DNA from: Glycomyces terrestris
GTDB taxonomy: Bacteria > Actinomycetota > Actinomycetes > Mycobacteriales > Micromonosporaceae
Assembly (NCBI RefSeq): GCF_003933745.1
Contig: NZ_RSEB01000002.1
Span: forward strand, 248,001 to 312,000
Direction: 5' to 3'
Length of the DNA: 64,000 bases
Both the position numbers and the translations under genes were made by a program. Shown piece by piece: positions 1 through 64,000 of the stretch; positions within the stretch are counted from its first letter, which is position 1; every line of letters starts with the position of its first letter. The notes below the pieces were generated by a model. It searched no databases. It was not told the DNA's origin and was given only the letters and a program-made list of their open reading frames with translations.

Positions 1-1
1 C

Positions 2-172
2 GGGACTCTCTGGCTTCTCAGCGAGCTTCAGTACAGCGGCAAGATGACTGAGGCTGAAGCGTGTGCCATGGTCGATATGCTTGTGGGAACAGGCATGCGA
101 CTTCCATGCAGCGGCAGTGGCTTTCCGGCGTTTGCCAAACAACTTCGGCTCGGAGACCGGTCACGGAAGTGA
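2..172 (+). CDS. PIN-domain-like protein, C-terminal fragment cut by the window edge
   Basis: The frame is open from the first bases and ends at a TGA at 170-172. The 56 visible residues begin GTLWLLSEL and contain GMRLPCSGSGFPAFAK. From memory this resembles the last helices of actinobacterial PIN-fold (VapC-like) nucleic-acid-binding proteins, where a GT..LL helix is followed by a G.RLPC segment. The acidic catalytic residues of a PIN fold would lie before the window, so neither activity nor a paired antitoxin can be judged. It converges on the glycosyltransferase at 187 with only 14 bases between the stops. It could also be an unrelated short C-terminus. Confidence 0.5.
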   Translation, partial: GTLWLLSELQYSGKMTEAEACAMVDMLVGTGMRLPCSGSGFPAFAKQLRLGDRSRK

Positions 173-186
173 TGTCGACGCTGTCG

Positions 187-1116
187 TCAGATGCCCCGGC
201 CGCGGCGGTGGAGGGCCGCCATCACCGCGGGCACGCCGACGATGCCGGCCGCGGCGGCGGCCGCGACGGCCGCGCGCGGCTCGCCCGGGTTCGCCTTCGT
301 GGCCCGCAGCGCCCACCGCAGGGCCTCCTTGCGGTCGCCGATCGCCGCGTGCCAGCACGCGATCTGCCCGTAGACGCGCGCGGCGCCCTCGGGGCTGCCG
401 TGGATCTCCGGGTGGCGGTCGAGGATCCACCGCAGCGAGGAGATCTTAGTGTCCCAGCGGGTCTCGAAATGCGACCCGGCCCAGTTCACCAGCGCGTACG
501 GGACGTCGACGTGCGCGATCGGCCGGCGCCGGGAGGCCCGCAGGAGCATGTCCCAGTCCTCGTTCTGGCTGCCGGGCGCGTCCTCCGCGACGAGCCCGAG
601 CCCGCCCAGGAGCGCCGAGCGCCGGAACAGGAACGTCGAGGAGTGGAGCATCATCATCCGCGACCTGAGCAGGTCGACGTGGCGGACCGTCGACCTCTGC
701 GCCAGCCGCGCGTTCCGCCGCCCGCGGTAGTCGACCTCGATCGCGGTGGTGCACAGCTCGGCCTCGGTGCCCAGGGCCGCGACCTGCGCGGTGAGCTTCC
801 CCGGGAGCCACTCGTCGTCGTCGTCCAGGAACGCGACCAGATCGGTCTCCAGCGCCGTGATCCCGGTGTTGCGGGCCCCGGCCAGGCCGGGCGTGCGCTC
901 GTTCCTGACGACGCGCACCGGCCGCTTCGACGCCTCGCCGGAGCCGCCGTTGAGCTCCTCCTCGAGGCCCGGGGCCGGCTTGGCCCGGTCGAAGACCACG
1001 ATGACCTCGAGCTCGCCGGGGTAGAACTGCGTCAGCACCGACCGGAGGGCGGCGCGCATCTGCTGGGGGCGGTCGTGCGTCGGGATCACGACCCCGACGG
1101 AGGGCCAGTCAGTCAC
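187..1116 (-). CDS. Family 2 glycosyltransferase
   Basis: A 309-residue GT-A type glycosyltransferase, probably adding a sugar to a surface polysaccharide precursor on the cytoplasmic side. The start reads VGVVIPTHDRPQQMRAALRS, typical of GT2. The nucleotide-sugar and metal site is visible as AFLDDDDEWLPGKL near residue 115, and QNEDWDM near residue 200 fits the acceptor-side acidic motif. The C-terminal part (from about 240) is alanine-rich and helical and may be a TPR-like extension. The start is GTG at 1116, overlapping the end of the upstream sulfotransferase gene by 8 bases, so the two are probably translated together. The sugar donor cannot be told from sequence. Confidence 0.9.
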   Translation of the reverse strand: MTDWPSVGVVIPTHDRPQQMRAALRSVLTQFYPGELEVIVVFDRAKPAPGLEEELNGGSGEASKRPVRVVRNERTPGLAGARNTGITALETDLVAFLDDDDEWLPGKLTAQVAALGTEAELCTTAIEVDYRGRRNARLAQRSTVRHVDLLRSRMMMLHSSTFLFRRSALLGGLGLVAEDAPGSQNEDWDMLLRASRRRPIAHVDVPYALVNWAGSHFETRWDTKISSLRWILDRHPEIHGSPEGAARVYGQIACWHAAIGDRKEALRWALRATKANPGEPRAAVAAAAAAGIVGVPAVMAALHRRGRGI

Positions 1117-2143
1117 GGGCGCTCACCTCTTCACGCGCTGGCTCTTCCAAGGGTGCCTCGTCCTCGGCGAGGTAACCGTAGCGTCCCAGGAGCGGGCGCG
1201 TGAGCGTCGAGACCATCCGGCGGGTGCCGTCGGGGAGGTCCTCGGTCCACGCCTCGTCCGGGAAGATCGGGATGCGCCCCACGGTGAACCGCATCGGGTT
1301 CCCGGCCGCCGAGTGGCTCGGGCCGAGGTCGGCCCAGCCCTCGCCGATGTAGTTCAGGTCCGACTCGACCAGGTCGAGCCCGCAGAACCGGGCCAGGGAC
1401 GCGATGACGCGCCGCGGGCGCTGGATGATCCGCTCGTACCGGACCCGCCGCACCGGGACCCCGCGGCGAGCCAGGAGGCTGAACGCGGCGTTCTGCGCGT
1501 TCCACAGCATCGCGGCCTTCGCGGGGGAGTAGCGCGTCATCTGGTCGCCCGTGGGCGACTCGGGGCGGCGCACCTGCTTCGTCCACGAGTACGCGACGCC
1601 GCGCGAGTCGCGCACGACGTGCATGACCCGCAGGTCGATCCGGGGGGACCAGCGCAGGCAGTACGCGAGCGACGCGTGCTTCGAGGAGTCGACGACGACC
1701 TGCGCGCGCGTGTCCTTCGCGGCCGCCAGGTAGATGTTCTCGAAGTACTCGACGTACTCGGTGACGAGCTCGTGCTGCGCGGGCGCGAGCTTCCTCGCGG
1801 CGAGCGCCGGGATGTGCCGGGTGCGGTCCACGGTGGCCTTCAGGGCGTTCAGCCGCTCGACGTCCACGTTGTCCCAGGACCCGAACGCGCGCTCGCCGAT
1901 CCGCTGCCAGAACTCGCAGTGCGAGAACGTGGCCCCGCACGCGCACATCTCGTTGCCGACCAGGTCCCGTTCCCACAGGTGGGTGATCTCGCCGAGCGGG
2001 ACGACCCCGGGCAGCTGCCCCAGCAGGCGCTCCAGGAGCGTGGTGCCGGACCGGCCCAGGCCCCCGATGAAGACCACCTTGACGCGGTTCTCGGACTGCT
2101 CGGACTGCTCGGCCGTTCTCCAGCTCACTGAACCCTCGCTCAC
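1109..2143 (-). CDS. PAPS-dependent sulfotransferase
   Basis: A 344-residue soluble sulfotransferase, which would move sulfate from PAPS to a hydroxyl on a carbohydrate or lipid. The 5'-phosphosulfate-binding loop FIGGLGRSGTTLLERLL is at about 25-41, VVDSSKH near 150 and the 3'-phosphate motif VVRDSRGVAYSW near 176. A cysteine cluster (MCACGATFSHCEFW) near 68-82 is, from memory, common in actinobacterial members. A GTG at 2143 gives the longest start; another in-frame GTG five codons later is possible. It is the first gene of a two-gene unit with the GT2, facing away from the WecG-type gene. With the second sulfotransferase at 5312 it suggests a sulfated glycan. Confidence 0.88.
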   Translation of the reverse strand: MSEGSVSWRTAEQSEQSENRVKVVFIGGLGRSGTTLLERLLGQLPGVVPLGEITHLWERDLVGNEMCACGATFSHCEFWQRIGERAFGSWDNVDVERLNALKATVDRTRHIPALAARKLAPAQHELVTEYVEYFENIYLAAAKDTRAQVVVDSSKHASLAYCLRWSPRIDLRVMHVVRDSRGVAYSWTKQVRRPESPTGDQMTRYSPAKAAMLWNAQNAAFSLLARRGVPVRRVRYERIIQRPRRVIASLARFCGLDLVESDLNYIGEGWADLGPSHSAAGNPMRFTVGRIPIFPDEAWTEDLPDGTRRMVSTLTRPLLGRYGYLAEDEAPLEEPAREEVSARD

Positions 2144-2250
2144 CCTCGTATTGCCCTGTCGCCCCTATAACGATCCGGGGTGGGGTCGGGGACACGCCCT
2201 GCGGCGAAAAATCCCGGAAAACCGCCCCGCGGCCTCTAGCGTCTGATGTC
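2144..2250. promoter_or_regulatory. Divergent promoter region of the sulfotransferase and WecG-type genes
   Basis: 107 bases between divergent starts. On the plus strand a TAGCGT -10-like hexamer at 2237-2242 lies 8 bases before the ATG at 2251, which would give an almost leaderless transcript. On the minus strand the TATAGG within 2168-2175 is a possible -10. No convincing -35 elements are seen. Confidence 0.3.
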
Positions 2251-3072
2251 ATGGAGCGCTTGGGCCCTGCGCGCGCCGACGGCGTGCCCGCCCCCACTTC
2301 CCCGCGAATCCGCCTGGGCGGCATCGGCATCGACCCCGTCACCGGGGCCGAGGCGGTCGCGCGCGTCCTCGCCGCGATCGAAGCGGGACGCGGCGGCCGG
2401 ATCACCACCCCGAACGTCGACATCCTCGCGGCCGCGCGCCGCAGCGCCGACCTGCGCGCGCTCGTCGACGGCGCCGAGCTCGCGACCGCCGACGGCGCGC
2501 CGCTCGTGTGGGCCTCCCGGCTCGCCGGCACGCCGCTGCCCGAACGCGTCGCCGGGTCCGACCTGGTGTGGAGCCTCGCGGCCGCCGCCTCCGAACGGGG
2601 ACTGCGCCTCGCGCTCCTCGGCGGCACCCCCGACCTCGCCGCGCGCCCGACCGAGCGCGCCGCCGAGGTCCTCGAAACCCGCCACCCGGGCCTGAAGGTC
2701 GTCGGCGCGTGGTGCCCGCCGATGGGCTTCGACCGCGACGCGTCCCAGTGGGACGCGCTCGCCGACCGCGTCCGGGCCGCCGCCCCCGACCTCGTCTACG
2801 TCGGCCTCGGCTTCCCCAAGCAGGAGCGCGTCGCCGAGCGGCTGCGCGAGGCCGCCCCGCGGGCCTGGTTCCTCGGCTGCGGCGCGAGCATCGACTTCAT
2901 CGCCGGCTACCGCCGCCGCGCCCCGAAGTGGATGCAGCGCACCGGCACCGAATGGCTGTTCCGGATGTGCTCCGAACCGCGGCGCCTCGCGCGCCGCTAC
3001 CTCCGCGACGACCTCCCCGAGGCGGTCCGGCTCCTCGCCGAGGCCGCCGGGAAGCGCCGCGGCGAACGCTGA
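2251..3072 (+). CDS. WecG/TagA/CpsF family glycosyltransferase
   Basis: A 273-residue GT26-family enzyme; relatives transfer ManNAc, ManNAcA or glucose to undecaprenyl-linked intermediates at the inner membrane face. Family landmarks are ITTPNVDILAAAR near residue 50, a TADGAPLVW segment near 80, VYVGLGFPKQE near 185 and a C-terminal GAS.DFIAGYRRRAPKWMQ.TG..W region that carries the membrane-associating arginine-rich tail. The start is ATG at 2251. It is the only gene of the polysaccharide locus here on the plus strand and is likely an early step in building the lipid-linked unit. The sugar used is not predictable. Confidence 0.9.
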   Translation: MERLGPARADGVPAPTSPRIRLGGIGIDPVTGAEAVARVLAAIEAGRGGRITTPNVDILAAARRSADLRALVDGAELATADGAPLVWASRLAGTPLPERVAGSDLVWSLAAAASERGLRLALLGGTPDLAARPTERAAEVLETRHPGLKVVGAWCPPMGFDRDASQWDALADRVRAAAPDLVYVGLGFPKQERVAERLREAAPRAWFLGCGASIDFIAGYRRRAPKWMQRTGTEWLFRMCSEPRRLARRYLRDDLPEAVRLLAEAAGKRRGER

Positions 3073-3123
3073 GCGGGCCCCAGTGCGCCGCACGGCGCCC
3101 CGCCGGCGGTCCCGGGTGCGCGT

Positions 3124-3855
3124 CTAGCGCCTGCGGGCGATGTAGACGACGTCCGTGGCCCACTTCGCCATCGGCGAGCACAGCGCCGAGTCCGCGGCCT
3201 TCGCGCCCCAGATCCACGGCCGCCGGTAGCAGCCCTGCGTGAACATCGTGAAGCCCTGCATGCCGACCAGCTCGAAGCCGTGCCGGTCGAACAGGTCCGT
3301 CATCTCCTCGTGCGACAGCTCCTGGAACCACGTGCTCGCGTCCAGGCGCCCGAACGTCTTGCGCAGGTGCCGCAGCGACGACGCGTTCCCGTGGTTCTCC
3401 ACCAGCAGCAGCCCCGACTCCGCGTCCGGCAGCGCCATCGACGCGAAGTCCATCAGCTGGTCCCGCAGGTGCACGTCCACATTGAGCACGAACCGGAACG
3501 CGGTCACCAGGCGCGGCCGCGTCTCGTCCGGCTCCGGCACCGCCAGGCCCGGCGCCACCAGGTGCGCGTGCCCCGGCGTGCCCAGCTCGCGGCCCTTCCG
3601 CAGCATCGCCTCCGAGGTGTCGTAGCCGTGCGACACCGACACCAGGCCCGCCAGCATCCGCGCGACCCGCCCGGTGCCGCAGGCGAAGTCGTGGTGCACC
3701 GGCGGCATCCCGAACGCGTGCGGCACGAACCCGCGCAGCCAGCCCGCCTGACGGCTCGACACGATCGACGAGAACGTCCCCGGCGCGTACGTGCGCTCGG
3801 CGTACTTCTCGACCGCGGTCGGGTCCTGGAAGACCTCGGTGTAGTTGGCTGCCAC
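3124..3855 (-). CDS. Class I SAM-dependent methyltransferase
   Basis: A 243-residue methyltransferase with the SAM-binding motif HHDFACGTGRVARML near residues 45-60, followed by GYDTSEAMLRKG (motif II region) and a FRFVLNVD strand. The start is set by GTG at 3855, preceded by a GAGGGGG Shine-Dalgarno at 7-8 bases; longer in-frame extensions overlap the flippase and lack such a site. It follows the flippase gene after 11 bases and is the last gene of the minus-strand operon. By context it probably methylates a sugar or the chain end of the polysaccharide; this is inference. Confidence 0.82.
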   Translation of the reverse strand: MAANYTEVFQDPTAVEKYAERTYAPGTFSSIVSSRQAGWLRGFVPHAFGMPPVHHDFACGTGRVARMLAGLVSVSHGYDTSEAMLRKGRELGTPGHAHLVAPGLAVPEPDETRPRLVTAFRFVLNVDVHLRDQLMDFASMALPDAESGLLLVENHGNASSLRHLRKTFGRLDASTWFQELSHEEMTDLFDRHGFELVGMQGFTMFTQGCYRRPWIWGAKAADSALCSPMAKWATDVVYIARRR

Positions 3856-3866
3856 GGTGTTCCCCC

Positions 3867-5345
3867 TCAGATCCTGGTCCGGTAGCGCAGGAGCGCCACC
3901 GCCCACGCGGCGCCGGCCGCCGCCAGCGCGGCGAGCGTCCACAGCGGCCCGAACGGGGACGCCGCCAGCGGCAGCACCCCGAACCCGAGGCCCGCCGCGA
4001 GCAGGACACGCCGCGTCAGCGCACCGAACGGGTGCAGCCCGAACGTGCGCCACAGCTGCGCCAGTGGAACCAAATTATTGACCAGAACCGCCGCCGACCA
4101 CGCGATCGCCGCGCCGACGACGCCCATCGTGGGGATCAGCGCCAGGTTCAGCCCGACGTTCACGACGAGGGAGATCGAGACGTCCATGAGCTGCCACGAG
4201 GTCTTCCCCGCCATCGACAGCATCGAGTCGACCACGCCGCACGCCGAGCCGACCATCATCGCCGGCACCAGGACCCACACCACCGCGCGGGCCTCGTCCG
4301 TCGCGTAGTCGCCGCCGAACAGCCGCAGGTACCAGTCCGCGAGCAGCCCCACCGCCAGGTACACCGGCCACGTCAGCGACACGATCCACGCCGTCGACTC
4401 CTGGTACAGCGACCGCGCCGACGCCGGCTCCCCGGCGGCCATCGCCGCCGCCGCGCGCGGCTGCACCGACTGGCCCACCGCGCCCGAGGCCATCTGCCCG
4501 ACGATCACGAACCGCGTCGCCACCGTGTACACCGCGGCCGGCCCCAGGCCCGCGAGCGCCGCGACCATGATGATGTCGAGCCGCTGGAGCCCGATCTGCG
4601 CCACGCTCGCGGCCGCGCGCGGGGCCGTGAACCCCCAGAACGCCCGCGCCGAGACCCGGTCGGGGAATCCCCGGTCCGCCGCGGACCGGCGGTGGCGCCG
4701 CAGCAGGTACCAGCCCGCCGCGAGCGCCGCCGGCAGGTACGGCAGCACCCACGCGAACGTGATCCACTGCGCCGTCGCCGTGCCCGCCAGCGCGATCGCG
4801 CCCAGGCCGGCGAGCTGCGCGAGCGTGCGCCCCAGCTTGTCGATCACGACCGACGGCCCCATGAGCCGGTAGCCGCGCGTCGCCGCCAGCAGCGCCTCCA
4901 TCGCGACCGACGCGGGGATGAACACCGCCAGCAGCCGCACCAGGTCCGGGCGCGCGAACATCGGCGCCGCCAGCAGCAGCGCGAGCGCCGCCGCGAACGA
5001 CGCGAGCGCGGCCGGCCACAGGCCCAGCCGCAGCACCGACCCGATCGCCCCGTCCCGGCCGCTCTTGCGCAGCCGCGCCACCCAGTACACGAGCCCCGTC
5101 GGCGTCCCCAGCCGCGCGAGCGCGCCCGCGAGCATGAACACCGAGGTCGCCGCGAAGAACGCGCCCGCCTCCGCGGGGCTCAGCGCGACGGCCGCGAGCC
5201 AGGTGACCGCCAGGCCCCCGAGCCCGGAGACCGCGGCCCCGACCAGGTTCGCCAGGCCGCCGCGGGCGGTCCCGCGCAGCTCCTCGCGCGCCCCGGTCTC
5301 CGCGGCGGCGGTCAGCGCCGCCAACTCGGCACGCCCCCAAGCCAT
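3867..5345 (-). CDS. Wzx-type polysaccharide flippase (MOP superfamily)
   Basis: A 492-residue multispanning membrane protein with about 12-14 hydrophobic segments, starting with a helix at about 28-55 (LANLVGAAVSGLGGLAV). The internal repeat of paired helices, the segment AAVYTVATRFVIVGQM, and a C-terminal half with LIPTMGVVGAAIAWS match Wzx/polysaccharide_synt-type flippases, which move lipid-linked oligosaccharide across the membrane. ATG at 5345 is the first in-frame ATG but lies 34 bases inside the sulfotransferase gene and has only a weak Shine-Dalgarno. No good alternative start is seen before the first membrane segment, so the start is less certain than the gene. Confidence 0.87.
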   Translation of the reverse strand: MAWGRAELAALTAAAETGAREELRGTARGGLANLVGAAVSGLGGLAVTWLAAVALSPAEAGAFFAATSVFMLAGALARLGTPTGLVYWVARLRKSGRDGAIGSVLRLGLWPAALASFAAALALLLAAPMFARPDLVRLLAVFIPASVAMEALLAATRGYRLMGPSVVIDKLGRTLAQLAGLGAIALAGTATAQWITFAWVLPYLPAALAAGWYLLRRHRRSAADRGFPDRVSARAFWGFTAPRAAASVAQIGLQRLDIIMVAALAGLGPAAVYTVATRFVIVGQMASGAVGQSVQPRAAAAMAAGEPASARSLYQESTAWIVSLTWPVYLAVGLLADWYLRLFGGDYATDEARAVVWVLVPAMMVGSACGVVDSMLSMAGKTSWQLMDVSISLVVNVGLNLALIPTMGVVGAAIAWSAAVLVNNLVPLAQLWRTFGLHPFGALTRRVLLAAGLGFGVLPLAASPFGPLWTLAALAAAGAAWAVALLRYRTRI

Positions 5346-6196
5346 TCCGCGAGCCGCTCGTCGTAGGGCCCGTAGTGCTCGGTCAAGGACTCCCGCAGCC
5401 GCGGCGACATCGGCGAGGGGCGCCCGCGCGCGTTGTGGCGCGCGAACGCGAACTCGCCGATCCACGGCAGCCCCAGGAACCGCAGGACCCGCTCGAACGC
5501 GTCCTCGGGCCGGGTGAAGAACTCGCCCGAGTCGAGCACCAGGACCCGGTCGCGGCCGACGTGCGCGGCGAGCGGCTCCAGGAAGTCCGTGTACCGCCCG
5601 CGCGCGGTGTACGCGTGGTGCTGGTGGTCGAAGCTGTACAGCGCCGGGTCGCGGCGCAGCCGCTCCTCGACGCCCTCGAGACGGCCCGCCTCGGCCTCGA
5701 CCGCCTCGGCGAAGTCGGCGATCGGCTCGAACCCGCGCGCCACCTCGTGCGCGTGGTGCGACCACGCCCGCTCGACCGGGTCGCGGACCAGCACGATCAC
5801 CTTGACGCCGGGCAGGTCCCGCGCGAACCGCGCGGCCGCCAGCGGGTGGTACAGGTAGTACGGGCTCGACTCGAACGCGACCGGCGCGAGCCCGGTGCGG
5901 TCGGCGATCCGGGAGGCCGTGCCCTGGGTCGGGAAGTGCCCGCGGTACCAGGCCGGGCCGCGCTGGTAGTTCGTGTCGAAGTAGTGGACGCCCTTGTGGA
6001 GCACCGGCTTGAGGATCGCCGGGTGCTGGGCCAGGGCCCGGTACAGGGACGTGGTGCCGCAGCGCTGGCCGCCGCAGACGAGCAGGCCCGGCAGCATCCG
6101 CGAGGAGGCCGTCAGGCGCCCGAAGGTGCGCGAGGAGTGGCCGACGACGGCCTTCAGCTGGGTCGGGATGCGTTCGCGCAGTGTCCGCTGGGTCAT
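5312..6196 (-). CDS. Sulfotransferase (heparan-sulfate-type domain)
   Basis: A 294-residue sulfotransferase distinct from the one at 1109. It shows GLLVCGGQRCGTTSLYRAL (5'-PSB loop, about 36-54), GVHYFDTNYQRGPAWYRGHF (substrate side, as in carbohydrate N/O-sulfotransferases), ESSPYYLYHP and the 3'-PB motif VIVLVRDPVERAWSHH near 135. The order matches bacterial members of the heparan-sulfate sulfotransferase family. ATG at 6196 follows an AAGGAA site. It lies inside the export operon between the APH-type kinase and the flippase, so a polysaccharide repeat unit or lipid-linked sugar is the likely acceptor. Confidence 0.88.
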   Translation of the reverse strand: MTQRTLRERIPTQLKAVVGHSSRTFGRLTASSRMLPGLLVCGGQRCGTTSLYRALAQHPAILKPVLHKGVHYFDTNYQRGPAWYRGHFPTQGTASRIADRTGLAPVAFESSPYYLYHPLAAARFARDLPGVKVIVLVRDPVERAWSHHAHEVARGFEPIADFAEAVEAEAGRLEGVEERLRRDPALYSFDHQHHAYTARGRYTDFLEPLAAHVGRDRVLVLDSGEFFTRPEDAFERVLRFLGLPWIGEFAFARHNARGRPSPMSPRLRESLTEHYGPYDERLAEWLGGVPSWRR

Positions 6197-6213
6197 TCGA
6201 TGTTCCTTGCCGC

Positions 6214-7458
6214 TCAACAGGAGCCGTCGGTGGAGCCGGCCTGCGCGGTCCGCTGGCGGGCGATGTGGCGCAGCAGGGTCGGCAGGAGCCAGCGGCCGAG
6301 GGCCCCCAGCGCCGCCCCGGCGCGCTCGGCCTGGTCGCCCATGTAGCGGGCGGCGAGGTCCACGAGGTACAGCAGCGCGGTCGGCTCGGCCTCCCCGGGC
6401 GCGACCCCCATGGGGGCCAGGATCTGGGGCGCGTCGGCGACGAGGCCGAGGACGGCCGTCGTCGGGTCGGTCCCCTTGGTCACGATGTCGTCCTGGAGCC
6501 GGTAGTGGACGGCGTCGAAGCCGTAGGGCACGCCGGTCTCGAACCGCTCGAGGTCCCACAGGTAGACGAGGTCCTGGGTCTCGCGGGTGTTCCACGGGGC
6601 CCAGTCGCCGTGCCAGGCGCCGAACGTCATCGTGGCGGACCCGTACCGGTCCAGGAGCGCCTCCCCGGCGGTCTGGAGCGTGTCGGCGTCGGTCTCGCCG
6701 CGGTCGGTGAGGGCCTTCAGGCGCGTGCGCAGCCGCGCCGCGTAGTCGGACTCGCCGAGCGGGAACCGCGAGGTGCCGCACGCGTCGGCGAGCTCGCGCA
6801 TCGCGGCGGTGCGGCGGGCCGGCCCGAGGTCGGCGGGCGCCTCCCACGCGGGGAGCGCCGAGCACACCATGAGGTTGTGCCCGTTCCAGTTCCCCGCGTG
6901 CAGGAGCGTGGGCACGCGCAGCAGCTTGAGGTCGCAGAACTCGCTCAGGCGCTTGGTGGCGGCCGTCTCGGCGTCCACGAGCTCGCGGGTGAGCGCGTTG
7001 ACGCCGAGCTTCGCGAATGCGACGGTGTTCGCGTCCCCGTCGAGGATCTGGAGCACCGGCTTGCGGTTCGCCCGCGCCGGTCCGATGTGGATGCTCAGGT
7101 GCACCTCGTGGCCGAGGACCGCGGCCAGGTGGTCGTCGATGCCCTCGCCGCCGCCGGCCTTGACGCGGTGCGGCAGCAGCATCCGGTCGAGGCCGAGGCG
7201 CAGCGCCAGGACGGCGGCGTCGCGCTTGATGCGGGCCCCGCGCGCGGCCGGGCGCGAGTACCGGGCCAGGGCCGCCGCGGCGACCTTCCGGTCGGCGGCC
7301 GGGATGAGCACGCGCGGCTTGCGGCGCCCGGGCACCACGATGTACGGCCGCGCGGGCGCGTCCCCGGCGCTGCCGCCGGGGTAGAGCTGGTCCACCACCT
7401 CCGTCAGGTACGTGGCCCGCCTGCGCAGGTCGTCGGCGGTCTTCAAGGCTCGACTCAT
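6214..7458 (-). CDS. APH-fold phosphotransferase of the polysaccharide operon
   Basis: A 414-residue protein whose C-terminal half carries the kinase catalytic loop WHGDWAPWN near residue 285 (H-G-D....N), followed by the metal-binding LWDLERFETGVPYGFDAVH. The N-terminal half (KPVLQILDGDANTVAFAKLG) supplies the expected nucleotide-binding lysine region, with AKLG as the lysine candidate. APH/choline-kinase-fold enzymes phosphorylate small hydroxylated molecules. The ATG at 7458 overlaps the ligase stop (ATGA). Position between a ligase and a sulfotransferase suggests it phosphorylates a sugar, polyol or choline-like substituent; the substrate is unknown. Confidence 0.75.
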   Translation of the reverse strand: MSRALKTADDLRRRATYLTEVVDQLYPGGSAGDAPARPYIVVPGRRKPRVLIPAADRKVAAAALARYSRPAARGARIKRDAAVLALRLGLDRMLLPHRVKAGGGEGIDDHLAAVLGHEVHLSIHIGPARANRKPVLQILDGDANTVAFAKLGVNALTRELVDAETAATKRLSEFCDLKLLRVPTLLHAGNWNGHNLMVCSALPAWEAPADLGPARRTAAMRELADACGTSRFPLGESDYAARLRTRLKALTDRGETDADTLQTAGEALLDRYGSATMTFGAWHGDWAPWNTRETQDLVYLWDLERFETGVPYGFDAVHYRLQDDIVTKGTDPTTAVLGLVADAPQILAPMGVAPGEAEPTALLYLVDLAARYMGDQAERAGAALGALGRWLLPTLLRHIARQRTAQAGSTDGSC

Positions 7459-8834
7459 CGGTTCTCCGTCTCTGTGCCCTGGGCGTCGGGCGCTGGTGTG
7501 CTGTTGGCGGCGAGGAGGACGTAGCTGAGCAGGGTGAGCAGGAGGGGGGTGACGAGCGCGTTGTAGTAGAACATCGTCAGCAGCGAGAAGCCGACGACCG
7601 CGCTGCCGGCGATCCCGATCGCGGAGTGGTCCCGGCGGAACCGCCACAGCACCGCGAGCGCGAACCCGAGGTACGTGACGGCGCCGGCGATGCCGTGGGC
7701 GAACAGGACCTGCCACAGCTGGCCGTTCCCGCCGAGGGTGCGCCCGCCGCAGCGGGGGCACTCGGGGGTGGGGCCGACGGCGATCGACTCGCCGGAGCCG
7801 AGGGTCTTCCTGGTGGAGCCGAACCCGATCACCGGCGAGTGTTCGACGACGAGCTCGGTGGCGCGCTCGGAGGAGAACGCCCGGCCCTCGTCGGAGTGGC
7901 CGTTGTCCATGCGGGCCTGGACGACCGTCCCCAGAGGCGTGAGGACGACGAGGAGGACCGCGGCGGCTCCGGCCCCGCCGAGGGCGAGCATCCCGCCGGG
8001 CCGGCCCGAGACGAGGAGCCGCAGCGCGGTGAAGACCGCGATGGCGGCCAGGCCCAGCCACAGGCCCCGGTTCATCGAGTACACCGCGGGGACGAGCGAG
8101 ACGGCCAGCAGCGCCACGGCCGCGACCCGCCACCGCGTGCGCAGCGGGAAGCAGAACGCGGCGACGGTGAACCAGACGGCGGTGATCGCGAAGTTGTTGC
8201 CCCACGTGTTCGTGTAGCCCCACGGCGCGGCCGGGCGCGGCGTCTCGTAGCCGAGGAAGTCCATCGTCTGCGCCGCCGCCGGGTGCACGAGCGACTGCAC
8301 GAAGCCGTCCTTCGCCACGGCCTTCGGGAGCAGCGCCTCCACGGGGGAGGTGTACTCGAAGCCGCCGAAGAAGGTGCCGAGCAGCCCGCCCGCCACGGTG
8401 ACGGCGAACAGCCACGCGAGCAGCCGGACCAGGTGCTCGCGGCGCATCCGCCCTTCGAGGACGAGGTTGTACGCCCACAGCGCGATGAGCGTGACGCAGC
8501 AGTAGAACCCGAACCGGTACGTGGCCCCCGGGAGGCTGGAGACGAACGTCTCCGGGACCACGCCGGGCGGGTCGACGCCGAGGTTCGCGAGGCTGAGCAC
8601 CACCGCGAGGAGGAACAGCAGCCACCAGCCGAACGCGGGCGGGACCGCGATCGACTTGCGCCGCACGAGCTTCACGGCCGCGACGGCGGCCACGAACGGG
8701 ATCGCGAGGACGCCGAGGCCGAGCGCCCACCACAGCGGGTAGGCCGCCAGCAGCCACGTCAGCGAGCCGCCTTCGCCCCGGTCCGTCGCAACGCGCGGTC
8801 TGCCGGCCGAGCGGGCGGCCGCGAGCAGCGTCAT
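7455..8834 (-). CDS. O-antigen-ligase/Wzy-like membrane protein
   Basis: A 459-residue polytopic membrane protein with roughly 10-12 hydrophobic helices and a long extracytoplasmic loop between about 270 and 350 that holds RAFSSERATELVVEHSPVIG.GSTRKTLG and a small CPRCGG pair. This is the layout of O-antigen ligases and Wzy polymerases (PF04932-like), which join lipid-linked oligosaccharides outside the membrane. Arginines in the loop fit the family. The ATG at 8834 overlaps the stop of the Wzz-like gene by ATGA. With the flippase and Wzz-like protein it makes a Wzy-dependent pathway likely. Whether it polymerises or ligates cannot be decided. Confidence 0.8.
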   Translation of the reverse strand: MTLLAAARSAGRPRVATDRGEGGSLTWLLAAYPLWWALGLGVLAIPFVAAVAAVKLVRRKSIAVPPAFGWWLLFLLAVVLSLANLGVDPPGVVPETFVSSLPGATYRFGFYCCVTLIALWAYNLVLEGRMRREHLVRLLAWLFAVTVAGGLLGTFFGGFEYTSPVEALLPKAVAKDGFVQSLVHPAAAQTMDFLGYETPRPAAPWGYTNTWGNNFAITAVWFTVAAFCFPLRTRWRVAAVALLAVSLVPAVYSMNRGLWLGLAAIAVFTALRLLVSGRPGGMLALGGAGAAAVLLVVLTPLGTVVQARMDNGHSDEGRAFSSERATELVVEHSPVIGFGSTRKTLGSGESIAVGPTPECPRCGGRTLGGNGQLWQVLFAHGIAGAVTYLGFALAVLWRFRRDHSAIGIAGSAVVGFSLLTMFYYNALVTPLLLTLLSYVLLAANSTPAPDAQGTETENR

Positions 8835-10489
8835 CGCGGCTCGGCGGCCGGGGCCGCCGACGGCACGGCGTCGACAGCCGGAATGACCTCGGTCGCGTCC
8901 TCGACGGGTTCGAGCGAGTCGGTCGGCGTCTCGTCCGCGGACGGCGCCGGCCTGGCGGTGAGCTCGCGGCGCGCGGTCGGCAGGGGCACGGTGTTCATCG
9001 GCCCGAGCGCGCCCGGGAGCAGGACCGCGCCGAGCAGCGGCGTGTCGATCTGGCGCATGGCGACCGCGGCGGCCGCGGTCTCGCCGATCGCGTCGCGCTG
9101 CGACTGGACGGCGAGGATCACGGCGTCGGCGTGCCCGGCGAGCAGCTGGGCGTCGGCGGAGCACGACAGCGGCGGCGCGTCGACGACGACGAACCGGCCG
9201 GCCTCGGCGAGCTTCGCGAACGTCTCGGCGGCGGCCTCGCTGGTGGGCCCGGCCGCGCGCGCGGCGGCGCCGGGGCCGATCACCGACAGGCTCGGCTGCC
9301 GCGGCGCGGCCTGCACGGCCTCGGCGAGGTCGATCCGGCCCGACCAGGCGTCCGCGAGCCCGGGCACCGGGTCGGTGCCGAACAGCTCGGGCAGGCCCAC
9401 GGTGGTGCTCGGGTTGGCGGCGACGGCCGTGACGCGGTCGCCCGCGCGGGCCATCGCGGTGGCGAGGTTCGCGGCGACGACGCTCGCGGCCGGTCCGGGC
9501 GCGACCCCGGCGACGACGATGACGCGCTGCTCGCGGGTCAGCTGGGAGGCGACGATGTTCCGCAGCTGCGAGAACACGCGCCCGCCGGGGCTGTAGGCGC
9601 CGAAGACCTCGCGGCGCTGGAACTTCACGGCCGGCGGCACGGAGGCGAGCACGTCGAGCTCGCACCGGTCGACGAGGTCGGCCGGGTAGGACACCTTGCG
9701 CGCCAGGCGGTGCCGCGCCCACGCGAGCATGAGCCCGAGCGGGAGCCCGGCGCCGATCGCGGCGGCGAGGTTGAACATCGCGTTCGGGCTGACCGGGGCC
9801 TGCGGCAGCGACGCCTGGTTGATGACCCGGCCCGGTGAGACGGCCTCGGCCTGGGCCTGGAGGCCCGCGACCGCCGCCTCGATCTCGGCCGCGCGGCTCT
9901 GGAGGTCCTGGAGGTCGGACTCGAGCCCGGCGCGGCCGCCCTCGCCCGCGTCGAGGCCGTCGAGCCGGTCCTCGGCCGCCTCGATCTCGGTGGTCACCGT
10001 CTCGAGCTCGACGGCCGCGGCGGCGATCTCCCGCTCGATGGACGCGGTGGCCCCGGCGAGCCGGTGCGCGAGGTACGCCTCGCTGAACGCGACGGTGCCC
10101 TCCTGCGCGGCCTGCGGCGTGCCCGCCTTGAAGCTGATCTCGAGCACCGCGGTGTTCGGCGGCACGGTGACCGACACCTGCGAGACGAGGTCGGCGGCCG
10201 GGTCGGCCCCGAGCGCCGCGGCGGCGGCCTCGGCGACCTCGGTGGACTTGACCAGCTGCGCCTCGGTGTCCAGGTTGACCTGTCCGGCGGTGCGGGCCCC
10301 CTGGACCTCCGTGTCGCCCGCGGTCGGGAGCACGAGGACCGAGGCGGTCGACTCGTAGACCTCCTGGCTCAGCTCGGTGTAGGCCACGCCGGCGGCGAGC
10401 GCCGCGGCGACGGTGCCGGCGACGAGCCACCAGGAGCGGCGGACGATGACGCCGTAATCGGCGAGCGTGCGGGCGGCAGGGGTCCTCAA
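8831..10489 (-). CDS. Wzz-like chain-length protein fused to a P-loop-dead BY-kinase-like domain
   Basis: A 552-residue protein. A membrane helix at about 19-37 (WWLVAGTVAAALAAGVAYT), a Wzz ectodomain with coiled coil at about 140-225, a second helix at about 235-258 after a proline-rich VNPxxP-like segment (LPQAPVSPNA), then a cytoplasmic Rossmann domain of the tyrosine-kinase/ParA type. The expected Walker A sequence is replaced by VVAGVAPGPAASVVAANLA, which has no GK(S/T). VVVDAPPL is the Walker B-like segment. The tail from about 495 is proline/glutamate-rich without a tyrosine cluster. It probably controls chain length without autokinase activity. TTG at 10489 follows an AAAGGG site. It is the first gene of the operon. 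Confidence 0.82.
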   Translation of the reverse strand: MRTPAARTLADYGVIVRRSWWLVAGTVAAALAAGVAYTELSQEVYESTASVLVLPTAGDTEVQGARTAGQVNLDTEAQLVKSTEVAEAAAAALGADPAADLVSQVSVTVPPNTAVLEISFKAGTPQAAQEGTVAFSEAYLAHRLAGATASIEREIAAAAVELETVTTEIEAAEDRLDGLDAGEGGRAGLESDLQDLQSRAAEIEAAVAGLQAQAEAVSPGRVINQASLPQAPVSPNAMFNLAAAIGAGLPLGLMLAWARHRLARKVSYPADLVDRCELDVLASVPPAVKFQRREVFGAYSPGGRVFSQLRNIVASQLTREQRVIVVAGVAPGPAASVVAANLATAMARAGDRVTAVAANPSTTVGLPELFGTDPVPGLADAWSGRIDLAEAVQAAPRQPSLSVIGPGAAARAAGPTSEAAAETFAKLAEAGRFVVVDAPPLSCSADAQLLAGHADAVILAVQSQRDAIGETAAAAVAMRQIDTPLLGAVLLPGALGPMNTVPLPTARRELTARPAPSADETPTDSLEPVEDATEVIPAVDAVPSAAPAAEPR

Positions 10490-10680
10490 CGCGAAGCCCT
10501 TTCTCGTTCTAGGGATCTCGAATGAGTAACGAGCGATGTGTCCCTCAGGTGACGGCCGCGCCGCGCCGCGCGCGACGGGGGTTGTATTCGGGAGAGGAGA
10601 CGAGTAGAAACCAATTTGTTCGCTAATATGGTGATTCGCAATATTGAGTCCGGATCACATTGGACGGAAGAAGGTGGACG
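10490..10680. promoter_or_regulatory. AT-rich divergent control region of the polysaccharide operon and GH26-like gene
   Basis: 191 bases between divergent starts, unusually A+T-rich at 10605-10660. A perfect-looking -10, TAATAT, is at 10624-10629 on the plus strand and would serve the GH26-like gene; no good -35 at 17 bases. TTCGC followed by AATAT-type sequence occurs twice, 10619-10629 and 10634-10644, an 11-base imperfect direct repeat that could bind a regulator. Confidence 0.4.
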
Positions 10681-12663
10681 ATGAGCGGCACCGACGCGCG
10701 GCAGCGCCTTCCGCTCGCGACCGGCCGCGGGATCGTGACCGTGCTCGCGGTCCTCCCGCTGGTCCTGGCGGGATTCGTCATCGGCTACGGGGTCGGCTCG
10801 GGCGACGGCCGCTTCGGCGACGCCGTCCGCGAGGCGTGGGAGGGCGGCGACGGCGCGGTCGACCACCGGCCCCTCGCGGCCTCCTTCACCGCGACCGGGG
10901 TCGCGGGCCGCGCGCCCGACGCGCCCGCCGTGCTGCCCGTCGGCTACTCCGACGACCTCGGCATCGCGGTGACCCACCTCCAGTTCGCGGTCGACGAGTC
11001 CACGGTCCGGCCCGCGCACACCGCCGAGCTGCGCCTGCCGGTCGCCGTCCCGCCGGACTCCGAGGGCATGACCGTCGAGGTCGCCTCCGTCCACCCGGTC
11101 AGCTGCCTGTGCTCGCTCACCGCCGCCACCGCACCGCCCTACGGCACCGTCTGGGACGCCGTCGAGGTCGACGCCGCGACGACCGAGATCGTCTTCGACG
11201 TCACCGGCGCGATCAACGCCCCCGGCCGGTACGGCTTCGCCGTCACCAGCCCCGACCGCAAGGCCTACCTCGAACTCGAAGGCGCCGAGTACGACGCGGG
11301 CCCGGCCCTGCGCACGGTGTCCGAACCGGACGCCCCGACCGGGCCGCTCCCGCCGACCGCGCCGGGCGACCCGACGACCGCGCCGCCGACGGACCCGCCG
11401 AGCACCGACGCGCCCTCCGCCGCCCCGTCCGATCCGCCGGCCACCACCGATCCGGCTACCGACCCGGCGCCCGCGTCCGGCGACCCGGCGAGCCCGGCCG
11501 CGCCGCCCGCCACCACGTCACCCGCCACCGAGCCGCCGACGGCCGAGCCGCCGACGACCGCGCCGCCAACGACCGCGCCGACCGGCCCGCCCGCCGACCC
11601 GTTCGACCCGGCCGCCTCGCCCAGCCCGTCGACCGACCCGTCCGCGGTCCCCGGCCTCCCGGCCGCCGAGCCGACCGAGCCGCTGCCCGAGTCCGGCCAG
11701 TCCGAGGACCAGCTGAGCGTCTGCACCACCGGCGACAAGCTCGTCCCGACGTGCGGCGCCCTCGTCGGCGTCGCCCCGGCCGCGCACACCAGCAAGGTCA
11801 AAGAGGACGAGCTCCTCGCCTTCGAGGAGCGCGTCCAGCACACGCAGCAGATCTACCACGCCTACGAGCGCGGCGACGACCGCCTGTTCCCGACCGACGC
11901 GCAGATCGCGCTCACCCGGGACCCCGAGCGCCCGCGCACGCTCTTCATCAACTGGAAGCCGCGCATGGCCTCCTGGGCCGAGATCGCCGCCGGCGACCCC
12001 GAGGTCGACGCCTACCTCGACCGGCTCGCCGCCCACATCACCGCGAACTTCGACAAGCCGTTCTTCTTCACCGTCCACCACGAGCCCGAGAACGACGTGA
12101 TCCAGCGCGCCGGCTCCGGCATGGAGCCCGGCGACTACGCGGACATGTTCCGGTACGTCGTCGAGCGCCTGCGCGCCAACGGCGTCGACAACCTCGTGTC
12201 CGTCATGAACTACATGGGCTACCTCAAGTGGGTCGAGAAGCCCTGGCACGACCAGCTGTACCCGGGCGACGACGTCGTCGACTGGATCGGGCTCTCCGGC
12301 TACGGCCAGTCCCTCCACGACGACGGCCGCTCCGACTTCGGCGAGATCGTCGACCAGACCAAGGGCGACACCGCCTGGCCCGGCTTCTACCACTGGGTCG
12401 CCAAGGAGCACCCGGACAAGCCGATGATGCTCGCCGAATGGGGCGTCTTCCACGAGGAGGAGTACCCCGACCACCAGACCGCGGTCTTCCAGGCCGCCCG
12501 CTACCAGATGGCCCACTACCCGCGCCTGAAGGCCATCGTCTACTTCGAGACGCCCGCGGACTCCAACGGCGGCAGGAACTCCGAGATCCACCGCGACGAA
12601 GGCGCCCTGGAGGCGTTCCGGGCCCTGATGCGCTCGCCGTTCTTCGACGTCCGCCTCGAGTAG
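10681..12663 (+). CDS. Membrane-anchored GH26-like glycoside hydrolase
   Basis: A 660-residue protein with a short basic N-terminus, one membrane helix at about 17-39, an extracellular beta-type domain to about 215, a proline/threonine/alanine linker at about 215-340, and a catalytic TIM-barrel-like domain from about 380. FTVHHEPEND places a probable acid/base at Glu468 and MLAEWGVF a probable nucleophile at Glu586, matching the two glutamates of GH26 (mannanase/glucanase clan A). ATG at 10681 follows a GAAGG site; an upstream TTG at 10660 is less likely. Being divergent from the polysaccharide operon, it may trim or release that polymer at the cell surface; substrate unknown. Confidence 0.72.
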   Translation: MSGTDARQRLPLATGRGIVTVLAVLPLVLAGFVIGYGVGSGDGRFGDAVREAWEGGDGAVDHRPLAASFTATGVAGRAPDAPAVLPVGYSDDLGIAVTHLQFAVDESTVRPAHTAELRLPVAVPPDSEGMTVEVASVHPVSCLCSLTAATAPPYGTVWDAVEVDAATTEIVFDVTGAINAPGRYGFAVTSPDRKAYLELEGAEYDAGPALRTVSEPDAPTGPLPPTAPGDPTTAPPTDPPSTDAPSAAPSDPPATTDPATDPAPASGDPASPAAPPATTSPATEPPTAEPPTTAPPTTAPTGPPADPFDPAASPSPSTDPSAVPGLPAAEPTEPLPESGQSEDQLSVCTTGDKLVPTCGALVGVAPAAHTSKVKEDELLAFEERVQHTQQIYHAYERGDDRLFPTDAQIALTRDPERPRTLFINWKPRMASWAEIAAGDPEVDAYLDRLAAHITANFDKPFFFTVHHEPENDVIQRAGSGMEPGDYADMFRYVVERLRANGVDNLVSVMNYMGYLKWVEKPWHDQLYPGDDVVDWIGLSGYGQSLHDDGRSDFGEIVDQTKGDTAWPGFYHWVAKEHPDKPMMLAEWGVFHEEEYPDHQTAVFQAARYQMAHYPRLKAIVYFETPADSNGGRNSEIHRDEGALEAFRALMRSPFFDVRLE

Positions 12664-12670
12664 CCCGCCG

Positions 12671-13252
12671 TCACCCGGCTCCGGGGGCCTTCGGGTGCCG
12701 CTTGTACGGCGACACGAACCGGTCCCCGGGGATCGCGAACCGCCACGCGGTGTCCGCGGCCTTCATGATGCCGGTGCGCGGGCCCGCCACCGACGCCGTC
12801 GGCGCGCCCGCGCGGACCGCGCCGACCATGTCGCGGCCGTCGTCCGACCGGTCCCAGCCCATCGCCTGCGCCAGCCGCGCCGGGCCCCGCGCCAGGTCCC
12901 GGTCCGGCACGCGCTCGCCTCGCCGGGCGCGCGCCAGCGCCTCGCCCTCGACGACCTCGCCGGCGCGCAGCAGCACCGCCGCGCCCGCGCCGTCCTCGCC
13001 GCACACCAGGTTCGCGCAGTAGTGCATCCCGTAGGTGAAGTACACGTACAGGAACCCGGCCGGACCGAACATCACCGCCGTGCGCTTCGTCGGCCCGCGG
13101 AAGGAGTGCGAGGCCGGGTCGTCCTCGCGGTACGCCTCGACCTCCGTCAGCCGCACCGACACGCCGTTCGCGGTCACGATGCAGCCCAGCAGCTCCGGGG
13201 CCACCACGACCGGGTCCCGGGCGAAGAACGACCGGTCGAGCGGACCGCTCAC
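12671..13252 (-). CDS. 3-methyladenine DNA glycosylase (AAG/MPG family)
   Basis: A 193-residue monofunctional DNA glycosylase that removes alkylated purines. Family features: RDPVVVAPELLGCIV at the start, LTEVEAYREDDPASHSFRG with the catalytic glutamate near 39-41, MFGPAGFLYVYFTYGMHYC (DNA-intercalating tyrosine and active-site region), and LARGPARLAQAMG. Length fits the family. The GTG at 13252 overlaps the stop of the DUF3515 gene (GTGA), which fixes the start. It therefore looks translationally coupled to the membrane protein gene, although the two functions are unrelated. Confidence 0.92.
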   Translation of the reverse strand: MSGPLDRSFFARDPVVVAPELLGCIVTANGVSVRLTEVEAYREDDPASHSFRGPTKRTAVMFGPAGFLYVYFTYGMHYCANLVCGEDGAGAAVLLRAGEVVEGEALARARRGERVPDRDLARGPARLAQAMGWDRSDDGRDMVGAVRAGAPTASVAGPRTGIMKAADTAWRFAIPGDRFVSPYKRHPKAPGAG

Positions 13253-13791
13253 GCGCACCCGGTCGGCGCGTCCGCGGCCGCCGGGACCTTCTCGGCGATC
13301 GCCTTCGACAGGTCGTTGAGCACGTCCACCGGCTGCTCGTTCTCCTCGGGGACGCGCACCGCGACCGGCACCTGCCGGTCCAGCGTCGTCCACTCCAGAC
13401 CCTCTTCGTCCGAGTGCCAGCAGACCCCGTTGAGCTTGTACACCGCCGCGGTGTCGGCGACCGCGACCGCCTCGGCCCCGCACGTCGCCACCGTCGCCGG
13501 GTCGCCGTACGCGAGCACCGACTCCGCCGCGCCCTCGCCGCCCTCGACCGGGCGCGCCTCCAGGCCCCCGGCCGTGTCCGGCGCGGTCGCCGTCAGCGCC
13601 AGGCACACCACCGCGTCCTCGTCGTTCAGCTCCGGCACGGTCACCGTCACCGGCGACAGGTCCGCCTGCACCAGGTCCGAGTGCTCCTCGGCCGCGGGCG
13701 CCATCGCGTTGTAGATGAGCACGCCCGCGACGGCCGCCACCGGCACCGCCACGGCGGTCGCGATGACCGCCGGAAGCCTCGACTCGCCCAC
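13249..13791 (-). CDS. DUF3515 membrane-anchored protein
   Basis: A 180-residue protein with one N-terminal membrane helix (about 6-28) and an outward domain. The sequence PVTVTVPELNDEDAVVCLAL, ATCGAEAV and GVCWHSDEEG...TLDRQVPVAVRVP is the pattern of the actinobacterial DUF3515 family, which is usually found close to thiL and an Lrp-type gene, as here. Conserved cysteines could pair outside the membrane. GTG at 13791. It follows the Lrp-type gene after 9 bases. Its role is unknown. Confidence 0.85.
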   Translation of the reverse strand: MGESRLPAVIATAVAVPVAAVAGVLIYNAMAPAAEEHSDLVQADLSPVTVTVPELNDEDAVVCLALTATAPDTAGGLEARPVEGGEGAAESVLAYGDPATVATCGAEAVAVADTAAVYKLNGVCWHSDEEGLEWTTLDRQVPVAVRVPEENEQPVDVLNDLSKAIAEKVPAAADAPTGCA

Positions 13792-13800
13792 GGGCCCTCC

Positions 13801-14040
13801 TCAGATCTCGAGGATCGAACAGGTCAGCGTGCGGGTTATGCCCGCCACCCGCTGGACTCTACTCACCACCGCGTGCCCGAGCGGGTCGCCGGTGGACGCC
13901 TCGGTGAGCACGACCACGTCGTACGGGCCGGTCACGGCGTCGACCCTGACCACGCCCTCGATCTCGGACACGGCCTCGCTCACCGGGCCGGCCATCCCGA
14001 CCTCGGTCTGGATCAGCATGTACGCCTGCACCTGCGCCAT
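13801..14040 (-). CDS. Stand-alone Lrp/AsnC ligand-binding (RAM) domain protein
   Basis: A 79-residue protein consisting only of the alpha/beta RAM domain of Lrp/AsnC regulators (YMLIQTEVGMAG, VVRVDAVTGPYDVVVLTEA, VQRVAGITRTLTC). It has no helix-turn-helix, so it cannot act alone as a DNA-binding repressor; such short members oligomerise and may bind amino acids. ATG at 14040 follows a GGGGGAGG site. It is divergent from thiL by 145 bases and heads a three-gene unit with DUF3515 and the DNA glycosylase. Confidence 0.88.
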   Translation of the reverse strand: MAQVQAYMLIQTEVGMAGPVSEAVSEIEGVVRVDAVTGPYDVVVLTEASTGDPLGHAVVSRVQRVAGITRTLTCSILEI

Positions 14041-14185
14041 CACAGGCCACCTCCCCCGCGCGGCGAGGAGCGGACGGTGTGGGGCCGCACCCGACACGGG
14101 CGGGCCTGACCGCTTCCCGTTCGCCTCTGAGCGAAGATTACCGAGTGATCCACCGACCTTCAAGCGACCGAGGAATGATCCGACC

Positions 14186-15136
14186 GTGAGCGAGACCGTC
14201 GCCGAGGTCGGCGAATTCCGCCTGATCGAGCGCTTCACCCGGCACTTCGGCACCACCGACGCGGTGCTGCTCGGCCCCGGCGACGACGCCGCCGTGGTCG
14301 CCGCCCCCGACGGCCGGGTCGTCGCCTGCACCGACATGCTCGTCGAAGGCAACCACTTCCGCCGCGACTGGTGCTCCGCGGCCGACGTCGGCCACAAGGC
14401 CGCCGCCGTCAACCTCGCCGACGTCGCCGCCATGGGCGCCCGGCCCACCGCGCTCCTCGCCGCCGTGTGCGCGCCCCAGGACACGCCCGCCGAATGGCTC
14501 GAAGGGCTCGCCGCCGGCCTCGCCGACGAGGCCGCCGCGGTCGGCGCCGCCGTCGTCGGCGGCGACACCACCCGCGGCGACCAGCTGACGATCACCGTCA
14601 CCGCCCTCGGCGACCTCGAAGGCCGCGCCCCCGTCACCCGCGGCGGCGCGCGCCCCGGCGACGTCATCGCGCTCGCCGGCAAGGTCGGCTGGGCCGCCGG
14701 CGGCCTGAACGTCCTCTCCCGCGGCTTCCGCTCCCCGGGCGCCCTCGTCGGCGCCTACCGCCGGCCGCAGCCGCCGTACGCGGCCGCCCGCGACGCCGCC
14801 CTCATGGGCGTCAACGCCATGATCGACGTCTCCGACGGCCTCCTCGCCGACCTCGGCCACATCGCGACCGCCTCCGGCGTCGCGATCGACGTCGACACCG
14901 CGGCGCTCCCGGTCCCCGAGGCGATGCGCAACGCCGCCGAAGCCCTGGGCTCCGACGCCCGCCGCTGGCTCCTCACCGGCGGCGAGGACCACGCGCTGGC
15001 CGCGGCGTTCCCGGCCGACGTGCTCCTGCCCGAGGGATGGCGGCGCATCGGATCGGTCGCCGAGGGCGCGGGCGTCACCGTCGACGGCCGCCGCTGGACC
15101 GGCCCGACCGGCTGGGACCACTTCGCGACCGCGTGA
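14186..15136 (+). CDS. thiL: Thiamine-monophosphate kinase
   Basis: A 316-residue enzyme that phosphorylates thiamine monophosphate to thiamine pyrophosphate with ATP. Typical ThiL segments are EFRLIERFT, LLGPGDDAAVV (metal/ATP site near 35), CTDMLVEG.HF, GHKAAAVNLADVAAMGA, GGDTTRGD and the catalytic MIDVSDGLLADLGHIA near 215-230. GTG at 14186 fits best; a nearby ATG at 14175 is out of frame. No TPP-riboswitch-like leader is seen in the 145 bases upstream. Confidence 0.95.
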   Translation: MSETVAEVGEFRLIERFTRHFGTTDAVLLGPGDDAAVVAAPDGRVVACTDMLVEGNHFRRDWCSAADVGHKAAAVNLADVAAMGARPTALLAAVCAPQDTPAEWLEGLAAGLADEAAAVGAAVVGGDTTRGDQLTITVTALGDLEGRAPVTRGGARPGDVIALAGKVGWAAGGLNVLSRGFRSPGALVGAYRRPQPPYAAARDAALMGVNAMIDVSDGLLADLGHIATASGVAIDVDTAALPVPEAMRNAAEALGSDARRWLLTGGEDHALAAAFPADVLLPEGWRRIGSVAEGAGVTVDGRRWTGPTGWDHFATA

Positions 15137-15162
15137 GCGCCGGTTCTCGGACACGACGAAGC

Positions 15163-15187
15163 GCCGCCGGGGCCGAGCCCCGGCGGC
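15163..15187. terminator. Bidirectional hairpin between thiL and rpmB
   Basis: An 11-bp perfect stem (15163-15173 with 15177-15187) closes a 3-base CGA loop. It stands 26 bases after the thiL stop and 23 bases after the rpmB stop, so it can end both converging transcripts. No T-tract is needed or seen. Confidence 0.8.
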
Positions 15188-15210
15188 GAAAGTCTTCTCG
15201 GCGTCAGCCC

Positions 15211-15402
15211 TTAGCGGGTGACCTTGCCGGCCTTGATGCACGAGGTGCAGACCTTGGCGCGGCGCTTGTTGTCGCCGGAGCCAGTCGCGATGCGGATGGT
15301 CTGCAGGTTCGGGTTCCAACGACGACGGGTCTTCTTGTGGGACCACGGGACGTTGTTGCCGAAGCCCGGGCGCTTGGCACAGACTTCACACACGCTCGAC
15401 AT
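15211..15402 (-). CDS. rpmB: Ribosomal protein L28, zinc-ribbon (C+) form
   Basis: A 63-residue large-subunit protein. SSVCEVCAKRPGFG...SHKKTRRRWNPNLQ...CTSCIKAGKV shows two CxxC pairs, the zinc-binding form normally made in zinc-replete cells. ATG at 15402. A TAGAAT -10-like hexamer lies at 15460-15465 on the minus strand. The leader holds a CCCGCC/GGCGGG hairpin at 15434-15449, just upstream of the gene. Confidence 0.97.
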   Translation of the reverse strand: MSSVCEVCAKRPGFGNNVPWSHKKTRRRWNPNLQTIRIATGSGDNKRRAKVCTSCIKAGKVTR

Positions 15403-15675
15403 AATCCAAAACTCCTGCTTGACGTTCATTCGACCCGCCTGACGGCGGGCAACCCGGTAATTCTAACGGACCCGGATGACCCCTGCCCATGCAGGTCGGG
15501 GGACCTGCGCCACAGCCGCTGCGGCGCGTCCTTCGAGGACGCCCGGCCACCGCTCTGTACTGTGGCGGCTGCCGCGGTCGGCTACCGTCGGTGACTCTAG
15601 GATGGGCGTTGATCCCGTAGGCTGGCCGCATACAGATGATGTGCCGATGCCCATAGCTTCTTTGGTGAGTCGAAC

Positions 15676-16938
15676 ATGAGCAACACCCCGCAGCAGCCCG
15701 CCGACGGTTGGCAGTCCCCGCAACAGCCCCCGGTGTACCGGCCCAACGAGCAGCCCCCGGAGGAACCCCCGCCGTGGTCGCCGGAGAGCCAGCGGATGTC
15801 GGGGATGAGCCAGCAGCAGCCGGGGCCCGGCCCGGTCGAGGCCGACGGGACCGTGAAGTACGTCGGCGGCCCCGGCCAGCCGTCGCCGCCGCCGTTCGGC
15901 CCGCCGCCGGGCGTGCCGATCTCCCCGTTCGACCAGCCCTCCCAGCCCCCGCAGCAGATGTCCCCCCAGATGCCGCAGCAGATGCCCGCGGCCGACCCGT
16001 TCGGAGGCGGCGGCGGGGTGCCGGTCTCCGGGATGCCGGTCTCGGGGATGCCGCCGGTCTCGTCGATCCCGGCCTCGGGCATGCCGGTCTCGGGTCCCGC
16101 GGGGCAGTACGGCCAGCAGCCGCCGTACGGCCAGCCGCCGTTCGGCGGGGGCCAGTTCGGCCCCCAGGGCGGCCAGCTCGTGCCCGTCTCCGGAGGCGGC
16201 GGCGGGGCGCAGCCGTGGGGCGCGCCCGACACCATCAAGCGCAAGAAGAAGGGCGGCAAGGGCCCGATGTGGCTCTTGATCGTCGGCGTCGTCGTCATCG
16301 CGATCGCCCTCGGCGTGGGCGGGTTCTTCCTGTTCAGCCCCGGCGGCGACCCGAGTGACGAGCAGACCGGCACCATCGAGAGCAACTCGCAGGAGGCCGA
16401 GACGAGCGCCGAGGCGTCCGCCGACCCGTCGGCCACCGGTGAGGCGTCGGCGTCCCCGAGCGCGGAGGCCACCTCCGAGGCCCCCGCCGAGACGCCGGCC
16501 GCGACCACGGTCCTCGCGAACGAGGGCTCGGGCCTGAGCATCCTCGTCCCCGAGGGCTCCGCCGAGGCCACGAGCCCGCCCGCGGTGTTCACCGACGTCA
16601 CCGGCAGCACCCTGGCCGGCGGCCCGACCGTCTACTTCGGCACCCTCGACAGCGCCGCGATCGGCGCCGGCGAGGACGTCAACGTCGAGGCCCTCGGCGC
16701 GAACCTCCAGAACCTCGCCGCCGAATGGGCCGGCGGCGCGGCCGAGAGCCCCAGCGGCGGCCAGTACCGCGTCGACGCCCGCTCGGCGTACTTCAACACG
16801 TTCACCGTCGGCGGCAACACGGTCATGACCGCGGTCGTCCAGAACGGCGGCGCCTACGTCGGCTTCGTCGGCCTGGCCACGCCCGAGCAGGTCGAGGCCC
16901 TGGAAGCGGCCCGCGCCAGCATCAGCTTCGGCCCCTGA
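15676..16938 (+). CDS. Single-pass membrane protein with proline-rich cytoplasmic half
   Basis: A 420-residue protein of unknown function. Residues 1-190 are a low-complexity cytoplasmic region rich in Pro, Gln, Gly and Met, with an SGMPVSG-type repeat near 118-140. A basic stretch KRKKKGGKG precedes one membrane helix at about 201-222. An Ala/Ser/Glu linker follows, then a compact outward domain from about 280 (LSILVPEGS...VYFGTLDSAAIG...MTAVVQNGGAYVGFVG). ATG at 15676. Actinobacterial proteins of this layout are common near signalling or envelope genes, but no family name can be given. Confidence 0.8.
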   Translation: MSNTPQQPADGWQSPQQPPVYRPNEQPPEEPPPWSPESQRMSGMSQQQPGPGPVEADGTVKYVGGPGQPSPPPFGPPPGVPISPFDQPSQPPQQMSPQMPQQMPAADPFGGGGGVPVSGMPVSGMPPVSSIPASGMPVSGPAGQYGQQPPYGQPPFGGGQFGPQGGQLVPVSGGGGGAQPWGAPDTIKRKKKGGKGPMWLLIVGVVVIAIALGVGGFFLFSPGGDPSDEQTGTIESNSQEAETSAEASADPSATGEASASPSAEATSEAPAETPAATTVLANEGSGLSILVPEGSAEATSPPAVFTDVTGSTLAGGPTVYFGTLDSAAIGAGEDVNVEALGANLQNLAAEWAGGAAESPSGGQYRVDARSAYFNTFTVGGNTVMTAVVQNGGAYVGFVGLATPEQVEALEAARASISFGP

Positions 16939-17012
16939 TCCGGCGACCTCCGGGGGAGGAGGCGGCACCGACGGGTACCGCGTCCTCCCCCGGAGGCGTA
17001 TCCTCATGGCCC

Positions 17013-18614
17013 GTGGTGGAAATCCCTGAGACCGGACGCCAGGCCCTCGACGCCGACATCATGCGCGAGTGGGCCGCGCGCGGCATCGACACGTTGACCC
17101 GCCACCGGCGCGGCGTCGACGAGCTCAACGTGTTCCCCGTCGCCGACTCCGACACCGCGACGAACATGGTCGCGACCCTCCAGGCCGCGTTCCAGGGCGG
17201 CACCCCCGGCCTCGGCCTCGAGGCGCTCCTCGACGAGGCCGCCGGGCGGGCCCTGCTCTCCGCCCGCGGAAACTCCGGGGTGATCCTCGCCCAGATGCTC
17301 CGCGGCCTCGCCGACGTCTGGAACGCCGACGCGGTCGACGCGAAGGGCTTCGCCGCGGGCCTGCGCGCCGCCACCGACGCCGCCACCGGCGCGGTCGCCG
17401 TCCCGATGGCCGGCACCATCCTCACCGTCGCCGAGGCCGCCGCGAGCGCCGCCGGGAAGGCCGCCCCGTTCGGCCTCGTCTCCGCGGCCCGCGCCGCCGC
17501 CGAAGGCGCCGCCGAAGCGGTCGCCGCGACCCCCGGGCAGCTCCCGGCGCTCGCCCGCGCCGGCGTCGTCGACGCCGGCGGGCTCGCCCTCGCGCTGCTC
17601 CTCGAAGCGCTCGTCGAGACCCTCACCGGCTCCGTTCCCACCGGCGCCCTCGACCTCCTCGAACGCCACCGCGTGCGCGCGGTCGAGGAGACCGAGCAGG
17701 TCCCGCGCGAGACCGGCTCCGAGGTCTACGGCTACGAAGTCCAGTACCTCCTCGAAGCGAACGCCGCCGCCGCCTCCGAGCTGCGCCACCGGCTCACCGA
17801 CCTCGGCGACTCCGTCGTCATCATCGGCTCCCGCGCCGCCCGCGACGTCACCACCTTCAACGTCCACGTGCACGTCAACGACATCGGCGCGGCCATCGAG
17901 GCCGGCATCGAACGCGGCCGCGTCCACCGGATCTCCGTCACCCGCTTCGCCGACGGCGCCGCCCACGCCCACCCCGCCCCGCCCGGGCCGCCCGCCGAGC
18001 CGCGCGAGCGCGCCGTCGTCGTGGTCACCGCCGCCGCCACCGTCCGCGACCTCCTCGCCGGCGAAGGCTGCCGCACCGCGACCGCCGCCACCGTCGCCGA
18101 CGAGCTCGCCGCCGCCCGCGACGCCGGCGCCCGCAGCGCCGTCGTCCTCGCCGACACCCACGACGCGGCCCGCACCGCCCGCAGGGCCGCGCAGAACACC
18201 CGCCGCGACGGCTTCCGCGTCTCCGTCATCCCCACCGCCGCCGTCGTGCAGAGCCTCGCCGCGGTCGCCGTCCACGACCCCGAGCGGCACTTCGACGACG
18301 ACGTCACCGCCATGGCTGAGGCGGCCGCCGCCTGCCGCACCGGCGAGGTCCGCGAACGCGACGGCGGCTTCGCCGTCCTCGTCGGCGGCGAGGCCGTCGC
18401 CGCCGCCCCCGACGCGGCCGCCGCCGCCCGCGACCTCGCCGACCGCCTCTGCGCCGCCGGCGCCGAACTCCTCACCGTCCTCCCCGGCGGCGGTTCGAAC
18501 ACCGGGACTGTCACAGCCCTGAGTCATCATGTGCGCGAGGCGTGGCCGACCGTGGAGATCCAGCAGTTGCCCGCCGGAGACGACGAACCGCTGCTGCTGA
18601 TCGGAGCCGAATGA
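17013..18614 (+). CDS. DAK2/YloV-type DhaL-domain protein (fatty-acid-kinase-like)
   Basis: A 533-residue protein with an N-terminal DhaL (DAK2) nucleotide-binding domain (about 8-205) and a C-terminal DegV-like/DAK1-like half. Relatives are the FakA fatty acid kinases. RGVDELNVFPVADSDTATNM covers the metal-binding loop, whose usual form is NVFPVPDGDTGTNM; the two glycines are Ser and Ala here. SARGNSGVILAQML and VPMAGTILTV follow the family. Two adjacent in-frame GTGs (17013, 17016) are possible starts. It overlaps recG by ATGA. The DAK-recG order is widespread in Gram-positive bacteria. Confidence 0.87.
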   Translation: MVEIPETGRQALDADIMREWAARGIDTLTRHRRGVDELNVFPVADSDTATNMVATLQAAFQGGTPGLGLEALLDEAAGRALLSARGNSGVILAQMLRGLADVWNADAVDAKGFAAGLRAATDAATGAVAVPMAGTILTVAEAAASAAGKAAPFGLVSAARAAAEGAAEAVAATPGQLPALARAGVVDAGGLALALLLEALVETLTGSVPTGALDLLERHRVRAVEETEQVPRETGSEVYGYEVQYLLEANAAAASELRHRLTDLGDSVVIIGSRAARDVTTFNVHVHVNDIGAAIEAGIERGRVHRISVTRFADGAAHAHPAPPGPPAEPRERAVVVVTAAATVRDLLAGEGCRTATAATVADELAAARDAGARSAVVLADTHDAARTARRAAQNTRRDGFRVSVIPTAAVVQSLAAVAVHDPERHFDDDVTAMAEAAAACRTGEVRERDGGFAVLVGGEAVAAAPDAAAAARDLADRLCAAGAELLTVLPGGGSNTGTVTALSHHVREAWPTVEIQQLPAGDDEPLLLIGAE

Positions 18615-20803
18615 GCGTAAGGCTGGAGACCCGGCTGCGCGAGGTCCTGGGCAAGAAGACCGCCGAGGCCCTCGCCGACGGACTGGGCCTCGAAACCGTC
18701 GGTGACCTCCTCGGCCACTACCCGTTCCGCTACGCGCAGCGCGGCGAGCGCACCGACCTCGCCTCGCTCGGGATCGGCGACGACGTCACCGTCGCCGCCC
18801 AGGTGCGCGCCGCCGTCAAGAAGACCTTCACGCCCCGCGGCGGCAAGGGCGCCCGCGGCCGCGGCGGCCGCGGTGAGCTCCTCGAGGTCATCGTCGCCGA
18901 CGAGGCCGGGCGCACCCTCACCCTCACGTTCTTCAACCAGGGCTGGCGCGCCAAGGAGCTCGTCGCCGGCCGCTGGGGCCTCTTCGCCGGCAAGGTCGCC
19001 CAGTTCCGCGGCCGACTCCAGCTCAACTCGCCCCAGTACCAGCTCCTCGCCGAGGACGCCGCGGACCCCGCGAGCGCGATCGAGGAGTTCGCCGGGACCC
19101 TCATCCCCGTCTACCCGGCCACCGCCGAACTCCCGACCTGGAACGTCGCCAAGGCCGTCCACACCGTCCTCGGCCTCGTCCCCAGCCCGCCCGACCCGCT
19201 CCCCGCGCCCCTGCGCGAGCGGCTCGGCCTCCTCGACTACGGCACCGCGCTCCGCCAGATCCACCGCCCCGACTCCCACGAGTACCTCGGCGCCGCCAAG
19301 AAGCGCCTCAAATGGCAAGAGGCCCTGGTCATGCAGACCGTCCTCGTGCGCCGCAAGGCCGAGTCCGCCGGCGAGGCCGCCGACCCGTACCCGCCCGGCG
19401 GCGCGATCCTCGACGCCTTCGACGCCCGCCTCCCCTTCGACCTCACCGCCGGCCAGCGCCAGGTCGGCGCCGAGATCGCCGCCGAACTCGCCCGCGAGCA
19501 CCCCATGCACCGCCTCCTCCAAGGCGACGTCGGCTCCGGCAAGACCCTCGTGGCCCTGCGCGCGATGCTCCAGGTCGTGGCCCACGGCGGCCAGGCCGCG
19601 CTCCTCGCCCCCACCGAGGTCCTCGCCGCCCAGCACCACCGCTCGATCGCCGAGATGCTCGGCGACCTCGCCGCAGGCGGCCAGCTCGGCGCCCCGCCCG
19701 AGGCCACCCAGGTCGTGCTCCTCACCGGCTCGGCCACCGCCGCCCAGCGCCGCCCCGTCCTCGACGCCGTCACGACCGGCGCGGCCGGGATCGTCATCGG
19801 CACCCACGCGCTCCTGTACGACGGCGTCGACTTCGCCAACCTCGGCCTCGTCGTCGTCGACGAGCAGCACCGCTTCGGCGTCGAACAGCGGGACGCCTTG
19901 CGCGCCAAGGCGAAGAAACCCCCGCACACGCTCGTCATGACCGCCACCCCGATCCCGCGCACCGTCGCCATGACCGTCTACGGCGACCTGGAGACCAGCC
20001 GCCTCACCGAGCTCCCGGCCGGCCGCAGCCCCATCGCCACCCACGTCGTCCCCTACACCGACCAGCGCTGGATGCAGCGCACTTGGACCCGCATCCGCGA
20101 AGAGGTCGCCGCCGGACGCCAGGCCTACGTGGTCTGCCCGCGCGTCGGCGGCGCCGACCAGGACGCGGACGACGCCGGCGCGAGCGACAAGCGGCCCCCG
20201 CTCGCCGTCACCGACGTCATCGAGGAACTGCGCGCCAACCAGCTCCACGGCCTGCGCCTGGGCCTCCTCCACGGCCGCCTCGACCCCGACGAGAAGGACC
20301 GCGTCATGCGCGCCTACGCCGCCGGGGACCTCGACGTCCTGGTCGCCACCACCGTGATCGAGGTCGGCGTCAACGTCCCCAACGCCACGGCCATGGTCGT
20401 CCTCGACGCCGAGCGCTTCGGCATCTCCCAGCTCCACCAGCTCCGCGGCCGCGTCGGCCGCGGCACCCACCCGGGCCTGTGCCTGCTCGTCTCGGAGGCG
20501 TTCGAGGGCTCGCCCTCGCGCGAGCGCCTCGACGCGGTCGCCTCGACCACCGACGGGTTCGCGCTGGCCGAGCTCGACCTGGAGCAGCGCCGCGAGGGCG
20601 ACGTCCTCGGCGCGGCCCAGTCGGGGATGAAATCGCACGTCAAGCTGCTGTCGCTGCTGAAGGACGCCGACATCATCGCGGCCGCGCGGGCCGAGGCGAC
20701 GGCCCTCGTCGAGGCCGATCCGCGGTTGGAGCGGTTCCCGGCGTTCGCGGCGCTCGTCGACGACCTCGCCGCCGACCGGGGCGAGTTCCTCGAGAAGGGC
20801 TGA
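18611..20803 (+). CDS. recG: ATP-dependent DNA helicase RecG
   Basis: A 730-residue helicase that reverses stalled forks and processes Holliday junctions. A wedge/OB domain (about 50-170, FRYAQRGERTDL, FFNQGWRAKEL) precedes SF2 helicase motifs: LLQGDVGSGKT (motif I, about 305), VVVDEQHRFGVEQR (DExQ motif II), MTATPIPRT (III), ATTVIEVGVNVPNA (V) and QLRGRVGRG (VI). ATG at 18611 overlaps the DAK stop. A Gly/Arg-rich insertion (RGGKGARGRGGRG near 76-88) sits within the wedge domain. Confidence 0.97.
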   Translation: MSVRLETRLREVLGKKTAEALADGLGLETVGDLLGHYPFRYAQRGERTDLASLGIGDDVTVAAQVRAAVKKTFTPRGGKGARGRGGRGELLEVIVADEAGRTLTLTFFNQGWRAKELVAGRWGLFAGKVAQFRGRLQLNSPQYQLLAEDAADPASAIEEFAGTLIPVYPATAELPTWNVAKAVHTVLGLVPSPPDPLPAPLRERLGLLDYGTALRQIHRPDSHEYLGAAKKRLKWQEALVMQTVLVRRKAESAGEAADPYPPGGAILDAFDARLPFDLTAGQRQVGAEIAAELAREHPMHRLLQGDVGSGKTLVALRAMLQVVAHGGQAALLAPTEVLAAQHHRSIAEMLGDLAAGGQLGAPPEATQVVLLTGSATAAQRRPVLDAVTTGAAGIVIGTHALLYDGVDFANLGLVVVDEQHRFGVEQRDALRAKAKKPPHTLVMTATPIPRTVAMTVYGDLETSRLTELPAGRSPIATHVVPYTDQRWMQRTWTRIREEVAAGRQAYVVCPRVGGADQDADDAGASDKRPPLAVTDVIEELRANQLHGLRLGLLHGRLDPDEKDRVMRAYAAGDLDVLVATTVIEVGVNVPNATAMVVLDAERFGISQLHQLRGRVGRGTHPGLCLLVSEAFEGSPSRERLDAVASTTDGFALAELDLEQRREGDVLGAAQSGMKSHVKLLSLLKDADIIAAARAEATALVEADPRLERFPAFAALVDDLAADRGEFLEKG

Positions 20804-20834
20804 GGCGGCCGGCGCGGACTAGACTTGGGCCCAA

Positions 20835-21392
20835 ATGACTAGGATCATCGCCGGCAGCCTCAAGGGCCGCCGCCTCGCCACGCCCCCGGGGGACCGCACC
20901 CGGCCGACCTCGGACCGGGTCCGCGAAGCGCTGTTCAACTCGCTCGCGCCCGGCGGCGACCTCGACGGGCTCCGCTTCGCCGACCTGTACGCCGGCTCCG
21001 GCGCGGTCGGGATCGAGGCGCTCTCGCGCGGCGCGTCCGCGGCCCTGTTCGTCGAGTCGCACGCGCTCACCGCGAAGCTCCTGCGCCGCAACCTCGCTGA
21101 CCTCGGCGTCGCCGGCGGCGACGTGATCTGCGCCCCGGTCGAGAAGGCCCTCCAGCAGTCCCCGGCCGAGCCGTACGACATCGTCTTCGCCGACCCGCCG
21201 TACGCCGTCACCGACGCCGCGGTCGCGGGGGTCCTCGAAGCCCTGGTCGAACAGGGTTGGCTCGCCCCGGACGCCGACGTCGTCGTCGAGCGCGGCGGCA
21301 AGGACGCGTCCGTGCCGTGGCCGCCGAAGATCGCAGAAGACCGCGTCCGTCGTTACGGCACGACGGCTCTTTGCTACGGTCACGCCCTGTGA
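20835..21392 (+). CDS. rsmD: 16S rRNA (guanine966-N2)-methyltransferase RsmD
   Basis: A 185-residue SAM-dependent methyltransferase acting on 16S rRNA in the small subunit. IIAGSLKGRRLATPPG at the start, DRVREALFNSL, the SAM motif FADLYAGSGAVGIEALSRG and the catalytic DPPY (residues about 118-121, IVFADPPYAV) are diagnostic. Its stop overlaps the coaD start (GTGA), and the rsmD-coaD pair is a conserved arrangement. Confidence 0.96.
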   Translation: MTRIIAGSLKGRRLATPPGDRTRPTSDRVREALFNSLAPGGDLDGLRFADLYAGSGAVGIEALSRGASAALFVESHALTAKLLRRNLADLGVAGGDVICAPVEKALQQSPAEPYDIVFADPPYAVTDAAVAGVLEALVEQGWLAPDADVVVERGGKDASVPWPPKIAEDRVRRYGTTALCYGHAL

Positions 21393-21880
21393 AACCTGAA
21401 GCCCGAATCGCCGCCTGCTCCGGGTCATTCGATCCGGTGACGTACGGTCATCTCGACATCTTCGCGCGCGCCGCCCAGCTGTACGATGAAGTCTGGGTCG
21501 CGGTCTTCCACAACGCTTCCAAGAACGCGCTCTTCAGCGTCGAGGAACGGGTGGAACTCCTCAAAGAGACCACGGCGGACCTGCCGAACGTTCGAGTCGC
21601 GTCCTTCCAGGGACTGGTGGTCGACTTCTGCCAGAAGCACGGCGCCGCGGTGCTCGTCCGAGGCGTCCGCGCGGCCTCCGACTTCGACTACGAACTTCAG
21701 ATGGCCCAGATGAACTACGGGCTGGCGGGCATCGAGACGGTGTTCATCCCGACCAACCCCCTGTACTCGTTTCTGTCGTCCTCGATGGTCAAGGACGTCA
21801 CGAAATGGGGCGGCGACGTCTCCTCGCACGTGCCCGAGATCGTCCAATCGCGACTGATCGAGCGCTTGCGGCAGGAATAG
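21389..21880 (+). CDS. coaD: Phosphopantetheine adenylyltransferase
   Basis: A 163-residue enzyme of coenzyme A synthesis, making dephospho-CoA from phosphopantetheine and ATP. GSFDPVTYGHLDI holds the nucleotide-binding TxGH motif, RGVRAASDFDYELQMAQMN is the substrate segment, and SFLSSSMVKDV is the family version of ISSTxxR. GTG at 21389 is fixed by overlap with rsmD and the short N-terminus. Length is standard. Confidence 0.97.
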   Translation: MKPEARIAACSGSFDPVTYGHLDIFARAAQLYDEVWVAVFHNASKNALFSVEERVELLKETTADLPNVRVASFQGLVVDFCQKHGAAVLVRGVRAASDFDYELQMAQMNYGLAGIETVFIPTNPLYSFLSSSMVKDVTKWGGDVSSHVPEIVQSRLIERLRQE

Positions 21881-21915
21881 CCGCAGTTTCCACCCTCATA
21901 CGGGACAATGTCCCC

Positions 21916-22455
21916 ATGACAGACATCGACGGGAGCAAATCGGTGGGTGCGCTCGACCGGATCGAAGAGATCATCGCCTACGTGGAGCAGGCCAAGGCCG
22001 TGCCCATGTCCCGGGCCTGCAAAGTCGACCGGGCCGAGATGATCGCCATGCTCGAGGAGCTGCAGAACGAACTCCCCGGCGACCTCCGGCGCGCCGAGGC
22101 GATGCTCCAGGAGCGCGACAGCATCATCAACGCCGGCGAGCGCGAGGCCGAGCGGATCATCGCCGAGGGCGAGTCCGAGCACGCGCGCCTGGTCTCCCGC
22201 CACGAGATCACGGTCTCGGCCGAGCACGAGGGCAACCGCATCATCGCGGAGGCCCGCGGCGAGGCCCAGCGCCTGCGCGACGAGGTCGACGAGTACGTCG
22301 ACACCACGCTCGCGAACTTCGAGCAGTTCCTGCACCGCGCCCTCTCGGGCGTCGAGCGCGGCCGCGACAAGATGCACACCCTCCGCGAGATCGGCAGCTT
22401 CGCGCCCACCCAGCAGGAGCAGTTCGAGGACGAGAAGCCGCTGCCGCAGATCTAG
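21916..22455 (+). CDS. SepIVA-like DivIVA-domain coiled-coil protein
   Basis: A 179-residue soluble coiled-coil protein. VGALDRIEEIIAYVEQAKAVPMS, AEMIAMLEELQNELPGDLRRAE and repeated AEHE.N.IIAEARGEA heptads match the mycobacterial SepIVA (Rv2927c) family, which in mycobacteria acts at the septum and in envelope growth. It also lies next to the DUF177-rpmF-rnc block as in mycobacteria, supporting orthology. ATG at 21916. The long alanine/glutamate helix favours self-assembly. It ends in a hairpin immediately after the stop. Confidence 0.85.
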   Translation: MTDIDGSKSVGALDRIEEIIAYVEQAKAVPMSRACKVDRAEMIAMLEELQNELPGDLRRAEAMLQERDSIINAGEREAERIIAEGESEHARLVSRHEITVSAEHEGNRIIAEARGEAQRLRDEVDEYVDTTLANFEQFLHRALSGVERGRDKMHTLREIGSFAPTQQEQFEDEKPLPQI

Positions 22456-22456
22456 C

Positions 22457-22506
22457 GGCGGCGCGGCCGGCCCCGGGCCGAAGTGCCCGGCCGCGGGCGC
22501 GCCGCC
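22457..22506 (+). terminator. Long G+C-rich hairpin after the SepIVA-like gene
   Basis: Outer arms GGCGGCGCG (22457-22465) and CGCGCCGCC (22498-22506) pair perfectly, with further GCCGG/CCGGC pairing inside. It begins two bases after the stop codon and fits an intrinsic terminator without a T-tract. Confidence 0.6.
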
Positions 22507-22735
22507 GGTCTCGGAGGCGCCGCGTGTCCGACCGGCTCCGGAGGCGGTCACGAGCGCGACCGGCTCCGGTGGCGGGCCCGGCGCGCGGCGCGGCCCGCGC
22601 GGGGCCGCGGCGGCGGGGCAGGCTCCTCCCGGGTGGGAGGGTAGGTCGCCAGCCTGGCGCGGGGGTGCGACAGTCCGGGGCCCGATCGGGCCCGGGTATC
22701 GCTGAGATCACGTCCTCACTCGGCTCCGGCCTGGG
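22507..22735. other. Gene-free G+C-rich spacer
   Basis: The gap between the SepIVA-like terminator and the DUF177 promoter holds only G+C-rich sequence, a short direct repeat (22529-22575) and several small hairpins. No plausible gene, RBS or tRNA is seen. Confidence 0.5.
22529..22575. repeat. 19-base direct repeat
   Basis: CGACCGGCTCCGG-A/T-GGCGG occurs at 22529-22547 and 22557-22575 with one mismatch, a period of 28 bases. A further CGGCTCCGGC is at 22721-22730. Function unknown; it could be simple G+C-rich drift. Confidence 0.5.
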
Positions 22736-22765
22736 TTGGGACCCGCGCCGGGTCTCGGGTAGCAT
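22736..22765 (+). promoter_or_regulatory. Promoter of the DUF177-rpmF-rnc operon
   Basis: TTGGGA (22736-22741) and TAGCAT (22760-22765) are 18 bases apart, with transcription expected near 22772, 50 bases before the DUF177 start. Confidence 0.45.
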
Positions 22766-22821
22766 TACCGGTCGGCCTCGATCGAGGCGCATCTCCCTGA
22801 CCGAAGGACCGCAGTACACCC

Positions 22822-23391
22822 ATGACGACGACCGCTCCTGATCCCGCCGCGCCGCTGGTGTTCGACACCGCGGAGCTCGGGCGCAGCTCGGGCACGACGA
22901 TGCACGTCGCGCGCGAGGTCCCGGCACCCGCCGGGCTCGGTCTCGCGGGGTACGCCGTCCCCGAGTCGTCCCCGCTCGAGCTCGACGTCCACCTGACCGC
23001 GGTCAGCGAGGGCGTCCTCGCCGACGGCGAGGTCGCGGCGGTCGCCGAGGGCGAGTGTGCGAGGTGCCTCGCACCCGTGCAGGACGCCCTCAGGGTCCGG
23101 GTGCAGGAGCTGTACGCTTATGAAGGCTCCGTCACCGATGCGACCACCGAGGCGGACGAGATTCTGCGGCTCAGTGGGGACCTGCTCGATCTGGAGCCCG
23201 CGGTTCGGGACGCGCTGGTGCTGGCGATGCCGGTCACCCCGCTGTGCCGACCTGACTGCCCGGGGCTGTGCGCCGATTGCGGCGTCCCCTGGGACGAACT
23301 GCCCGACGACCACGTTCACGAGACCGTGGACCCCCGTTGGGCGGGTTTGGAGAAGCTTCGGCTCGCCGACACCGACGGCGAATCGAAATAG
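22822..23391 (+). CDS. DUF177 (YceD-family) protein
   Basis: A 189-residue YceD/DUF177 protein, a family nearly always encoded before rpmF and linked in other organisms to 23S rRNA maturation. VFDTAELGR near the start, ECARCLAPVQ near 76-85, DLLDLEPAVRDALVLAMPVTPLC and the four-cysteine CRPDCPGLCADCG near 140-152 are the family signature and may bind zinc. ATG at 22822. It precedes rpmF by 27 bases in one operon with rnc. Confidence 0.93.
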   Translation: MTTTAPDPAAPLVFDTAELGRSSGTTMHVAREVPAPAGLGLAGYAVPESSPLELDVHLTAVSEGVLADGEVAAVAEGECARCLAPVQDALRVRVQELYAYEGSVTDATTEADEILRLSGDLLDLEPAVRDALVLAMPVTPLCRPDCPGLCADCGVPWDELPDDHVHETVDPRWAGLEKLRLADTDGESK

Positions 23392-23418
23392 CACAGCGAA
23401 TAAGTATGGAGTTCTGAA

Positions 23419-23592
23419 GTGGCTGTTCCGAAGCGTCGTATGTCGCGCAGCAACACCCGGCACCGTCGGTCGCAGTGGAAGGCGACGCCGATCCAGCTGG
23501 TCGAGTGCCCGCAGTGCCACGCCAAGAAGCGCGGCCACCAGGTCTGCGAGGTGTGCGGCACGTACAAGGGCCGCCAGGTCCTCGAGGTCTAA
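23419..23592 (+). CDS. rpmF: Ribosomal protein L32, zinc-ribbon form
   Basis: A 57-residue large-subunit protein from GTG at 23419 to TAA at 23590-23592. [20 protein letters not shown] is the classic L32 N-terminus, followed by ECPQCH and [12 protein letters not shown], giving two CxxC zinc-binding pairs. It sits between DUF177 and rnc. Confidence 0.97.
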
Positions 23593-23604
23593 GACCTCCC
23601 GCTT

Positions 23605-24321
23605 ATGGGCGACAAGGCAGTACAACATTTCGAAGCGGTGTTCGGGGTCAGCGATATCGACCCCGAACTGCTGCGTCTCGCCCTGACGCACCGGTCGTAC
23701 GCCTACGAGCACGGCGGGCTGCCCACGAACGAGCGCCTGGAGTTCCTCGGGGACTCCGTGCTCAGCCTCGTGGTGACCACCGCGCTCTACCGGAACCACC
23801 CCGAGCTGCCCGAGGGGCAGCTCGCGCGCCTGCGCGCGTCGGTGGTCAACATGAAGGCGCTGGCCGGCGTGGCGCGCCGCATGGGCGAGGGCGGCATCGG
23901 CCCGCACCTCCTGCTCGGCAAAGGCGAGGAGACCTCCGGCGGTCGCGGCAAGAACTCGATCCTGGCGGACGCGGTGGAGGCGCTGCTCGGTGCGGTCTAC
24001 CTCCAGTACGGGGTCGAGGTCGCCAAGCGGGTGGTGCACCACTTCTTCGACCCGCTCATGGAGGCCGCGGCCGGGCAGGGCGCGGCCCTGGACTGGAAGA
24101 CCAGCCTCCAGGAGCTGACGGCCGACTCCGGTCTCGGCGTGCCCGAGTACCGGATCACCGAGTCCGGCCCGGACCACGCGAAGGAGTTCACGGCCTGGGC
24201 CGTGGTCGCTGGCGAGGAGTTCGGCGAGGGCACCGGCGGTTCCAAGAAGGACGCCGAGCAGATCGCCGCGAAGCTCGCCTGGCAGGTGCTCTCCGAGCGC
24301 CTCGGCGTGAAGCAGCGGTAA
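23605..24321 (+). CDS. rnc: Ribonuclease III
   Basis: A 238-residue double-strand-specific endonuclease for rRNA and mRNA processing. The signature [15 protein letters not shown] (about 43-57) carries the catalytic Glu and Asp; [13 protein letters not shown] near 120-132 carries the second acidic pair; a dsRNA-binding domain follows from about 158 ([12 protein letters not shown]...[18 protein letters not shown]). ATG at 23605 is 12 bases after rpmF. The glycine-rich [14 protein letters not shown] loop is normal for the family. Confidence 0.97.
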
Positions 24322-24326
24322 GACTC

Positions 24327-24370
24327 GCAGCGAGGGGCGGCACCGGCTTTCCGGTGCCGCCCCTCGCTGC
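24327..24370. terminator. Bidirectional terminator between rnc and mutM
   Basis: A 20-bp perfect stem (24327-24346 with 24351-24370) encloses a CTTT loop. It lies 6 bases after the rnc stop and directly before the convergent mutM stop at 24372, so it serves both. Confidence 0.9.
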
Positions 24371-24371
24371 G

Positions 24372-25202
24372 CTACCGCTGACACTTCGGGCAGTAGTGCG
24401 CGGACCGGTCGCCGATGACTTCGCGGACGATCGCGGTGCCGCAGCGCCGGCACGGCTGGCCGGCGCGGCCGTAGACGGCGAGTTCGCGGGCGAAGTACCC
24501 GGCCTCGCCGCGCGCGTCGACGTAGAGCTCGTCGAAGGAGGTGCCGCCGACCGCGAGGGACTCGGTGAGGACGTCCGCGACGTGGCCGAGGAGTTCGAGG
24601 GCCTTGCGCTTCGAGAGCGAGTCGCCGGTGCGGCGGCCGCGGAGGCGGGCGCGCCACAGGGCCTCGTCGGCGTAGATGTTCCCGACGCCGCTGATCCAGC
24701 CCTGGTCGAGCAGGGCCTTCTTGACCTCGATGCGGCGCTTGAGGAGCCGCTCGGCGCTCGCGGCGGCGTCGAACGCGGCCTCGAAGACGTCCGGGGCGAT
24801 GTGGCCCACGGTCTTCGGCACCGCGCCGTCCATGTCGGACAGCTCCCAGTACCCGAAGGTCCGCTGGTCGATGAACCACAGCTCGCGCGCGTCGGCGAAC
24901 GTCATGCGCCCGCGCAGGTGCTTGTGGGCCTCGCGGCCGTCGGTGACGACGTGGAGCTGGCCGCTCATGCCGAGGTGGCAGATGAGCGCCCTGCCGTCGT
25001 CGAGGGCCAGCCACATGAACTTGCCGCGGCGGCCGGTCCCGGTGACCTCCAGGCCCTTGAGGCTCGCCTGGAAGTCGGCGACCCCGGGCGCGTGGCGGCG
25101 CACGGTCCGCGGGTTGTAGACCTCGACGGCGCTGATGCGTCCGCCGCGGAAGGCCGCGTCGACCCCGCGGCGGACCGTCTCGACTTCGGGGAGTTCTGGC
25201 AC
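24372..25202 (-). CDS. mutM: Formamidopyrimidine-DNA glycosylase
   Basis: A 276-residue base-excision enzyme for oxidised purines with AP-lyase activity. The mature N-terminus PELPEVETVRRG supplies the catalytic Pro and Glu. LICHLGMSG, the conserved lysine region GKFMWLAL, GWISGVGNIYADEALW (helix-two-turn-helix) and the C-terminal zinc finger CRRCGTAIVREVIGDRSAHYCPKC are all present. GTG at 25202. Confidence 0.96.
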   Translation of the reverse strand: MPELPEVETVRRGVDAAFRGGRISAVEVYNPRTVRRHAPGVADFQASLKGLEVTGTGRRGKFMWLALDDGRALICHLGMSGQLHVVTDGREAHKHLRGRMTFADARELWFIDQRTFGYWELSDMDGAVPKTVGHIAPDVFEAAFDAAASAERLLKRRIEVKKALLDQGWISGVGNIYADEALWRARLRGRRTGDSLSKRKALELLGHVADVLTESLAVGGTSFDELYVDARGEAGYFARELAVYGRAGQPCRRCGTAIVREVIGDRSAHYCPKCQR

Positions 25203-25227
25203 GTTTCAAGTATGCCCGGGAGCGGCC

Positions 25228-25860
25228 CTAACTGAGCTGCGGGTGCTGCTCCCTGACGGTGTCGACGCCGTAGTTGATCGCGAAGGCGATCGCGGCGAGG
25301 CGCGAGTTCACGCCGAGCTTGCCGAGCACGTTCTGCACGTGCGAGCGGACCGTGGACACCGAGACGCCCATCTGGCTCGCCATGTGGCTGGTCGGCTCGC
25401 CGCGCACGATGCGGCGCAGCACGTCGTCCTCGCGCGGCGTCAGGTGGTGCGCGAGTTCGAGCGCGTCCTGGTCGCCCAGGAGGGGCGCGGGCTGGAGCGC
25501 GGCGCGCAGCAGCTGCGGGTCGTAGTAGGGCGGGCTCGCCAGGCCGGCGTCGATGGCGCGGAGCAGGTCGGCCGGGAGGATGTGCGTGTTCGCGATGCCC
25601 GCGGCCGACACGGAGACGGCCTTGCGGAGCACCGAGCCGTCCTCGCGGTCGGTGATGAGGAAGACCGGCCGCTTGCAGTCGGTCAGGACCCGGTTCCGGG
25701 AGACCGCCTCCAGAGCGACCAGGCAGCAGTCGATCTGCGCGTCGGCGGCGGCGAGCGCCTTGGCGCTGCGGGCCTCGATGGGAAGGTCGCCGCGTCGGAG
25801 GAGCAGGGGTCGGATGCTGGCGGAGAAGACCTGATTCGGGTCGTACAGCATGACACGCAC
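25228..25860 (-). CDS. LuxR-type regulator with a degenerate receiver-like domain
   Basis: A 210-residue transcription factor. The C-terminal LuxR helix-turn-helix (about 140-200) is clear: LTPREDDVLRRIVRGEPTSH..SQMGVSVSTVRSHVQNVLGKLGV.SR. The N-terminal half has the alternating strand-helix pattern of a receiver, but the segment where the phosphoacceptor Asp is expected reads IDCCLVALEAVSRN, with no suitable Asp, so phosphorylation is unlikely. GTG at 25860 follows a GAGG site. No sensor kinase is adjacent. Confidence 0.85.
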   Translation of the reverse strand: MRVMLYDPNQVFSASIRPLLLRRGDLPIEARSAKALAAADAQIDCCLVALEAVSRNRVLTDCKRPVFLITDREDGSVLRKAVSVSAAGIANTHILPADLLRAIDAGLASPPYYDPQLLRAALQPAPLLGDQDALELAHHLTPREDDVLRRIVRGEPTSHMASQMGVSVSTVRSHVQNVLGKLGVNSRLAAIAFAINYGVDTVREQHPQLS

Positions 25861-26030
25861 GGTGGCACCTCATCCTTCGGGTGTTCTTCGGTCGCCTCCC
25901 CAGATGCGCGCCCTTCAGGCGGCCACCCCAGCATGACTGTTGGTAATCGTCCAGTCCAGCGTTGAGTCGGATGGACGACAGTACGCGGTGAAAGCGCGGT
26001 TCACCTGCGATAATGCGGGGCCTGCGGTCG

Positions 26031-26771
26031 TCAGCCGAACATCTGCACCCAGTAGATGGTGCCGTCCCGGTCGTGCGCGCCGATGCCGATCACGTCGTAG
26101 TCGCAGTTGAGGATGTTCGCGCGGTGGCCCTCGGAGTTCATCCAGCCCTCCATGACCGCCGCGGCGTCGGGGTAGCCGTACGCGATGTTCTCGCCGACGC
26201 CGCCCTCGTACCCCTGCTCGTTCGCCCGGTCGGTGGGGGAGCGGCCGTCCTGCGAGGTGTGGTCGAAGTAGTCGTTGACGGCCATGTCCTCGGCGTGGAG
26301 GCGCGCCGCGGTGTCGAGGCGCGAGTCGCGGGACAGGTCGCCGCAGCCGTTCTCGGCCCGCCGGTCGTTGACGATGGCGAGGACCTCGGCTTCCGCGTCC
26401 GCGTGCGGCGCGTCGCTCCCGCCCTCGTCCTCGCCGCCGCCCGAGCCGCCGCCGTCGCCCTCGTCCTCCGCCGCGCTGGTGGTCTCCTCGGCCGCCTCGG
26501 TGGTCGGCTCCTCCTCGGCCTCCTGCGGGAGGATCTCGGCCTCGTCGAGGTCGGCGAGCGGCGCTGCCGTCGGCGACTCCTCGGCCGTCTCCGATGCCTC
26601 GGCGCTGGTGGTCGGGTCCGCGACGGCGACCTCGGTCCCGTCCAGTGGCGATCCGACCGCCCACAGTGAGGTCGCGCCCGCCGCGAGGCCGAACGAGGCC
26701 AGGATGGCGATGAACATCCGGCGCGTGCTCTCGGCGGGGTCGCGGTGGCGCCCGCCCTGGAGTCTTCGCAT
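26031..26771 (-). CDS. Secreted CAP-domain (SCP/PR1-like) protein
   Basis: A 246-residue exported protein: basic N-terminus, membrane/signal helix at about 18-38, an acidic Ala/Glu/Thr linker (about 45-115) and a CAP domain from about 122. VLAIVNDRRAENGC, LDTAARLHAEDMA, YFDHTSQDGRSP, GENIAYG and WMNSEGHRANILN contain the His and Glu residues of the CAP cavity. Many soil actinobacteria secrete such proteins; their function is mostly unknown. ATG at 26771. Confidence 0.87.
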   Translation of the reverse strand: MRRLQGGRHRDPAESTRRMFIAILASFGLAAGATSLWAVGSPLDGTEVAVADPTTSAEASETAEESPTAAPLADLDEAEILPQEAEEEPTTEAAEETTSAAEDEGDGGGSGGGEDEGGSDAPHADAEAEVLAIVNDRRAENGCGDLSRDSRLDTAARLHAEDMAVNDYFDHTSQDGRSPTDRANEQGYEGGVGENIAYGYPDAAAVMEGWMNSEGHRANILNCDYDVIGIGAHDRDGTIYWVQMFG

Positions 26772-27125
26772 GGGGGTACGGCTCCGTCGCGGGGGTGAAA
26801 TACACGGGGGTAGTTCGCGTTTCCCGGGGACCCTACCAGGTTCCCGCGCGCCGCGCACTGAGCGGCGCGTGAGCGTGCGCCTACGATGCGCGCCACACCG
26901 GTGTGACCCCCGTCGAATCTCCAGGGCAAAGCATGTGCAAAGCTTGACGAAGACCGCCGGAAAGGCGGAAGATAGTGGGTGACGGCCAGTGTTCACGAGC
27001 CGTGCTCCACTGGTCCGGCAAGGGGCAATCGGCCCCGGCGGCTAAAAAAATTCACTCAGCAAATGCGACGTTTTTCATGGTGCGTACGCCAACGCCACCA
27101 GACGACGTGATCGCAAGGAGAAACT
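26772..27125. promoter_or_regulatory. Divergent control region with an A+T-rich patch
   Basis: 354 bases between the CAP gene and the small coiled-coil gene. TTGACG (26944-26949) followed by AAGATA (26969-26974, spacer 19) is a weak plus-strand promoter candidate. A short GGGGC/GCCCC hairpin at 27022-27036 precedes a run of seven A (27044-27050) and a TTTTT at 27071-27075, unusual in this genome. An AAGGAG site at 27116-27121 serves the 27126 gene. No other gene is seen. Confidence 0.35.
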
Positions 27126-27314
27126 ATGGCGAAAGCCCTCTACGGCCACATCGGCCAGGCTCCCAACAAGCGCCTGCTCGAGGAAGTGGTCCAGCTACGC
27201 GCGCGAGTACGCAACCTCGAGACCGAGCTTGCCGAGCTGCGGTCCCGCGAAGACGAGATCGAACACGATCATGTCGAGGAGCTGATGCGGCTGCAAGAGC
27301 CCGCGTTGACTTAA
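27126..27314 (+). CDS. Small conserved coiled-coil protein
   Basis: A 62-residue protein beginning MAKALYGHIGQAP and continuing as one charged helix (VQLRARVRNLETELAELRSR). From memory, actinobacteria encode similar 60-80-residue proteins starting MAKAL.GH.G, of unknown function. The start has a strong AAGGAG site 5 bases upstream. The long 5' region and A+T-rich leader suggest its own promoter. It probably dimerises through the coiled coil. Confidence 0.8.
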   Translation: MAKALYGHIGQAPNKRLLEEVVQLRARVRNLETELAELRSREDEIEHDHVEELMRLQEPALT

Positions 27315-27340
27315 ACCGTCACTCGCACAAGAGAAGATAG

Positions 27341-27368
27341 GCGCGCCAGCTGCCAGCAGCGGGCGCGC
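27341..27368 (+). terminator. Hairpin after the small coiled-coil gene
   Basis: GCGCGCC (27341-27347) pairs with GGCGCGC (27362-27368), with GCTG/CAGC pairing in the loop, 26 bases after the stop. Confidence 0.45.
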
Positions 27369-27511
27369 ATTGTCGTGTCTGGAGGGCTTCCGCCCCCGCG
27401 CGCGCCCGGGTTCGTCCCCTTCGCGACCTTTGATCTCCCCGATCCGGTCACAGCGGCCTTGTACGCTGGGACGGTCCCGTACCCCGACGACGCCGACAGC
27501 CGGAGCGACCG

Positions 27512-30500
27512 TTGTACCTGAAGAGCCTCACGCTGAAGGGATTCAAGTCCTTCGCCTCGGCCACGACCCTGCGCTTCGAACCGGGGATCACCTGCGTCGT
27601 CGGCCCGAACGGCTCCGGCAAGTCCAATGTCGTCGACGCCATCGCCTGGGTCCTCGGCGAGCAGGGCGCGAAGTCCCTGCGCGGCGGCAAGATGGAGGAC
27701 GTCATCTTCGCCGGCACGACCGGCCGCCCCGCCCTCGGCCGCGCCGAGGTCACCCTCACGATCGACAACTCCGACGGCGCCATCCCCATCGACTACTCCG
27801 AGGTCTCGATCACCCGGCGCATGTTCCGCTCCGGTGAGGGCGAGTACGAGATCAACGGCGACCGCTGCCGCCTTCTCGACGTCCAGGACCTCCTCTCCGA
27901 CGCCGGCATCGGCCGCGAGATGCACGTCCTCGTCGGCCAGGGCAAGCTCGACTCCTACCTCCACGCCCGCCCCGAGGACCGCCGCGCGTTCATCGAGGAG
28001 GCCGCGGGCGTCCTCAAGCACCGCAAGCGCAAGGAGAAGGCCCTCCGCAAACTCGAGGGCATGCAGGGCAACCTCGACCGCCTCTCCGACCTCACCGCCG
28101 AGCTGCGCCGCCAGCTCAAGCCCCTGGGCCGCCAGGCCGAGCTCGCCCGCCGCGCCCAGACCATCCAGATGGACCTGCGCGAGGCCCGCCTGCGCCTCCT
28201 CGCCGACGACCTCACCGGCCTGCGCACCAACATCGCCAAGGACCTCGCCGACGAGGAGGCCCTGAAGGAGCGCCGCGAAGTCCTCGCCGACGAGCACGAG
28301 CGCCTCGCCGCCCAGATCGCCGAGTTCGAGACCGCGCACGCCGCCGACAAGCCGCGCCTGGCCCGCCTCCAGGAGACCTGGTACCGGCTCCAGGCCGTCG
28401 CCGAGCGCCTCCGCTCCACCGCCCAGCTCGCCGCCGAGCGCCGCCGCTACCTCTCCGAGGGGCAGGACGACCGCGCCGGACGCGACCCCGACGTCCTCGA
28501 GACCGAGGCCCAGCGCATCCGCGAGCAGGAGATCGAGCTCCGCGAAGGCATCGCCGAGGACTCCGAGCGCCTCGCCGCCGCCGTCGAGGCCCGCGAGGAG
28601 ACCGAGGCCGCGCTCGCCGCGGCCGAGCAGCGCATCGTCGGCGCCGTCAAGGCCGCCGCCGAGCGCCGCGAAGCCCTCGCCACCCTCCGCGGCCGCGTCG
28701 ACTCCCTCAAGTCCCGCACCGCCGCCGCGGCCGAGGAGCTCGAACGCGCCTCCATCGCCCTCGCCGAGGCCAAGGAGCGCGCCGAGGCCGCCGCCGAGGC
28801 CCACGCCGAGGCCGAGGCCGAGAGCGAGGCCGTCGAGGCCGACTCCGAGTTCGACGACGCCCTCGCCGAGGCCAAGGCCCGCACCGCGGCGGCCAAGGCC
28901 GAACTCGACCGCCTCCAGGCCGCCGAGCGCGACGCCGACCGCGAAGCCTCCCAGTGGGCCGCCCGCGAAGAGGCCCTCGCCGTCGGCCTGCGCCGCAAGG
29001 ACGGCGCCGCCGCCCTCCTCGCCCGCGCCGACGCCGTCCCCGGTGTCCTCGGCTCCGTGGCCGCGCTCCTGACCGTGCGCCCCGGCTACGAGGCCGTCCT
29101 CGCCGCCGCGCTCGGCCGCCTCGCCGACGCCATCGCCGTCGCCGACCCCGCCACCGCCGCCCAGGCCATCGGGCTCCTGCGCGACGAGGACGGCGGCCAG
29201 GCGGGCTTCCTGATCGCGCACGGTCCCGCGGACGGCCGCGTCGAGGTCCCCGCCGGACTCCAGTCCGTCGCCGACACCGTCTCGGCCCCCGCCGAACTCG
29301 CCGCCACCGTCCGCGCCGTCCTCGCCGGCATGGTCGTCGCCGACGACCTCGACGCCGCCCGCGCCATCGTCGAAGCCCACCCCGGCCTCACCGCCGTCAC
29401 CCGCGCCGGCGACGTCCTCGGCGCCGCCACCGCCCACGGCGGCTCCGCGAAAGCCCAGTCCTACATCGAGATCCAGGCCGCCGTCGACGAGGCCCGCGAC
29501 AGGAAGATCGCCGCCGAGTCCCTCGCCGCGCAGCTCGGCGAGCAGCTGGAGGCCGCCCGCGACGCCCACGCCGAGGCCGAGGCCGCCGCCGAGGCCGTCC
29601 GCACCGCCCAGCGCCAGGCCGAGGCCGCGCACGGGGTCGTCGCCCGCCGCCTCGCCGAACTCGGCGCCGCCGCCCGCAGCGCCGAAGCCGAGGTCGCCCG
29701 CCTCGCCCAGGCCCACCACCGCGCCCAGGCCGCCCGCGAGACCGACACCGCCGGCATCGAGGGCCTCGAAGCCCAGCTGGAGGAGCTGGAATCCCTCCCC
29801 GAGATCGAGGAGCCCTCCACCGACGAGCGCGACCTCCTCTCCCGCGAGCTCGACGCCGCCCGCCAGAACGAGATGGAGACGCGCCTGTCCGTGCGCACCG
29901 CTGAGGAGCGCGCCTCCGCGCTCGCCGGCCGCGCCGACGCCCTCGCCCGCCAGGCCCAGGCCGAGCGCGCCGCCCGCGCCCGCGCCGAGGCCCGCCGCGC
30001 CGCCCGCGCCCGCGGCGCCGCCGTCGCCGCCCTCGTCGCCGAGGCCGCCGCCGAGGCCGGCGTGCGCCTCACCGACTCCCTTGAGGCCGCCGCCATCGAA
30101 CGCGACGCCATCGCCGCCGAGCAGGCACGCCGCGAAGCCGCCCTCGCCGAGCTCCGCACCCGCGCCGGCGCCACCGCCGCCGAGCTCGAACGCATCACCT
30201 CCGCCGCCCACCGCGACGAGGTCGCCCGCGCCGAGCAGCGCCTCCGCATCGAAGCGCTCGAGGAGAAGGCCGGCGCCGAGTTCGGCGTCGACATCGAGAC
30301 GCTCCTCGCCGAGTACGGCCCCGACCAGCCCGTCCCGCCCAGCGCCGACGAGATCGCCGCCGCGGCCGAGAAGGGGAGGCCCGAGCCGCAGCCCGAGGCG
30401 TTCGACCGCGCCACCATGGAGAAGCGCGCCGCCCGCGGCGAACGCGAGCTCAAGCTCCTCGGCAAGGTCAACCCCCTCGCGCTGGAGGAGTTCGCGGCCC

Positions 30501-31060
30501 TGGAGGAGCGCTACAAGTTCCTCAGCGAGCAGCTGGAGGACGTCAAGAAGACCCGCGCCGACCTCACCACCGTCGTCAAGGAGGTCGACGACCGCATCCA
30601 GCAGGTCTTCGCCGAGGCGTTCGCCGACACCGCCCGCGAGTTCGAGCACGTGTTCCAGACCGTCTTCCCCGGCGGCGAGGGCCGCATCCTGCTCACCGAC
30701 CCGGACGACCTGCTGCGCACCGGCGTCGAGGTCGAGGCCCGCCCGCCCGGCAAGAAGGTCAAGCGCCTCTCGCTGCTGTCGGGCGGCGAGCGGTCGCTGA
30801 CCGCGCTGGCGCTGCTGGTGGCGATCTTCCGCGCCCGCCCCAGCCCGTTCTACCTGATGGACGAGGTCGAGGCGGCGCTCGACGACGTGAACCTGGGCCG
30901 CCTGCTCGACCTGCTGCGCCAGCTCCAGGAGAACTCGCAGCTGCTGATCATCACGCACCAGAAGCGCACGATGGAGATCGGCGACGCCCTGTACGGCGTC
31001 ACGATGCGCGCGGGTGTCACGCAGGTCATCAGCCAGAAGTTCTCCCGCGAAGAGGAGTGA
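27512..31060 (+). CDS. smc: Chromosome segregation ATPase SMC
   Basis: A 1182-residue condensin subunit. Residues 1-20 read MYLKSLTLKGFKSFASATTL; Walker A GPNGSGKSN is at 31-39. Two long Ala/Glu/Arg coiled coils flank a hinge at about 505-640 (GVLGSVAALL...GYEAVLAAALG...DVLGAATAHGG). The C-terminal head has the signature LSLLSGGERSLTALALL and Walker B FYLMDEVEAALDD. The start is TTG at 27512 after a CGGAG site. It is followed by ftsY, the usual actinobacterial order. A mutated partial copy of its last codons lies downstream (31118-31187). Confidence 0.97.
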   Translation: MYLKSLTLKGFKSFASATTLRFEPGITCVVGPNGSGKSNVVDAIAWVLGEQGAKSLRGGKMEDVIFAGTTGRPALGRAEVTLTIDNSDGAIPIDYSEVSITRRMFRSGEGEYEINGDRCRLLDVQDLLSDAGIGREMHVLVGQGKLDSYLHARPEDRRAFIEEAAGVLKHRKRKEKALRKLEGMQGNLDRLSDLTAELRRQLKPLGRQAELARRAQTIQMDLREARLRLLADDLTGLRTNIAKDLADEEALKERREVLADEHERLAAQIAEFETAHAADKPRLARLQETWYRLQAVAERLRSTAQLAAERRRYLSEGQDDRAGRDPDVLETEAQRIREQEIELREGIAEDSERLAAAVEAREETEAALAAAEQRIVGAVKAAAERREALATLRGRVDSLKSRTAAAAEELERASIALAEAKERAEAAAEAHAEAEAESEAVEADSEFDDALAEAKARTAAAKAELDRLQAAERDADREASQWAAREEALAVGLRRKDGAAALLARADAVPGVLGSVAALLTVRPGYEAVLAAALGRLADAIAVADPATAAQAIGLLRDEDGGQAGFLIAHGPADGRVEVPAGLQSVADTVSAPAELAATVRAVLAGMVVADDLDAARAIVEAHPGLTAVTRAGDVLGAATAHGGSAKAQSYIEIQAAVDEARDRKIAAESLAAQLGEQLEAARDAHAEAEAAAEAVRTAQRQAEAAHGVVARRLAELGAAARSAEAEVARLAQAHHRAQAARETDTAGIEGLEAQLEELESLPEIEEPSTDERDLLSRELDAARQNEMETRLSVRTAEERASALAGRADALARQAQAERAARARAEARRAARARGAAVAALVAEAAAEAGVRLTDSLEAAAIERDAIAAEQARREAALAELRTRAGATAAELERITSAAHRDEVARAEQRLRIEALEEKAGAEFGVDIETLLAEYGPDQPVPPSADEIAAAAEKGRPEPQPEAFDRATMEKRAARGERELKLLGKVNPLALEEFAALEERYKFLSEQLEDVKKTRADLTTVVKEVDDRIQQVFAEAFADTAREFEHVFQTVFPGGEGRILLTDPDDLLRTGVEVEARPPGKKVKRLSLLSGGERSLTALALLVAIFRARPSPFYLMDEVEAALDDVNLGRLLDLLRQLQENSQLLIITHQKRTMEIGDALYGVTMRAGVTQVISQKFSREEE

Positions 31061-31082
31061 GGACCGGCCGGTGAGGTCGCCG

Positions 31083-31110
31083 CGCGTGCGCGACCGCTTG
31101 CGCGCACGCG
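31083..31110. terminator. Inverted repeat after smc
   Basis: CGCGTGCGCG (31083-31092) pairs perfectly with CGCGCACGCG (31101-31110) around an 8-base loop, 22 bases after the smc stop. It may terminate smc transcription. Confidence 0.55.
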
Positions 31111-31117
31111 AGTTCGT

Positions 31118-31187
31118 GCGCGGGTGTCGCCCAGGTCATCGGCCGGAAGTTCTCCTGCGAGGAGGCGTAAGGGCCGACCAGTAAGGT
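31118..31187 (+). pseudogene. Decayed tandem copy of the smc 3' end
   Basis: This 70-base stretch matches 31008-31077 (last smc codons plus 17 bases beyond) at about 58 of 70 positions, with no gaps and a period of 110 bases. Read in the matching frame it gives RAGVAQVIGRKFSCEEA-stop, against RAGVTQVISQKFSREEE-stop in SMC. It has no start and cannot make a product. Confidence 0.85.
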
Positions 31188-31209
31188 GGTTGCGTGCGCG
31201 CACGCAACC
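31188..31209. promoter_or_regulatory. 22-bp perfect palindrome upstream of ftsY
   Basis: GGTTGCGTGCG at 31188-31198 is followed directly by its reverse complement (31199-31209), 51 bases before the ftsY start. It could be an operator or a hairpin in the leader. Confidence 0.6.
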
Positions 31210-31259
31210 GGGTGCCCGGTCGCGCTGGCGCGGTCGACCCATCGCTGGAGGACTTACCT

Positions 31260-32402
31260 GTGGACAACCTGTGGATCTGGGTGGTCGCCGCTGTCGTCGT
31301 CGCGGTCGCCGTCATCGTCGGCGTCGTGTTCGCCGTGCGCGGCCGATCGACGCCGCCCGTGGAGGCGCCCCCTGAGGAGCCGCAGGTCGAGGACGAGCCG
31401 CAGCCGGAGGCCCCGGAGACCGCGGCCGCGAAGGCCGCGCCCGCGGCCCCGGCGGTCGAGACGCCCGAGCCGGTCGCGGGCAGGCTGGTGCGGCTGCGGT
31501 CGCGCCTGGCCCGCTCGAACAACGCGCTCGGCAAGGGCCTGCTGGCGCTGCTGGCGAGCGACCGGCTCGACGACGACGTGTGGGACGAGGTCGAGGAGAC
31601 GCTGCTGACCGCCGACGTCGGCATGGCCGACACGACCGCGGTCGTGGAGCGCCTGCGCGAGCGGGTGAAGGTCCTCGGCACCCGGGACCCGGAGGAGCTG
31701 CGGGGCCTGCTCAAGTCCGAGCTCACCGCCGTCCTCGAACCGGACCTGGACCGCTCGATCGCGACCGCCTCTCCGTCCGGGGAGGGCCCGGCCGTGATCC
31801 TCATGGTCGGCGTGAACGGCTCGGGCAAGACCACCACGTGCGGCCGCGTGGCCCGGGTGCTCGTCGCCGAGGGCAAGAACGTCGTCATGGGCGCGGCCGA
31901 CACGTTCCGCGCCGCCGCGGCCGAGCAGCTGGAGACGTGGGGCGCCCGCGTGGGCGCGAAGGTCGTGCGCCGCGGGGAGGGCGCCGACCCGGCGTCGGTC
32001 GCGTTCGACGCGGTCAAGGCCGGCGCGGAGGACGGCGCGGACGTGGTGCTGGTCGACACCGCGGGCCGGCTCCAGAACAAGTCCGGGCTCATGGACGAGC
32101 TCGGGAAGGTCAAGCGGGTCATCGAGAAGCAGGGCCCGGTGGCCGAGACGCTGCTCGTGCTCGATGCGACGACGGGCCAGAACGGGCTCCAGCAGGCGAA
32201 GGTCTTCGGCGAGGTGGTGCAGGTGACCGGCATCGTGCTCACGAAGCTCGACGGCTCCGCGAAGGGCGGGATCGTGATCGCGGTTCAGCGGCAGTTGGGG
32301 GTACCGGTTAAGCTGGTCGGACTCGGCGAGGGCCCGGACGACCTGGCCCCGTTCGAGGTCGGAGCGTTCGTCGACGCCCTCGTCGACGGCACCGAGAGCT
32401 GA
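31260..32402 (+). CDS. ftsY: Signal recognition particle receptor FtsY
   Basis: A 380-residue SRP receptor GTPase. A membrane helix at about 5-25 (WIWVVAAVVVAVAVIVGVVF), an acidic Pro/Glu/Ala linker, a four-helix N domain (about 75-150) and a G domain with GVNGSGKTTTCGR (P-loop), AADTFRAAAAEQL, VLVDTAGR, LTKLDGSAKGG and GLGEGPDDL. GTG at 31260 follows GGAGG at 8 bases; a longer in-frame reading from 31194 starts inside the palindrome and lacks a binding site. It works with SRP to deliver membrane proteins. Confidence 0.95.
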   Translation: MDNLWIWVVAAVVVAVAVIVGVVFAVRGRSTPPVEAPPEEPQVEDEPQPEAPETAAAKAAPAAPAVETPEPVAGRLVRLRSRLARSNNALGKGLLALLASDRLDDDVWDEVEETLLTADVGMADTTAVVERLRERVKVLGTRDPEELRGLLKSELTAVLEPDLDRSIATASPSGEGPAVILMVGVNGSGKTTTCGRVARVLVAEGKNVVMGAADTFRAAAAEQLETWGARVGAKVVRRGEGADPASVAFDAVKAGAEDGADVVLVDTAGRLQNKSGLMDELGKVKRVIEKQGPVAETLLVLDATTGQNGLQQAKVFGEVVQVTGIVLTKLDGSAKGGIVIAVQRQLGVPVKLVGLGEGPDDLAPFEVGAFVDALVDGTES

Positions 32403-32432
32403 CACTCCGAGAAGCACGCACGGCGGGGACCG

Positions 32433-33221
32433 GTGAGCCAAGACGAGATTCCGCTGATCGGCGGCAACACGAGCACGGTCATCCGGCTGGGGGACACGGT
32501 CCGCCGGAACACCGGACCCTGGACCCCCGCGGTCCACGCGCTGCTCCGGCACCTGGACGGCGCCGGGTTCACGGGCGCGCCGCGGGTGCTCGGCATCGAC
32601 GAGCACGCGCGCGAGGTGCTGTCCTTTGTGGAGGGCGAGCCGGGCAAGTACCCGCTCGCGCCGCACTGGACCACCGACGAGACCATGAGTGCGGTCGCGA
32701 AGATGCTCCGCATGTACCACGACGCGCAGTACGGCTTCCGGCCGCCGCCGGGCGCGACCTGGCGGTCCTTCGGGCCGCCGCCGCCCGACACCGAGGTCAT
32801 CTGCCACCACGACGCCGCCCCGCACAACGTGGTGTGGCGTCCGGACGGCACGCTGTCGCTCATCGACTTCGACCTGGCGAGCCCGGGGGCGCGGATCTAC
32901 GACGTGGCGTACGCGGCCTGGACCTGGGTGCCGATCTTCACCGACCGGGACTCGATCACGCTGGGCTGGAAGAAGCCCGACCGGCCGCGGCGGCTGCGGA
33001 TGTTCGCCGACGCGTACGGGCTGTCCGACCGGGACCGCCAGCGCTTCATCAAGGTGATCCGCAAGCGGATCGTGGACCACATCGAGGGCATCCGCCGCAT
33101 GGCCCAGGCCGGCGACCCCGCGTTCGAGCGGATCGTGCAGAAGGGCCACCTGCGCCGCCCGGCGCGGGACCTGCGGCTGCTGGACGCGGAGCGGTACATC
33201 CTCGACGAGGCGCTCCGCTAG
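32433..33221 (+). CDS. APH-family phosphotransferase
   Basis: A 262-residue small-molecule kinase of the aminoglycoside phosphotransferase/choline-kinase fold. The catalytic loop CHHDAAPHNVVW (about 131-142), the metal motif LIDFDLASPGARIYDVAYA (about 149-167) and TVIRLGDTVRR in the N-lobe are clear. It lacks signs of specific resistance to a drug, and such genes are numerous in actinobacteria with mostly unknown substrates. GTG at 32433 is 30 bases after ftsY and may be cotranscribed. It ends before a 14-bp hairpin. Confidence 0.83.
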   Translation: MSQDEIPLIGGNTSTVIRLGDTVRRNTGPWTPAVHALLRHLDGAGFTGAPRVLGIDEHAREVLSFVEGEPGKYPLAPHWTTDETMSAVAKMLRMYHDAQYGFRPPPGATWRSFGPPPPDTEVICHHDAAPHNVVWRPDGTLSLIDFDLASPGARIYDVAYAAWTWVPIFTDRDSITLGWKKPDRPRRLRMFADAYGLSDRDRQRFIKVIRKRIVDHIEGIRRMAQAGDPAFERIVQKGHLRRPARDLRLLDAERYILDEALR

Positions 33222-33258
33222 GCCGCGACTCCGGTCGTGGCCGCTGCTCGGCTGCTGT

Positions 33259-33306
33259 TCGGGCGAAGACCCGCCGACGAGCCGGGAGCCGGGGGTCTTC
33301 GCCCGA
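33259..33306. terminator. 14-bp hairpin between the APH gene and the small RNA candidate
   Basis: TCGGGCGAAGACCC (33259-33272) pairs perfectly with 33293-33306 around a 20-base loop that can fold further. It lies 37 bases after the APH stop on the plus strand, and also at the end of the predicted minus-strand small RNA. Confidence 0.75.
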
Positions 33307-33411
33307 TGGAGCGCTCCCAAGATCGGGACGGCGGGCCCGTCGGAAATATCCGGGTGGGCCGCGCTGCCGCGGGGGAGTGCCGGGTCTGAGCGCGATGGAT
33401 TTGCGGGAATT
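33259..33411 (-). ncRNA. Candidate small non-coding RNA
   Basis: A strong minus-strand promoter at 33418-33446 would start a transcript near 33411, and the 14-bp hairpin at 33259-33306 would end it, giving about 150 bases. The transcript contains no ATG or GTG, several stable hairpins (for example GACGG/CCGTC) and two runs of five C. No gene of the minus strand lies downstream for it to serve; the next sequence is antisense to the APH gene. This is inference from signals alone. Confidence 0.5.
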
Positions 33412-33417
33412 GGAGCA

Positions 33418-33446
33418 AATCTACCCTGCGAGCGTTTGCCTGTCAA
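33418..33446 (-). promoter_or_regulatory. Strong orphan promoter on the minus strand
   Basis: Read on the minus strand: TTGACA (33446-33441), 17 bases, TAGATT (33423-33418), the best sigma-70-type match seen in the window. A second TTGACA lies upstream at 33464-33459, so CTGTCAATA appears twice (33440-33448, 33458-33466). Confidence 0.65.
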
Positions 33447-33541
33447 TACATCGTCAACTGTCAATATTAAGTGCCCGGGAGGTTACGCCCGGCCTCGGAC
33501 CGTGCTGCGTTGCCCCTGGGGCGCAACGAAAGACGGGCACC

Positions 33542-33564
33542 CCGGCCGCCTGCACCGCGGCCGG
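33542..33564 (-). terminator. Hairpin after the haloperoxidase gene
   Basis: CCGGCCGC (33542-33549) pairs with GCGGCCGG (33557-33564) around a 7-base loop, 29 bases beyond the minus-strand stop. A second CGTTGC/GCAACG hairpin follows near 33509-33528. The rest of 33307-33593 has no gene. Confidence 0.55.
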
Positions 33565-33593
33565 AGCGCCCGCCTCCTCGGGAGCGAAGCTGT

Positions 33594-34874
33594 TTACGCG
33601 AGGAGTTCGCCGGCGCGGCTGAGGACGTACGCCGCGACGTTCCGGCTCAGCTCCACGCCCGCGAGGTCGGCGGAGCGGGAGTGGATGCCGGACCAGACCC
33701 GGGCGTCGACGTTCTCCGTCGTGAGCGGGTGCCAGGTCGTGTACGTGCGGGTCACGCCGGGCGCGCTCGGGCTCGGGATCGTGAAGGCCGCGCCAGGACC
33801 GTCGCCCACGAGCTGGGTCAGCACCTCCTCGGCCGAGCCGGAGTAGGTGTTGTGGCCGCTGGGGTAGTCCGGGTGCGCCGGGGTGTTGTGGAGGGGCGTC
33901 CAGGACGGGTCCCGCACGGTGGCGGGGTCCCCGTCCTCGACGGCCCCCGCGATGGCGGTCACCGGGCGCCACCACAGGTAGGCGTACTTCGAGTCGGACG
34001 TGGCGATCTGGGTGTCGACCGCGGCGACGTGGAACAGCGCCACGAGCTCGACCTGGTCGCGCAGCGATCCGGTGTGGTGCTCCAGGGCGGCCCGGAGCAC
34101 GGGGTTGTAGAGCGTGAACGAGCTGCCGAGCCAGAACTGCGCGGTGTCGGTCTGCGCCTGGGTGCGCGCGGTGCTGTTCAGGCCGCCGTACACGTACACC
34201 TCGTCGAGGTCGGCGCGGTACTGCGGGGTGCCGATGGCCGGGGGCGGGTCGAGCCGGAACTGGTCGGCGCTGTCGAGCGCGAACGGCACGGCGAACCGGG
34301 TGCCGGCCTGCGCGGCGGGGGCGAACGCGGGCGGGGTCGGCTGCCACACGCCGGGCGCGGCGGCCGGCGGGGTCCACGCCGGGCTCACCGAGGCCGGGTC
34401 GAGGCCGTCGCCGGCGCGCTCGGCGAGCAGGCCGTCCGCGCGCTCGACGCCGGCGGTGACGCCCTTGCGCTTGGCGCGGCCGTCGGGGATCGCGCCGAGC
34501 GCGGACTCCAGGGCCGCGTCGAGGGCGGCCTGCTGCGTCGGCGCGAGCGCGGACAGGGCGCGGTGGACGGCGGCGGCGAGCGCGGCCTGGCGGTAGTGCT
34601 TCGTGTTGAGCCCGTGGGGGACCCGGCGCACGGCCCGCGCGGCGGCGAGCCAGGCGACGGCCCAGGTGCGGCTGTTGGTGACCTGCGTCGAGGCGGGCGC
34701 GGCGGTGACGGCCGCGTCGGTCGTGTCGAACCAGTCCAGCACGGCTTCACTTGCGCCCGAGGCGGTCTCAGCGGAGGCCGAGGACGCGGTCCCGACGGCG
34801 GCGCCCGCGGCGGCGACCGGTGCGGCGGCGAGCACGGCGCGGCGGGAGAGGGAGGTGCGGTTGGCGGGGGACAT
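33594..34874 (-). CDS. Tat-exported vanadium haloperoxidase/PAP2-superfamily protein
   Basis: A 426-residue exported protein. The N-terminus TSLSRRAVLAAAPVAAAGAA is a Tat signal with the twin arginines and a signal cleavage region near SASA. The all-helical body contains the superfamily motifs: KYAYLWWRPVTAI near 290, HPDYPSGHNTYSGSAEEVL (PSGH motif) near 328, and WSGIHSRSADLAG near 385, giving the Lys/Arg, Ser-Gly-His and His/Arg groups that hold vanadate or phosphate. ATG at 34874 follows AAGGAG. Halogenating peroxidase and acid phosphatase activities are both possible; sequence alone does not decide. Confidence 0.85.
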   Translation of the reverse strand: MSPANRTSLSRRAVLAAAPVAAAGAAVGTASSASAETASGASEAVLDWFDTTDAAVTAAPASTQVTNSRTWAVAWLAAARAVRRVPHGLNTKHYRQAALAAAVHRALSALAPTQQAALDAALESALGAIPDGRAKRKGVTAGVERADGLLAERAGDGLDPASVSPAWTPPAAAPGVWQPTPPAFAPAAQAGTRFAVPFALDSADQFRLDPPPAIGTPQYRADLDEVYVYGGLNSTARTQAQTDTAQFWLGSSFTLYNPVLRAALEHHTGSLRDQVELVALFHVAAVDTQIATSDSKYAYLWWRPVTAIAGAVEDGDPATVRDPSWTPLHNTPAHPDYPSGHNTYSGSAEEVLTQLVGDGPGAAFTIPSPSAPGVTRTYTTWHPLTTENVDARVWSGIHSRSADLAGVELSRNVAAYVLSRAGELLA

Positions 34875-35053
34875 GGGTCTCCTTGCGGTGCGGTGGAATC
34901 GAGGCGGGGAGCGGAGGACGCGGAACAAGTCCACTATGGAGTGTCGAGGGGCGTGGAGGCCCCGGAGGACGCGCCGTGCGGCGCAGGGGAGATGGGGACC
35001 GCCGGTCAGGCGTCGCAGGGGAGGAACGGCCTGTCGGACCGGCGGAGGTCGGG
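34875..35053 (-). promoter_or_regulatory. Long 5' leader of the haloperoxidase gene
   Basis: If transcription starts near 35128 as the -10 element suggests, the haloperoxidase message has a leader of about 250 bases, of which this is the part after the possible leader peptide. It is G+C-rich with no further gene; AAGGAG at 34878-34884 is the ribosome site. Confidence 0.35.
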
Positions 35054-35128
35054 TCAGCGACAGAGGGCGCTGGCGACGCGCATCTGGTCGACTTCGCGCC
35101 GCTGTGCGAGTGCGTTGGCGGGCTTCAT
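35054..35128 (-). CDS. Possible 24-residue leader peptide
   Basis: ATG at 35128 to TGA at 35056-35054 encodes MKPANALAQRREVDQMRVAS followed by ALCR. A TATCTT -10 (35140-35135) ends 6 bases before the ATG, so a leaderless start is expected. The peptide resembles nothing known to me. It could be a leader peptide for the haloperoxidase gene, a remnant of a longer regulator, or chance. Confidence 0.3.
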   Translation of the reverse strand: MKPANALAQRREVDQMRVASALCR

Positions 35129-35142
35129 GACTCGAAGATAGC

Positions 35143-35162
35143 AGTATTCCTATAGGAATACT
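35143..35162. promoter_or_regulatory. 20-bp perfect palindromic operator
   Basis: AGTATTCCTA is followed by its exact reverse complement TAGGAATACT. It lies between the expected -35 and the TATCTT -10 of the minus-strand promoter, the position of a repressor operator. Its A+T content stands out from the surroundings. Confidence 0.75.
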
Positions 35163-35237
35163 AGGGTTGATCACATGTCGTTCCGCCCCCGAAACCCGCC
35201 GGCAACGGGGACCGGTCCTCCCGGCTGTCCTCCCGAC

Positions 35238-36482
35238 TCAGGCCGCGGTCCAGCGGAGTTCGCGACTTGCCAAGGGGCCGTAAGGAGTCAGTGCCGCCAG
35301 TTCCGCCTTGTGCTCGCCCGGCCCACGGTCGAGGACCCTGGTGAAGCGGCGGTCGGCCGGGGCCTTCGGCGGGGCCGCGATCGGCTCGCCGTTCCACGCC
35401 CCGCCCACGGCGTACGGGTGCTCGGCCCGGATGCGCACCGCCGGCGAGCCCTCCTGCGCCACTACGCCGACCGCGAGGTCCGACAGCCGCGGGTACGCCG
35501 CCGCCGGATCGCGCAGCAGCCGGTCGGTCGGCAGCACCTGGCCGTCCTGGAACACCGGCACGTACCCCTCCGGCGCCCACGCCGCGCCCGAGACCGACGC
35601 GTGCGCGAAGTACGCCCACCACAGGCCCGGGTCCTGGATCGCCTGCCGCGGCCCCACGTGGACCGGTCTCGCCGGCCGCTCCCGGGCCTGGAGCTCGGGC
35701 AGGCTCAGCGGCCGGCCGTCCTCGTCCGCCCAGTACGCGCCGTGCTGCCCGTCGAGGAGCACCCACCGGTCCAGGTCGTCGATCCACGCCTCCGCCACGG
35801 CGTGGCCCTGCCCGACCCCGTCGTGGTAGTCCCCGCGCCGCAGCCACACCCGCCGCGCCGGGATCCTCAGCGCGTTCAGCCCCTGCGCCAGCACGATCGA
35901 GTACTCGACGCACGAGTACCGCGCCCCGTTCGCCACCTGCTCCAGCACGTCGACCGCGTCGCCGGCGTTGATGCGCGCGTTCGCGTGCCGCCACAGCGCC
36001 GACGTCCACGCCAGCAGGTCCCGCGCGGTCTGCCACGCGCCCCGCCCCGGCCGCGGCAGCCGCGTCAGCAGCTGCGGCTCCCGGTGCGCCTCGATCCGGT
36101 CCAGCCGCAGCGGCGCGGCCGCCCCCGGCTGCGGCCACGCGGTGATCCGCAGCGGCGGCGCCGGCACGTTCGCCTTGGCCCGCTCCAGCACCGCGGCCCA
36201 GTCCGGGTCCCGCCCGAACGCCGCCGACAGCTCCGGCTCGAACAGGTCCGTCTGGTGGAAGCCCGCCTCGATCGCCTCGTCCAGCGTCGCCCGCGCGCCC
36301 TTGAGCCCGACCTTGTGCGCCGCGATCGCCAGCGACGGCGCCCACAGGTCGCGCCAGAACTCCGTGTCCGCGCGCAGGGTCTTCTCGAGGTCGAGCAGCG
36401 TCCACCACCGCGCGCCGCGCATCGCGTCCTGGGCGACGGTCCGCACGCGCGCGAGCTTCGCCGTCGTCGGGGCCTGTGTCAT
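35238..36482 (-). CDS. Transglutaminase-like cysteine protein
   Basis: A 414-residue protein with a transglutaminase-type catalytic core at about 185-270: ARYSCVEYSIVLAQGLNALRIPARRVWLR holds the Cys, GHAVAEAWID the His and WVLLDGQHGAYW the Asp. Flanking regions resemble no domain I can name. No signal peptide is seen, so it probably acts in the cytoplasm as a protease, amidase or cross-linking enzyme. ATG at 36482 is preceded by TACCCT (36495-36490) 7 bases upstream, suggesting leaderless transcription; a GTG at 36500 would add six residues. Confidence 0.78.
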   Translation of the reverse strand: MTQAPTTAKLARVRTVAQDAMRGARWWTLLDLEKTLRADTEFWRDLWAPSLAIAAHKVGLKGARATLDEAIEAGFHQTDLFEPELSAAFGRDPDWAAVLERAKANVPAPPLRITAWPQPGAAAPLRLDRIEAHREPQLLTRLPRPGRGAWQTARDLLAWTSALWRHANARINAGDAVDVLEQVANGARYSCVEYSIVLAQGLNALRIPARRVWLRRGDYHDGVGQGHAVAEAWIDDLDRWVLLDGQHGAYWADEDGRPLSLPELQARERPARPVHVGPRQAIQDPGLWWAYFAHASVSGAAWAPEGYVPVFQDGQVLPTDRLLRDPAAAYPRLSDLAVGVVAQEGSPAVRIRAEHPYAVGGAWNGEPIAAPPKAPADRRFTRVLDRGPGEHKAELAALTPYGPLASRELRWTAA

Positions 36483-36523
36483 GCGTATGAGGGTAGTCAC
36501 CGCGGGCGCGGGCGAAAAGACCG

Positions 36524-36552
36524 TTGTGTTGACGGTTCGATGACGCTAGAGT
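36524..36552 (+). promoter_or_regulatory. Promoter of the small basic protein gene
   Basis: TTGTGT (36524-36529), 17 bases, TAGAGT (36547-36552). Transcription near 36559 would give a leader of about 140 bases. Confidence 0.5.
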
Positions 36553-36634
36553 GGGCCGCATGATCCTTTAGAAGAGATACCGGCCGCTGTGGGCGCCAGT
36601 GCCGACCGGCCGACACGCATGAGTGCATGCCATT

Positions 36635-36672
36635 GAGACGTCGAGCAACGCTCCGTTTCGCGCTCACGTCTC
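36635..36672 (+). promoter_or_regulatory. Structured leader upstream of the small basic protein
   Basis: GAGACGT-C-GAGC (36635-36646) pairs with GCTCACGTCTC (36662-36672), 11 pairs with one bulged C, about 30 bases before the ATG. An upstream pair of CGGCCG sequences can form a second stem. The short ATG-ATC-CTT-TAG at 36561-36572 could be a minimal upstream ORF. Possible regulatory leader. Confidence 0.35.
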
Positions 36673-36701
36673 TTCAAGCTCGACCCGAGAAGGGGATCCG
36701 C

Positions 36702-36899
36702 ATGACCGCTGAAACTCCCGAACCGCAGCAGGACGCCGCCGAGGCGCCGCTCAACCGCGAGGAGCGCCGGGCGCTGGCCCGCGGCAAGAAGACCGGCCAC
36801 GCCGGCCACAAGGCCATCGGCGACAAGAAGGGCAAGGTCCGCTCGCAGATGCCCAAGGGCGGGGTCGGCAAGTTCCAGCTCCCGACCAAGAACGGCTGA
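36702..36899 (+). CDS. Small basic protein of unknown function
   Basis: A 65-residue protein: an acidic start (MTAETPEPQQDAAEAP), then NREERRALARGKKTGHAGHK and a Lys/Gly-rich tail GDKKGKVRSQMPKGGVGKF. Net basic charge and no hydrophobic core suggest a disordered nucleic-acid- or ribosome-associated protein. An AAGGGG site precedes the ATG. I do not recognise the family. Strong terminator after it. Confidence 0.7.
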   Translation: MTAETPEPQQDAAEAPLNREERRALARGKKTGHAGHKAIGDKKGKVRSQMPKGGVGKFQLPTKNG

Positions 36900-36926
36900 C
36901 CGCCGCAGACACGGCGCAGACATCGA

Positions 36927-36962
36927 CGGAGGCCGCCGGACCGCACGGTCCGGCGGCCTCCG
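36927..36962. terminator. Bidirectional terminator
   Basis: A 16-bp perfect stem (36927-36942 with 36947-36962) encloses GCAC. It lies between the small basic gene and the convergent mannanase stop at 36979. Confidence 0.9.
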
Positions 36963-36978
36963 CCGTGCCGTCACATTG

Positions 36979-38364
36979 TTAGATCGCCTCGCACGTGACC
37001 GTCGGCGCCGCCGCCGGCGCCGAGCCGATGAAGCCGAAGACCTCGCGGGACTGGCCCGCGGCGACCGTGCCGTTCCAGCCCACGTCGGTGGCCGTCACGC
37101 CCGCCCCCGAGGAGGTGACCGTCGCGTTCCACGACGACGTGATCCGGGTCGAACCCGCCCACGTCCAGGTGAGCCGCCAGCCGTCCAGGGCCGCGTCGGC
37201 GGCCGTGACGGTGACCTTGCCCTGCCAGCCCGAGCCCCAGTCGTTCACGACGCCGATGACGGCGGTGCAGTCGCCTTCGGTCGGGCCGCCCGTGGACGGG
37301 TCCTCGGTGGGCGAGGTCGTCGTCGGGTCCGGGTCCTCGCCGTAGACGGTGGCGCGCTCGGCGGTGTTCTGGATGCCGTACTGCGACTCGAACACCCGCT
37401 CGCCGTACGTCGTCATCCGGCTCGGGTCGAAACCCAGCACCTGGTCCAGGATCGGGTCGGAGTTGCCCGAGTACGACCAGGCGATCCAGCCGATCCCGCG
37501 CGCCTGCGCCTCCGACTGGATGGTCTCCCAGGCCACGGTCGAGCCCTGGTGGGTGTCCGCGTACTCGCCGACGATGAGCGGCAGGTCCATCGCCGCGAAG
37601 GCGTCGAAGTAGTCGATCACCGCCTGCGGGCTCGAGTACACCTGGTACATGTGCACCGAGAACAGCGTGTTCCCGAGCGGGTCGGCCGCGGCCACCGTGG
37701 GCGCGTTGGCGCGCATGGTGTTGGTCCAGTCCTGGCCCCAGTTCGGGGCGTCCACGACGAGCGTGTGCTCGAACCCGATGTCGCGCATGCGGTCGACCGC
37801 GTTCACGGTCGCCTGCGTCCACTGCCCCGGGTCGGTGTTGCCGATCGGCTCGTTGCCGATGTTGATGAGGACGTACGCCTCCTCGCCTTCGAGCACGCTG
37901 TACAGGCCCTGCCAGAACGTCACGGCCTGATCCAGGGAGGCCGCGCCCGCCTCCTCGCCGTAGCCGGTCGTGTCGTGGACCTCGAGGACGCAGATGAGCC
38001 GCTGCGCCTTGCACTCGTCGACGATCTGCTGCACCCGCGCGGCGGACGAGACGCCCCAGTTGCGGTGGCCCGAGCCCAGGACGACGCGGACCGTGTTGGC
38101 CCCGAGGTCGCTGATCTCGCCGAGGCTGTCGAACTCACCCTGGTACCAGACGTCCGGGTGGGTGGAGCCGCGCATGATGAACGGGTTGCCGTTCGCGTCG
38201 ATCAGCTGCGTGCCGTCGATCGAGAAGCCGCCCTGCTGGGCGCTGGCCGGTACCAGCTGCCACATGCCGGTGACGGCGATGGCCAGGACGGCCGCGGCCG
38301 CCGCCAGCCACGATCGCCTCCTTCGACGCCGTGCCGGGGCGGCGTCGGTGGTGCCGTGTTCCAT
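36979..38364 (-). CDS. Secreted endo-beta-1,4-mannanase (GH5_8-like) with CBM2
   Basis: A 461-residue exported enzyme: Arg-rich start, signal helix at about 18-42 ending ASA, GH5 barrel (about 46-340), Thr/Pro linker and a C-terminal CBM2 (about 365-461, WQGKVTVTAADAALDGWRLTWTW). HPDVWYQGEF, LGANTVRVVL, CVLEVHDTTGYGE and SLDQAVTFWQGLYSVLEGEE are typical of subfamily 8 mannanases. Glu172 in NIGNEPIGN is the acid/base and Glu267 in VGEYADTH the nucleophile. ATG at 38364. A LacI-type operator lies 30 bases upstream. Works with the GH2 beta-mannosidase at 39957. Confidence 0.88.
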   Translation of the reverse strand: MEHGTTDAAPARRRRRRSWLAAAAAVLAIAVTGMWQLVPASAQQGGFSIDGTQLIDANGNPFIMRGSTHPDVWYQGEFDSLGEISDLGANTVRVVLGSGHRNWGVSSAARVQQIVDECKAQRLICVLEVHDTTGYGEEAGAASLDQAVTFWQGLYSVLEGEEAYVLINIGNEPIGNTDPGQWTQATVNAVDRMRDIGFEHTLVVDAPNWGQDWTNTMRANAPTVAAADPLGNTLFSVHMYQVYSSPQAVIDYFDAFAAMDLPLIVGEYADTHQGSTVAWETIQSEAQARGIGWIAWSYSGNSDPILDQVLGFDPSRMTTYGERVFESQYGIQNTAERATVYGEDPDPTTTSPTEDPSTGGPTEGDCTAVIGVVNDWGSGWQGKVTVTAADAALDGWRLTWTWAGSTRITSSWNATVTSSGAGVTATDVGWNGTVAAGQSREVFGFIGSAPAAAPTVTCEAI

Positions 38365-38393
38365 GGTGATCCCATCTGTAGGTTCGGGTCGAG

Positions 38394-38407
38394 GTGAATC
38401 GGTTCAC
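38394..38407. promoter_or_regulatory. LacI-type operator, mannanase gene
   Basis: GTGAATCGGTTCAC is an imperfect palindrome with the CGGTTCA half found at the other two sites. On the minus strand it lies just downstream of a TTGAAC -35-like element and a weak -10, where a repressor would block transcription. Confidence 0.6.
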
Positions 38408-38498
38408 CACGACGTCCACATAGAGAACCATAAATATCGATGGGGTTCAAGACATGCCTCGGGGTTCGCTGTGCCAGGGGCGATGTCCGCTCCGCGGC

Positions 38499-39536
38499 TC
38501 AGTCGCGCGCGGGGCCCGTGGACCCGCGCGGCGACAGCTGCGCGGGCTGGAACTGAACCGAGAAAGCGGGGGCCTCGCCGGATGGCGGCACCGGTCCGAT
38601 GTGCGCCAGGAGCGCCTCGGCGCACTGGGCGCCGTACGCGGTGATGTCCCGGGTGAGCGACGTGAGCGCGGGATGGGTCAGGCGGCACAGCGGCGAGTCG
38701 TCCCACGCGACGATCGAGAGCCGCTCGGGGACGCCGATGCCGAGTTCGTGGGCGACGCCGAGTCCGGCCACGGCCGTGACGTCGTTGTCGTAGACGATCG
38801 CCGTGGGCCGCTTGGCCGAGGTCAGGAGCCGCCGCGTGATGCGGGCGCCCTGCTCGCCGGTGTAGTCGCTGTGGACCGTGGTCATGGCGTCGAGGCCGAG
38901 CTCGGCCGCCGTCTCGGCGTAGGCCCGGTCGCGCGTCGAGGTGTGCAGCAGGTGCGCGAAGCCCGCGACGCGGGCGATGCGGCGGTGGCCCAGGGCGTGC
39001 AGGTACTCGAGGATCTCGCGGCACGGATCGGCGTCGTCGTGCCAGACCGCCGGGATGCGGGCGCCGTCGAGCGGGCCGCCGACGGCGACGGCGGGCAGCC
39101 CCAGGTCGGCGACGTAGTCGAGGCGCCGGTCCTCGACGCCCACGTCGCACAGGAGGACCCCGTCGACGCGGCGCTCGGCCCACCAGCGCCGGTAGACCTC
39201 CATCTCCTCCTCGACGGTGTCGACGATCTGGAGCGTGAGGCCGTAGGAGCCGGCCGAAAGCGTGGCCTCGATGCCGGAGATGAGCTCCATGAAGTACGGC
39301 TCGATGCCGAGGGTGCGCGCGGAGCGGCGCAGCGCGAGCCCCACGGCCTGCGCGGAGGACACCGACAGGGACCGGGCGGCGCGGTTGGGCACGAAGCCCA
39401 TCTCGGCGGCGATGGCGAGGATCTTGGCGCGGGTCGCCTCGGAGACGCCGGGCCGGCCGTTGAGGGCGTACGAGACGGCGCCCTTCGACACGCCCGCCGC
39501 GGCCGCGATGTCGGCGATGGTCACGCGCCTGGTCAT
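38499..39536 (-). CDS. LacI-family transcriptional regulator of the mannan locus
   Basis: A 345-residue regulator. VTIADIAAAAGVSKGAVSYALNG at residues 5-27 is the DNA-binding headpiece, with NRAARSLS hinge helix near 50 and a periplasmic-binding-like effector domain (VDGVLLCDVG, AIVYDNDVTAVAGLG, LSIVAWDDSPLCRLTHPALTSL). It stands between the mannanase and the beta-mannosidase, divergent from the latter. Mannobiose or a similar oligosaccharide is the likely inducer (inference). ATG at 39536. Confidence 0.92.
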   Translation of the reverse strand: MTRRVTIADIAAAAGVSKGAVSYALNGRPGVSEATRAKILAIAAEMGFVPNRAARSLSVSSAQAVGLALRRSARTLGIEPYFMELISGIEATLSAGSYGLTLQIVDTVEEEMEVYRRWWAERRVDGVLLCDVGVEDRRLDYVADLGLPAVAVGGPLDGARIPAVWHDDADPCREILEYLHALGHRRIARVAGFAHLLHTSTRDRAYAETAAELGLDAMTTVHSDYTGEQGARITRRLLTSAKRPTAIVYDNDVTAVAGLGVAHELGIGVPERLSIVAWDDSPLCRLTHPALTSLTRDITAYGAQCAEALLAHIGPVPPSGEAPAFSVQFQPAQLSPRGSTGPARD

Positions 39537-39637
39537 CGGTGGTCCTCTCACTGCGAGTGCGTCGCCGGGGCGAAGCGAGCGCGCCGGACGGCCGCGCGTG
39601 CGGCACCGGCTCCCAGACTGTATCCCACGCCCGCCGC

Positions 39638-39647
39638 GAACCGGTTC
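39638..39647. promoter_or_regulatory. LacI-type operator between lacI and the beta-mannosidase gene
   Basis: GAACCGGTTC is a perfect palindrome followed by A, making GAACCGGTTCA, the common actinobacterial LacI operator form. It is 102 bases upstream of the regulator start. Confidence 0.6.
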
Positions 39648-39709
39648 AGCCAAGTGCATTCAGGTATCGACATTCATCATTTCAATTTGATGAAGGCGCC
39701 GTCAATGCG

Positions 39710-39738
39710 TTGACCGGCCGCGCCGCGGCCGGTAGGTT
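39710..39738 (+). promoter_or_regulatory. Promoter of the beta-mannosidase gene
   Basis: TTGACC (39710-39715), 17 bases, TAGGTT (39733-39738), with initiation near 39745. Confidence 0.6.
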
Positions 39739-39750
39739 CGATGCGCTTAT

Positions 39751-39760
39751 CCGGTTCAGC
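39751..39760. promoter_or_regulatory. Operator half-site at the beta-mannosidase start of transcription
   Basis: CCGGTTCAGC repeats the right half of the 39638 site exactly (CCGGTTCAGC at 39641-39650). It begins about 6 bases after the predicted transcription start, fitting repression. Confidence 0.5.
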
Positions 39761-39956
39761 ACCCCGTCCCGCCGCGGAGCCGTCCGGCCTGCCGTTCGAC
39801 CCGCCGGTCCGGCCCCGGCCCGGCGGGCGTCGCGGCGGCCGCGCCGACGGTGGCTACGCTGCCTACCGTCGTCGTCTTCCTCCTCTTCCAGAACCATCGG
39901 GCGACGGACAGGAAGCGCCGCACCGCAGGCATCGCCCCCAAGGCATAGGAGTCCTC

Positions 39957-42386
39957 TTGACCGCCAAGCGAACCCTCCACGAGGGCTGGACCGTCGCCGG
40001 GGGCCCCGGCGCGCCGGTCGCCGCCGAGCCCGTCCCCGCCGCCGTCCCCGGCGAGGTCGTGTCCGCCCTCCTCGACGCCGGCCTCATCGACGACCCGTAC
40101 ACCGACGACGCCGAGCGCGCCGTCGCCTGGGTCGGCCGCCGCGACTGGACCTACCGCACCGCGTTCGCGTTCGAGGGCGGCGACTGGGACGGCGTGGACC
40201 TCGCCTTCGACGGCCTGGACACCGTCGCCCGCGTCTCCCTCAATGGCGCGGTCGTGGGCGAGACCGCGAACATGCACCGCCGCTACCGCTTCGACGTGCG
40301 CTCGGCGATCCGCGAGGGAGAGAACGAACTCGAGGTCGCCTTCACCTCGCCGTACGCCTACGCCGAGGCCCAGCGCGACCGGCTCGGCGACCGCCCGAAC
40401 GCCTATCCCGAGCCCGGGAACTTCATCCGCAAGGCCGCCTGCAACTTCGGCTGGGACTGGGGACCGAACCTCGCGAGCGCCGGGATCTGGCGCCCGGTGC
40501 GCCTGGAGACCTGGCGCACCGCGCGCATCGCCGAGGTCGTGCCGCGCGTCTCGGTCGAGCCGGGCCGCGGCGTCGTCGACTTCGCGGTCGACCTCCAGCG
40601 CGCCGGCGACGCGGACCTCGAACTCGTCTGCACCGCGGGCGGGCACACCGCGGTCGTGGAGGTCCCCGCCGGCGCCCGCAGCGCGCGGGCGCGCGTCGTC
40701 GTCGACGACCCCGAGCTGTGGTGGCCGCGCAGCCGCGGCGCCCAGCCGCTCTACGACGCCGCGGTCGTCCTGCGGAGCGGCGGCGAGGAGCTCGACGCCT
40801 GGTCGAGCAGGATCGGGTTCCGCACCGTCGAGCTCGACACCGAGCCCGACGCCGACGGCCGCCCGTACACGCTCAAGGTCAACGGCGAGGCGGTGTGGGT
40901 CAGGGGCGTCAACTGGATCCCCGACGAGGCCCTGTTCAGCCGCATCGACGCCGCCCGCCTGGAGCGGCGGCTGCGCCAGGCCGCCGCGGCCGGGATCGAC
41001 TACGTGCGCGTCTGGGGCGGCGGGGTCTACGAGTCCGAGGACTTCTACCGGCTCTGCGACGAGATCGGCCTCATGGTCGGCCAGGACTTCCTGTTCGCCT
41101 GCGCCGCCTACCCGGAGGAGGAGCCGTTCCGCTCCGAGGTCGAGGCCGAGGCCCGCGACAACCTCGCCCGCCTCGCCCCGCACCCGAGCCTGGTGACGTG
41201 GACGGGCAACAACGAGAACCTCTGGGGCTGGCACGACTGGGACTGGCAGGGGCCGCTCGGCGACCGCACGTGGGGCGCCGGCTTCTACCACGAGCTGCTG
41301 CCGAAGCTCGTCGCCGAGGTCGACGGGACCCGCCCGTACTGGCCCGGCAGCCCCTACTCCGGGGTGCGCGACCTGCACCCGAACGAGCAGGCGCACGGCT
41401 CGGTCCACATCTGGGACGTGTGGAACGAGCGGGACTACCTGCACTACCGCGACTGGCGGCCGCGCTTCGCCGCCGAGTTCGGCTACCAGGCCCCGCCGAC
41501 GTGGGCCACGGTGCGGCGCATGACGACCGACGAGCCGCTCGCGGCGGAGACGCCGAACATGCTGTGGCACCAGAAGGCCGCGAACGGCCAGGGCAAGCTC
41601 CAGCGCGGCCTCGACGCCCACCTGCCGCCGGTGCGCGACTTCGACGACTGGCTGTACTTCACGCAGGTGAACCAGGCCCGCGCGATCCGCCTCGGCATCG
41701 AGCACTTCCGCTCGCTCGACCCGTACTGCGCGGGCGCGGTCGTATGGCAGCTCAACGACTGCTGGCCGGTCACCTCGTGGGCCGCGATCGACGGCGAGGA
41801 GCGCCTCAAGCCGCTCTGGTACGCCCTGCGGGACGCCTACGCCGACCGGATCGTCACGTTCCAGCCGCACGGCGAGGACGGCGTGAAGCTGCTGGTGCTC
41901 AACGACTCCGCCGAACCGTGGGGCGGCGTCATCGGCTTCTGGAAGTGCACCGCCGAGGGCCGCATCGTCGGCCGGGCGCTCCTGACGATCGGGGTCAGGG
42001 CGCGCGACAGGGCCGAGCTCGTCATCGACGGCGAGGCCGCGCCCGGCCCCGGCGAGTTCCTGGTGACCGGCCGCGAGGAGTTCCCGCGCGCCACCTGGTT
42101 CACCAAGGAGGACAAGGACATGGGCTGGGCCCCGGCGGCGTTCACGGCCGAGACCGCGCTCGTGGACGGCGGCGTCGCGGTCACGGTCACCGCCGAGTCC
42201 GTGCTCCGCGACGTGTGCCTCTTCGCCGACCGCCTCGACCCGGACGCCGTGGTGGACAAGGCCCTCGTCACGCTCATCCCCGGCGAGACGGCCACGTTCA
42301 CCGTGACGAGCGAGGCGATCGCGGCCTCGCCCGAGCTCACGGCCGCGCTCACCGCCAAGCCGGTGCTGCGCGCGATCAACGACTGA
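39957..42386 (+). CDS. GH2 exo-beta-mannosidase
   Basis: An 809-residue cytoplasmic enzyme that would release mannose from the ends of beta-mannooligosaccharides. The N-terminal sugar-binding domain (LDTVARVSLNGAVVGET, FGWDWGPNLASAGIWRPV) and Ig-like domain precede the barrel. Glu420 in WTGNNENLWGW is the probable acid/base and Glu507 in AAEFGYQAPPTW the nucleophile; both contexts are typical of beta-mannosidases within GH2 rather than galactosidases. TTG at 39957 follows AGGAG at 6 bases; longer readings lack a binding site. No signal peptide. Confidence 0.9.
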   Translation: MTAKRTLHEGWTVAGGPGAPVAAEPVPAAVPGEVVSALLDAGLIDDPYTDDAERAVAWVGRRDWTYRTAFAFEGGDWDGVDLAFDGLDTVARVSLNGAVVGETANMHRRYRFDVRSAIREGENELEVAFTSPYAYAEAQRDRLGDRPNAYPEPGNFIRKAACNFGWDWGPNLASAGIWRPVRLETWRTARIAEVVPRVSVEPGRGVVDFAVDLQRAGDADLELVCTAGGHTAVVEVPAGARSARARVVVDDPELWWPRSRGAQPLYDAAVVLRSGGEELDAWSSRIGFRTVELDTEPDADGRPYTLKVNGEAVWVRGVNWIPDEALFSRIDAARLERRLRQAAAAGIDYVRVWGGGVYESEDFYRLCDEIGLMVGQDFLFACAAYPEEEPFRSEVEAEARDNLARLAPHPSLVTWTGNNENLWGWHDWDWQGPLGDRTWGAGFYHELLPKLVAEVDGTRPYWPGSPYSGVRDLHPNEQAHGSVHIWDVWNERDYLHYRDWRPRFAAEFGYQAPPTWATVRRMTTDEPLAAETPNMLWHQKAANGQGKLQRGLDAHLPPVRDFDDWLYFTQVNQARAIRLGIEHFRSLDPYCAGAVVWQLNDCWPVTSWAAIDGEERLKPLWYALRDAYADRIVTFQPHGEDGVKLLVLNDSAEPWGGVIGFWKCTAEGRIVGRALLTIGVRARDRAELVIDGEAAPGPGEFLVTGREEFPRATWFTKEDKDMGWAPAAFTAETALVDGGVAVTVTAESVLRDVCLFADRLDPDAVVDKALVTLIPGETATFTVTSEAIAASPELTAALTAKPVLRAIND

Positions 42387-42435
42387 CGCCCCGGTGCGGG
42401 GACGGCCCGGAGCGTCCGCTCCGGGCCGTCGCTCG

Positions 42436-43554
42436 TCAGGCCTTCTCGCCGGTCTCCGTCTCGGGCTCGGCCTCGGCCTCCAGCGCCGCCTCGCTCGCCT
42501 CCGGGGTGGGCGCGCCGATGCCGGCGACGACGGGCTCGTTCGGCTCGGGCTCGGGCTCCTCCTTGGCGGGCATGGGCAGCGACTGCGCGATCCGCAGGCC
42601 GGTCTGGAGGAGGTCCCAGCCGAGCGGGAGCGCCGCGCCGTCGGGCAGGTCGAGCTCCAGGGCCAGGTCGTCGGCGAGGCCGGCCTGCTTGGCGAGCTTG
42701 ACGACGACCGGGTGGCCGGAGCGGTTGGGCGCGTAGCACCACTTGGGCGCGGCGAGGCCGAAGTCGCGGGCGAGCATGACGGCCGCGACGGCGGCCGGGC
42801 CGTCGACCAGGACCGCGGTGGAGCGGGTCGCCGCGGTGAAGATCGCGGCGGCCATGGTGCCGAGCGCGGCGCCGCCGAGGCGCGAGATGAGCTCCTGCGG
42901 GCTGCGCTTGAAGCCGCGGTTGAACGCGAGGTGGTCGCGCAGGGCCGAGACGCGGCCCATCCACGCGGCGTCGAAGACCGAGCCGCCGGGGGCGTGCAGC
43001 TGCGGCTGGAAGTTGGTGATCTCGTCCTTCGCGATGAACGCGCAGACGGCGACCGCGGCGGTCACGGCCCCGGCGCCGAGACCGGAGACGAGGAGCAGGT
43101 CGGCGCCTTCGTCGATCGCGCGGTTCGCGGTGTCGCGGCCGAGTTCGAGGGCCGCGTTCAGCTCGGTCTCGTCGAGGAGCGGGCCCTCGACGCCTTCGCT
43201 GGCGCCGGTGCGGACCACGGTGATCGGCAGGCCCGAGCGCGCGGCGTGCGCGGCGAGCGGGCCCTCGCCGCGCTCCAGCGCCTCGGCCTGCTCGGCGACG
43301 GGCGCGTAGTCGCCGGCGTCCCAGCCCTCGGGGTACTCGCCGGCGAACAGGAGCATCCGCGGGGCGGTGAACGGCTCGGGGGCGTCGGTGGCCTGCATGC
43401 GGGCGGCCCAGCCGATCGCCGCCTGGAGGCGGCCGAGGCCCGACCCCTCGATGAGCGCGTCCTGGAGCCGCGCGTTCGCGCGCGTGGTCCACACCCCGTT
43501 GGGGAACTTCGCTTTCAGCTCGGCGAGCGGCCCGGCGTCGGTCGTCTGTGTCAC
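42436..43554 (-). CDS. CobT-like protein (divergent phosphoribosyltransferase)
   Basis: A 372-residue protein with the overall order of nicotinate-nucleotide:dimethylbenzimidazole phosphoribosyltransferase, the enzyme of lower-ligand attachment in B12 synthesis. RLQDALIEGSGLGRLQAAIGWAARMQ and the segment ADLLLVSGLGAGAVTAA stand where CobT has its EMGIGNTT loop, and the GEGTGA segment with the catalytic Glu is not visible; LPDGAALPLGWDLLQTGLRIA takes its place. A Glu/Pro-rich tail (about 320-372) is added. It may be inactive or use another substrate. GTG at 43554, divergent from dapF. Confidence 0.65.
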   Translation of the reverse strand: MTQTTDAGPLAELKAKFPNGVWTTRANARLQDALIEGSGLGRLQAAIGWAARMQATDAPEPFTAPRMLLFAGEYPEGWDAGDYAPVAEQAEALERGEGPLAAHAARSGLPITVVRTGASEGVEGPLLDETELNAALELGRDTANRAIDEGADLLLVSGLGAGAVTAAVAVCAFIAKDEITNFQPQLHAPGGSVFDAAWMGRVSALRDHLAFNRGFKRSPQELISRLGGAALGTMAAAIFTAATRSTAVLVDGPAAVAAVMLARDFGLAAPKWCYAPNRSGHPVVVKLAKQAGLADDLALELDLPDGAALPLGWDLLQTGLRIAQSLPMPAKEEPEPEPNEPVVAGIGAPTPEASEAALEAEAEPETETGEKA

Positions 43555-43595
43555 GGCACAAGGCTAGCGCGGGGGCCGTGGGGCACAATTGCCTA

Positions 43596-44387
43596 GTGAC
43601 CACCATCGAGTTCGCCAAAGGGCACGGCACGGGAAACGACTTCGTCATCGTCCCCGACCTCGACGACGCCCTCCCGCTGAAGGACGCCCAGGTCGCCCTG
43701 CTGTGCGACCGCCGCTTCGGCATCGGCGGCGACGGCCTGCTGCGCGTGGCCCCCGCGGAGGACCCCGGCGCCGAGTGGTTCATGGACTACCGCAACGCCG
43801 ACGGCTCGATCGCCGAGATGTGCGGCAACGGCGTGCGCGTCTTCGCCCGCTACCTGCTCGAGCACGGCCTCGCCGAAGGCCCGGAGGTCCCGGTCGCGAC
43901 CCGCGCCGGGATCAAGACGGTGACCGTGGACGGCGATGAGCTGCGCGTCGACATGGGCGCGGCGGTCTTCGGCACGGTCTCGCAGGCGTCCGTGGAGGGC
44001 TTCACCTGGCCCGGCCAGGTCGTCTCGATGGGCAACCCGCACCTGGTGTGCCACCTCGGCGACGATGCCGAGCTGGAGGCCCTGGAGCTGTTCCACCAGC
44101 CCCGCTACGACGCCGCGCTGTTCCCCGACGGCGTCAACGTGGAGTTCGTGGTCGGCGCGGCCCCGCACGTGCGCATGCGCGTCCACGAGCGCGGCGTGGG
44201 CGAGACCGCCTCCTGCGGCACCGGCGCGTGCGCCGTCGGCGCGGTCGCCCTGCGCCACGCCGGCCTCGACACGGGGGTGTGCAGAGTGGACGTCCCCGGC
44301 GGGACCCTCACGATCGAGGTCACCGACGAGACGCTCTACATGACCGGCCCGGCCGTGATCGTCGCCGAGGGCTCGTTCCGCCTCTGA
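43596..44387 (+). CDS. dapF: Diaminopimelate epimerase
   Basis: A 263-residue enzyme converting LL- to meso-diaminopimelate for lysine and peptidoglycan. Catalytic cysteines appear in AEMCGNGVRVFARY (about Cys75) and ETASCGTGACAVG (about Cys209). KGHGTGNDFV at the start and VSMGNPHLV are family marks. GTG at 43596; a CACAAT -10-like hexamer (43583-43588) 7 bases before it suggests a leaderless message. Confidence 0.96.
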   Translation: MTTIEFAKGHGTGNDFVIVPDLDDALPLKDAQVALLCDRRFGIGGDGLLRVAPAEDPGAEWFMDYRNADGSIAEMCGNGVRVFARYLLEHGLAEGPEVPVATRAGIKTVTVDGDELRVDMGAAVFGTVSQASVEGFTWPGQVVSMGNPHLVCHLGDDAELEALELFHQPRYDAALFPDGVNVEFVVGAAPHVRMRVHERGVGETASCGTGACAVGAVALRHAGLDTGVCRVDVPGGTLTIEVTDETLYMTGPAVIVAEGSFRL

Positions 44388-44393
44388 CGCGCG

Positions 44394-44408
44394 CCGCCCG
44401 CAGGGCGG
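44394..44408 (+). terminator. Short hairpin after dapF
   Basis: CCGCCC (44394-44399) pairs with GGGCGG (44403-44408) just beyond the stop. The remaining gap to 44564 has no gene. Confidence 0.4.
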
Positions 44409-44564
44409 GTGGGTGGGCTCCCCGTATAGCCGTCCCCAACCCCCACCCTCCCAGGGGAAGAGGATAGGGCCGACTCTGCCGCACGGGTGCGACAGGAATC
44501 GGCCCGAGAACTCGCCGTGTCACCCGAAGGGGGCAACCAGGCCCCCGGCCGAGGCCGCCGGGAC

Positions 44565-45953
44565 CTACCGCATGACGCGCTTGACCGCCGCCGCGACCGC
44601 CGGGGCCACGTTCGGGTCGAACACGCTCGGCACGATGTAGGTCGCGTTCACCTTGTCCTCGCCGACGCAGTCCGCGATCGCGGTCGCCGCCGCCAGGGCC
44701 GCGTCGTCGTTCCAGCCGCGCGCCTGCGCGTCCAAGAGGCCCCGGAACACGCCCGGGAACGCGAGCACGTTGTTGATCTGGTTCGGCTGGTCCGAGCGCC
44801 CGGTCGCCACGATCGCCGCGTACCGCGCGGCCTCGGTGGGGGAGATCTCCGGGTCCGGGTTCGCGAGCGCGAACACGATCGGGTCCTTCGCCATCTTCGC
44901 CACGTCGGAGCCCTTGAGGATGTTCGGGGCGCTCACGCCGATGAACACGTCCGAGCCCTCGACCGCGCCCGAGAGGTCCCCGGAGTAGTCGTCCTTGTTG
45001 AAGTGCTCGCCGAGCCACTTCCAGGTCTCGTTGTCGGTCTCCATGCCCGAGTGCAGCGCGCCGTCGCGGTCGACCGGGACGATGTCGCCGATGCCGGCCT
45101 TCTCCAGCAGCCGCATGATCGCGGTCCCGGCCGCGCCGCAGCCGACGACCGTGGCCCGCACGTCCTTGAAGTCCTTGCCGACGACGCGCAGCGCGTTGGT
45201 GAGCGCGGCGAGCACCACGATCGCGGTGCCGTGCTGGTCGTCGTGGAAGACCGGGATGTCGAGCCGCTCGCGCAGCCGCGCCTCGATCTCGAAGCAGCGG
45301 GGCGCGGCGATGTCCTCCAGGTTGATGCCGCCGTACGTCGGGGCGAGCGCGGCCACGATGTTCACGATCTCGTCGGTGTCCTGCGTGTCCAGGCACACCG
45401 GCCACGCGTCGACGTCGCCGAACTTCTTGAACAGGGCCGCCTTGCCCTCCATCACGGGCATCGCCGCCGCGGGCCCGATGTTGCCCAGGCCGAGGACGGC
45501 CGAGCCGTCGGTGACGACGGCGACGGTGTTGCGCTTGATGGTGAGGCGGCGGGCGTCGTCGGGGTTCTCGGCGATCGCCATGCACACGCGGGCCACGCCG
45601 GGGGTGTACGCCATCGACAGGTCGTCGCGGTTGCGCAGCGGCACCTTCGGGGAGACCTCGATCTTGCCGCCGAGGTGCATGAGGAAGGTCCGGTCGGAGA
45701 CCTTCTTCACGTCGAAGTCCGGCATCGCCTCCAGGATGTGGGTGACCTGCTCGGCGTGGGCGGCGTCGGAGGTGTCGCACGTGAGGTCGACGGTCATGCG
45801 CCTGTTGTCGGAGCCGACGACGTCCAGGGCGGTGACGATGGCCCCCGCCTGCCCGACGACGGTGGCGAGTCGACCCGCCGCGCCGGGGTCGGCCGAGAGG
45901 GCCAGCCGGACCGTGATCGAGAAACCGGCACTGGGAAGACGCGCAGCAGTCAT
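44565..45953 (-). CDS. Malic enzyme with N-terminal ACT domain
   Basis: A 462-residue NAD(P)-dependent oxidative decarboxylase of malate to pyruvate. An ACT-type regulatory domain (about 12-85) precedes the malic domain with [26 protein letters not shown], the lysine in [25 protein letters not shown] and a Rossmann domain [23 protein letters not shown] follows. ACT-bearing malic enzymes are common in actinobacteria and may respond to an amino acid. ATG at 45953. Confidence 0.94.
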
Positions 45954-46206
45954 GCCACTCCTAATCGGTCACCACGTCGTGGACTCAAGGGCGTACCTCT
46001 GCATCATGCCACCGCGCGCACCGGGCCCGCCCGCGCCTGTGCGCGGCGTGACGCCTCCGACCAGCGCGGACGTCCCCGCTGGTCCGGATCGCCGGCGACC
46101 GGGGGGCGGTCGACAAGAACAGATCTCGGGCGGCCGCCCGCCGGTCGGAGGAACGCCACGCCATATTCACTCGATCTTGTGTCCAGGGCGTGTCAAGCTT
46201 GTGGTG

Positions 46207-47631
46207 ATGCACGAACAGTACGAGAACACCCGCGAAGACCTCACTTCCGACGCCCCCTCGACGGGCGAACTGGACCTGGAGGCCCGCCAGGCGCTGCGGC
46301 GCGTCTCCGGTCTCGCCTTGACCGAGCTCGAGGACGTCACCGACGCCGAGTACCGGCGGCTGCGCCTCGAGCGCGTCGTCCTGGTCGGCGTCTGGACCGA
46401 GGGCACGATCGAGGACGCCGAGAACTCCCTCGACGAGCTCGCGCAGCTGGCCGAGACGGCCGGCTCCGAGGTCGTCGACGGCCTGATCCAGCGCCGCTCC
46501 AAGCCCGACGCCGGCACCTTCATCGGCTCCGGCAAGGTCAAGGAGCTCAAGGACGCCATCGAGGCGCTCGGCGCCGACACCGTGATCGCCGACGGCGAGC
46601 TCACGCCCGGCCAGCTGATCGCCCTCGAGAAGGCCGTCAACGTCAAGGTCATCGACCGCACCGCCCTGATCCTCGACATCTTCGCGCAGCACGCGAAGAG
46701 CGCCGAGGGCAAGGCGCAGGTCGAGCTCGCGCAGCTCCAGTACCTGCTGCCGCGCCTGCGCGGCTGGGGTGAGGCCATGAGCCGCCAGGCCGGCGGCCGG
46801 GCCGGCTCGAACGGCGGCGTGGGCCTGCGCGGCCCCGGTGAGACCAAGCTCGAGACCGACCGGCGGCGCATCCGCGCGAAGGTCGCGAAGCTGCGCCGCG
46901 AGCTCGCGAAGCTCACGGTCACCCGCGAGACCAAGCGCGACTCGCGCACCCGCAACCGCGTCCCCGGCGTCGCGATCGCCGGCTACACCAACGCCGGCAA
47001 GTCGAGCCTGCTCAACGCCCTCACCGGCGCGGGCATCCTCGTCCAGGACGCCCTGTTCGCCACCCTCGACACCTCCACGCGGCGCTCGCGCACCTCGGAG
47101 GGCCGCGAGTACACCGTGACCGACACGGTCGGCTTCGTGCGGCACCTGCCGCACCAGCTGGTCGAGGCGTTCCGGTCCACGCTCGAGGAGGTCGCCGAGT
47201 CCGACCTCATCGTCCACGTCATCGACGGCTCGCACCCCGACCCGCTCGGCCAGGCCGAGGCGGTCCGCGAGGTGCTCGCCGAGGTCGGCGCGGAGGAGAT
47301 CCCCGAGCTGGTCGTGGTGAACAAGCTCGACCTGGTCGACCCGGACACGCTGCTCCAGCTCCGCTCCGACTGGCCCGACGCCGTGTTCGTCTCCGCGCAC
47401 ACCGGCGAGGGCATCGACAAGCTCCGCGACGCGATCGAGGGCGCCCTCCCGCAGCCGGACACCACGCTGACGGTCTGCATCCCGTACGTCCGCGGCGACC
47501 TGGTCTCGCGCCTGCGCTCGCGCGGCGAGGTCCTCACGACCGAGCACCGCGGCGACGGCACGGTCATCACCGCCCGGGTGGACGACGCCCTGGCCGGAGA
47601 ATTGCGAGCGTTCGTCCTCGAAAAGGACTGA
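46207..47631 (+). CDS. hflX: Ribosome-associated GTPase HflX
   Basis: A 474-residue translation-factor GTPase that splits stalled ribosomes. The N-terminal domain ([30 protein letters not shown]), the linker [15 protein letters not shown] (207-220), then the G domain: GYTNAGKSS at 259-267, [19 protein letters not shown] and VVNKLD. The ATG at 46207 is preceded by two in-frame GTGs (46201, 46204); none has a good Shine-Dalgarno, so the exact start is open. Confidence 0.95.
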
Positions 47632-47702
47632 ATCGCAGTGGTCCTGAACATGTCTCATGGGGGTCCCCGCGCTGACATGGCGTGTTCTGGAACACTTGCG
47701 TG

Positions 47703-49481
47703 ATGCGAGAGCGCCGTGTGGGCCGTCGGCCCCTGCCTGCGCGGCTCGTCGCCGGGACGGCCGGAGTGCTCGTCCTGGCCACGGCCGCGTCCCCCGTGTA
47801 CGCGCAGGACGAGGAGTCCGGCGGCGGGGAGGTGCTGTGCAACCTGCACGACCCCCGCAACCAGTACCCGGCGGGCATCGTCGCCGCTGACGGCGGCGAC
47901 GGCTGGTACATCGTCTCCGCGGCCGACGGCCAGGACCAGACGCTGTCGATCGAGCGGGTCGGCGAGGACTGCAATCCCCGCGGCGACGACGAGGTGTTCA
48001 TCGACCACCAGCCGCGCGACCCCCAGGCGCTGGCCCTCGACCACGAGGGCGGCAGCTACCTGTGGGTCGGCGACACCGGTGACGCGACGAACCGCGACTG
48101 GCTGACGCTCAACCAGATCGACCTGGACGACTTCTCGAACAACGCGGTCTGGCGCTACGTCTTCCCGGCCGAGGCGCACGAGGTCGAGGCCTTCCTCCTC
48201 CTGCCCGGCAAGAAGCCGCTGTTCGTCTCCGCCGACGAGGGCGAGGCGGTGCTGTTCTCCCCGCCCGGCGACAACCAGGAGGAGGACACCCCGCTCGAGC
48301 AGGTCGGCACGGTCGCCCTCCCCGAGGGCGGCTCGGTCTCCGGCGCCGCGCTCAACGCGGACGGCTCCAAGGTCGCGCTGCGCACCGAGAACGCGGTCTA
48401 CGAGTGGACCGTCGAGGGCGGCGACGTCGTCGCGGCCCTGGGCGGCGCGCCGGTCACGACGCCGGTCGCCGACGCGGGCACCGCCGAGGGCCTCGCCTAC
48501 GACGCCGACGGCAACTTCATCACCCTCGCCTCGGACGACAACGACGGCTCGTTCGGCACCGTCACCCGGTACGCCCCCGCCGCTCCCGCGGCCGAGGAGG
48601 ACGCCGGCGGCGGTGAGGAGGAGGCGGCGCCCGAGCCGGAGGACGACGCCTCGTTCGTGGACTGGGTGCTCGGCCTCGGCTTCGGCACGATCGTGAAGAT
48701 CCTCGCGGCCATCGCGATCCTCGGCATGGCCGTCATGGTGTTCGGCATCATCATCATCCGCAAGTACCGCAAGGAGAACGCGGAGCACGACGACGAGGAC
48801 GGCGGCGACAGGCCGCGGCGCGGCCGCCGCGAGGCCGGTCACGCCCGCGAGGAGTCCGACTTCGGCCGCCGCGACTTCCTCGCCGACGACGACCCGGTCG
48901 ACCTCGGCCTCGACGCCGGCCACCCCGACCCCGACCTGGGCCAGGTCGCGCGCGGCAACGTCTGCGGCGCCGGCGGCCCGGCCCGCCCCGAGCCCTCGGG
49001 GAACGTCTACGGCGGCCCGGCCCGGCAGGAGCCGGGCGGCAACGTGTACGGCGCGAGCCCGGCCCGCCCTGAGCCCACGGGGAACGTCTACGGCGCCTCC
49101 CCGGCCCGGCCCGAGCCGTCCGGGAACGTCTACGGCGGCGGCCCGCGCCGCGAGCAGCCACCGGCCGGCGGCGTCTACGGCGGCCGCGAGGAGCCCCAGT
49201 ACGGGGCGTTCGAAGGCGGCGGCCACGGCAGCGTCTACGACAACGCCGGCCCCGGCCAGTCCTTCGGCGCCGGCCGGCCCGAGCCCTCCGGCAACGTCTA
49301 CGGCGCAAGCCCGGCCCGCCCGGAGCCCTCCGGGAACGTCTACGGCGCCGGGGGAGGAGCCCCGCGCCCGCAGCAGCAGGGCTCGGTGTACGGGGCCGGA
49401 AACGCCGAACGGACCCCTGACGCCGATGACGGCTACTGGGGCCCGCCTGAAGGCGGCACGACGTACGGCCGGAACCGCTAG
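47703..49481 (+). CDS. Membrane protein with outer propeller-like domain and GNVYG-repeat cytoplasmic tail
   Basis: A 592-residue protein of unknown function. Signal peptide (about 1-36, ending SPVYAQ), an outer domain of about 250 residues with repeated D-G-x-Y/F strands (SYLWVGDTGDATNRDW, NADGSKVALRT, AYDADGNFITLAS) like a small beta-propeller, a membrane helix at about 330-350, a charged segment and a tail (about 415-590) with repeats of ARPEPSGNVYGASP. The topology places the tail in the cytoplasm. It might bind the cell wall outside and a partner or kinase inside; this is inference. Confidence 0.8.
   Translation: MRERRVGRRPLPARLVAGTAGVLVLATAASPVYAQDEESGGGEVLCNLHDPRNQYPAGIVAADGGDGWYIVSAADGQDQTLSIERVGEDCNPRGDDEVFIDHQPRDPQALALDHEGGSYLWVGDTGDATNRDWLTLNQIDLDDFSNNAVWRYVFPAEAHEVEAFLLLPGKKPLFVSADEGEAVLFSPPGDNQEEDTPLEQVGTVALPEGGSVSGAALNADGSKVALRTENAVYEWTVEGGDVVAALGGAPVTTPVADAGTAEGLAYDADGNFITLASDDNDGSFGTVTRYAPAAPAAEEDAGGGEEEAAPEPEDDASFVDWVLGLGFGTIVKILAAIAILGMAVMVFGIIIIRKYRKENAEHDDEDGGDRPRRGRREAGHAREESDFGRRDFLADDDPVDLGLDAGHPDPDLGQVARGNVCGAGGPARPEPSGNVYGGPARQEPGGNVYGASPARPEPTGNVYGASPARPEPSGNVYGGGPRREQPPAGGVYGGREEPQYGAFEGGGHGSVYDNAGPGQSFGAGRPEPSGNVYGASPARPEPSGNVYGAGGGAPRPQQQGSVYGAGNAERTPDADDGYWGPPEGGTTYGRNR
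48955..49350 (+). repeat. DNA repeats encoding GNVYG units
   Basis: About eight imperfect copies of a 36-45-base unit encoding A-R-P-E-P-S-G-N-V-Y-G-(A/G) lie within the membrane protein gene, in frame. Unit length varies in multiples of three. Confidence 0.8.
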
Positions 49482-49533
49482 GCGCGCAATTCGATTCGCG
49501 TTCGGACCGCGCCCGTCGGCGCGGCTCGGGGGT

Positions 49534-50190
49534 CTAGATCTTGCGGAGCACCGCGACCACGCGGCCGAGGATCTCCGCCTCGCTCGCGTCGATCGGGTCG
49601 TACAGGGCGTTCGCCGGGAGCAGCCACGGCTTGCCGTTCTTGCGCTTCCAGGTCTTCACGGTGGCCTCGCCGTCGATCATCGCGGCCACGATCTCGCCGT
49701 TGAGCGCGTCGGGCTGCTGGCGCACCACGACCCAGTCGCCGTCGGTGATGGCGGCCTCGGTCATCGAGTCGCCCTTGACGCGCAGGAGGAAGTGCACGCC
49801 CTCGCCCACGAACTCGGCCGGCAGGGGCATGACGTCGTAGTCGCGCTCCTCGGCCAGGATCGGCTGCCCCGCGGCGATCTCGCCGACCATCGGGACGTAG
49901 CGGGGGCGCGGGTGCTGGGAGCAGGTCTGGACGCCGCCCGGCGTGGACTGGCGGACCCCGACCGCGCGCGGCCGCCCGGCCAGGCGGTTGAGGTAGCCCT
50001 TCCGCTCGAGCTGCTTCATCTGGTACGCGACGGAGGAGGCGGAGGCGAGGCCGACCTCGGCCCCGATCTCGCGGACGCTCGGAGGGTAGCCCTTGTTGTT
50101 GATGAACTCCTCGATGTACTCGAGGACTTGCTGCTGCCGACGCGTCAGTTTGCGCGTTTTCGGCCGGGATGTCGTGGTCTCGCTAGCCAC
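49534..50190 (-). CDS. lexA: SOS repressor LexA
   Basis: A 218-residue repressor-protease. Winged helix-turn-helix at about 14-70 (KLTRRQQQVLEYIEEFI, PSVREIGAEVGLASASSVAYQ), the Ala-Gly cleavage site in VGEIAAGQPI and the Ser/Lys dyad in GDSMTEAAI and ATVKTWKR. GTG at 50190 follows GGAG; a longer reading from 50247 would include the leader. It is divergent from nrdR. Confidence 0.96.
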   Translation of the reverse strand: MASETTTSRPKTRKLTRRQQQVLEYIEEFINNKGYPPSVREIGAEVGLASASSVAYQMKQLERKGYLNRLAGRPRAVGVRQSTPGGVQTCSQHPRPRYVPMVGEIAAGQPILAEERDYDVMPLPAEFVGEGVHFLLRVKGDSMTEAAITDGDWVVVRQQPDALNGEIVAAMIDGEATVKTWKRKNGKPWLLPANALYDPIDASEAEILGRVVAVLRKI

Positions 50191-50235
50191 AGGAGGCTCC
50201 TGTAAGACAAATGGGACGGTATGTCTGATTCCGAC

Positions 50236-50264
50236 AATGTAACTCACGTGCTGGTTCTAGTCAA
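50236..50264 (-). promoter_or_regulatory. lexA promoter
   Basis: On the minus strand TTGACT (50264-50259), 17 bases, TACATT (50241-50236), about 46 bases before the start codon. Confidence 0.65.
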
Positions 50265-50275
50265 ACATTCGTGCG
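50262..50275. promoter_or_regulatory. Probable LexA box
   Basis: On the minus strand CGCACGAATGTTTG matches the actinobacterial SOS box CGAACnnnnGTTCG at 8 of 10 fixed positions, with symmetrical mismatches, and overlaps the lexA -35. It fits autoregulation. Confidence 0.5.
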
Positions 50276-50321
50276 ACATCGGCGTGTCGCCGCGCTGGTA
50301 GGAATGTGTTTCGATCGGTAA

Positions 50322-50337
50322 TCACCCGAACGGGTGA
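50322..50337. promoter_or_regulatory. TCACCCG-AA-CGGGTGA inverted repeat
   Basis: A 16-base perfect inverted repeat with a 2-base centre in the middle of the lexA-nrdR gap, between the two promoters. Operator for an unknown regulator or a hairpin. Confidence 0.45.
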
Positions 50338-50420
50338 ACGATAATGCGACGCGGCCTGGTTGACCGAGGCTCCGCCCTCGCATCGCCCCCGTGATCATGA
50401 CCGGCGGTTCCGCGCTATTC

Positions 50421-50450
50421 TTGACACTAGATCTTGTGGTTTGCTGTATC
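50421..50450 (+). promoter_or_regulatory. nrdR-nrdJ promoter
   Basis: TTGACA (50421-50426) and TGTATC (50445-50450), spacer 18. The -35 overlaps the first NrdR box. Confidence 0.55.
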
Positions 50451-50469
50451 GTCTCTCACTAGGTGTTGG
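50424..50469. promoter_or_regulatory. Pair of NrdR boxes
   Basis: ACACTAGATCTTGTGG (50424-50439) is a good NrdR box. A weaker palindrome TCACTAGGTGT centred at 50461 is about three helix turns away, the usual spacing for NrdR box pairs. Confidence 0.6.
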
Positions 50470-50585
50470 GGTTGGCTGCGATGCCGGATCGGCACGAGGC
50501 AGACTGGCCCCGGCGCGAGGACGCAGCGGGGCGCCGAGGACGTCGGAGGTCCGCGAGACGATGGTCGTAGAAGGAGACTAGCGAC

Positions 50586-51050
50586 ATGCGATGCCCTTAC
50601 TGTCGTCATCCCGACAGCCGGGTCGTGGACTCCCGCGAGGCCGAGGACGGCAAGATCATCCGCCGCCGCCGGGTGTGCCAGGAGTGCGAGAAGCGCTTCA
50701 CGACCGTCGAGGAGTCCATCCTCGCCGTCGTCAAGCGCAGCGGCGTCACGGAGCCGTTCAGCCGCTCCAAGGTCGCCAGCGGCGTCCTCAAGGCCTGCCA
50801 GGGCCGTCCCGTGGACGCCGACGACGTCGCGCTGCTGGCCCAGGCCGTCGAGGACGAGATCCGCTCCCGCGGGGCCGCCGAAGTCCCCAGCAACGAGGTC
50901 GGACTGGCCATCCTGAAGCCGCTGCGGCAGCTCGACGAAGTCGCCTACCTGCGCTTCGCCAGCGTCTACCAGAGCTTCGAGTCCCTGGAGGACTTCGAGG
51001 CCGCGATCGTCCAGCTCCGCGAGGAGCACGCCGCCCGCAACGGCGGCTGA
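50586..51050 (+). CDS. nrdR: Ribonucleotide reductase repressor NrdR
   Basis: A 154-residue zinc-ribbon/ATP-cone repressor. [20 protein letters not shown] and [14 protein letters not shown] form the four-Cys zinc ribbon; [22 protein letters not shown] starts the ATP cone. ATG at 50586 follows AAGGAG. It heads the nrdR-nrdJ operon and probably represses it through the upstream boxes. Confidence 0.97.
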
Positions 51051-51115
51051 GACCACCACCCCCGCAACAACCGATTCCCGAACACCGAGGCATGAGCAGA
51101 CAGGGGCGAGGAGAC

Positions 51116-53971
51116 ATGCCGAAGACCACCAAGGCCGCCGAAGGCGCCGCGACGACGACCAGGACCGCCAAGAAGACCGCGAGCGCGCCCGCGAAGGGGC
51201 TCACGGTCGAGCGGGTCTTCACGACCCCCGGGGTCCACCCGTACGACGAGGTCGAGTGGGAGTCCCGCGACGTCGTCATGACCAACTGGCGCGACGGCTC
51301 GATCAACTTCGAGCAGCGCGGCGTCGAGTTCCCGGCCTTCTGGAGCCAGAACGCGACCCAGATCGTCACCTCCAAGTACTTCCGCGGCGCCCTGGGCACC
51401 CCGCAGCGCGAGACCGGCCTCAAGCAGGTCATCGACCGCGTCGTGCAGGCGTACCACAACGCCGGCGAGAAGTACGGCTACTTCGCGACCGCCGAGGACG
51501 CGCAGATCTTCGCCGACGAGCTCACCTGGCTCCTGCTGCACCAGTACTTCAGCTTCAACTCCCCGGTCTGGTTCAACGTCGGCACCGCCGCGCCCCAGCA
51601 GGTCTCCGCGTGCTTCATCCTCAGCGTGGACGACACCATGGAGTCGATCCTCGACTGGTACAAGGAAGAGGGCATGATCTTCAAGGGCGGCTCCGGCGCC
51701 GGGGTCAACCTCTCCAAGATCCGCGCCTCCGCCGAGCTGCTCTCCTCCGGCGGCAACGCCTCCGGCCCGATCAGCTTCATGCGCGGCGCCGACGCCTCGG
51801 CCGGCACCATCAAGTCCGGCGGCGCGACCCGCCGGGCCGCGAAGATGGTCGTCCTCGACGTCGACCACCCCGACATCGAGGCGTTCATCGACACCAAGGC
51901 CCGCGAGGAGGACAAGATCCGGGCCCTGCGCGACGCCGGCTTCGACGTCGACCTCGGCGGCGAGGACATGTTCTCGGTCCAGTACCAGAACGCCAACAAC
52001 TCGGTCCGCGTCTCCGACGTGTTCATGAAGGCCGTCGAGGAGGGCGGCGACTACGCCCTCACCGCCCGCCAGACCGGCGAGGAGATCGCCCGCCGCGACG
52101 CCCGCGAGGTCTTCCGCCGCATGGCCCAGGCCGCGTGGGAGTGCGCCGACCCGGGCATCCAGTACGACGACATCATCAACGACTGGCACACCAACCCGAA
52201 CACGGACCGCATCTACGCGTCCAACCCGTGCTCGGAGTACATGAGCCTCGACGACTCCTCGTGCAACCTCGCCAGCCTCAACCTGATGAAGTTCCTCGGC
52301 GAGGACGGTTCGTTCGACGTCGAGCGGTTCACCAAGACCGTCGAGTTCGTCATCACCGCCATGGAGATCTCGATCTCCTTCGCGGACTTCCCGACCGAGA
52401 AGATCGGCGAGACCACCCGCGCCTACCGCCAGCTCGGCATCGGCTACTCGAACCTCGGCGCGCTGCTCATGACCTCGGGCTACGCGTACGACTCCGACGA
52501 GGGCCGGGCCCTGGCCGCCGCCATCACCGCGCTCATGACCGGCGTCTCCTACCGCCGCTCCGCCGAGCTCGCCGGGGCCGTCGGCCCCTACGCCGGCTAC
52601 GAGCGGAACGCCGAGCCGCACCAGCGCGTCATGGCCAAGCACGCCGCGGCCGCCGACGCGGTCGCGACCTTCGGCGACGTCGACGCCACTGTCCTGGAGG
52701 CGGCGAAGGCCGAGTGGGCCAAGGGCAACGAGATCGGCGCCGTCAACGGCTGGCGCAACGCCCAGGCGTCGGTGCTCGCCCCGACCGGCACCATCTCGTT
52801 CATGATGGACGCCGACACCACCGGCATCGAGCCGGACCTGGCGCTCGTCAAGCACAAGAAGCTCGTCGGCGGCGGCTCCATGGAGATCGTCAACCAGTCC
52901 GTGCCGCGGGCCCTGACCCGCCTGGGCTACGACGAGGACGACCGCAAGGCCATCATCGACTACATCGCCGACCACGGCCACGTCGTCGGCGCCCCGGCCC
53001 TGCGCGAGGAGCACTACCCGGTGTTCGACTGCGCCATGGGCGAGCGGGCGATCGCCCCGATGGGCCACGTGCTCATGATGGCCGCGGTGCAGCCCTTCCT
53101 GTCCGGCGCGATCTCCAAGACCGTGAACCTGCCCGAGTCCGCGACCGTCGAGGACATCGAGGAGGTCTACTTCCAGGGCTGGAAGCTCGGCCTCAAGGCC
53201 CTCGCGATCTACCGCGACAACTGCAAGGTCGGCCAGCCGCTCTCCGCGAAGAAGAAGGAAGTGGAGCAGGCGGTCGAGGAGGCCGTGGAGAAGGCGATCG
53301 AGACGGTGGCCGCGCACGGCCCCGTCCGCCGCAAGCTCCCCAAGAAGCGCCCGAGCCAGACGATCTCGTTCTCGGTCGGCGGCGCGGAGGGCTACATGAC
53401 CTCCTCGTCGTACCCGGACGACGGCCTCGGCGAGGTCTTCCTCAAGATGTCCAAGCAGGGCTCGACCCTCGCGGGCGTCATGGACGCCCTGTCGGTGTCG
53501 ATCTCGATCGCGCTCCAGTACGGGGTGCCGCTGGAGAAGTACGTCGAGAAGTTCACGAACATGCGCTTCGAGCCGGCCGGCATGACCGACGACCCGGACA
53601 TCCGCATGGCCTCCTCGGTGGTCGACTACATCTTCCGCCGCCTGGCCCTGGACTACCTGCCGTACGAGGAGCGCGCCGCGATCGGCATCCTCACCACCGC
53701 CGAGCGCACGGCCGAGCTCAACGGCGAAGACCCCGCCAAGGTCTCGCAGCCCGAGGTCGACCTCGACGCGCTCCGCGCCTCCGCGCCCATCGAGGAGGCC
53801 GTGGCCGACCGCGTCGCGATCGAGTCGAAGCGGTCCCGCCTGGACGTCCTCACCTCGGCCCAGGCCCGCAGCGCCGACGCGCCCCTGTGCATGAACTGCG
53901 GCACCAAGATGCGCCCGGCCGGCTCCTGCTACGCCTGCGAGGGCTGCGGCGCCACCAGCGGTTGCAGCTAA
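51116..53971 (+). CDS. nrdJ: B12-dependent (class II) ribonucleoside-diphosphate reductase
   Basis: A 951-residue adenosylcobalamin-dependent reductase making deoxyribonucleotides, near the family's usual length. VSACFILSVDD, GSGAGVNLSKIRAS, NPCSEYMSLDDSSCNLASLNL (active-site Cys and Asn/Glu region), APTGTISFMMDADTTGIEPD, and the C-terminal redox/zinc segment CMNCGTKMRPAGSCYACEGC are visible. ATG at 51116 follows GAGGAG at 5 bases; an in-frame ATG at 51092 is less likely. The basic N-terminus (about 1-28) is an unstructured extension. B12 dependence makes the fate of the nearby CobT-like protein relevant. Confidence 0.97.
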   Translation: MPKTTKAAEGAATTTRTAKKTASAPAKGLTVERVFTTPGVHPYDEVEWESRDVVMTNWRDGSINFEQRGVEFPAFWSQNATQIVTSKYFRGALGTPQRETGLKQVIDRVVQAYHNAGEKYGYFATAEDAQIFADELTWLLLHQYFSFNSPVWFNVGTAAPQQVSACFILSVDDTMESILDWYKEEGMIFKGGSGAGVNLSKIRASAELLSSGGNASGPISFMRGADASAGTIKSGGATRRAAKMVVLDVDHPDIEAFIDTKAREEDKIRALRDAGFDVDLGGEDMFSVQYQNANNSVRVSDVFMKAVEEGGDYALTARQTGEEIARRDAREVFRRMAQAAWECADPGIQYDDIINDWHTNPNTDRIYASNPCSEYMSLDDSSCNLASLNLMKFLGEDGSFDVERFTKTVEFVITAMEISISFADFPTEKIGETTRAYRQLGIGYSNLGALLMTSGYAYDSDEGRALAAAITALMTGVSYRRSAELAGAVGPYAGYERNAEPHQRVMAKHAAAADAVATFGDVDATVLEAAKAEWAKGNEIGAVNGWRNAQASVLAPTGTISFMMDADTTGIEPDLALVKHKKLVGGGSMEIVNQSVPRALTRLGYDEDDRKAIIDYIADHGHVVGAPALREEHYPVFDCAMGERAIAPMGHVLMMAAVQPFLSGAISKTVNLPESATVEDIEEVYFQGWKLGLKALAIYRDNCKVGQPLSAKKKEVEQAVEEAVEKAIETVAAHGPVRRKLPKKRPSQTISFSVGGAEGYMTSSSYPDDGLGEVFLKMSKQGSTLAGVMDALSVSISIALQYGVPLEKYVEKFTNMRFEPAGMTDDPDIRMASSVVDYIFRRLALDYLPYEERAAIGILTTAERTAELNGEDPAKVSQPEVDLDALRASAPIEEAVADRVAIESKRSRLDVLTSAQARSADAPLCMNCGTKMRPAGSCYACEGCGATSGCS

Positions 53972-53989
53972 GTAACGACAGCAGTCCGA

Positions 53990-54019
53990 GGGGCCGTTCC
54001 GCACCGCCGGAACGGCCCC
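53990..54019 (+). terminator. Terminator after nrdJ
   Basis: GGGGCCGTTCC (53990-54000) pairs with GGAACGGCCCC (54009-54019) around 8 bases and is followed by TTTCG. Confidence 0.9.
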
Positions 54020-54136
54020 TTTCGCGTGCTCTGATCCGCTTGTGTCCCAAAGGAGACGACAGACGCGTCCAGTGCGAACTGGCACAACGGCAATAGAATG
54101 GGGTCACCGCCCGCCCCTCGCTCCCCGGAGGCATCA

Positions 54137-56107
54137 ATGCAGTCCCTGGCTCCCGGCGATCCCGAACGGATCGGTCCCTACCGGACCATCGCCGAACTCG
54201 GCCGCGGCGCCATGGGCCGAGTCTTCCTCGCCAGCGCCCCGGACGGGCGGCCCGTGGCCGTCAAGCTCATCGCGGCCGCGCTCAGCCAGGACGAGGAGTT
54301 CCGGGCCCGCTTCCGCCGCGAGGTCGCCGCGTCCAAGCAGGTCGCCGGCGCCTACACGGCCGCCGTCATCGACGCCGGGCCCGACGACGCCGTCCCGTGG
54401 CTCGCCTCCGAGTTCCTGGTGGGCCCCAACCTGAAGGACGTCGTGGAGTCCTCCGGGCCGCTCCCCGAGGCCACGGTGCTGCGCCTCGCGGCCGGCCTCG
54501 CCTCGGCGCTCGCCGCGATCCACGGCGCGGGCATGGTCCACCGGGACCTCAAGCCCGCCAACGTGATCCTCGCCGCCGACGGCCCCCGCGTGATCGACTT
54601 CGGCATCGCCCGCGCCGCCGACGGCATCACCGACACGAACCTGACCAAGACCGGCGGCGTCATCGGCACGCCCGGGTTCATGTCGCCCGAGCAGGCCGAG
54701 TCCGGCACCGTCTCGGCCGCCAGCGACGTGTTCTCGCTCGGCTCGGTCCTCGTGCTCGCCGCCACCGGCCGCAGCCCCTTCGCGGCCGCCTCCACCCTCG
54801 AGACGCTGAACAACGTGGTCCGCTCCCAGCCGGACCTGTCGGGGCTCACGCCGCGCCTGCGCTCGATCGTCGAGCGCTGCCTCGTCCGCCTGCCCGGGGC
54901 CCGGCCCACCCCGGCCGAGCTCATGTCGCTCATCGGCCCCGTGGCGCCCTCCACGCGCCCCTGGCCCGACGCCGTGAACGCCCTCGCCGAGCGCCAGCGC
55001 TGGCAGCTGTCGAGCCTCCTGGGGGACGCCGGGGTGTCCTCGACCCTCGTCGACGACGCCGCCGCCGCGCCCCCGGCGACGCCGAACGCGCCCTCGTCCG
55101 TGTTCGACCAGCCGGCGCCCGCCGCGCCCGCCTCCGCGTTCCCGACCTCGGCCGTGCCCGCCTCGGCCCCGCCGCTGCACCCGGTGACCTCGCCGCCGTA
55201 CCAGCCGCAGACGCCCTACCAGCAGCCGACCGCGCCGCCGCCGTCCCCGGGCGGCTACGCGCCCGGCCAGGTCTCGCCCGGCCCGCCCTCCCCGGGGCCG
55301 GCGCCCGGCCAGTACCCGTCCATGCAGTACACGCAGCCGCAGCAGGCCCCGCAGTATCCGGGCCAGCCGGTGTACGGGCCGCCGCCGATCCCGCCGCAGC
55401 AGGGCTCGAACGCCACGGCCATCGGCATCACCGTGATCGCCTCGATCCTCGCGATCGCCATCATCGGCGGCCTGGTGTGGTTCCTCAACAGCGGCGGCGA
55501 CCCCGACGACGACCCGACCGAGGCCGTCTCCCAGAGTGGCGAGGACCCGGTCAGCCAGTCCGACGACCCGGAGACCACCGAGCCGGCCGAGGAGACCACC
55601 GCGCCCGAGGAGACGGGCTGGACCGAGGTGTACTCCGGCGAGACCGTCACGCTCACGACCACCTTCGACTCGGCCACGACCTGCCAGTACGCGATGGTCG
55701 ACTTCGACGACATCGAGACGCAGAGCGGGATCTACGTCGAGTACCTCACCAGCGACTCGCCGGCCTCGTACACGGACCTGATCCTGAACCCGTGCGACAT
55801 CGACTACGACACCAACACGGGCCTGTCGAACGTCCTGTACACGCCGAGCGGCGCGTACGGCACCTTCTACGACGCGGGCGTCACGCCCGAGGAGTGCTGG
55901 GCCGAGATCGACGGCTCCGACCCGGCCCTGGACTGGACGATCGACCCGTGGGACCCGGGCGCGGCCCCGCTGACGCAGGGCATGACGCTGTGCCTGTACA
56001 CCGGGAGCCTCCAGCTCGCCCTCGCGGAGGTCACGTCCGTCACGACCGAGACGGCCTCGAACTGGCTCATCATCGAGTTCACGACCACGCTGTACGCCAG
56101 CGCCTAG
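54137..56107 (+). CDS. Transmembrane Ser/Thr protein kinase with outer sensor domain
   Basis: A 656-residue PknB-type kinase. Catalytic domain about 12-270: GRGAMG glycine loop at 22-27, VAVKL with Lys43, HRDLKPAN with Asp137, DFG at 154-156 and GTPGFMSPEQ. A Pro/Gln/Tyr-rich juxtamembrane region (about 325-430), one membrane helix at about 432-456, an acidic Thr/Glu linker and an outer domain of about 150 residues with three or four cysteines (TCQYAMVDFDD, NPCDIDY, PEECWAEI, LCLYTG) that may form disulfides. ATG at 54137 follows GGAGG. Confidence 0.93.
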   Translation: MQSLAPGDPERIGPYRTIAELGRGAMGRVFLASAPDGRPVAVKLIAAALSQDEEFRARFRREVAASKQVAGAYTAAVIDAGPDDAVPWLASEFLVGPNLKDVVESSGPLPEATVLRLAAGLASALAAIHGAGMVHRDLKPANVILAADGPRVIDFGIARAADGITDTNLTKTGGVIGTPGFMSPEQAESGTVSAASDVFSLGSVLVLAATGRSPFAAASTLETLNNVVRSQPDLSGLTPRLRSIVERCLVRLPGARPTPAELMSLIGPVAPSTRPWPDAVNALAERQRWQLSSLLGDAGVSSTLVDDAAAAPPATPNAPSSVFDQPAPAAPASAFPTSAVPASAPPLHPVTSPPYQPQTPYQQPTAPPPSPGGYAPGQVSPGPPSPGPAPGQYPSMQYTQPQQAPQYPGQPVYGPPPIPPQQGSNATAIGITVIASILAIAIIGGLVWFLNSGGDPDDDPTEAVSQSGEDPVSQSDDPETTEPAEETTAPEETGWTEVYSGETVTLTTTFDSATTCQYAMVDFDDIETQSGIYVEYLTSDSPASYTDLILNPCDIDYDTNTGLSNVLYTPSGAYGTFYDAGVTPEECWAEIDGSDPALDWTIDPWDPGAAPLTQGMTLCLYTGSLQLALAEVTSVTTETASNWLIIEFTTTLYASA

Positions 56108-56134
56108 ATTTTTCGAGCACGACCGTGCTATTTT
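56105..56134 (+). promoter_or_regulatory. tetR promoter
   Basis: TAGATT (56105-56110) and TATTTT (56129-56134), spacer 18. The -10 ends 6 bases before the GTG at 56141, so the message is probably leaderless. The operator fills the spacer. Confidence 0.55.
56116..56129. promoter_or_regulatory. TetR operator 1
   Basis: AGCACG-AC-CGTGCT, a perfect inverted repeat between the -35 and -10 of tetR. The same AGCACGACCG decamer begins operator 2 at 56779. Confidence 0.75.
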
Positions 56135-56140
56135 GACGGG

Positions 56141-56722
56141 GTGCGGAAGGGCGAACTCACCAGGCAGGCCATCCTCGACGTGGCCGTGCGCATGGCCCGG
56201 TACTCGGGCCTGTCCGGGCTGACCATCGGGTCGCTCGCGGCCGCCGCCGACATGTCCAAGTCCGGGGTGTACGCCCACTTCAAGTCCAAGGAAGCCCTCC
56301 AGCTCGCGTGCATGGAACGCAACACCGAGCAGTTCACCGAGGAGGTCTTCCGGCCCGCGCTGGCCAAGCCGCGCGGCACCACCCGGCTCCAGGCCCTGGT
56401 CGAGAACTGGATGGCCTGGTACTCCCGGCCCGGTGGCTGCCTGTTCCTGGCGGCCGCGGCCGAGTTCGACGACCTGCCCGGACCCCTGCACGACCGCATG
56501 GAGTCCGAGCAGCGCCTGCTCCTCGACTCCCTCGCGCGCATCGCCTCCACGGCGGTCGCCGAGGGCGAGCTCGCCGAAGACACCGACGTCTTCCAGGTCG
56601 CGCAGGAGGTCTTCGGCGTCCTGCTGTCCTACAACTGGATGAGCCGCATCCTGTCCTATCCCGACGCCGCCGACCGCGCTTGGGCGGCGTTCAACCGGCT
56701 GATCGACAGCCACCGTCCCTGA
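56141..56722 (+). CDS. TetR/AcrR-family repressor
   Basis: A 193-residue repressor: LTRQAILDVAVRMARYSGLSGLTIGSLAAAADMSKSGVYAHF is the helix-turn-helix (residues 6-47; shown here only as its ends LTRQAIL and GVYAHF plus AAAADMSKSG). The C-terminal ligand domain holds NWMAWYSRPGGCLF and QEVFGVLL. GTG at 56141 is probably the first transcribed base. It precedes an alpha/beta hydrolase by 23 bases, forming a small self-regulated operon. The ligand is likely a hydrophobic ester or acid handled by the hydrolase (inference). Confidence 0.9.
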   Translation: MRKGELTRQAILDVAVRMARYSGLSGLTIGSLAAAADMSKSGVYAHFKSKEALQLACMERNTEQFTEEVFRPALAKPRGTTRLQALVENWMAWYSRPGGCLFLAAAAEFDDLPGPLHDRMESEQRLLLDSLARIASTAVAEGELAEDTDVFQVAQEVFGVLLSYNWMSRILSYPDAADRAWAAFNRLIDSHRP

Positions 56723-56745
56723 CCCAGACCAGGAAGGCCACGCTC

Positions 56746-57633
56746 ATGGCGACCACCGCCCCCGCCTCGACTCAAAAAAGCACGACCGTTCGTGCTCCCT
56801 GGTACATCAGGTCGGCGTTCTCCGCCGCCGAGCACCTCGCGCCCGGACCGGCCGCGAAGTTCCTGTGCGAGATGTGGTTCCGGCTCCCCGCCGGCCCCGA
56901 GAAGCGCCTGCGGGGCGCGGCCCCCGCGGGCGCGTCGGTCTTCGAACTCGACTGCCTCGGCACCACCGTGTGGGGCTACGACTGGGGCGAGGGCCCCCTC
57001 GTCTACCTCGTCCACGGCTGGGGCGGCTCCACCGGCGACTTCAGGTTCATCGCCGCCGGCCTCGTCGCCTCCGGCTTCCGCGTCGTCGCCTTCGACGCCC
57101 CCAGCCACGGCAACTCCGGTCCCGGCCCGTGGGGCGACCGGCACGCCAACGGCGTCCACCTCGTCGAGGCCATGGGCGTCGTCCTCGCCAAGTTCGGCGA
57201 CCCGCACGCCGTCGTCGGCCACTCCATGGGCTGCCTGAGCGCCGTCCACGGCCTGCTCATGAACGGCGTGGACCTCACGGGCGTGCGCCTGGCGATGCTC
57301 GCCCCGTTCATCGGCGGCAAGGAGGGCTTCCGCGACACCATCGGCGCGATCGTCCCGGTCGGCCCGCGCATCATGGACCGCCTGGCGCCCCTCGGCGAGG
57401 CCAAGGCCGGCGTCAAGCTCGACGACTTCTCGCTGCGCGGCCTCGACGTGCCCTCCCCGGCGCTCATCGTCCACGACCGCCGCGACCGCCCCAACCCGTT
57501 CCGGCACGGCGAGTCCCTCGCCGCCGCCTGGCCCGGCGCCGAGCTCATGGCGACCGAGGGCCTGGGCCACCGCAAGATCCTGGTGAGCCCGGCCGTCAAC
57601 AGCCGCGTGATCCGGTTCGTCAAGGGCGCGTAG
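56746..57633 (+). CDS. Alpha/beta hydrolase
   Basis: A 295-residue alpha/beta-fold hydrolase. VYLVHGWGGSTGDF (oxyanion HG), the nucleophile elbow GHSMGC near residue 162, and the C-terminal acid-His pair in VHDRRDRPNPF and GLGHRKIL complete a Ser-Asp-His triad. Substrate unknown; an ester or lipid is plausible. ATG at 56746 follows AGGAAGG. TetR operator 2 lies inside codons 12-17, so repression could act on this gene separately. Confidence 0.9.
   Translation: MATTAPASTQKSTTVRAPWYIRSAFSAAEHLAPGPAAKFLCEMWFRLPAGPEKRLRGAAPAGASVFELDCLGTTVWGYDWGEGPLVYLVHGWGGSTGDFRFIAAGLVASGFRVVAFDAPSHGNSGPGPWGDRHANGVHLVEAMGVVLAKFGDPHAVVGHSMGCLSAVHGLLMNGVDLTGVRLAMLAPFIGGKEGFRDTIGAIVPVGPRIMDRLAPLGEAKAGVKLDDFSLRGLDVPSPALIVHDRRDRPNPFRHGESLAAAWPGAELMATEGLGHRKILVSPAVNSRVIRFVKGA
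56779..56796. promoter_or_regulatory. TetR operator 2, inside the hydrolase gene
   Basis: AGCACGA-CCGT-TCGTGCT is an 18-base inverted repeat that begins with the same decamer as operator 1. It is within coding sequence, after an A6 run at 56774-56779. Confidence 0.65.
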
Positions 57634-57642
57634 GGGACGCGA

Positions 57643-57670
57643 AAGGGCCGGGTCGAACGACCCGGCCCTT
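57643..57670. terminator. Bidirectional terminator
   Basis: AAGGGCCGGGTC (57643-57654) pairs with GACCCGGCCCTT (57659-57670) around GAAC, between the hydrolase and the convergent FHA gene stop. Confidence 0.9.
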
Positions 57671-57681
57671 CAGTCTGCGTC

Positions 57682-58836
57682 TCAGCCCTCGTAGTGGATC
57701 GTCAGCCGCGTCCACGCGCCGATGTTGATGTAGGTGCCGTCCCCGACCGGGAACTCCACGTTCGGCGCCAGCGGCTCGTCGGAGCCGTTGAGGAACGTGC
57801 CGTTCGAGGAGCCGACGTCCATGATCGTCCACGAGCCGTCCGGCTTGGCGAACAGGCGCGCGTGCTGCGCGCTCACGCCCGGGTCCGCGACATCGCCCGA
57901 CAGGTCGATGTCCGGCGTGATCCCGCGCTTCGCCGAGTAGCGGCCGATCGTCAGCTCGCCCTTGTCGAGCGGGAAGCGGCGGGGCTTCGCGAACGACGGG
58001 TACTGGAGCTGCGAGGCCCCGTCCGAGGCCGCGACCTTGTTGAAGTAGCCCTGGTCCGCGGTGACGGCCACGCCCCAGCGGGTCGCGGTCTGCCCGGGAG
58101 GCGCGTAGTTCGACGCGAGGTCGCTCGGCTGCGCGTCCGGCATCGAGAACCCGCCGGTGCCCGTCGAGGGCGGCGCCGAGGTCGGGGCGCCGAACGGCGC
58201 GGCCGGCACGCCCGGAGGCGGACCGGGAGGCGCCGACGTCGGCGCGTACGACTGCTGCGCGTACGGGTCCTGGCCGTACCCGCCGGGCTGCTGCCCGTAC
58301 GGGTCCTGCTGCGGCTGGCCGTACGGGTCCTGCGGCTGCGAGGGCTGCCCGTAGGGGTCCTGCCCGTACCCGCCCGGCTGCTGCCCGTACGGGTCCTGCT
58401 GCTGCGGCTGCCCGTAGGGGTCCTGCCCGTAACCCTGCTGCTGGGGCTGGCCGTACGGGTCCTGGCCGTACCCGCCCTGCTGCTGGCCGTACGGGTCCTG
58501 CTGGCCGTAGCCGCCCTGCGGCTGCGACTGCTGCCCGTACGGGTCCTGGCCGTAGCCCTGCTGCTGCCCGTAGGGGTCCTGCTGCTGCGGCTGGCCGTAC
58601 GGGTCCTGCCCGTACCCGCCCTGCTGCTGCTGGCCGTACGGGTCGGGCTGCCCGTAGGGGTCGTTCGACGGGTAGCCCTGCCCGAACGCGGCGGGGGACT
58701 GCGGAGGCTGGCCTTGCTGCCACGCCGGGTTGGGGGTTCCGCACTGCTCGCAGAACTGCGCCTGCGGGAACGCCCCGCACGCGCACTGGTACCCGCCCGG
58801 CTGTGGGGCACCGCCGTAGGTCGGCTGGTAGGTCAA
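57682..58836 (-). CDS. FHA-domain protein with DPYGQ repeats and N-terminal Cys motif
   Basis: A 384-residue protein. A small zinc-ribbon-like start ([18 protein letters not shown], Cys18, 20, 29, 32), about twelve DPYGQ repeats at about 58-205, a Pro-rich segment and a C-terminal FHA domain (about 290-380): [29 protein letters not shown] contain the phosphothreonine-binding Arg, Ser, His and Asn. It probably reads a phosphorylation mark placed by PknG or another kinase. TTG at 58836 follows GGAGG and overlaps the phosphatase stop (TTGA). Confidence 0.9.
58258..58667 (-). repeat. DNA repeats encoding DPYGQ units
   Basis: About twelve copies of the CTGGCCGTACGGGTCCTG-type motif (plus-strand view) in frame within the FHA gene, with spacing of 18-45 bases. 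Prone to copy-number change. Confidence 0.85.
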
Positions 58837-59900
58837 GGTCGTCCCCCTCCAAGCATTTGGGTGTACTCGGCCTCGCTGACGACACCGTTCAGCGGGGCGG
58901 GCCCGTTCTCCCCGTCCGGAGCGCCCTGGTCCGCGCGCTCGCGCGCGCGTTCGTCGACCTGGACCGAACCGGGGGATTCGAGTTCCACCACCGCGACACT
59001 GATGTTGTCATGCCCGCCGTTGGCGAGCGCTTGTCGTGTCAACGCTACCGCCTTCTCGCCAACGCTGCCGTCCGGCAGTGGCAGAAGGTCGTGATCGTCA
59101 TTGAAATAACGCGACAGACCATCGCTGCACACTACGACATGCCCCCCGCCCAGATCCACGCGGAGGAGGTTCGGGTTCAGCGTCGGCGCGTCCGCCCCGA
59201 GCCATGCCAGCAGGGCTTTCGCATACGGGTTGCGGTACCGCTCGTCCGCGGGGTCCACCCCCTGGTACTCCAGCCGGGCCTGGATGGTGTCGTCCACCGT
59301 CAGGCACCGCGCCTCCTTCTCGCCGGCCCAGTACGCTCGCGAATCGCCGACCCAGCACAGGACCGCCTGGTTCCCCTCGACGACCGCCGACACGTACGTC
59401 GACGACGGCGGCGAGTTCGGGTACTGCTTGCCGACCGCGGCCACCGCCGAGTGGGCCGCGCCCACCCCGCGCCGCGACGCGTCCTCCGCCGACAGGCCCT
59501 CGGCCAGCGCGAGTCGGATCTCCGTCACAGCCGCTTCCACCCCTGCGAGTGACGCGCGCTCGGAGTCCGAGGCGCCCGAGACGCCGTCGCACACCACCGC
59601 GATCTTGCGGCCGTCCTCGGCCAGCGCGATCGCGATCGAGTCCTGGTTGTAGTGGTGGCGCTTCCCGACGTCCGTCGCCGCGCCGATGCCGGGCATCTCG
59701 AACGACAGGTGGTCGTCGGACCCGCCGGGGTGGTCGGGATTCTCCTCGACCGCCGCCGAGGATCGCCACGCGACGGCCTCGGCGGGGACCTCGAACTCCT
59801 CCAACTCCCCGCCGCAGTCCTCGCAGTAGCGGCCGAGGTCTGCCGGCAGACCGCAAGCGGTGCAACGCTTCGCGGCGCCCATGGTGGGTGAGGGCTGCAT
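58833..59900 (-). CDS. PP2C-family Ser/Thr phosphatase with N-terminal zinc ribbon
   Basis: A 355-residue phosphatase. [18 protein letters not shown] (Cys13, 16, 26, 29) is a zinc-ribbon-like start. The PPM domain runs from about 72: [44 protein letters not shown] and [14 protein letters not shown] hold the metal-binding aspartates. No membrane segment, so a cytoplasmic partner of PknG. ATG at 59900, 12 bases after pknG. Confidence 0.93.
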
Positions 59901-59912
59901 AGGGCTCCTTCG

Positions 59913-62390
59913 CTACAGCATCGTGCGGGGGCGGTGGCGGTTGGCCAGGTCGAAGTAGTACACCTGGTCCTCCCTGCGGGTGCAGGCGTGGGCGAGGTCC
60001 CGGTAGGCCCGCTCCAGCGCCAGGCGCAGCTCGCGCTCCTCGGGGCGGGCCCCGAAGATCGGCGGCTCGCCGGCCGGTCCGGTGCGCACCACGGTGTCGA
60101 GCGCCTGGTGCAGGATCCGGGTCGACACCAGGTGCCGGCGCCGCGGTTCGAGCTTGAGCTCGTCGAGGCGCCCCGCCATGTGGTGCAGGTCCAGCAGCGA
60201 CGGCGGCGAGGTGCGCGAGTGCAGCGCCGTCTGGATCGCCGCGGTCTGCGCGATCCCGTACTGCGCCGAGGTCTTCGGGACCTGGTGCAGCGTCGTGATC
60301 GCGTCGGTCGAGTTGCCTTCGAGGTCGAGCAGGCGCGCCCGCCCGTACGCGGCCGACACGAACCGGTGGTCGCAGGTCCAGATCCGCGTGTAGTGCGGCA
60401 GCGCCAGGTCGTTGCGCCCGGCCAGCTCCGCGCACGCGGCCAGCGCCAGGCGCGGCGACAGCTCTCCGGGCAGGTGCGAGTACACCGCGTCGAAGTGCGC
60501 CGCGGCCGTGGCGAAGTCGGCGGCCAGCAGCGAGATGATCCCGCGCAGCCACGTCACCTGCCACGTGTTGCCCTCGCGCTGCGCGAACTGGTCGAGCACC
60601 GCCGCGGCCTGGTGCAGCTCCCCGGCGTTCACCAGGGTCCGCACCCGCCGCAGCTGCACCTCCGGGCTCTGCTGCGGCGCCGAGTTCAGCTCCGCGAGGA
60701 TGCCGTTGACGTCCGTGGCCTGCTGCGTCGCGAGGAACGCGGCCATCGGGTCGGCCAGGTCCACCATCGGGGTCGGCAGCGCGTGCGCCACGACGAACGG
60801 GTCGCCGATCGCGTGCACGTCGTACTCCACGTCCGGCTCGCCGAACACCGCCTGCTCGCCAGAGAACAGCGTGGACGGCTCGAACCGCGGCTCGCCGCGC
60901 TGCACCGACTGGACCTCGTGCAGGACCCCGCGCACCTGCGTGCGCATGTCGTCGGCGTCCTGGAACCGCGAGCGCGGGTCGATGTGGCAGGCGCGCAGCA
61001 GGAGCCGGTGGAACGACCCGTACTCGGCGAACTGCGGCGCCTCCGACGCCGGCGGCAGCTTGTCGCGGTAGGTGCTGGTGAAGCCCTTGAAGTCCAAGGC
61101 CAGCACCGCCATCGAGCGGCCGATCGTGTACAGGTCCGAGGTCACCGAGGGCCCCACGGAGAGGATCTCGTCGTTCGGCACCGAGTACCCGGGCGTCCCG
61201 TAGATCGCCGACTCCATGTCCTCGGCGTGCCGCACGGCCCCGAGGTCGATGAGCTTGAGCCAGGTCTCGACGTGGATGATGTTGTCCGGCTTGAAGTCGC
61301 AGAACAGCAGGTTGCGGTCGTGCAGGTAGCTGAACGCCGGCAGCAGCTCCGCGGTGTAGGTGAGCACCTGCTCCAGCGGCAGCGGCTTGCGCTCGCCGTT
61401 CTCGTCGACCGCGTCCCTGATGTCCCGCAGCGACTTCCCGGCGATGTACTCCATGACGATGTACGACTGGAGCTGCCCCGAGCGCGGGTCGGCGGAGGTG
61501 ACGAAGTCGTGGATGTCGACCACGTTCGGGTGGTCGATCCCGACCAGGAACCGCCGCTCGTTGATCGCGGCCTCGATCGCGTCCTCGTCCGAGGTGTTGA
61601 TGAGGCCCTTGATGACCACCCAGCGCTGCGTCAGGTCGTCGTCGAAGTTCTTGTCGTTCGCGAGGTAGATCCAGCCGAGGCCGCCGTGCGCGATCGCGCC
61701 GAGCACCTCGTACCGGTCCGACAGCAGGTCCCCGGGGTTGAGCGCCGGCGTGAACCAGTACCTGGCGCGGCAGTACGGGCAGAAGCCCTCCACGCGCCCG
61801 GCGCGGCCCGCCTGCGGGCGCCCCACCGGCTTGCCGCACGAGGAGCAGAACCGCTTGTGCTCGGGCACCTGCGGGTTCGCCAGGACCGCCTCGGCGGGGT
61901 CGCGCGGCGGCACCGGCGGGATGTCCGAGAGGCCCCCGCGCTGGCGGGTGCTGGACGTCGTCGAGCGGGTCACCGGCCCGGTGATCGGCTGCGGCAGCGG
62001 CGCGGCCGGGGCTCGGTAGGGCGCGGGCGGCGGCGACGCGACCGCGTTGGCGGGCACGACCTGCTGCGACTGCGCCACTTGCGCCTGATTGGCGGGTGCC
62101 ACCTGCCCCTGGTTGGCGGGAGCGACCTGCGCCTGGTTCGCGTGCGGCACGGGCGGTCCGACGGGCGTCGTCATGCTCGGCGGCGACAGGGCCGCCGTCC
62201 CCGGCGGGGGCGCCGAGGGCGCGGACGGGCCCGGCGGCTGCGGCGCGAAGCCCGGCTGCGGCGGCACGGGCGGCGGGGTGGACATGCGCCGGCGGACCGC
62301 GAGCGTGTCGCTCTCCTCGGTCTGCGGCTGCTGGTACTGGCCGGGCTGGTACCGCTGGGTGTGCTCGGGCGGCGGCTGCTGGTCGCTCAT
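59913..62390 (-). CDS. pknG: Serine/threonine protein kinase PknG
   Basis: An 825-residue soluble kinase. N-terminal disordered region with repeated APANQAQVA units (about 84-108), a rubredoxin-like metal site CSSC/CPYC (Cys182, 185, 204, 207), a kinase domain (about 225-480: GLGWIYLA, Lys261, CDFKPDNI with Asp365, IDLGAV with Asp382 instead of DFG) and a C-terminal TPR domain (about 560-760). The layout matches mycobacterial PknG, which controls glutamate and 2-oxoglutarate metabolism through GarA/OdhI. ATG at 62390. Operon glnX-glnH-pknG as in mycobacteria. Confidence 0.96.
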   Translation of the reverse strand: MSDQQPPPEHTQRYQPGQYQQPQTEESDTLAVRRRMSTPPPVPPQPGFAPQPPGPSAPSAPPPGTAALSPPSMTTPVGPPVPHANQAQVAPANQGQVAPANQAQVAQSQQVVPANAVASPPPAPYRAPAAPLPQPITGPVTRSTTSSTRQRGGLSDIPPVPPRDPAEAVLANPQVPEHKRFCSSCGKPVGRPQAGRAGRVEGFCPYCRARYWFTPALNPGDLLSDRYEVLGAIAHGGLGWIYLANDKNFDDDLTQRWVVIKGLINTSDEDAIEAAINERRFLVGIDHPNVVDIHDFVTSADPRSGQLQSYIVMEYIAGKSLRDIRDAVDENGERKPLPLEQVLTYTAELLPAFSYLHDRNLLFCDFKPDNIIHVETWLKLIDLGAVRHAEDMESAIYGTPGYSVPNDEILSVGPSVTSDLYTIGRSMAVLALDFKGFTSTYRDKLPPASEAPQFAEYGSFHRLLLRACHIDPRSRFQDADDMRTQVRGVLHEVQSVQRGEPRFEPSTLFSGEQAVFGEPDVEYDVHAIGDPFVVAHALPTPMVDLADPMAAFLATQQATDVNGILAELNSAPQQSPEVQLRRVRTLVNAGELHQAAAVLDQFAQREGNTWQVTWLRGIISLLAADFATAAAHFDAVYSHLPGELSPRLALAACAELAGRNDLALPHYTRIWTCDHRFVSAAYGRARLLDLEGNSTDAITTLHQVPKTSAQYGIAQTAAIQTALHSRTSPPSLLDLHHMAGRLDELKLEPRRRHLVSTRILHQALDTVVRTGPAGEPPIFGARPEERELRLALERAYRDLAHACTRREDQVYYFDLANRHRPRTML

Positions 62391-62398
62391 GCGTTCCC

Positions 62399-63358
62399 TC
62401 AATCCCGGTACTTCGTGGTCAGCGCGGCGGCCTCGGCCGCGAGCGGGCCCGCGAGCCACTCGTCGTACGACGCCTGCCAGCGGCCGTCGGCGATCATGGC
62501 CGCCAGGGCGCCGTTCACGAACCGCGCGAGGTCGGTGTTGCCCTTCTGGAACGCGATCCCGTACGACTCGACCGAGAACGCCTCGCCCACGACCTGGAGC
62601 GTCGGGTCCTGCACGGCCATGCCCGCGAGGATCGTGTCGTCGATCGCGACCGCGTCGACGGTGCCCTGCTGGAGCAGCACCAGGCAGTCGTTGAAGTCGG
62701 GCACGGTGACCGGCTGGACCTCGGCGTTCACGGCCGCGATGTTCCCGACCGAGGTCGAGCTCGCGCCGGTGCACACCTGCTGGTCGCCGGTCATCTCGGC
62801 GAGGCCGGCGATCCCGGACTCCTTGGTGACCAGGAGCCGCTGGCCCGCGTGGTAGTACTCGGTGGAGAACTCGACCTTCTCCCAGCGCTCGCACGTGATC
62901 GACATGGTGCGCACGACCATGTCGACGCGGTCCTCGGCGAGGGCCGTCTCGCGCTCGCCGGAGGTCATCGGCACCCAGCGGACCTTCGTGGCGTCGCCCA
63001 TGACGGCCTTGACCATCTCGGTGGCGATGTCGATGTCGAAGCCGGCGAGGGTGTTCGTCTCGGGGTCGCGGTAGCCCATGAGGTTCGTGGACTGGCTGAT
63101 CCCGATGCTGATCTGCTCGGGGTTGTCGAGCGTGGCCCGCGCCTGCTCGGCCGTGACGGACCCGGGGTTGTACGAGGCGAGCGGGTCGCAGCTGGTGTCG
63201 GGCGCGGCGGGGCTGGCGTCGGGGTCGAAGTCGATGCCCTCCGGCAGCGGCGTCGGCACGTCGACCTCCGGCGGCTCCATGTTCGCGGGGCTGGTGCACG
63301 CGGCCAGGATCAGGCACGCGGCGGCCGCGGCGACCGCCGTCTTCGCGAATCGAATCAT
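62399..63358 (-). CDS. glnH: Amino-acid-binding lipoprotein GlnH
   Basis: A 319-residue lipoprotein: lipobox LAAC with Cys21 and a type 3 solute-binding domain (ISIGISQSTNLMGYRDPETN, AGFDIDIATEMVKAVMG, CERWEKVEFSTEYYHAGQRLLV, VDAVAIDDTILAG). Mycobacterial GlnH binds aspartate and related amino acids and signals through GlnX to PknG. ATG at 63358 overlaps the glnX stop (ATGA). No ABC transporter gene is next to it, in line with a sensing role. Confidence 0.93.
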   Translation of the reverse strand: MIRFAKTAVAAAAACLILAACTSPANMEPPEVDVPTPLPEGIDFDPDASPAAPDTSCDPLASYNPGSVTAEQARATLDNPEQISIGISQSTNLMGYRDPETNTLAGFDIDIATEMVKAVMGDATKVRWVPMTSGERETALAEDRVDMVVRTMSITCERWEKVEFSTEYYHAGQRLLVTKESGIAGLAEMTGDQQVCTGASSTSVGNIAAVNAEVQPVTVPDFNDCLVLLQQGTVDAVAIDDTILAGMAVQDPTLQVVGEAFSVESYGIAFQKGNTDLARFVNGALAAMIADGRWQASYDEWLAGPLAAEAAALTTKYRD

Positions 63359-64000
63359 GCGTAGTACTCCGCAACTCGCATCTGGATGCCGACGGCGGCG
63401 CTGATGAGCGCCGCCAGGGAGAGCGCCGCGAGGCCGGCGGCGGCGCCCGAGAGGGACCGCTGGGCGTCGACGGTGGCCTCGACGAACCGGTCGGCGCTGG
63501 TCTCGGTGGCGGCCGTCAGGGCCTCGTTGAGCGCGTTGAAGGACGTCTGGAGGCTGCCCTCGTCCTCGCCGACCGCGAGGGCCACGGCGTCGGTGTAGCT
63601 GCCCTCCTGGGCGAGCTTGACGACCTCGCCGTGCCCGTTGCCCCACGCGGTGGCCGCCTCGCGGGCGGCGTCGATGGAGCCGGCGAGCTCGGCGTCGCCG
63701 CTGAACTGCCGGTCGAGCTGGTCGAGCAGGCCGCCCTCGGCGGCGAGCTCGGCCATGTGCTCGGCGTAGCGGTCGGCGGCCTGCTGGTCCTCGCCGCGGG
63801 CGATGAGCAGGAGCGACTCCTCGGCGCGCGCCTGCTGGGCCGCGATCTCGGCCTCGGCGAGCAGTTCGAGGGGCCGCGAGCCGTCGTCGTGGGAGCGGCC
63901 GGTGTGGCTCGCGGAGGCGAGCGAGGCCATCGCGAGCCAGCCCGCGAAGACCACGAGCAGGACGGTGGCGCCGACGAGCCCCAGGTTGAACGTGCGGTTC
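63355..64000 (-). CDS. GlnX-like membrane sensor, C-terminal part
   Basis: The frame runs off the right edge; 215 residues are visible. It has a membrane helix (NLGLVGATVLLVVFAGWLAM), an outer four-helix region rich in Ala and Glu, and a second helix near the C-terminus (AAAGLAALSLAALISAAVGI). Position before glnH and pknG and the two-helix layout match mycobacterial GlnX, proposed to pass the GlnH signal across the membrane. A GTG at 63954 is in frame, but the residues before it continue the membrane helix, so the true start is outside the window. Confidence 0.8.
   Translation of the reverse strand, partial: NRTFNLGLVGATVLLVVFAGWLAMASLASASHTGRSHDDGSRPLELLAEAEIAAQQARAEESLLLIARGEDQQAADRYAEHMAELAAEGGLLDQLDRQFSGDAELAGSIDAAREAATAWGNGHGEVVKLAQEGSYTDAVALAVGEDEGSLQTSFNALNEALTAATETSADRFVEATVDAQRSLSGAAAGLAALSLAALISAAVGIQMRVAEYYA

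Follow-up and report, generated by a model that had tools for sequence, protein, structure and literature searches.

6C RNA consists of a pair of hairpins, each with at least six C residues in its loop, and 6S and Ms1 RNAs are recognized by a closing stem of the 5′ and 3′ ends with a central bubble. The RsaE/RoxS-type sRNAs of Firmicutes expose UCCC motifs, and sRNAs such as Spot 42 and SgrS are controlled by the sugar state of the cell. According to the available text of PMC9569102, 6C RNA is said to bind several mRNAs through its C-rich loops (Mai et al., 2019, cited therein). The available text of PMC9130861 implies that Ms1 went undetected in Glycomycetales in a synteny search, where it may have been missed. 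The operator of the cellobiose-type repressor CebR has the consensus TGGGAGCGCTCCCA (PMC5332605).

The locus described here lies in a 64-kb window, the whole stretch of DNA that was analysed, of a Glycomyces genome. Like 6C RNA (RF01066; B11 in mycobacteria), the RNA predicted from it is a small actinobacterial RNA with a C-rich hairpin loop, but it has one conserved hairpin, matches no Rfam covariance model, occurs in one genus and carries a CebR-type box. UCCC motifs liken it to RsaE/RoxS by analogy and not by sequence comparison, the phylum being different; its presumed sugar-state control recalls Spot 42 and SgrS, likewise by analogy, with unrelated regulator, sequence and host. With the CebR/CelR regulon of Streptomyces and other actinobacteria it shares the operator TGGGAGCGCTCCCA and a LacI-family regulator located beside GH48 and sugar ABC transporter genes. 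Here, however, the box is inside a predicted sRNA gene, whereas the regulon table in the available part of PMC5332605 lists protein genes.

Organization of the locus

The features of the locus are the following (window coordinates):

31194–32402, plus strand: ftsY, named by resemblance and not by family search; synteny anchor in 22/22 genus genomes
32433–33221, plus strand: APH-like phosphotransferase gene (Pfam APH), converging on the sRNA gene; neighbour in 22/22 genus genomes
33255–33410, minus strand: predicted sRNA of about 156 nt, with its start placed 7 nt past the -10 box and its end placed at the hairpin
33259–33306, minus strand: 3′ hairpin, 14-bp stem and 5-bp inner helix with one bulge
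33279–33287, minus strand: apical loop UCCCGGCUC, nine bases, the same in 18/22 genomes and one base off in 4/22
33306–33319, minus strand: TGGGAGCGCTCCAT, CebR/CelR-type operator match lying within the predicted transcript; its first 11 bases do not vary in 22/22
33391–33410, minus strand: conserved 5′ end; UCCC starts at nt 2–4 of the predicted transcript in 22/22
33418–33423, minus strand: -10 hexamer TAGATT; TA...T in 22/22 genus genomes
33427–33440, minus strand: promoter spacer GGCAAACGCTCGCA, conserved; possible imperfect second CebR-type box, 9/14 here
33441–33446, minus strand: -35 hexamer TTGACA; TTGAC[AG] separated by 17 nt from TA...T in 22/22 genus genomes
33459–33464, minus strand: second TTGACA, 18 bp upstream of the first; surrounding block 0.63 identical
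33531–33575, minus strand: hairpin between the ORF below and the sRNA promoter, 19-nt arms, 84% complementary
33594–35174, minus strand: ORF of 526 aa, upstream of the sRNA promoter

The gene order is thus ftsY, the APH-like gene, the sRNA gene and the minus-strand ORF 33594–35174. The product of this ORF, which we take to resemble a vanadium-dependent haloperoxidase, has no Pfam or NCBIfam match. The ORF is found beside the sRNA gene in 11 of 19 fetched loci, and the RNA is there with or without it. The hairpin at 33531–33575 is probably its terminator.

The promoter TTGACA-17-TAGATT (33446–33418, minus strand) has 10 of 12 matches and is the only 10-of-12 site in the window, which bears out its designation in the preliminary description as the best sigma-70-like promoter there; promoter-like sites in the whole window number four, against about 1.2 expected from shuffles. 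The duplication of the upstream TTGACA, also pointed out in that description, corresponds to a repeat at 33440–33448 and 33458–33466. In some genomes, GTTTGCC...GGCAAAC-like inverted half-sites were seen by eye around the -35 box (window 33427–33465, minus strand); they are possibly a further regulator site.

The predicted transcript of 156 nt (33410–33255) contains neither ATG nor GTG, as first described for a transcript of roughly 150 bases; this is not general, both being missing in 3 of the 22 homologues. Its predicted length varies from 137 to 201 nt across the 22 genomes, and a coding gene is unlikely because the lengths do not differ in steps of three and no start codon is common to the 22 genomes. 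The gene-free stretch was correctly described as closing with a 14-bp hairpin: the arms 33259–33272 and 33293–33306 are complementary at 14 of 14 positions, with 20 nt in between, and form the perfect stem of the hairpin at 33259–33306. The terminator scan of the window does not list this hairpin, which has a long loop and no T-run, so that termination there is presumed. In folding, a 162-nt stretch covering the predicted RNA outperforms 200 of 200 shuffles (z = -3.3).

Comparison with known RNA families

At the gathering score, Rfam models found nothing on this RNA in the window. A search of 33150–33650 up to E 10 produced nothing overlapping 33255–33410; its matches at 33503–33589 (E 0.38–1) coincide with the hairpin that follows the upstream ORF. 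Searches of the genome for 6C (E ≤ 0.001) and 6S were empty, both being weak tests, with the control found in 1 of 14 and 5 of 14 cases, respectively. In structure, one conserved hairpin, with the loop UCCCGGCUC, takes the place of the two hairpins of 6C RNA, and an end stem of 3–5 bp appears in 4 of 19 MFE folds (L018, L019, L021, and L022) and is not conserved, unlike the closing stem of 6S and Ms1.

This RNA is outside 6C, 6S and every Rfam family tested. The likeness to 6C drawn in the preliminary description, which made no claim of identity, holds only as an analogy, neither 6C nor any other Rfam family giving a match. A diverged 6C, 6S or Ms1 RNA would fit the C-rich loop and the strong promoter, and the apparent non-detection of Ms1 in Glycomycetales implied by the available text of PMC9130861 leaves room for a replacement. 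Nevertheless, the lack of an Rfam match on this RNA, the empty, if weak, genome searches for 6C and 6S and the presence of a short end-closing stem in only four folds make such an origin extremely improbable.

Conservation and distribution

The promoter, the 11-mer TGGGAGCGCTC and the 3′ hairpin with its loop were found in 22 of 22 Glycomyces genomes. A DNA search of 101 genomes, comprising the window's own and those of relatives, recovered 19 loci of the same genus, including that of the window, with the APH-like gene adjoining; the last three genus genomes (G003, G009, and G020) were added via covariance-model and protein searches. Mean pairwise identity over the 22 genomes is 0.98 for the -35 box, 0.78 for the spacer and 0.81 for the -10 box. 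Within the RNA it is 0.75 for the first 20 nt, 0.30 for the middle, 1.00 for the CebR-type box, 0.88 for the loop block and 0.52 for the outer 3′ stem, compared with 0.33 far upstream. The promoter, the 5′ end, TGGGAGCGCTC and the loop are kept in all 22 genomes while the intervening stretch is not, a pattern that supports the original reading of the locus as a small-RNA gene. Conservation of promoter and hairpin in relatives, proposed at that time as a check, came out favourably in all the genus genomes.

Outside the genus, 24 genomes from other genera of the family were considered, of which one gave no match and one gave a locus that is not syntenic (L113, the 23rd). At the 22 equivalent loci compared (L091–L112), neither such a promoter nor CCCGGCTC within 500 bp was found in any, and a lone GGGAGC or GCTCCC occurs in four. 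A two-part exact pattern, which would miss diverged forms, was found in 21 stretches among the genome contigs of 84,980 species: 19 are named Glycomyces, one comes from a MAG in which ftsY and the APH-like gene again adjoin, and one is a Nocardioides coding sequence. The latter was rejected as a homologue, since it falls within a 374-aa ORF.

The covariance model R1, run on 300 genomes of the family at E ≤ 0.1, gave 29 matches, 20 in the genus and nine in other genera, at one place per genome; the match in G015 was misplaced (true locus L028), and G003 and G009 were missed. The nine matches in other genera were dismissed as homologues, their alignments looking by eye like chance or ordinary hairpins, and the stretches fetched around them yielded no APH-like gene. 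The element is a candidate small-RNA gene of Glycomyces on the minus strand, genus-specific and standing alone.

Sequence evidence for a probable RNA

In an alignment of 19 hairpins, 88.2% of cells pair and two-sided change is seen in 7 of 17 pairs. The covariation score was reached by none of 500 shuffles, a test in which relatedness alone can beat the shuffles, and it is also above every slid version, although in this slid-pair control a shift of +3 gives more pair types (17 vs. 16) and a shift of -1 an equal number of two-sided pairs (7). The signal is weaker across the nine close sequences. The 22 hairpins together contain 47 G-U pairs when read on the minus strand but 17 on the plus strand, and the minus-strand hairpin is the more stable in 21 of 22 genomes, the exception being G002. 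When arms are swapped between the two clades, the mean of -33.8 kcal/mol weakens to -20.6 and -26.7 (a cost of 7–13), and swapping within clades loses 2–4 kcal/mol; there, the true partner is the single best one in only 6 of the 22 rows and in 4 of the 22 columns. The stem differs between clades with pairing kept, around the almost fixed loop UCCCGGCUC. One hairpin, that of G009 (L089), has a G-C in place of the inner G-U pair and the loop UCCCGGCUU.

The clade-differing paired stem, the fixed loop and the strand bias together point to RNA. They speak against a DNA-only control region or a repressor decoy without a functional RNA, in which the promoter and the operator alone would account for two conserved blocks; we consider this very unlikely. 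Somewhat less improbable, but still quite unlikely, is a cis-antisense RNA or bidirectional terminator, with the 3′ end of the converging APH-like mRNA as the sole object of the RNA and the hairpin ending both transcripts. The APH-like gene does adjoin in all 22 genomes, and the nominal hairpin end is at most 9 nt from the end of this gene (stop codon included) in G003, G010 and G019 and reaches the gene in G021. However, termination would not require a loop of nine fixed bases, the APH-like stop codon lies at no set distance (up to about 200 nt in G015), the minus strand is favoured by both wobble pairs and stability, and the RNA would end before the APH-like gene unless read-through occurs.

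The CebR/CelR-type box and its regulator

The operator match at 33306–33319 was not reported in the preliminary description. The invariant 11-mer TGGGAGCGCTC forms the central part of the operator TGGGAGCGCTCCCA of CebR/CelR, and the sRNA box agrees with the operator at 11–13 of 14 positions in 22 of 22 genomes. The sRNA gene holds the sole site within two mismatches in the window, which alone is not significant, as 46 of 100 shuffles have one. In the genome of the window, TGGGAGCGCTC occurs 10 times and its reversed control five times, a number that matches half of the ten sites. Of the nine other sites, four front genes for LPMO + CBM2, CBM2 + GDSL, GH48 + CBM2 and GH10 + CBM2 proteins (the GH10 start being taken from the G018 counterpart), one, an uncertain case, precedes a Sortilin-Vps10-type ORF by 385 bp, and four appear to be intragenic. 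Near-perfect 14-mers with one mismatch are present in the same genome at three places: at the start of an LPMO gene other than the TGGGAGCGCTC-fronted one, before CBM2-GDSL and inside a DoxX ORF.

The 12-mer TGGGAGCGCTCC occurs 16 times in G003, G012 and G018, against none for the controls, and three of these occurrences are this RNA. Among the other 13 sites, eight front genes, assigned by likely start codons, for LPMO (3), GH10 (1), CBM2 (2), a sugar-binding protein (1) and a ricin-lectin (1); the remaining five lie within a gene or behind one, or are unassigned. One LPMO orthologue carries TTGGGAGCGCTCCA in all four genomes examined, and its asymmetric form is shared by this RNA, which has TGGGAGCGCTCCA in 18 of 22 genomes. 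Asymmetry of the box was therefore not kept as an argument against its being an operator, since the boxes of an LPMO gene are asymmetric in the same way. At both GH10 loci, TTGACC, 17–18 nt and TA[GC]GCT were seen by eye directly before the box; a stricter promoter pattern listed none at these loci or at the LPMO genes.

A LacI-family regulator is present in all 22 genomes at 84–100% identity, with its DNA-binding stretch 94.5–100% identical, and in the genome of the window it adjoins a GH48 and sugar-ABC cluster. Its likeness to CebR comes from context and motif, and no NCBIfam model names it CebR; a CebR-like regulator and box sites at cellulolytic genes are both found. In L150 (G000:C14:121000-140000), the genes of the regulator (G000:C14:125790-126863), an ABC permease, a sugar-binding lipoprotein and a GH48+CBM2 cellulase are clustered; this locus also has a pair of imperfect CebR-type boxes, close to 11228 and 11296. 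The window itself encodes a GH5 cellulase with CBM2 (36979–38364, minus strand) about 3.5 kb from the sRNA promoter, and no CebR box within two mismatches was found at this gene.

The identity of the motif, the genes that it fronts elsewhere and the presence of the regulator suggest repressor control, and the sRNA gene probably belongs to the CebR regulon. The box is 52–101 nt downstream of the predicted start in the 22 genomes, which is unusual for a simple repressor site. The second box in the promoter spacer scores 7–11 of 14 and at least 9 in 16 of the 22 genomes, always at the same offset; random stretches score 9/14 in 10% and 10/14 in 2.4% of cases. DNA looping by phased operators was rejected, the spacer box and the main box being without helical phasing (R = 0.17). 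G020 (locus L088) has an additional GGGAGCGCTCC upstream of the sRNA promoter.

Alternatively, in a real sRNA, TGGGAGCGCTC could serve not as an operator but as an RNA element whose partner is the 5′ segment GGCGCUCCC or the loop GCUCCC. RNAalifold does pair GGGAGC with the loop GCUCCC, with A-U kept in 17 of 19, and pairing of the box with the 5′ segment is better than shuffles (p<0.05) in eight of 22 genomes, but it is not significant in the other 14. Covariation was found for neither partner, and none of the 11 pairs predicted by RNAalifold shows two-sided change. Moreover, any palindrome has half-sites that can pair without further cause, and in these genomes cellulolytic genes are fronted by the same 11- to 12-mer. 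This explanation is unlikely, if the strongest of the competing ones.

No report of a CebR-controlled sRNA was found among the titles and abstract openings of the literature on CebR and small RNA or sRNA; PMC12772271, in its available text, names CebR and sRNA solely within its reference list. The literature found on small RNA in Glycomyces concerns Ms1.

Proposed mode of action

At the sequence level, the element has the attributes of a trans-acting sRNA: its own promoter, a predicted noncoding transcript and its own 3′ hairpin. The best reading, with about an even chance of being correct, is a genus-specific base-pairing sRNA under a cellobiose-type (CebR/CelR-like) repressor. RNA polymerase with the housekeeping sigma factor would start near 33410 on the minus strand, as judged from the promoter. 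About 90 bp further downstream, TGGGAGCGCTCCAT would be bound by a CebR/CelR-type repressor of the LacI family, which may occupy the promoter spacer as well and would block transcription until released by cello-oligosaccharides. The RNA would end at or just past the 3′ hairpin. The UCCC-bearing 5′ end is a candidate pairing seed and, together with the apical loop, could pair in trans with G-rich mRNA stretches such as ribosome-binding sites; this role is suggested by the conservation of those parts. The RNA may work like a C-rich-loop base-pairing sRNA. A search for targets with GAGCCGGGAG-N2-9-ATG in five genomes gave 22 matches, most of them by eye inside coding sequence, vs. 18 for the control, and no convincing target.

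A more speculative proposal, which is possible but rather doubtful, gives the cellobiose response an RNA arm in the form of this sRNA. CebR, as repressor of cellulases and LPMOs, would also repress the sRNA; cello-oligosaccharides would release a burst of RNA, and the UCCC seeds would stop translation of genes unwanted on cellulose, in a manner like that of Spot 42 but in an actinobacterium.

Significance

The locus provides a well-conserved candidate RNA gene without an Rfam match, as searched, in an order for which the available text of PMC9130861 implies that Ms1 was not detected. Control of this sRNA by CebR would add an RNA component to the actinobacterial cellulose-utilisation regulon, and plant-fibre feeding may be linked to RNA-based gene control in a soil actinobacterium.
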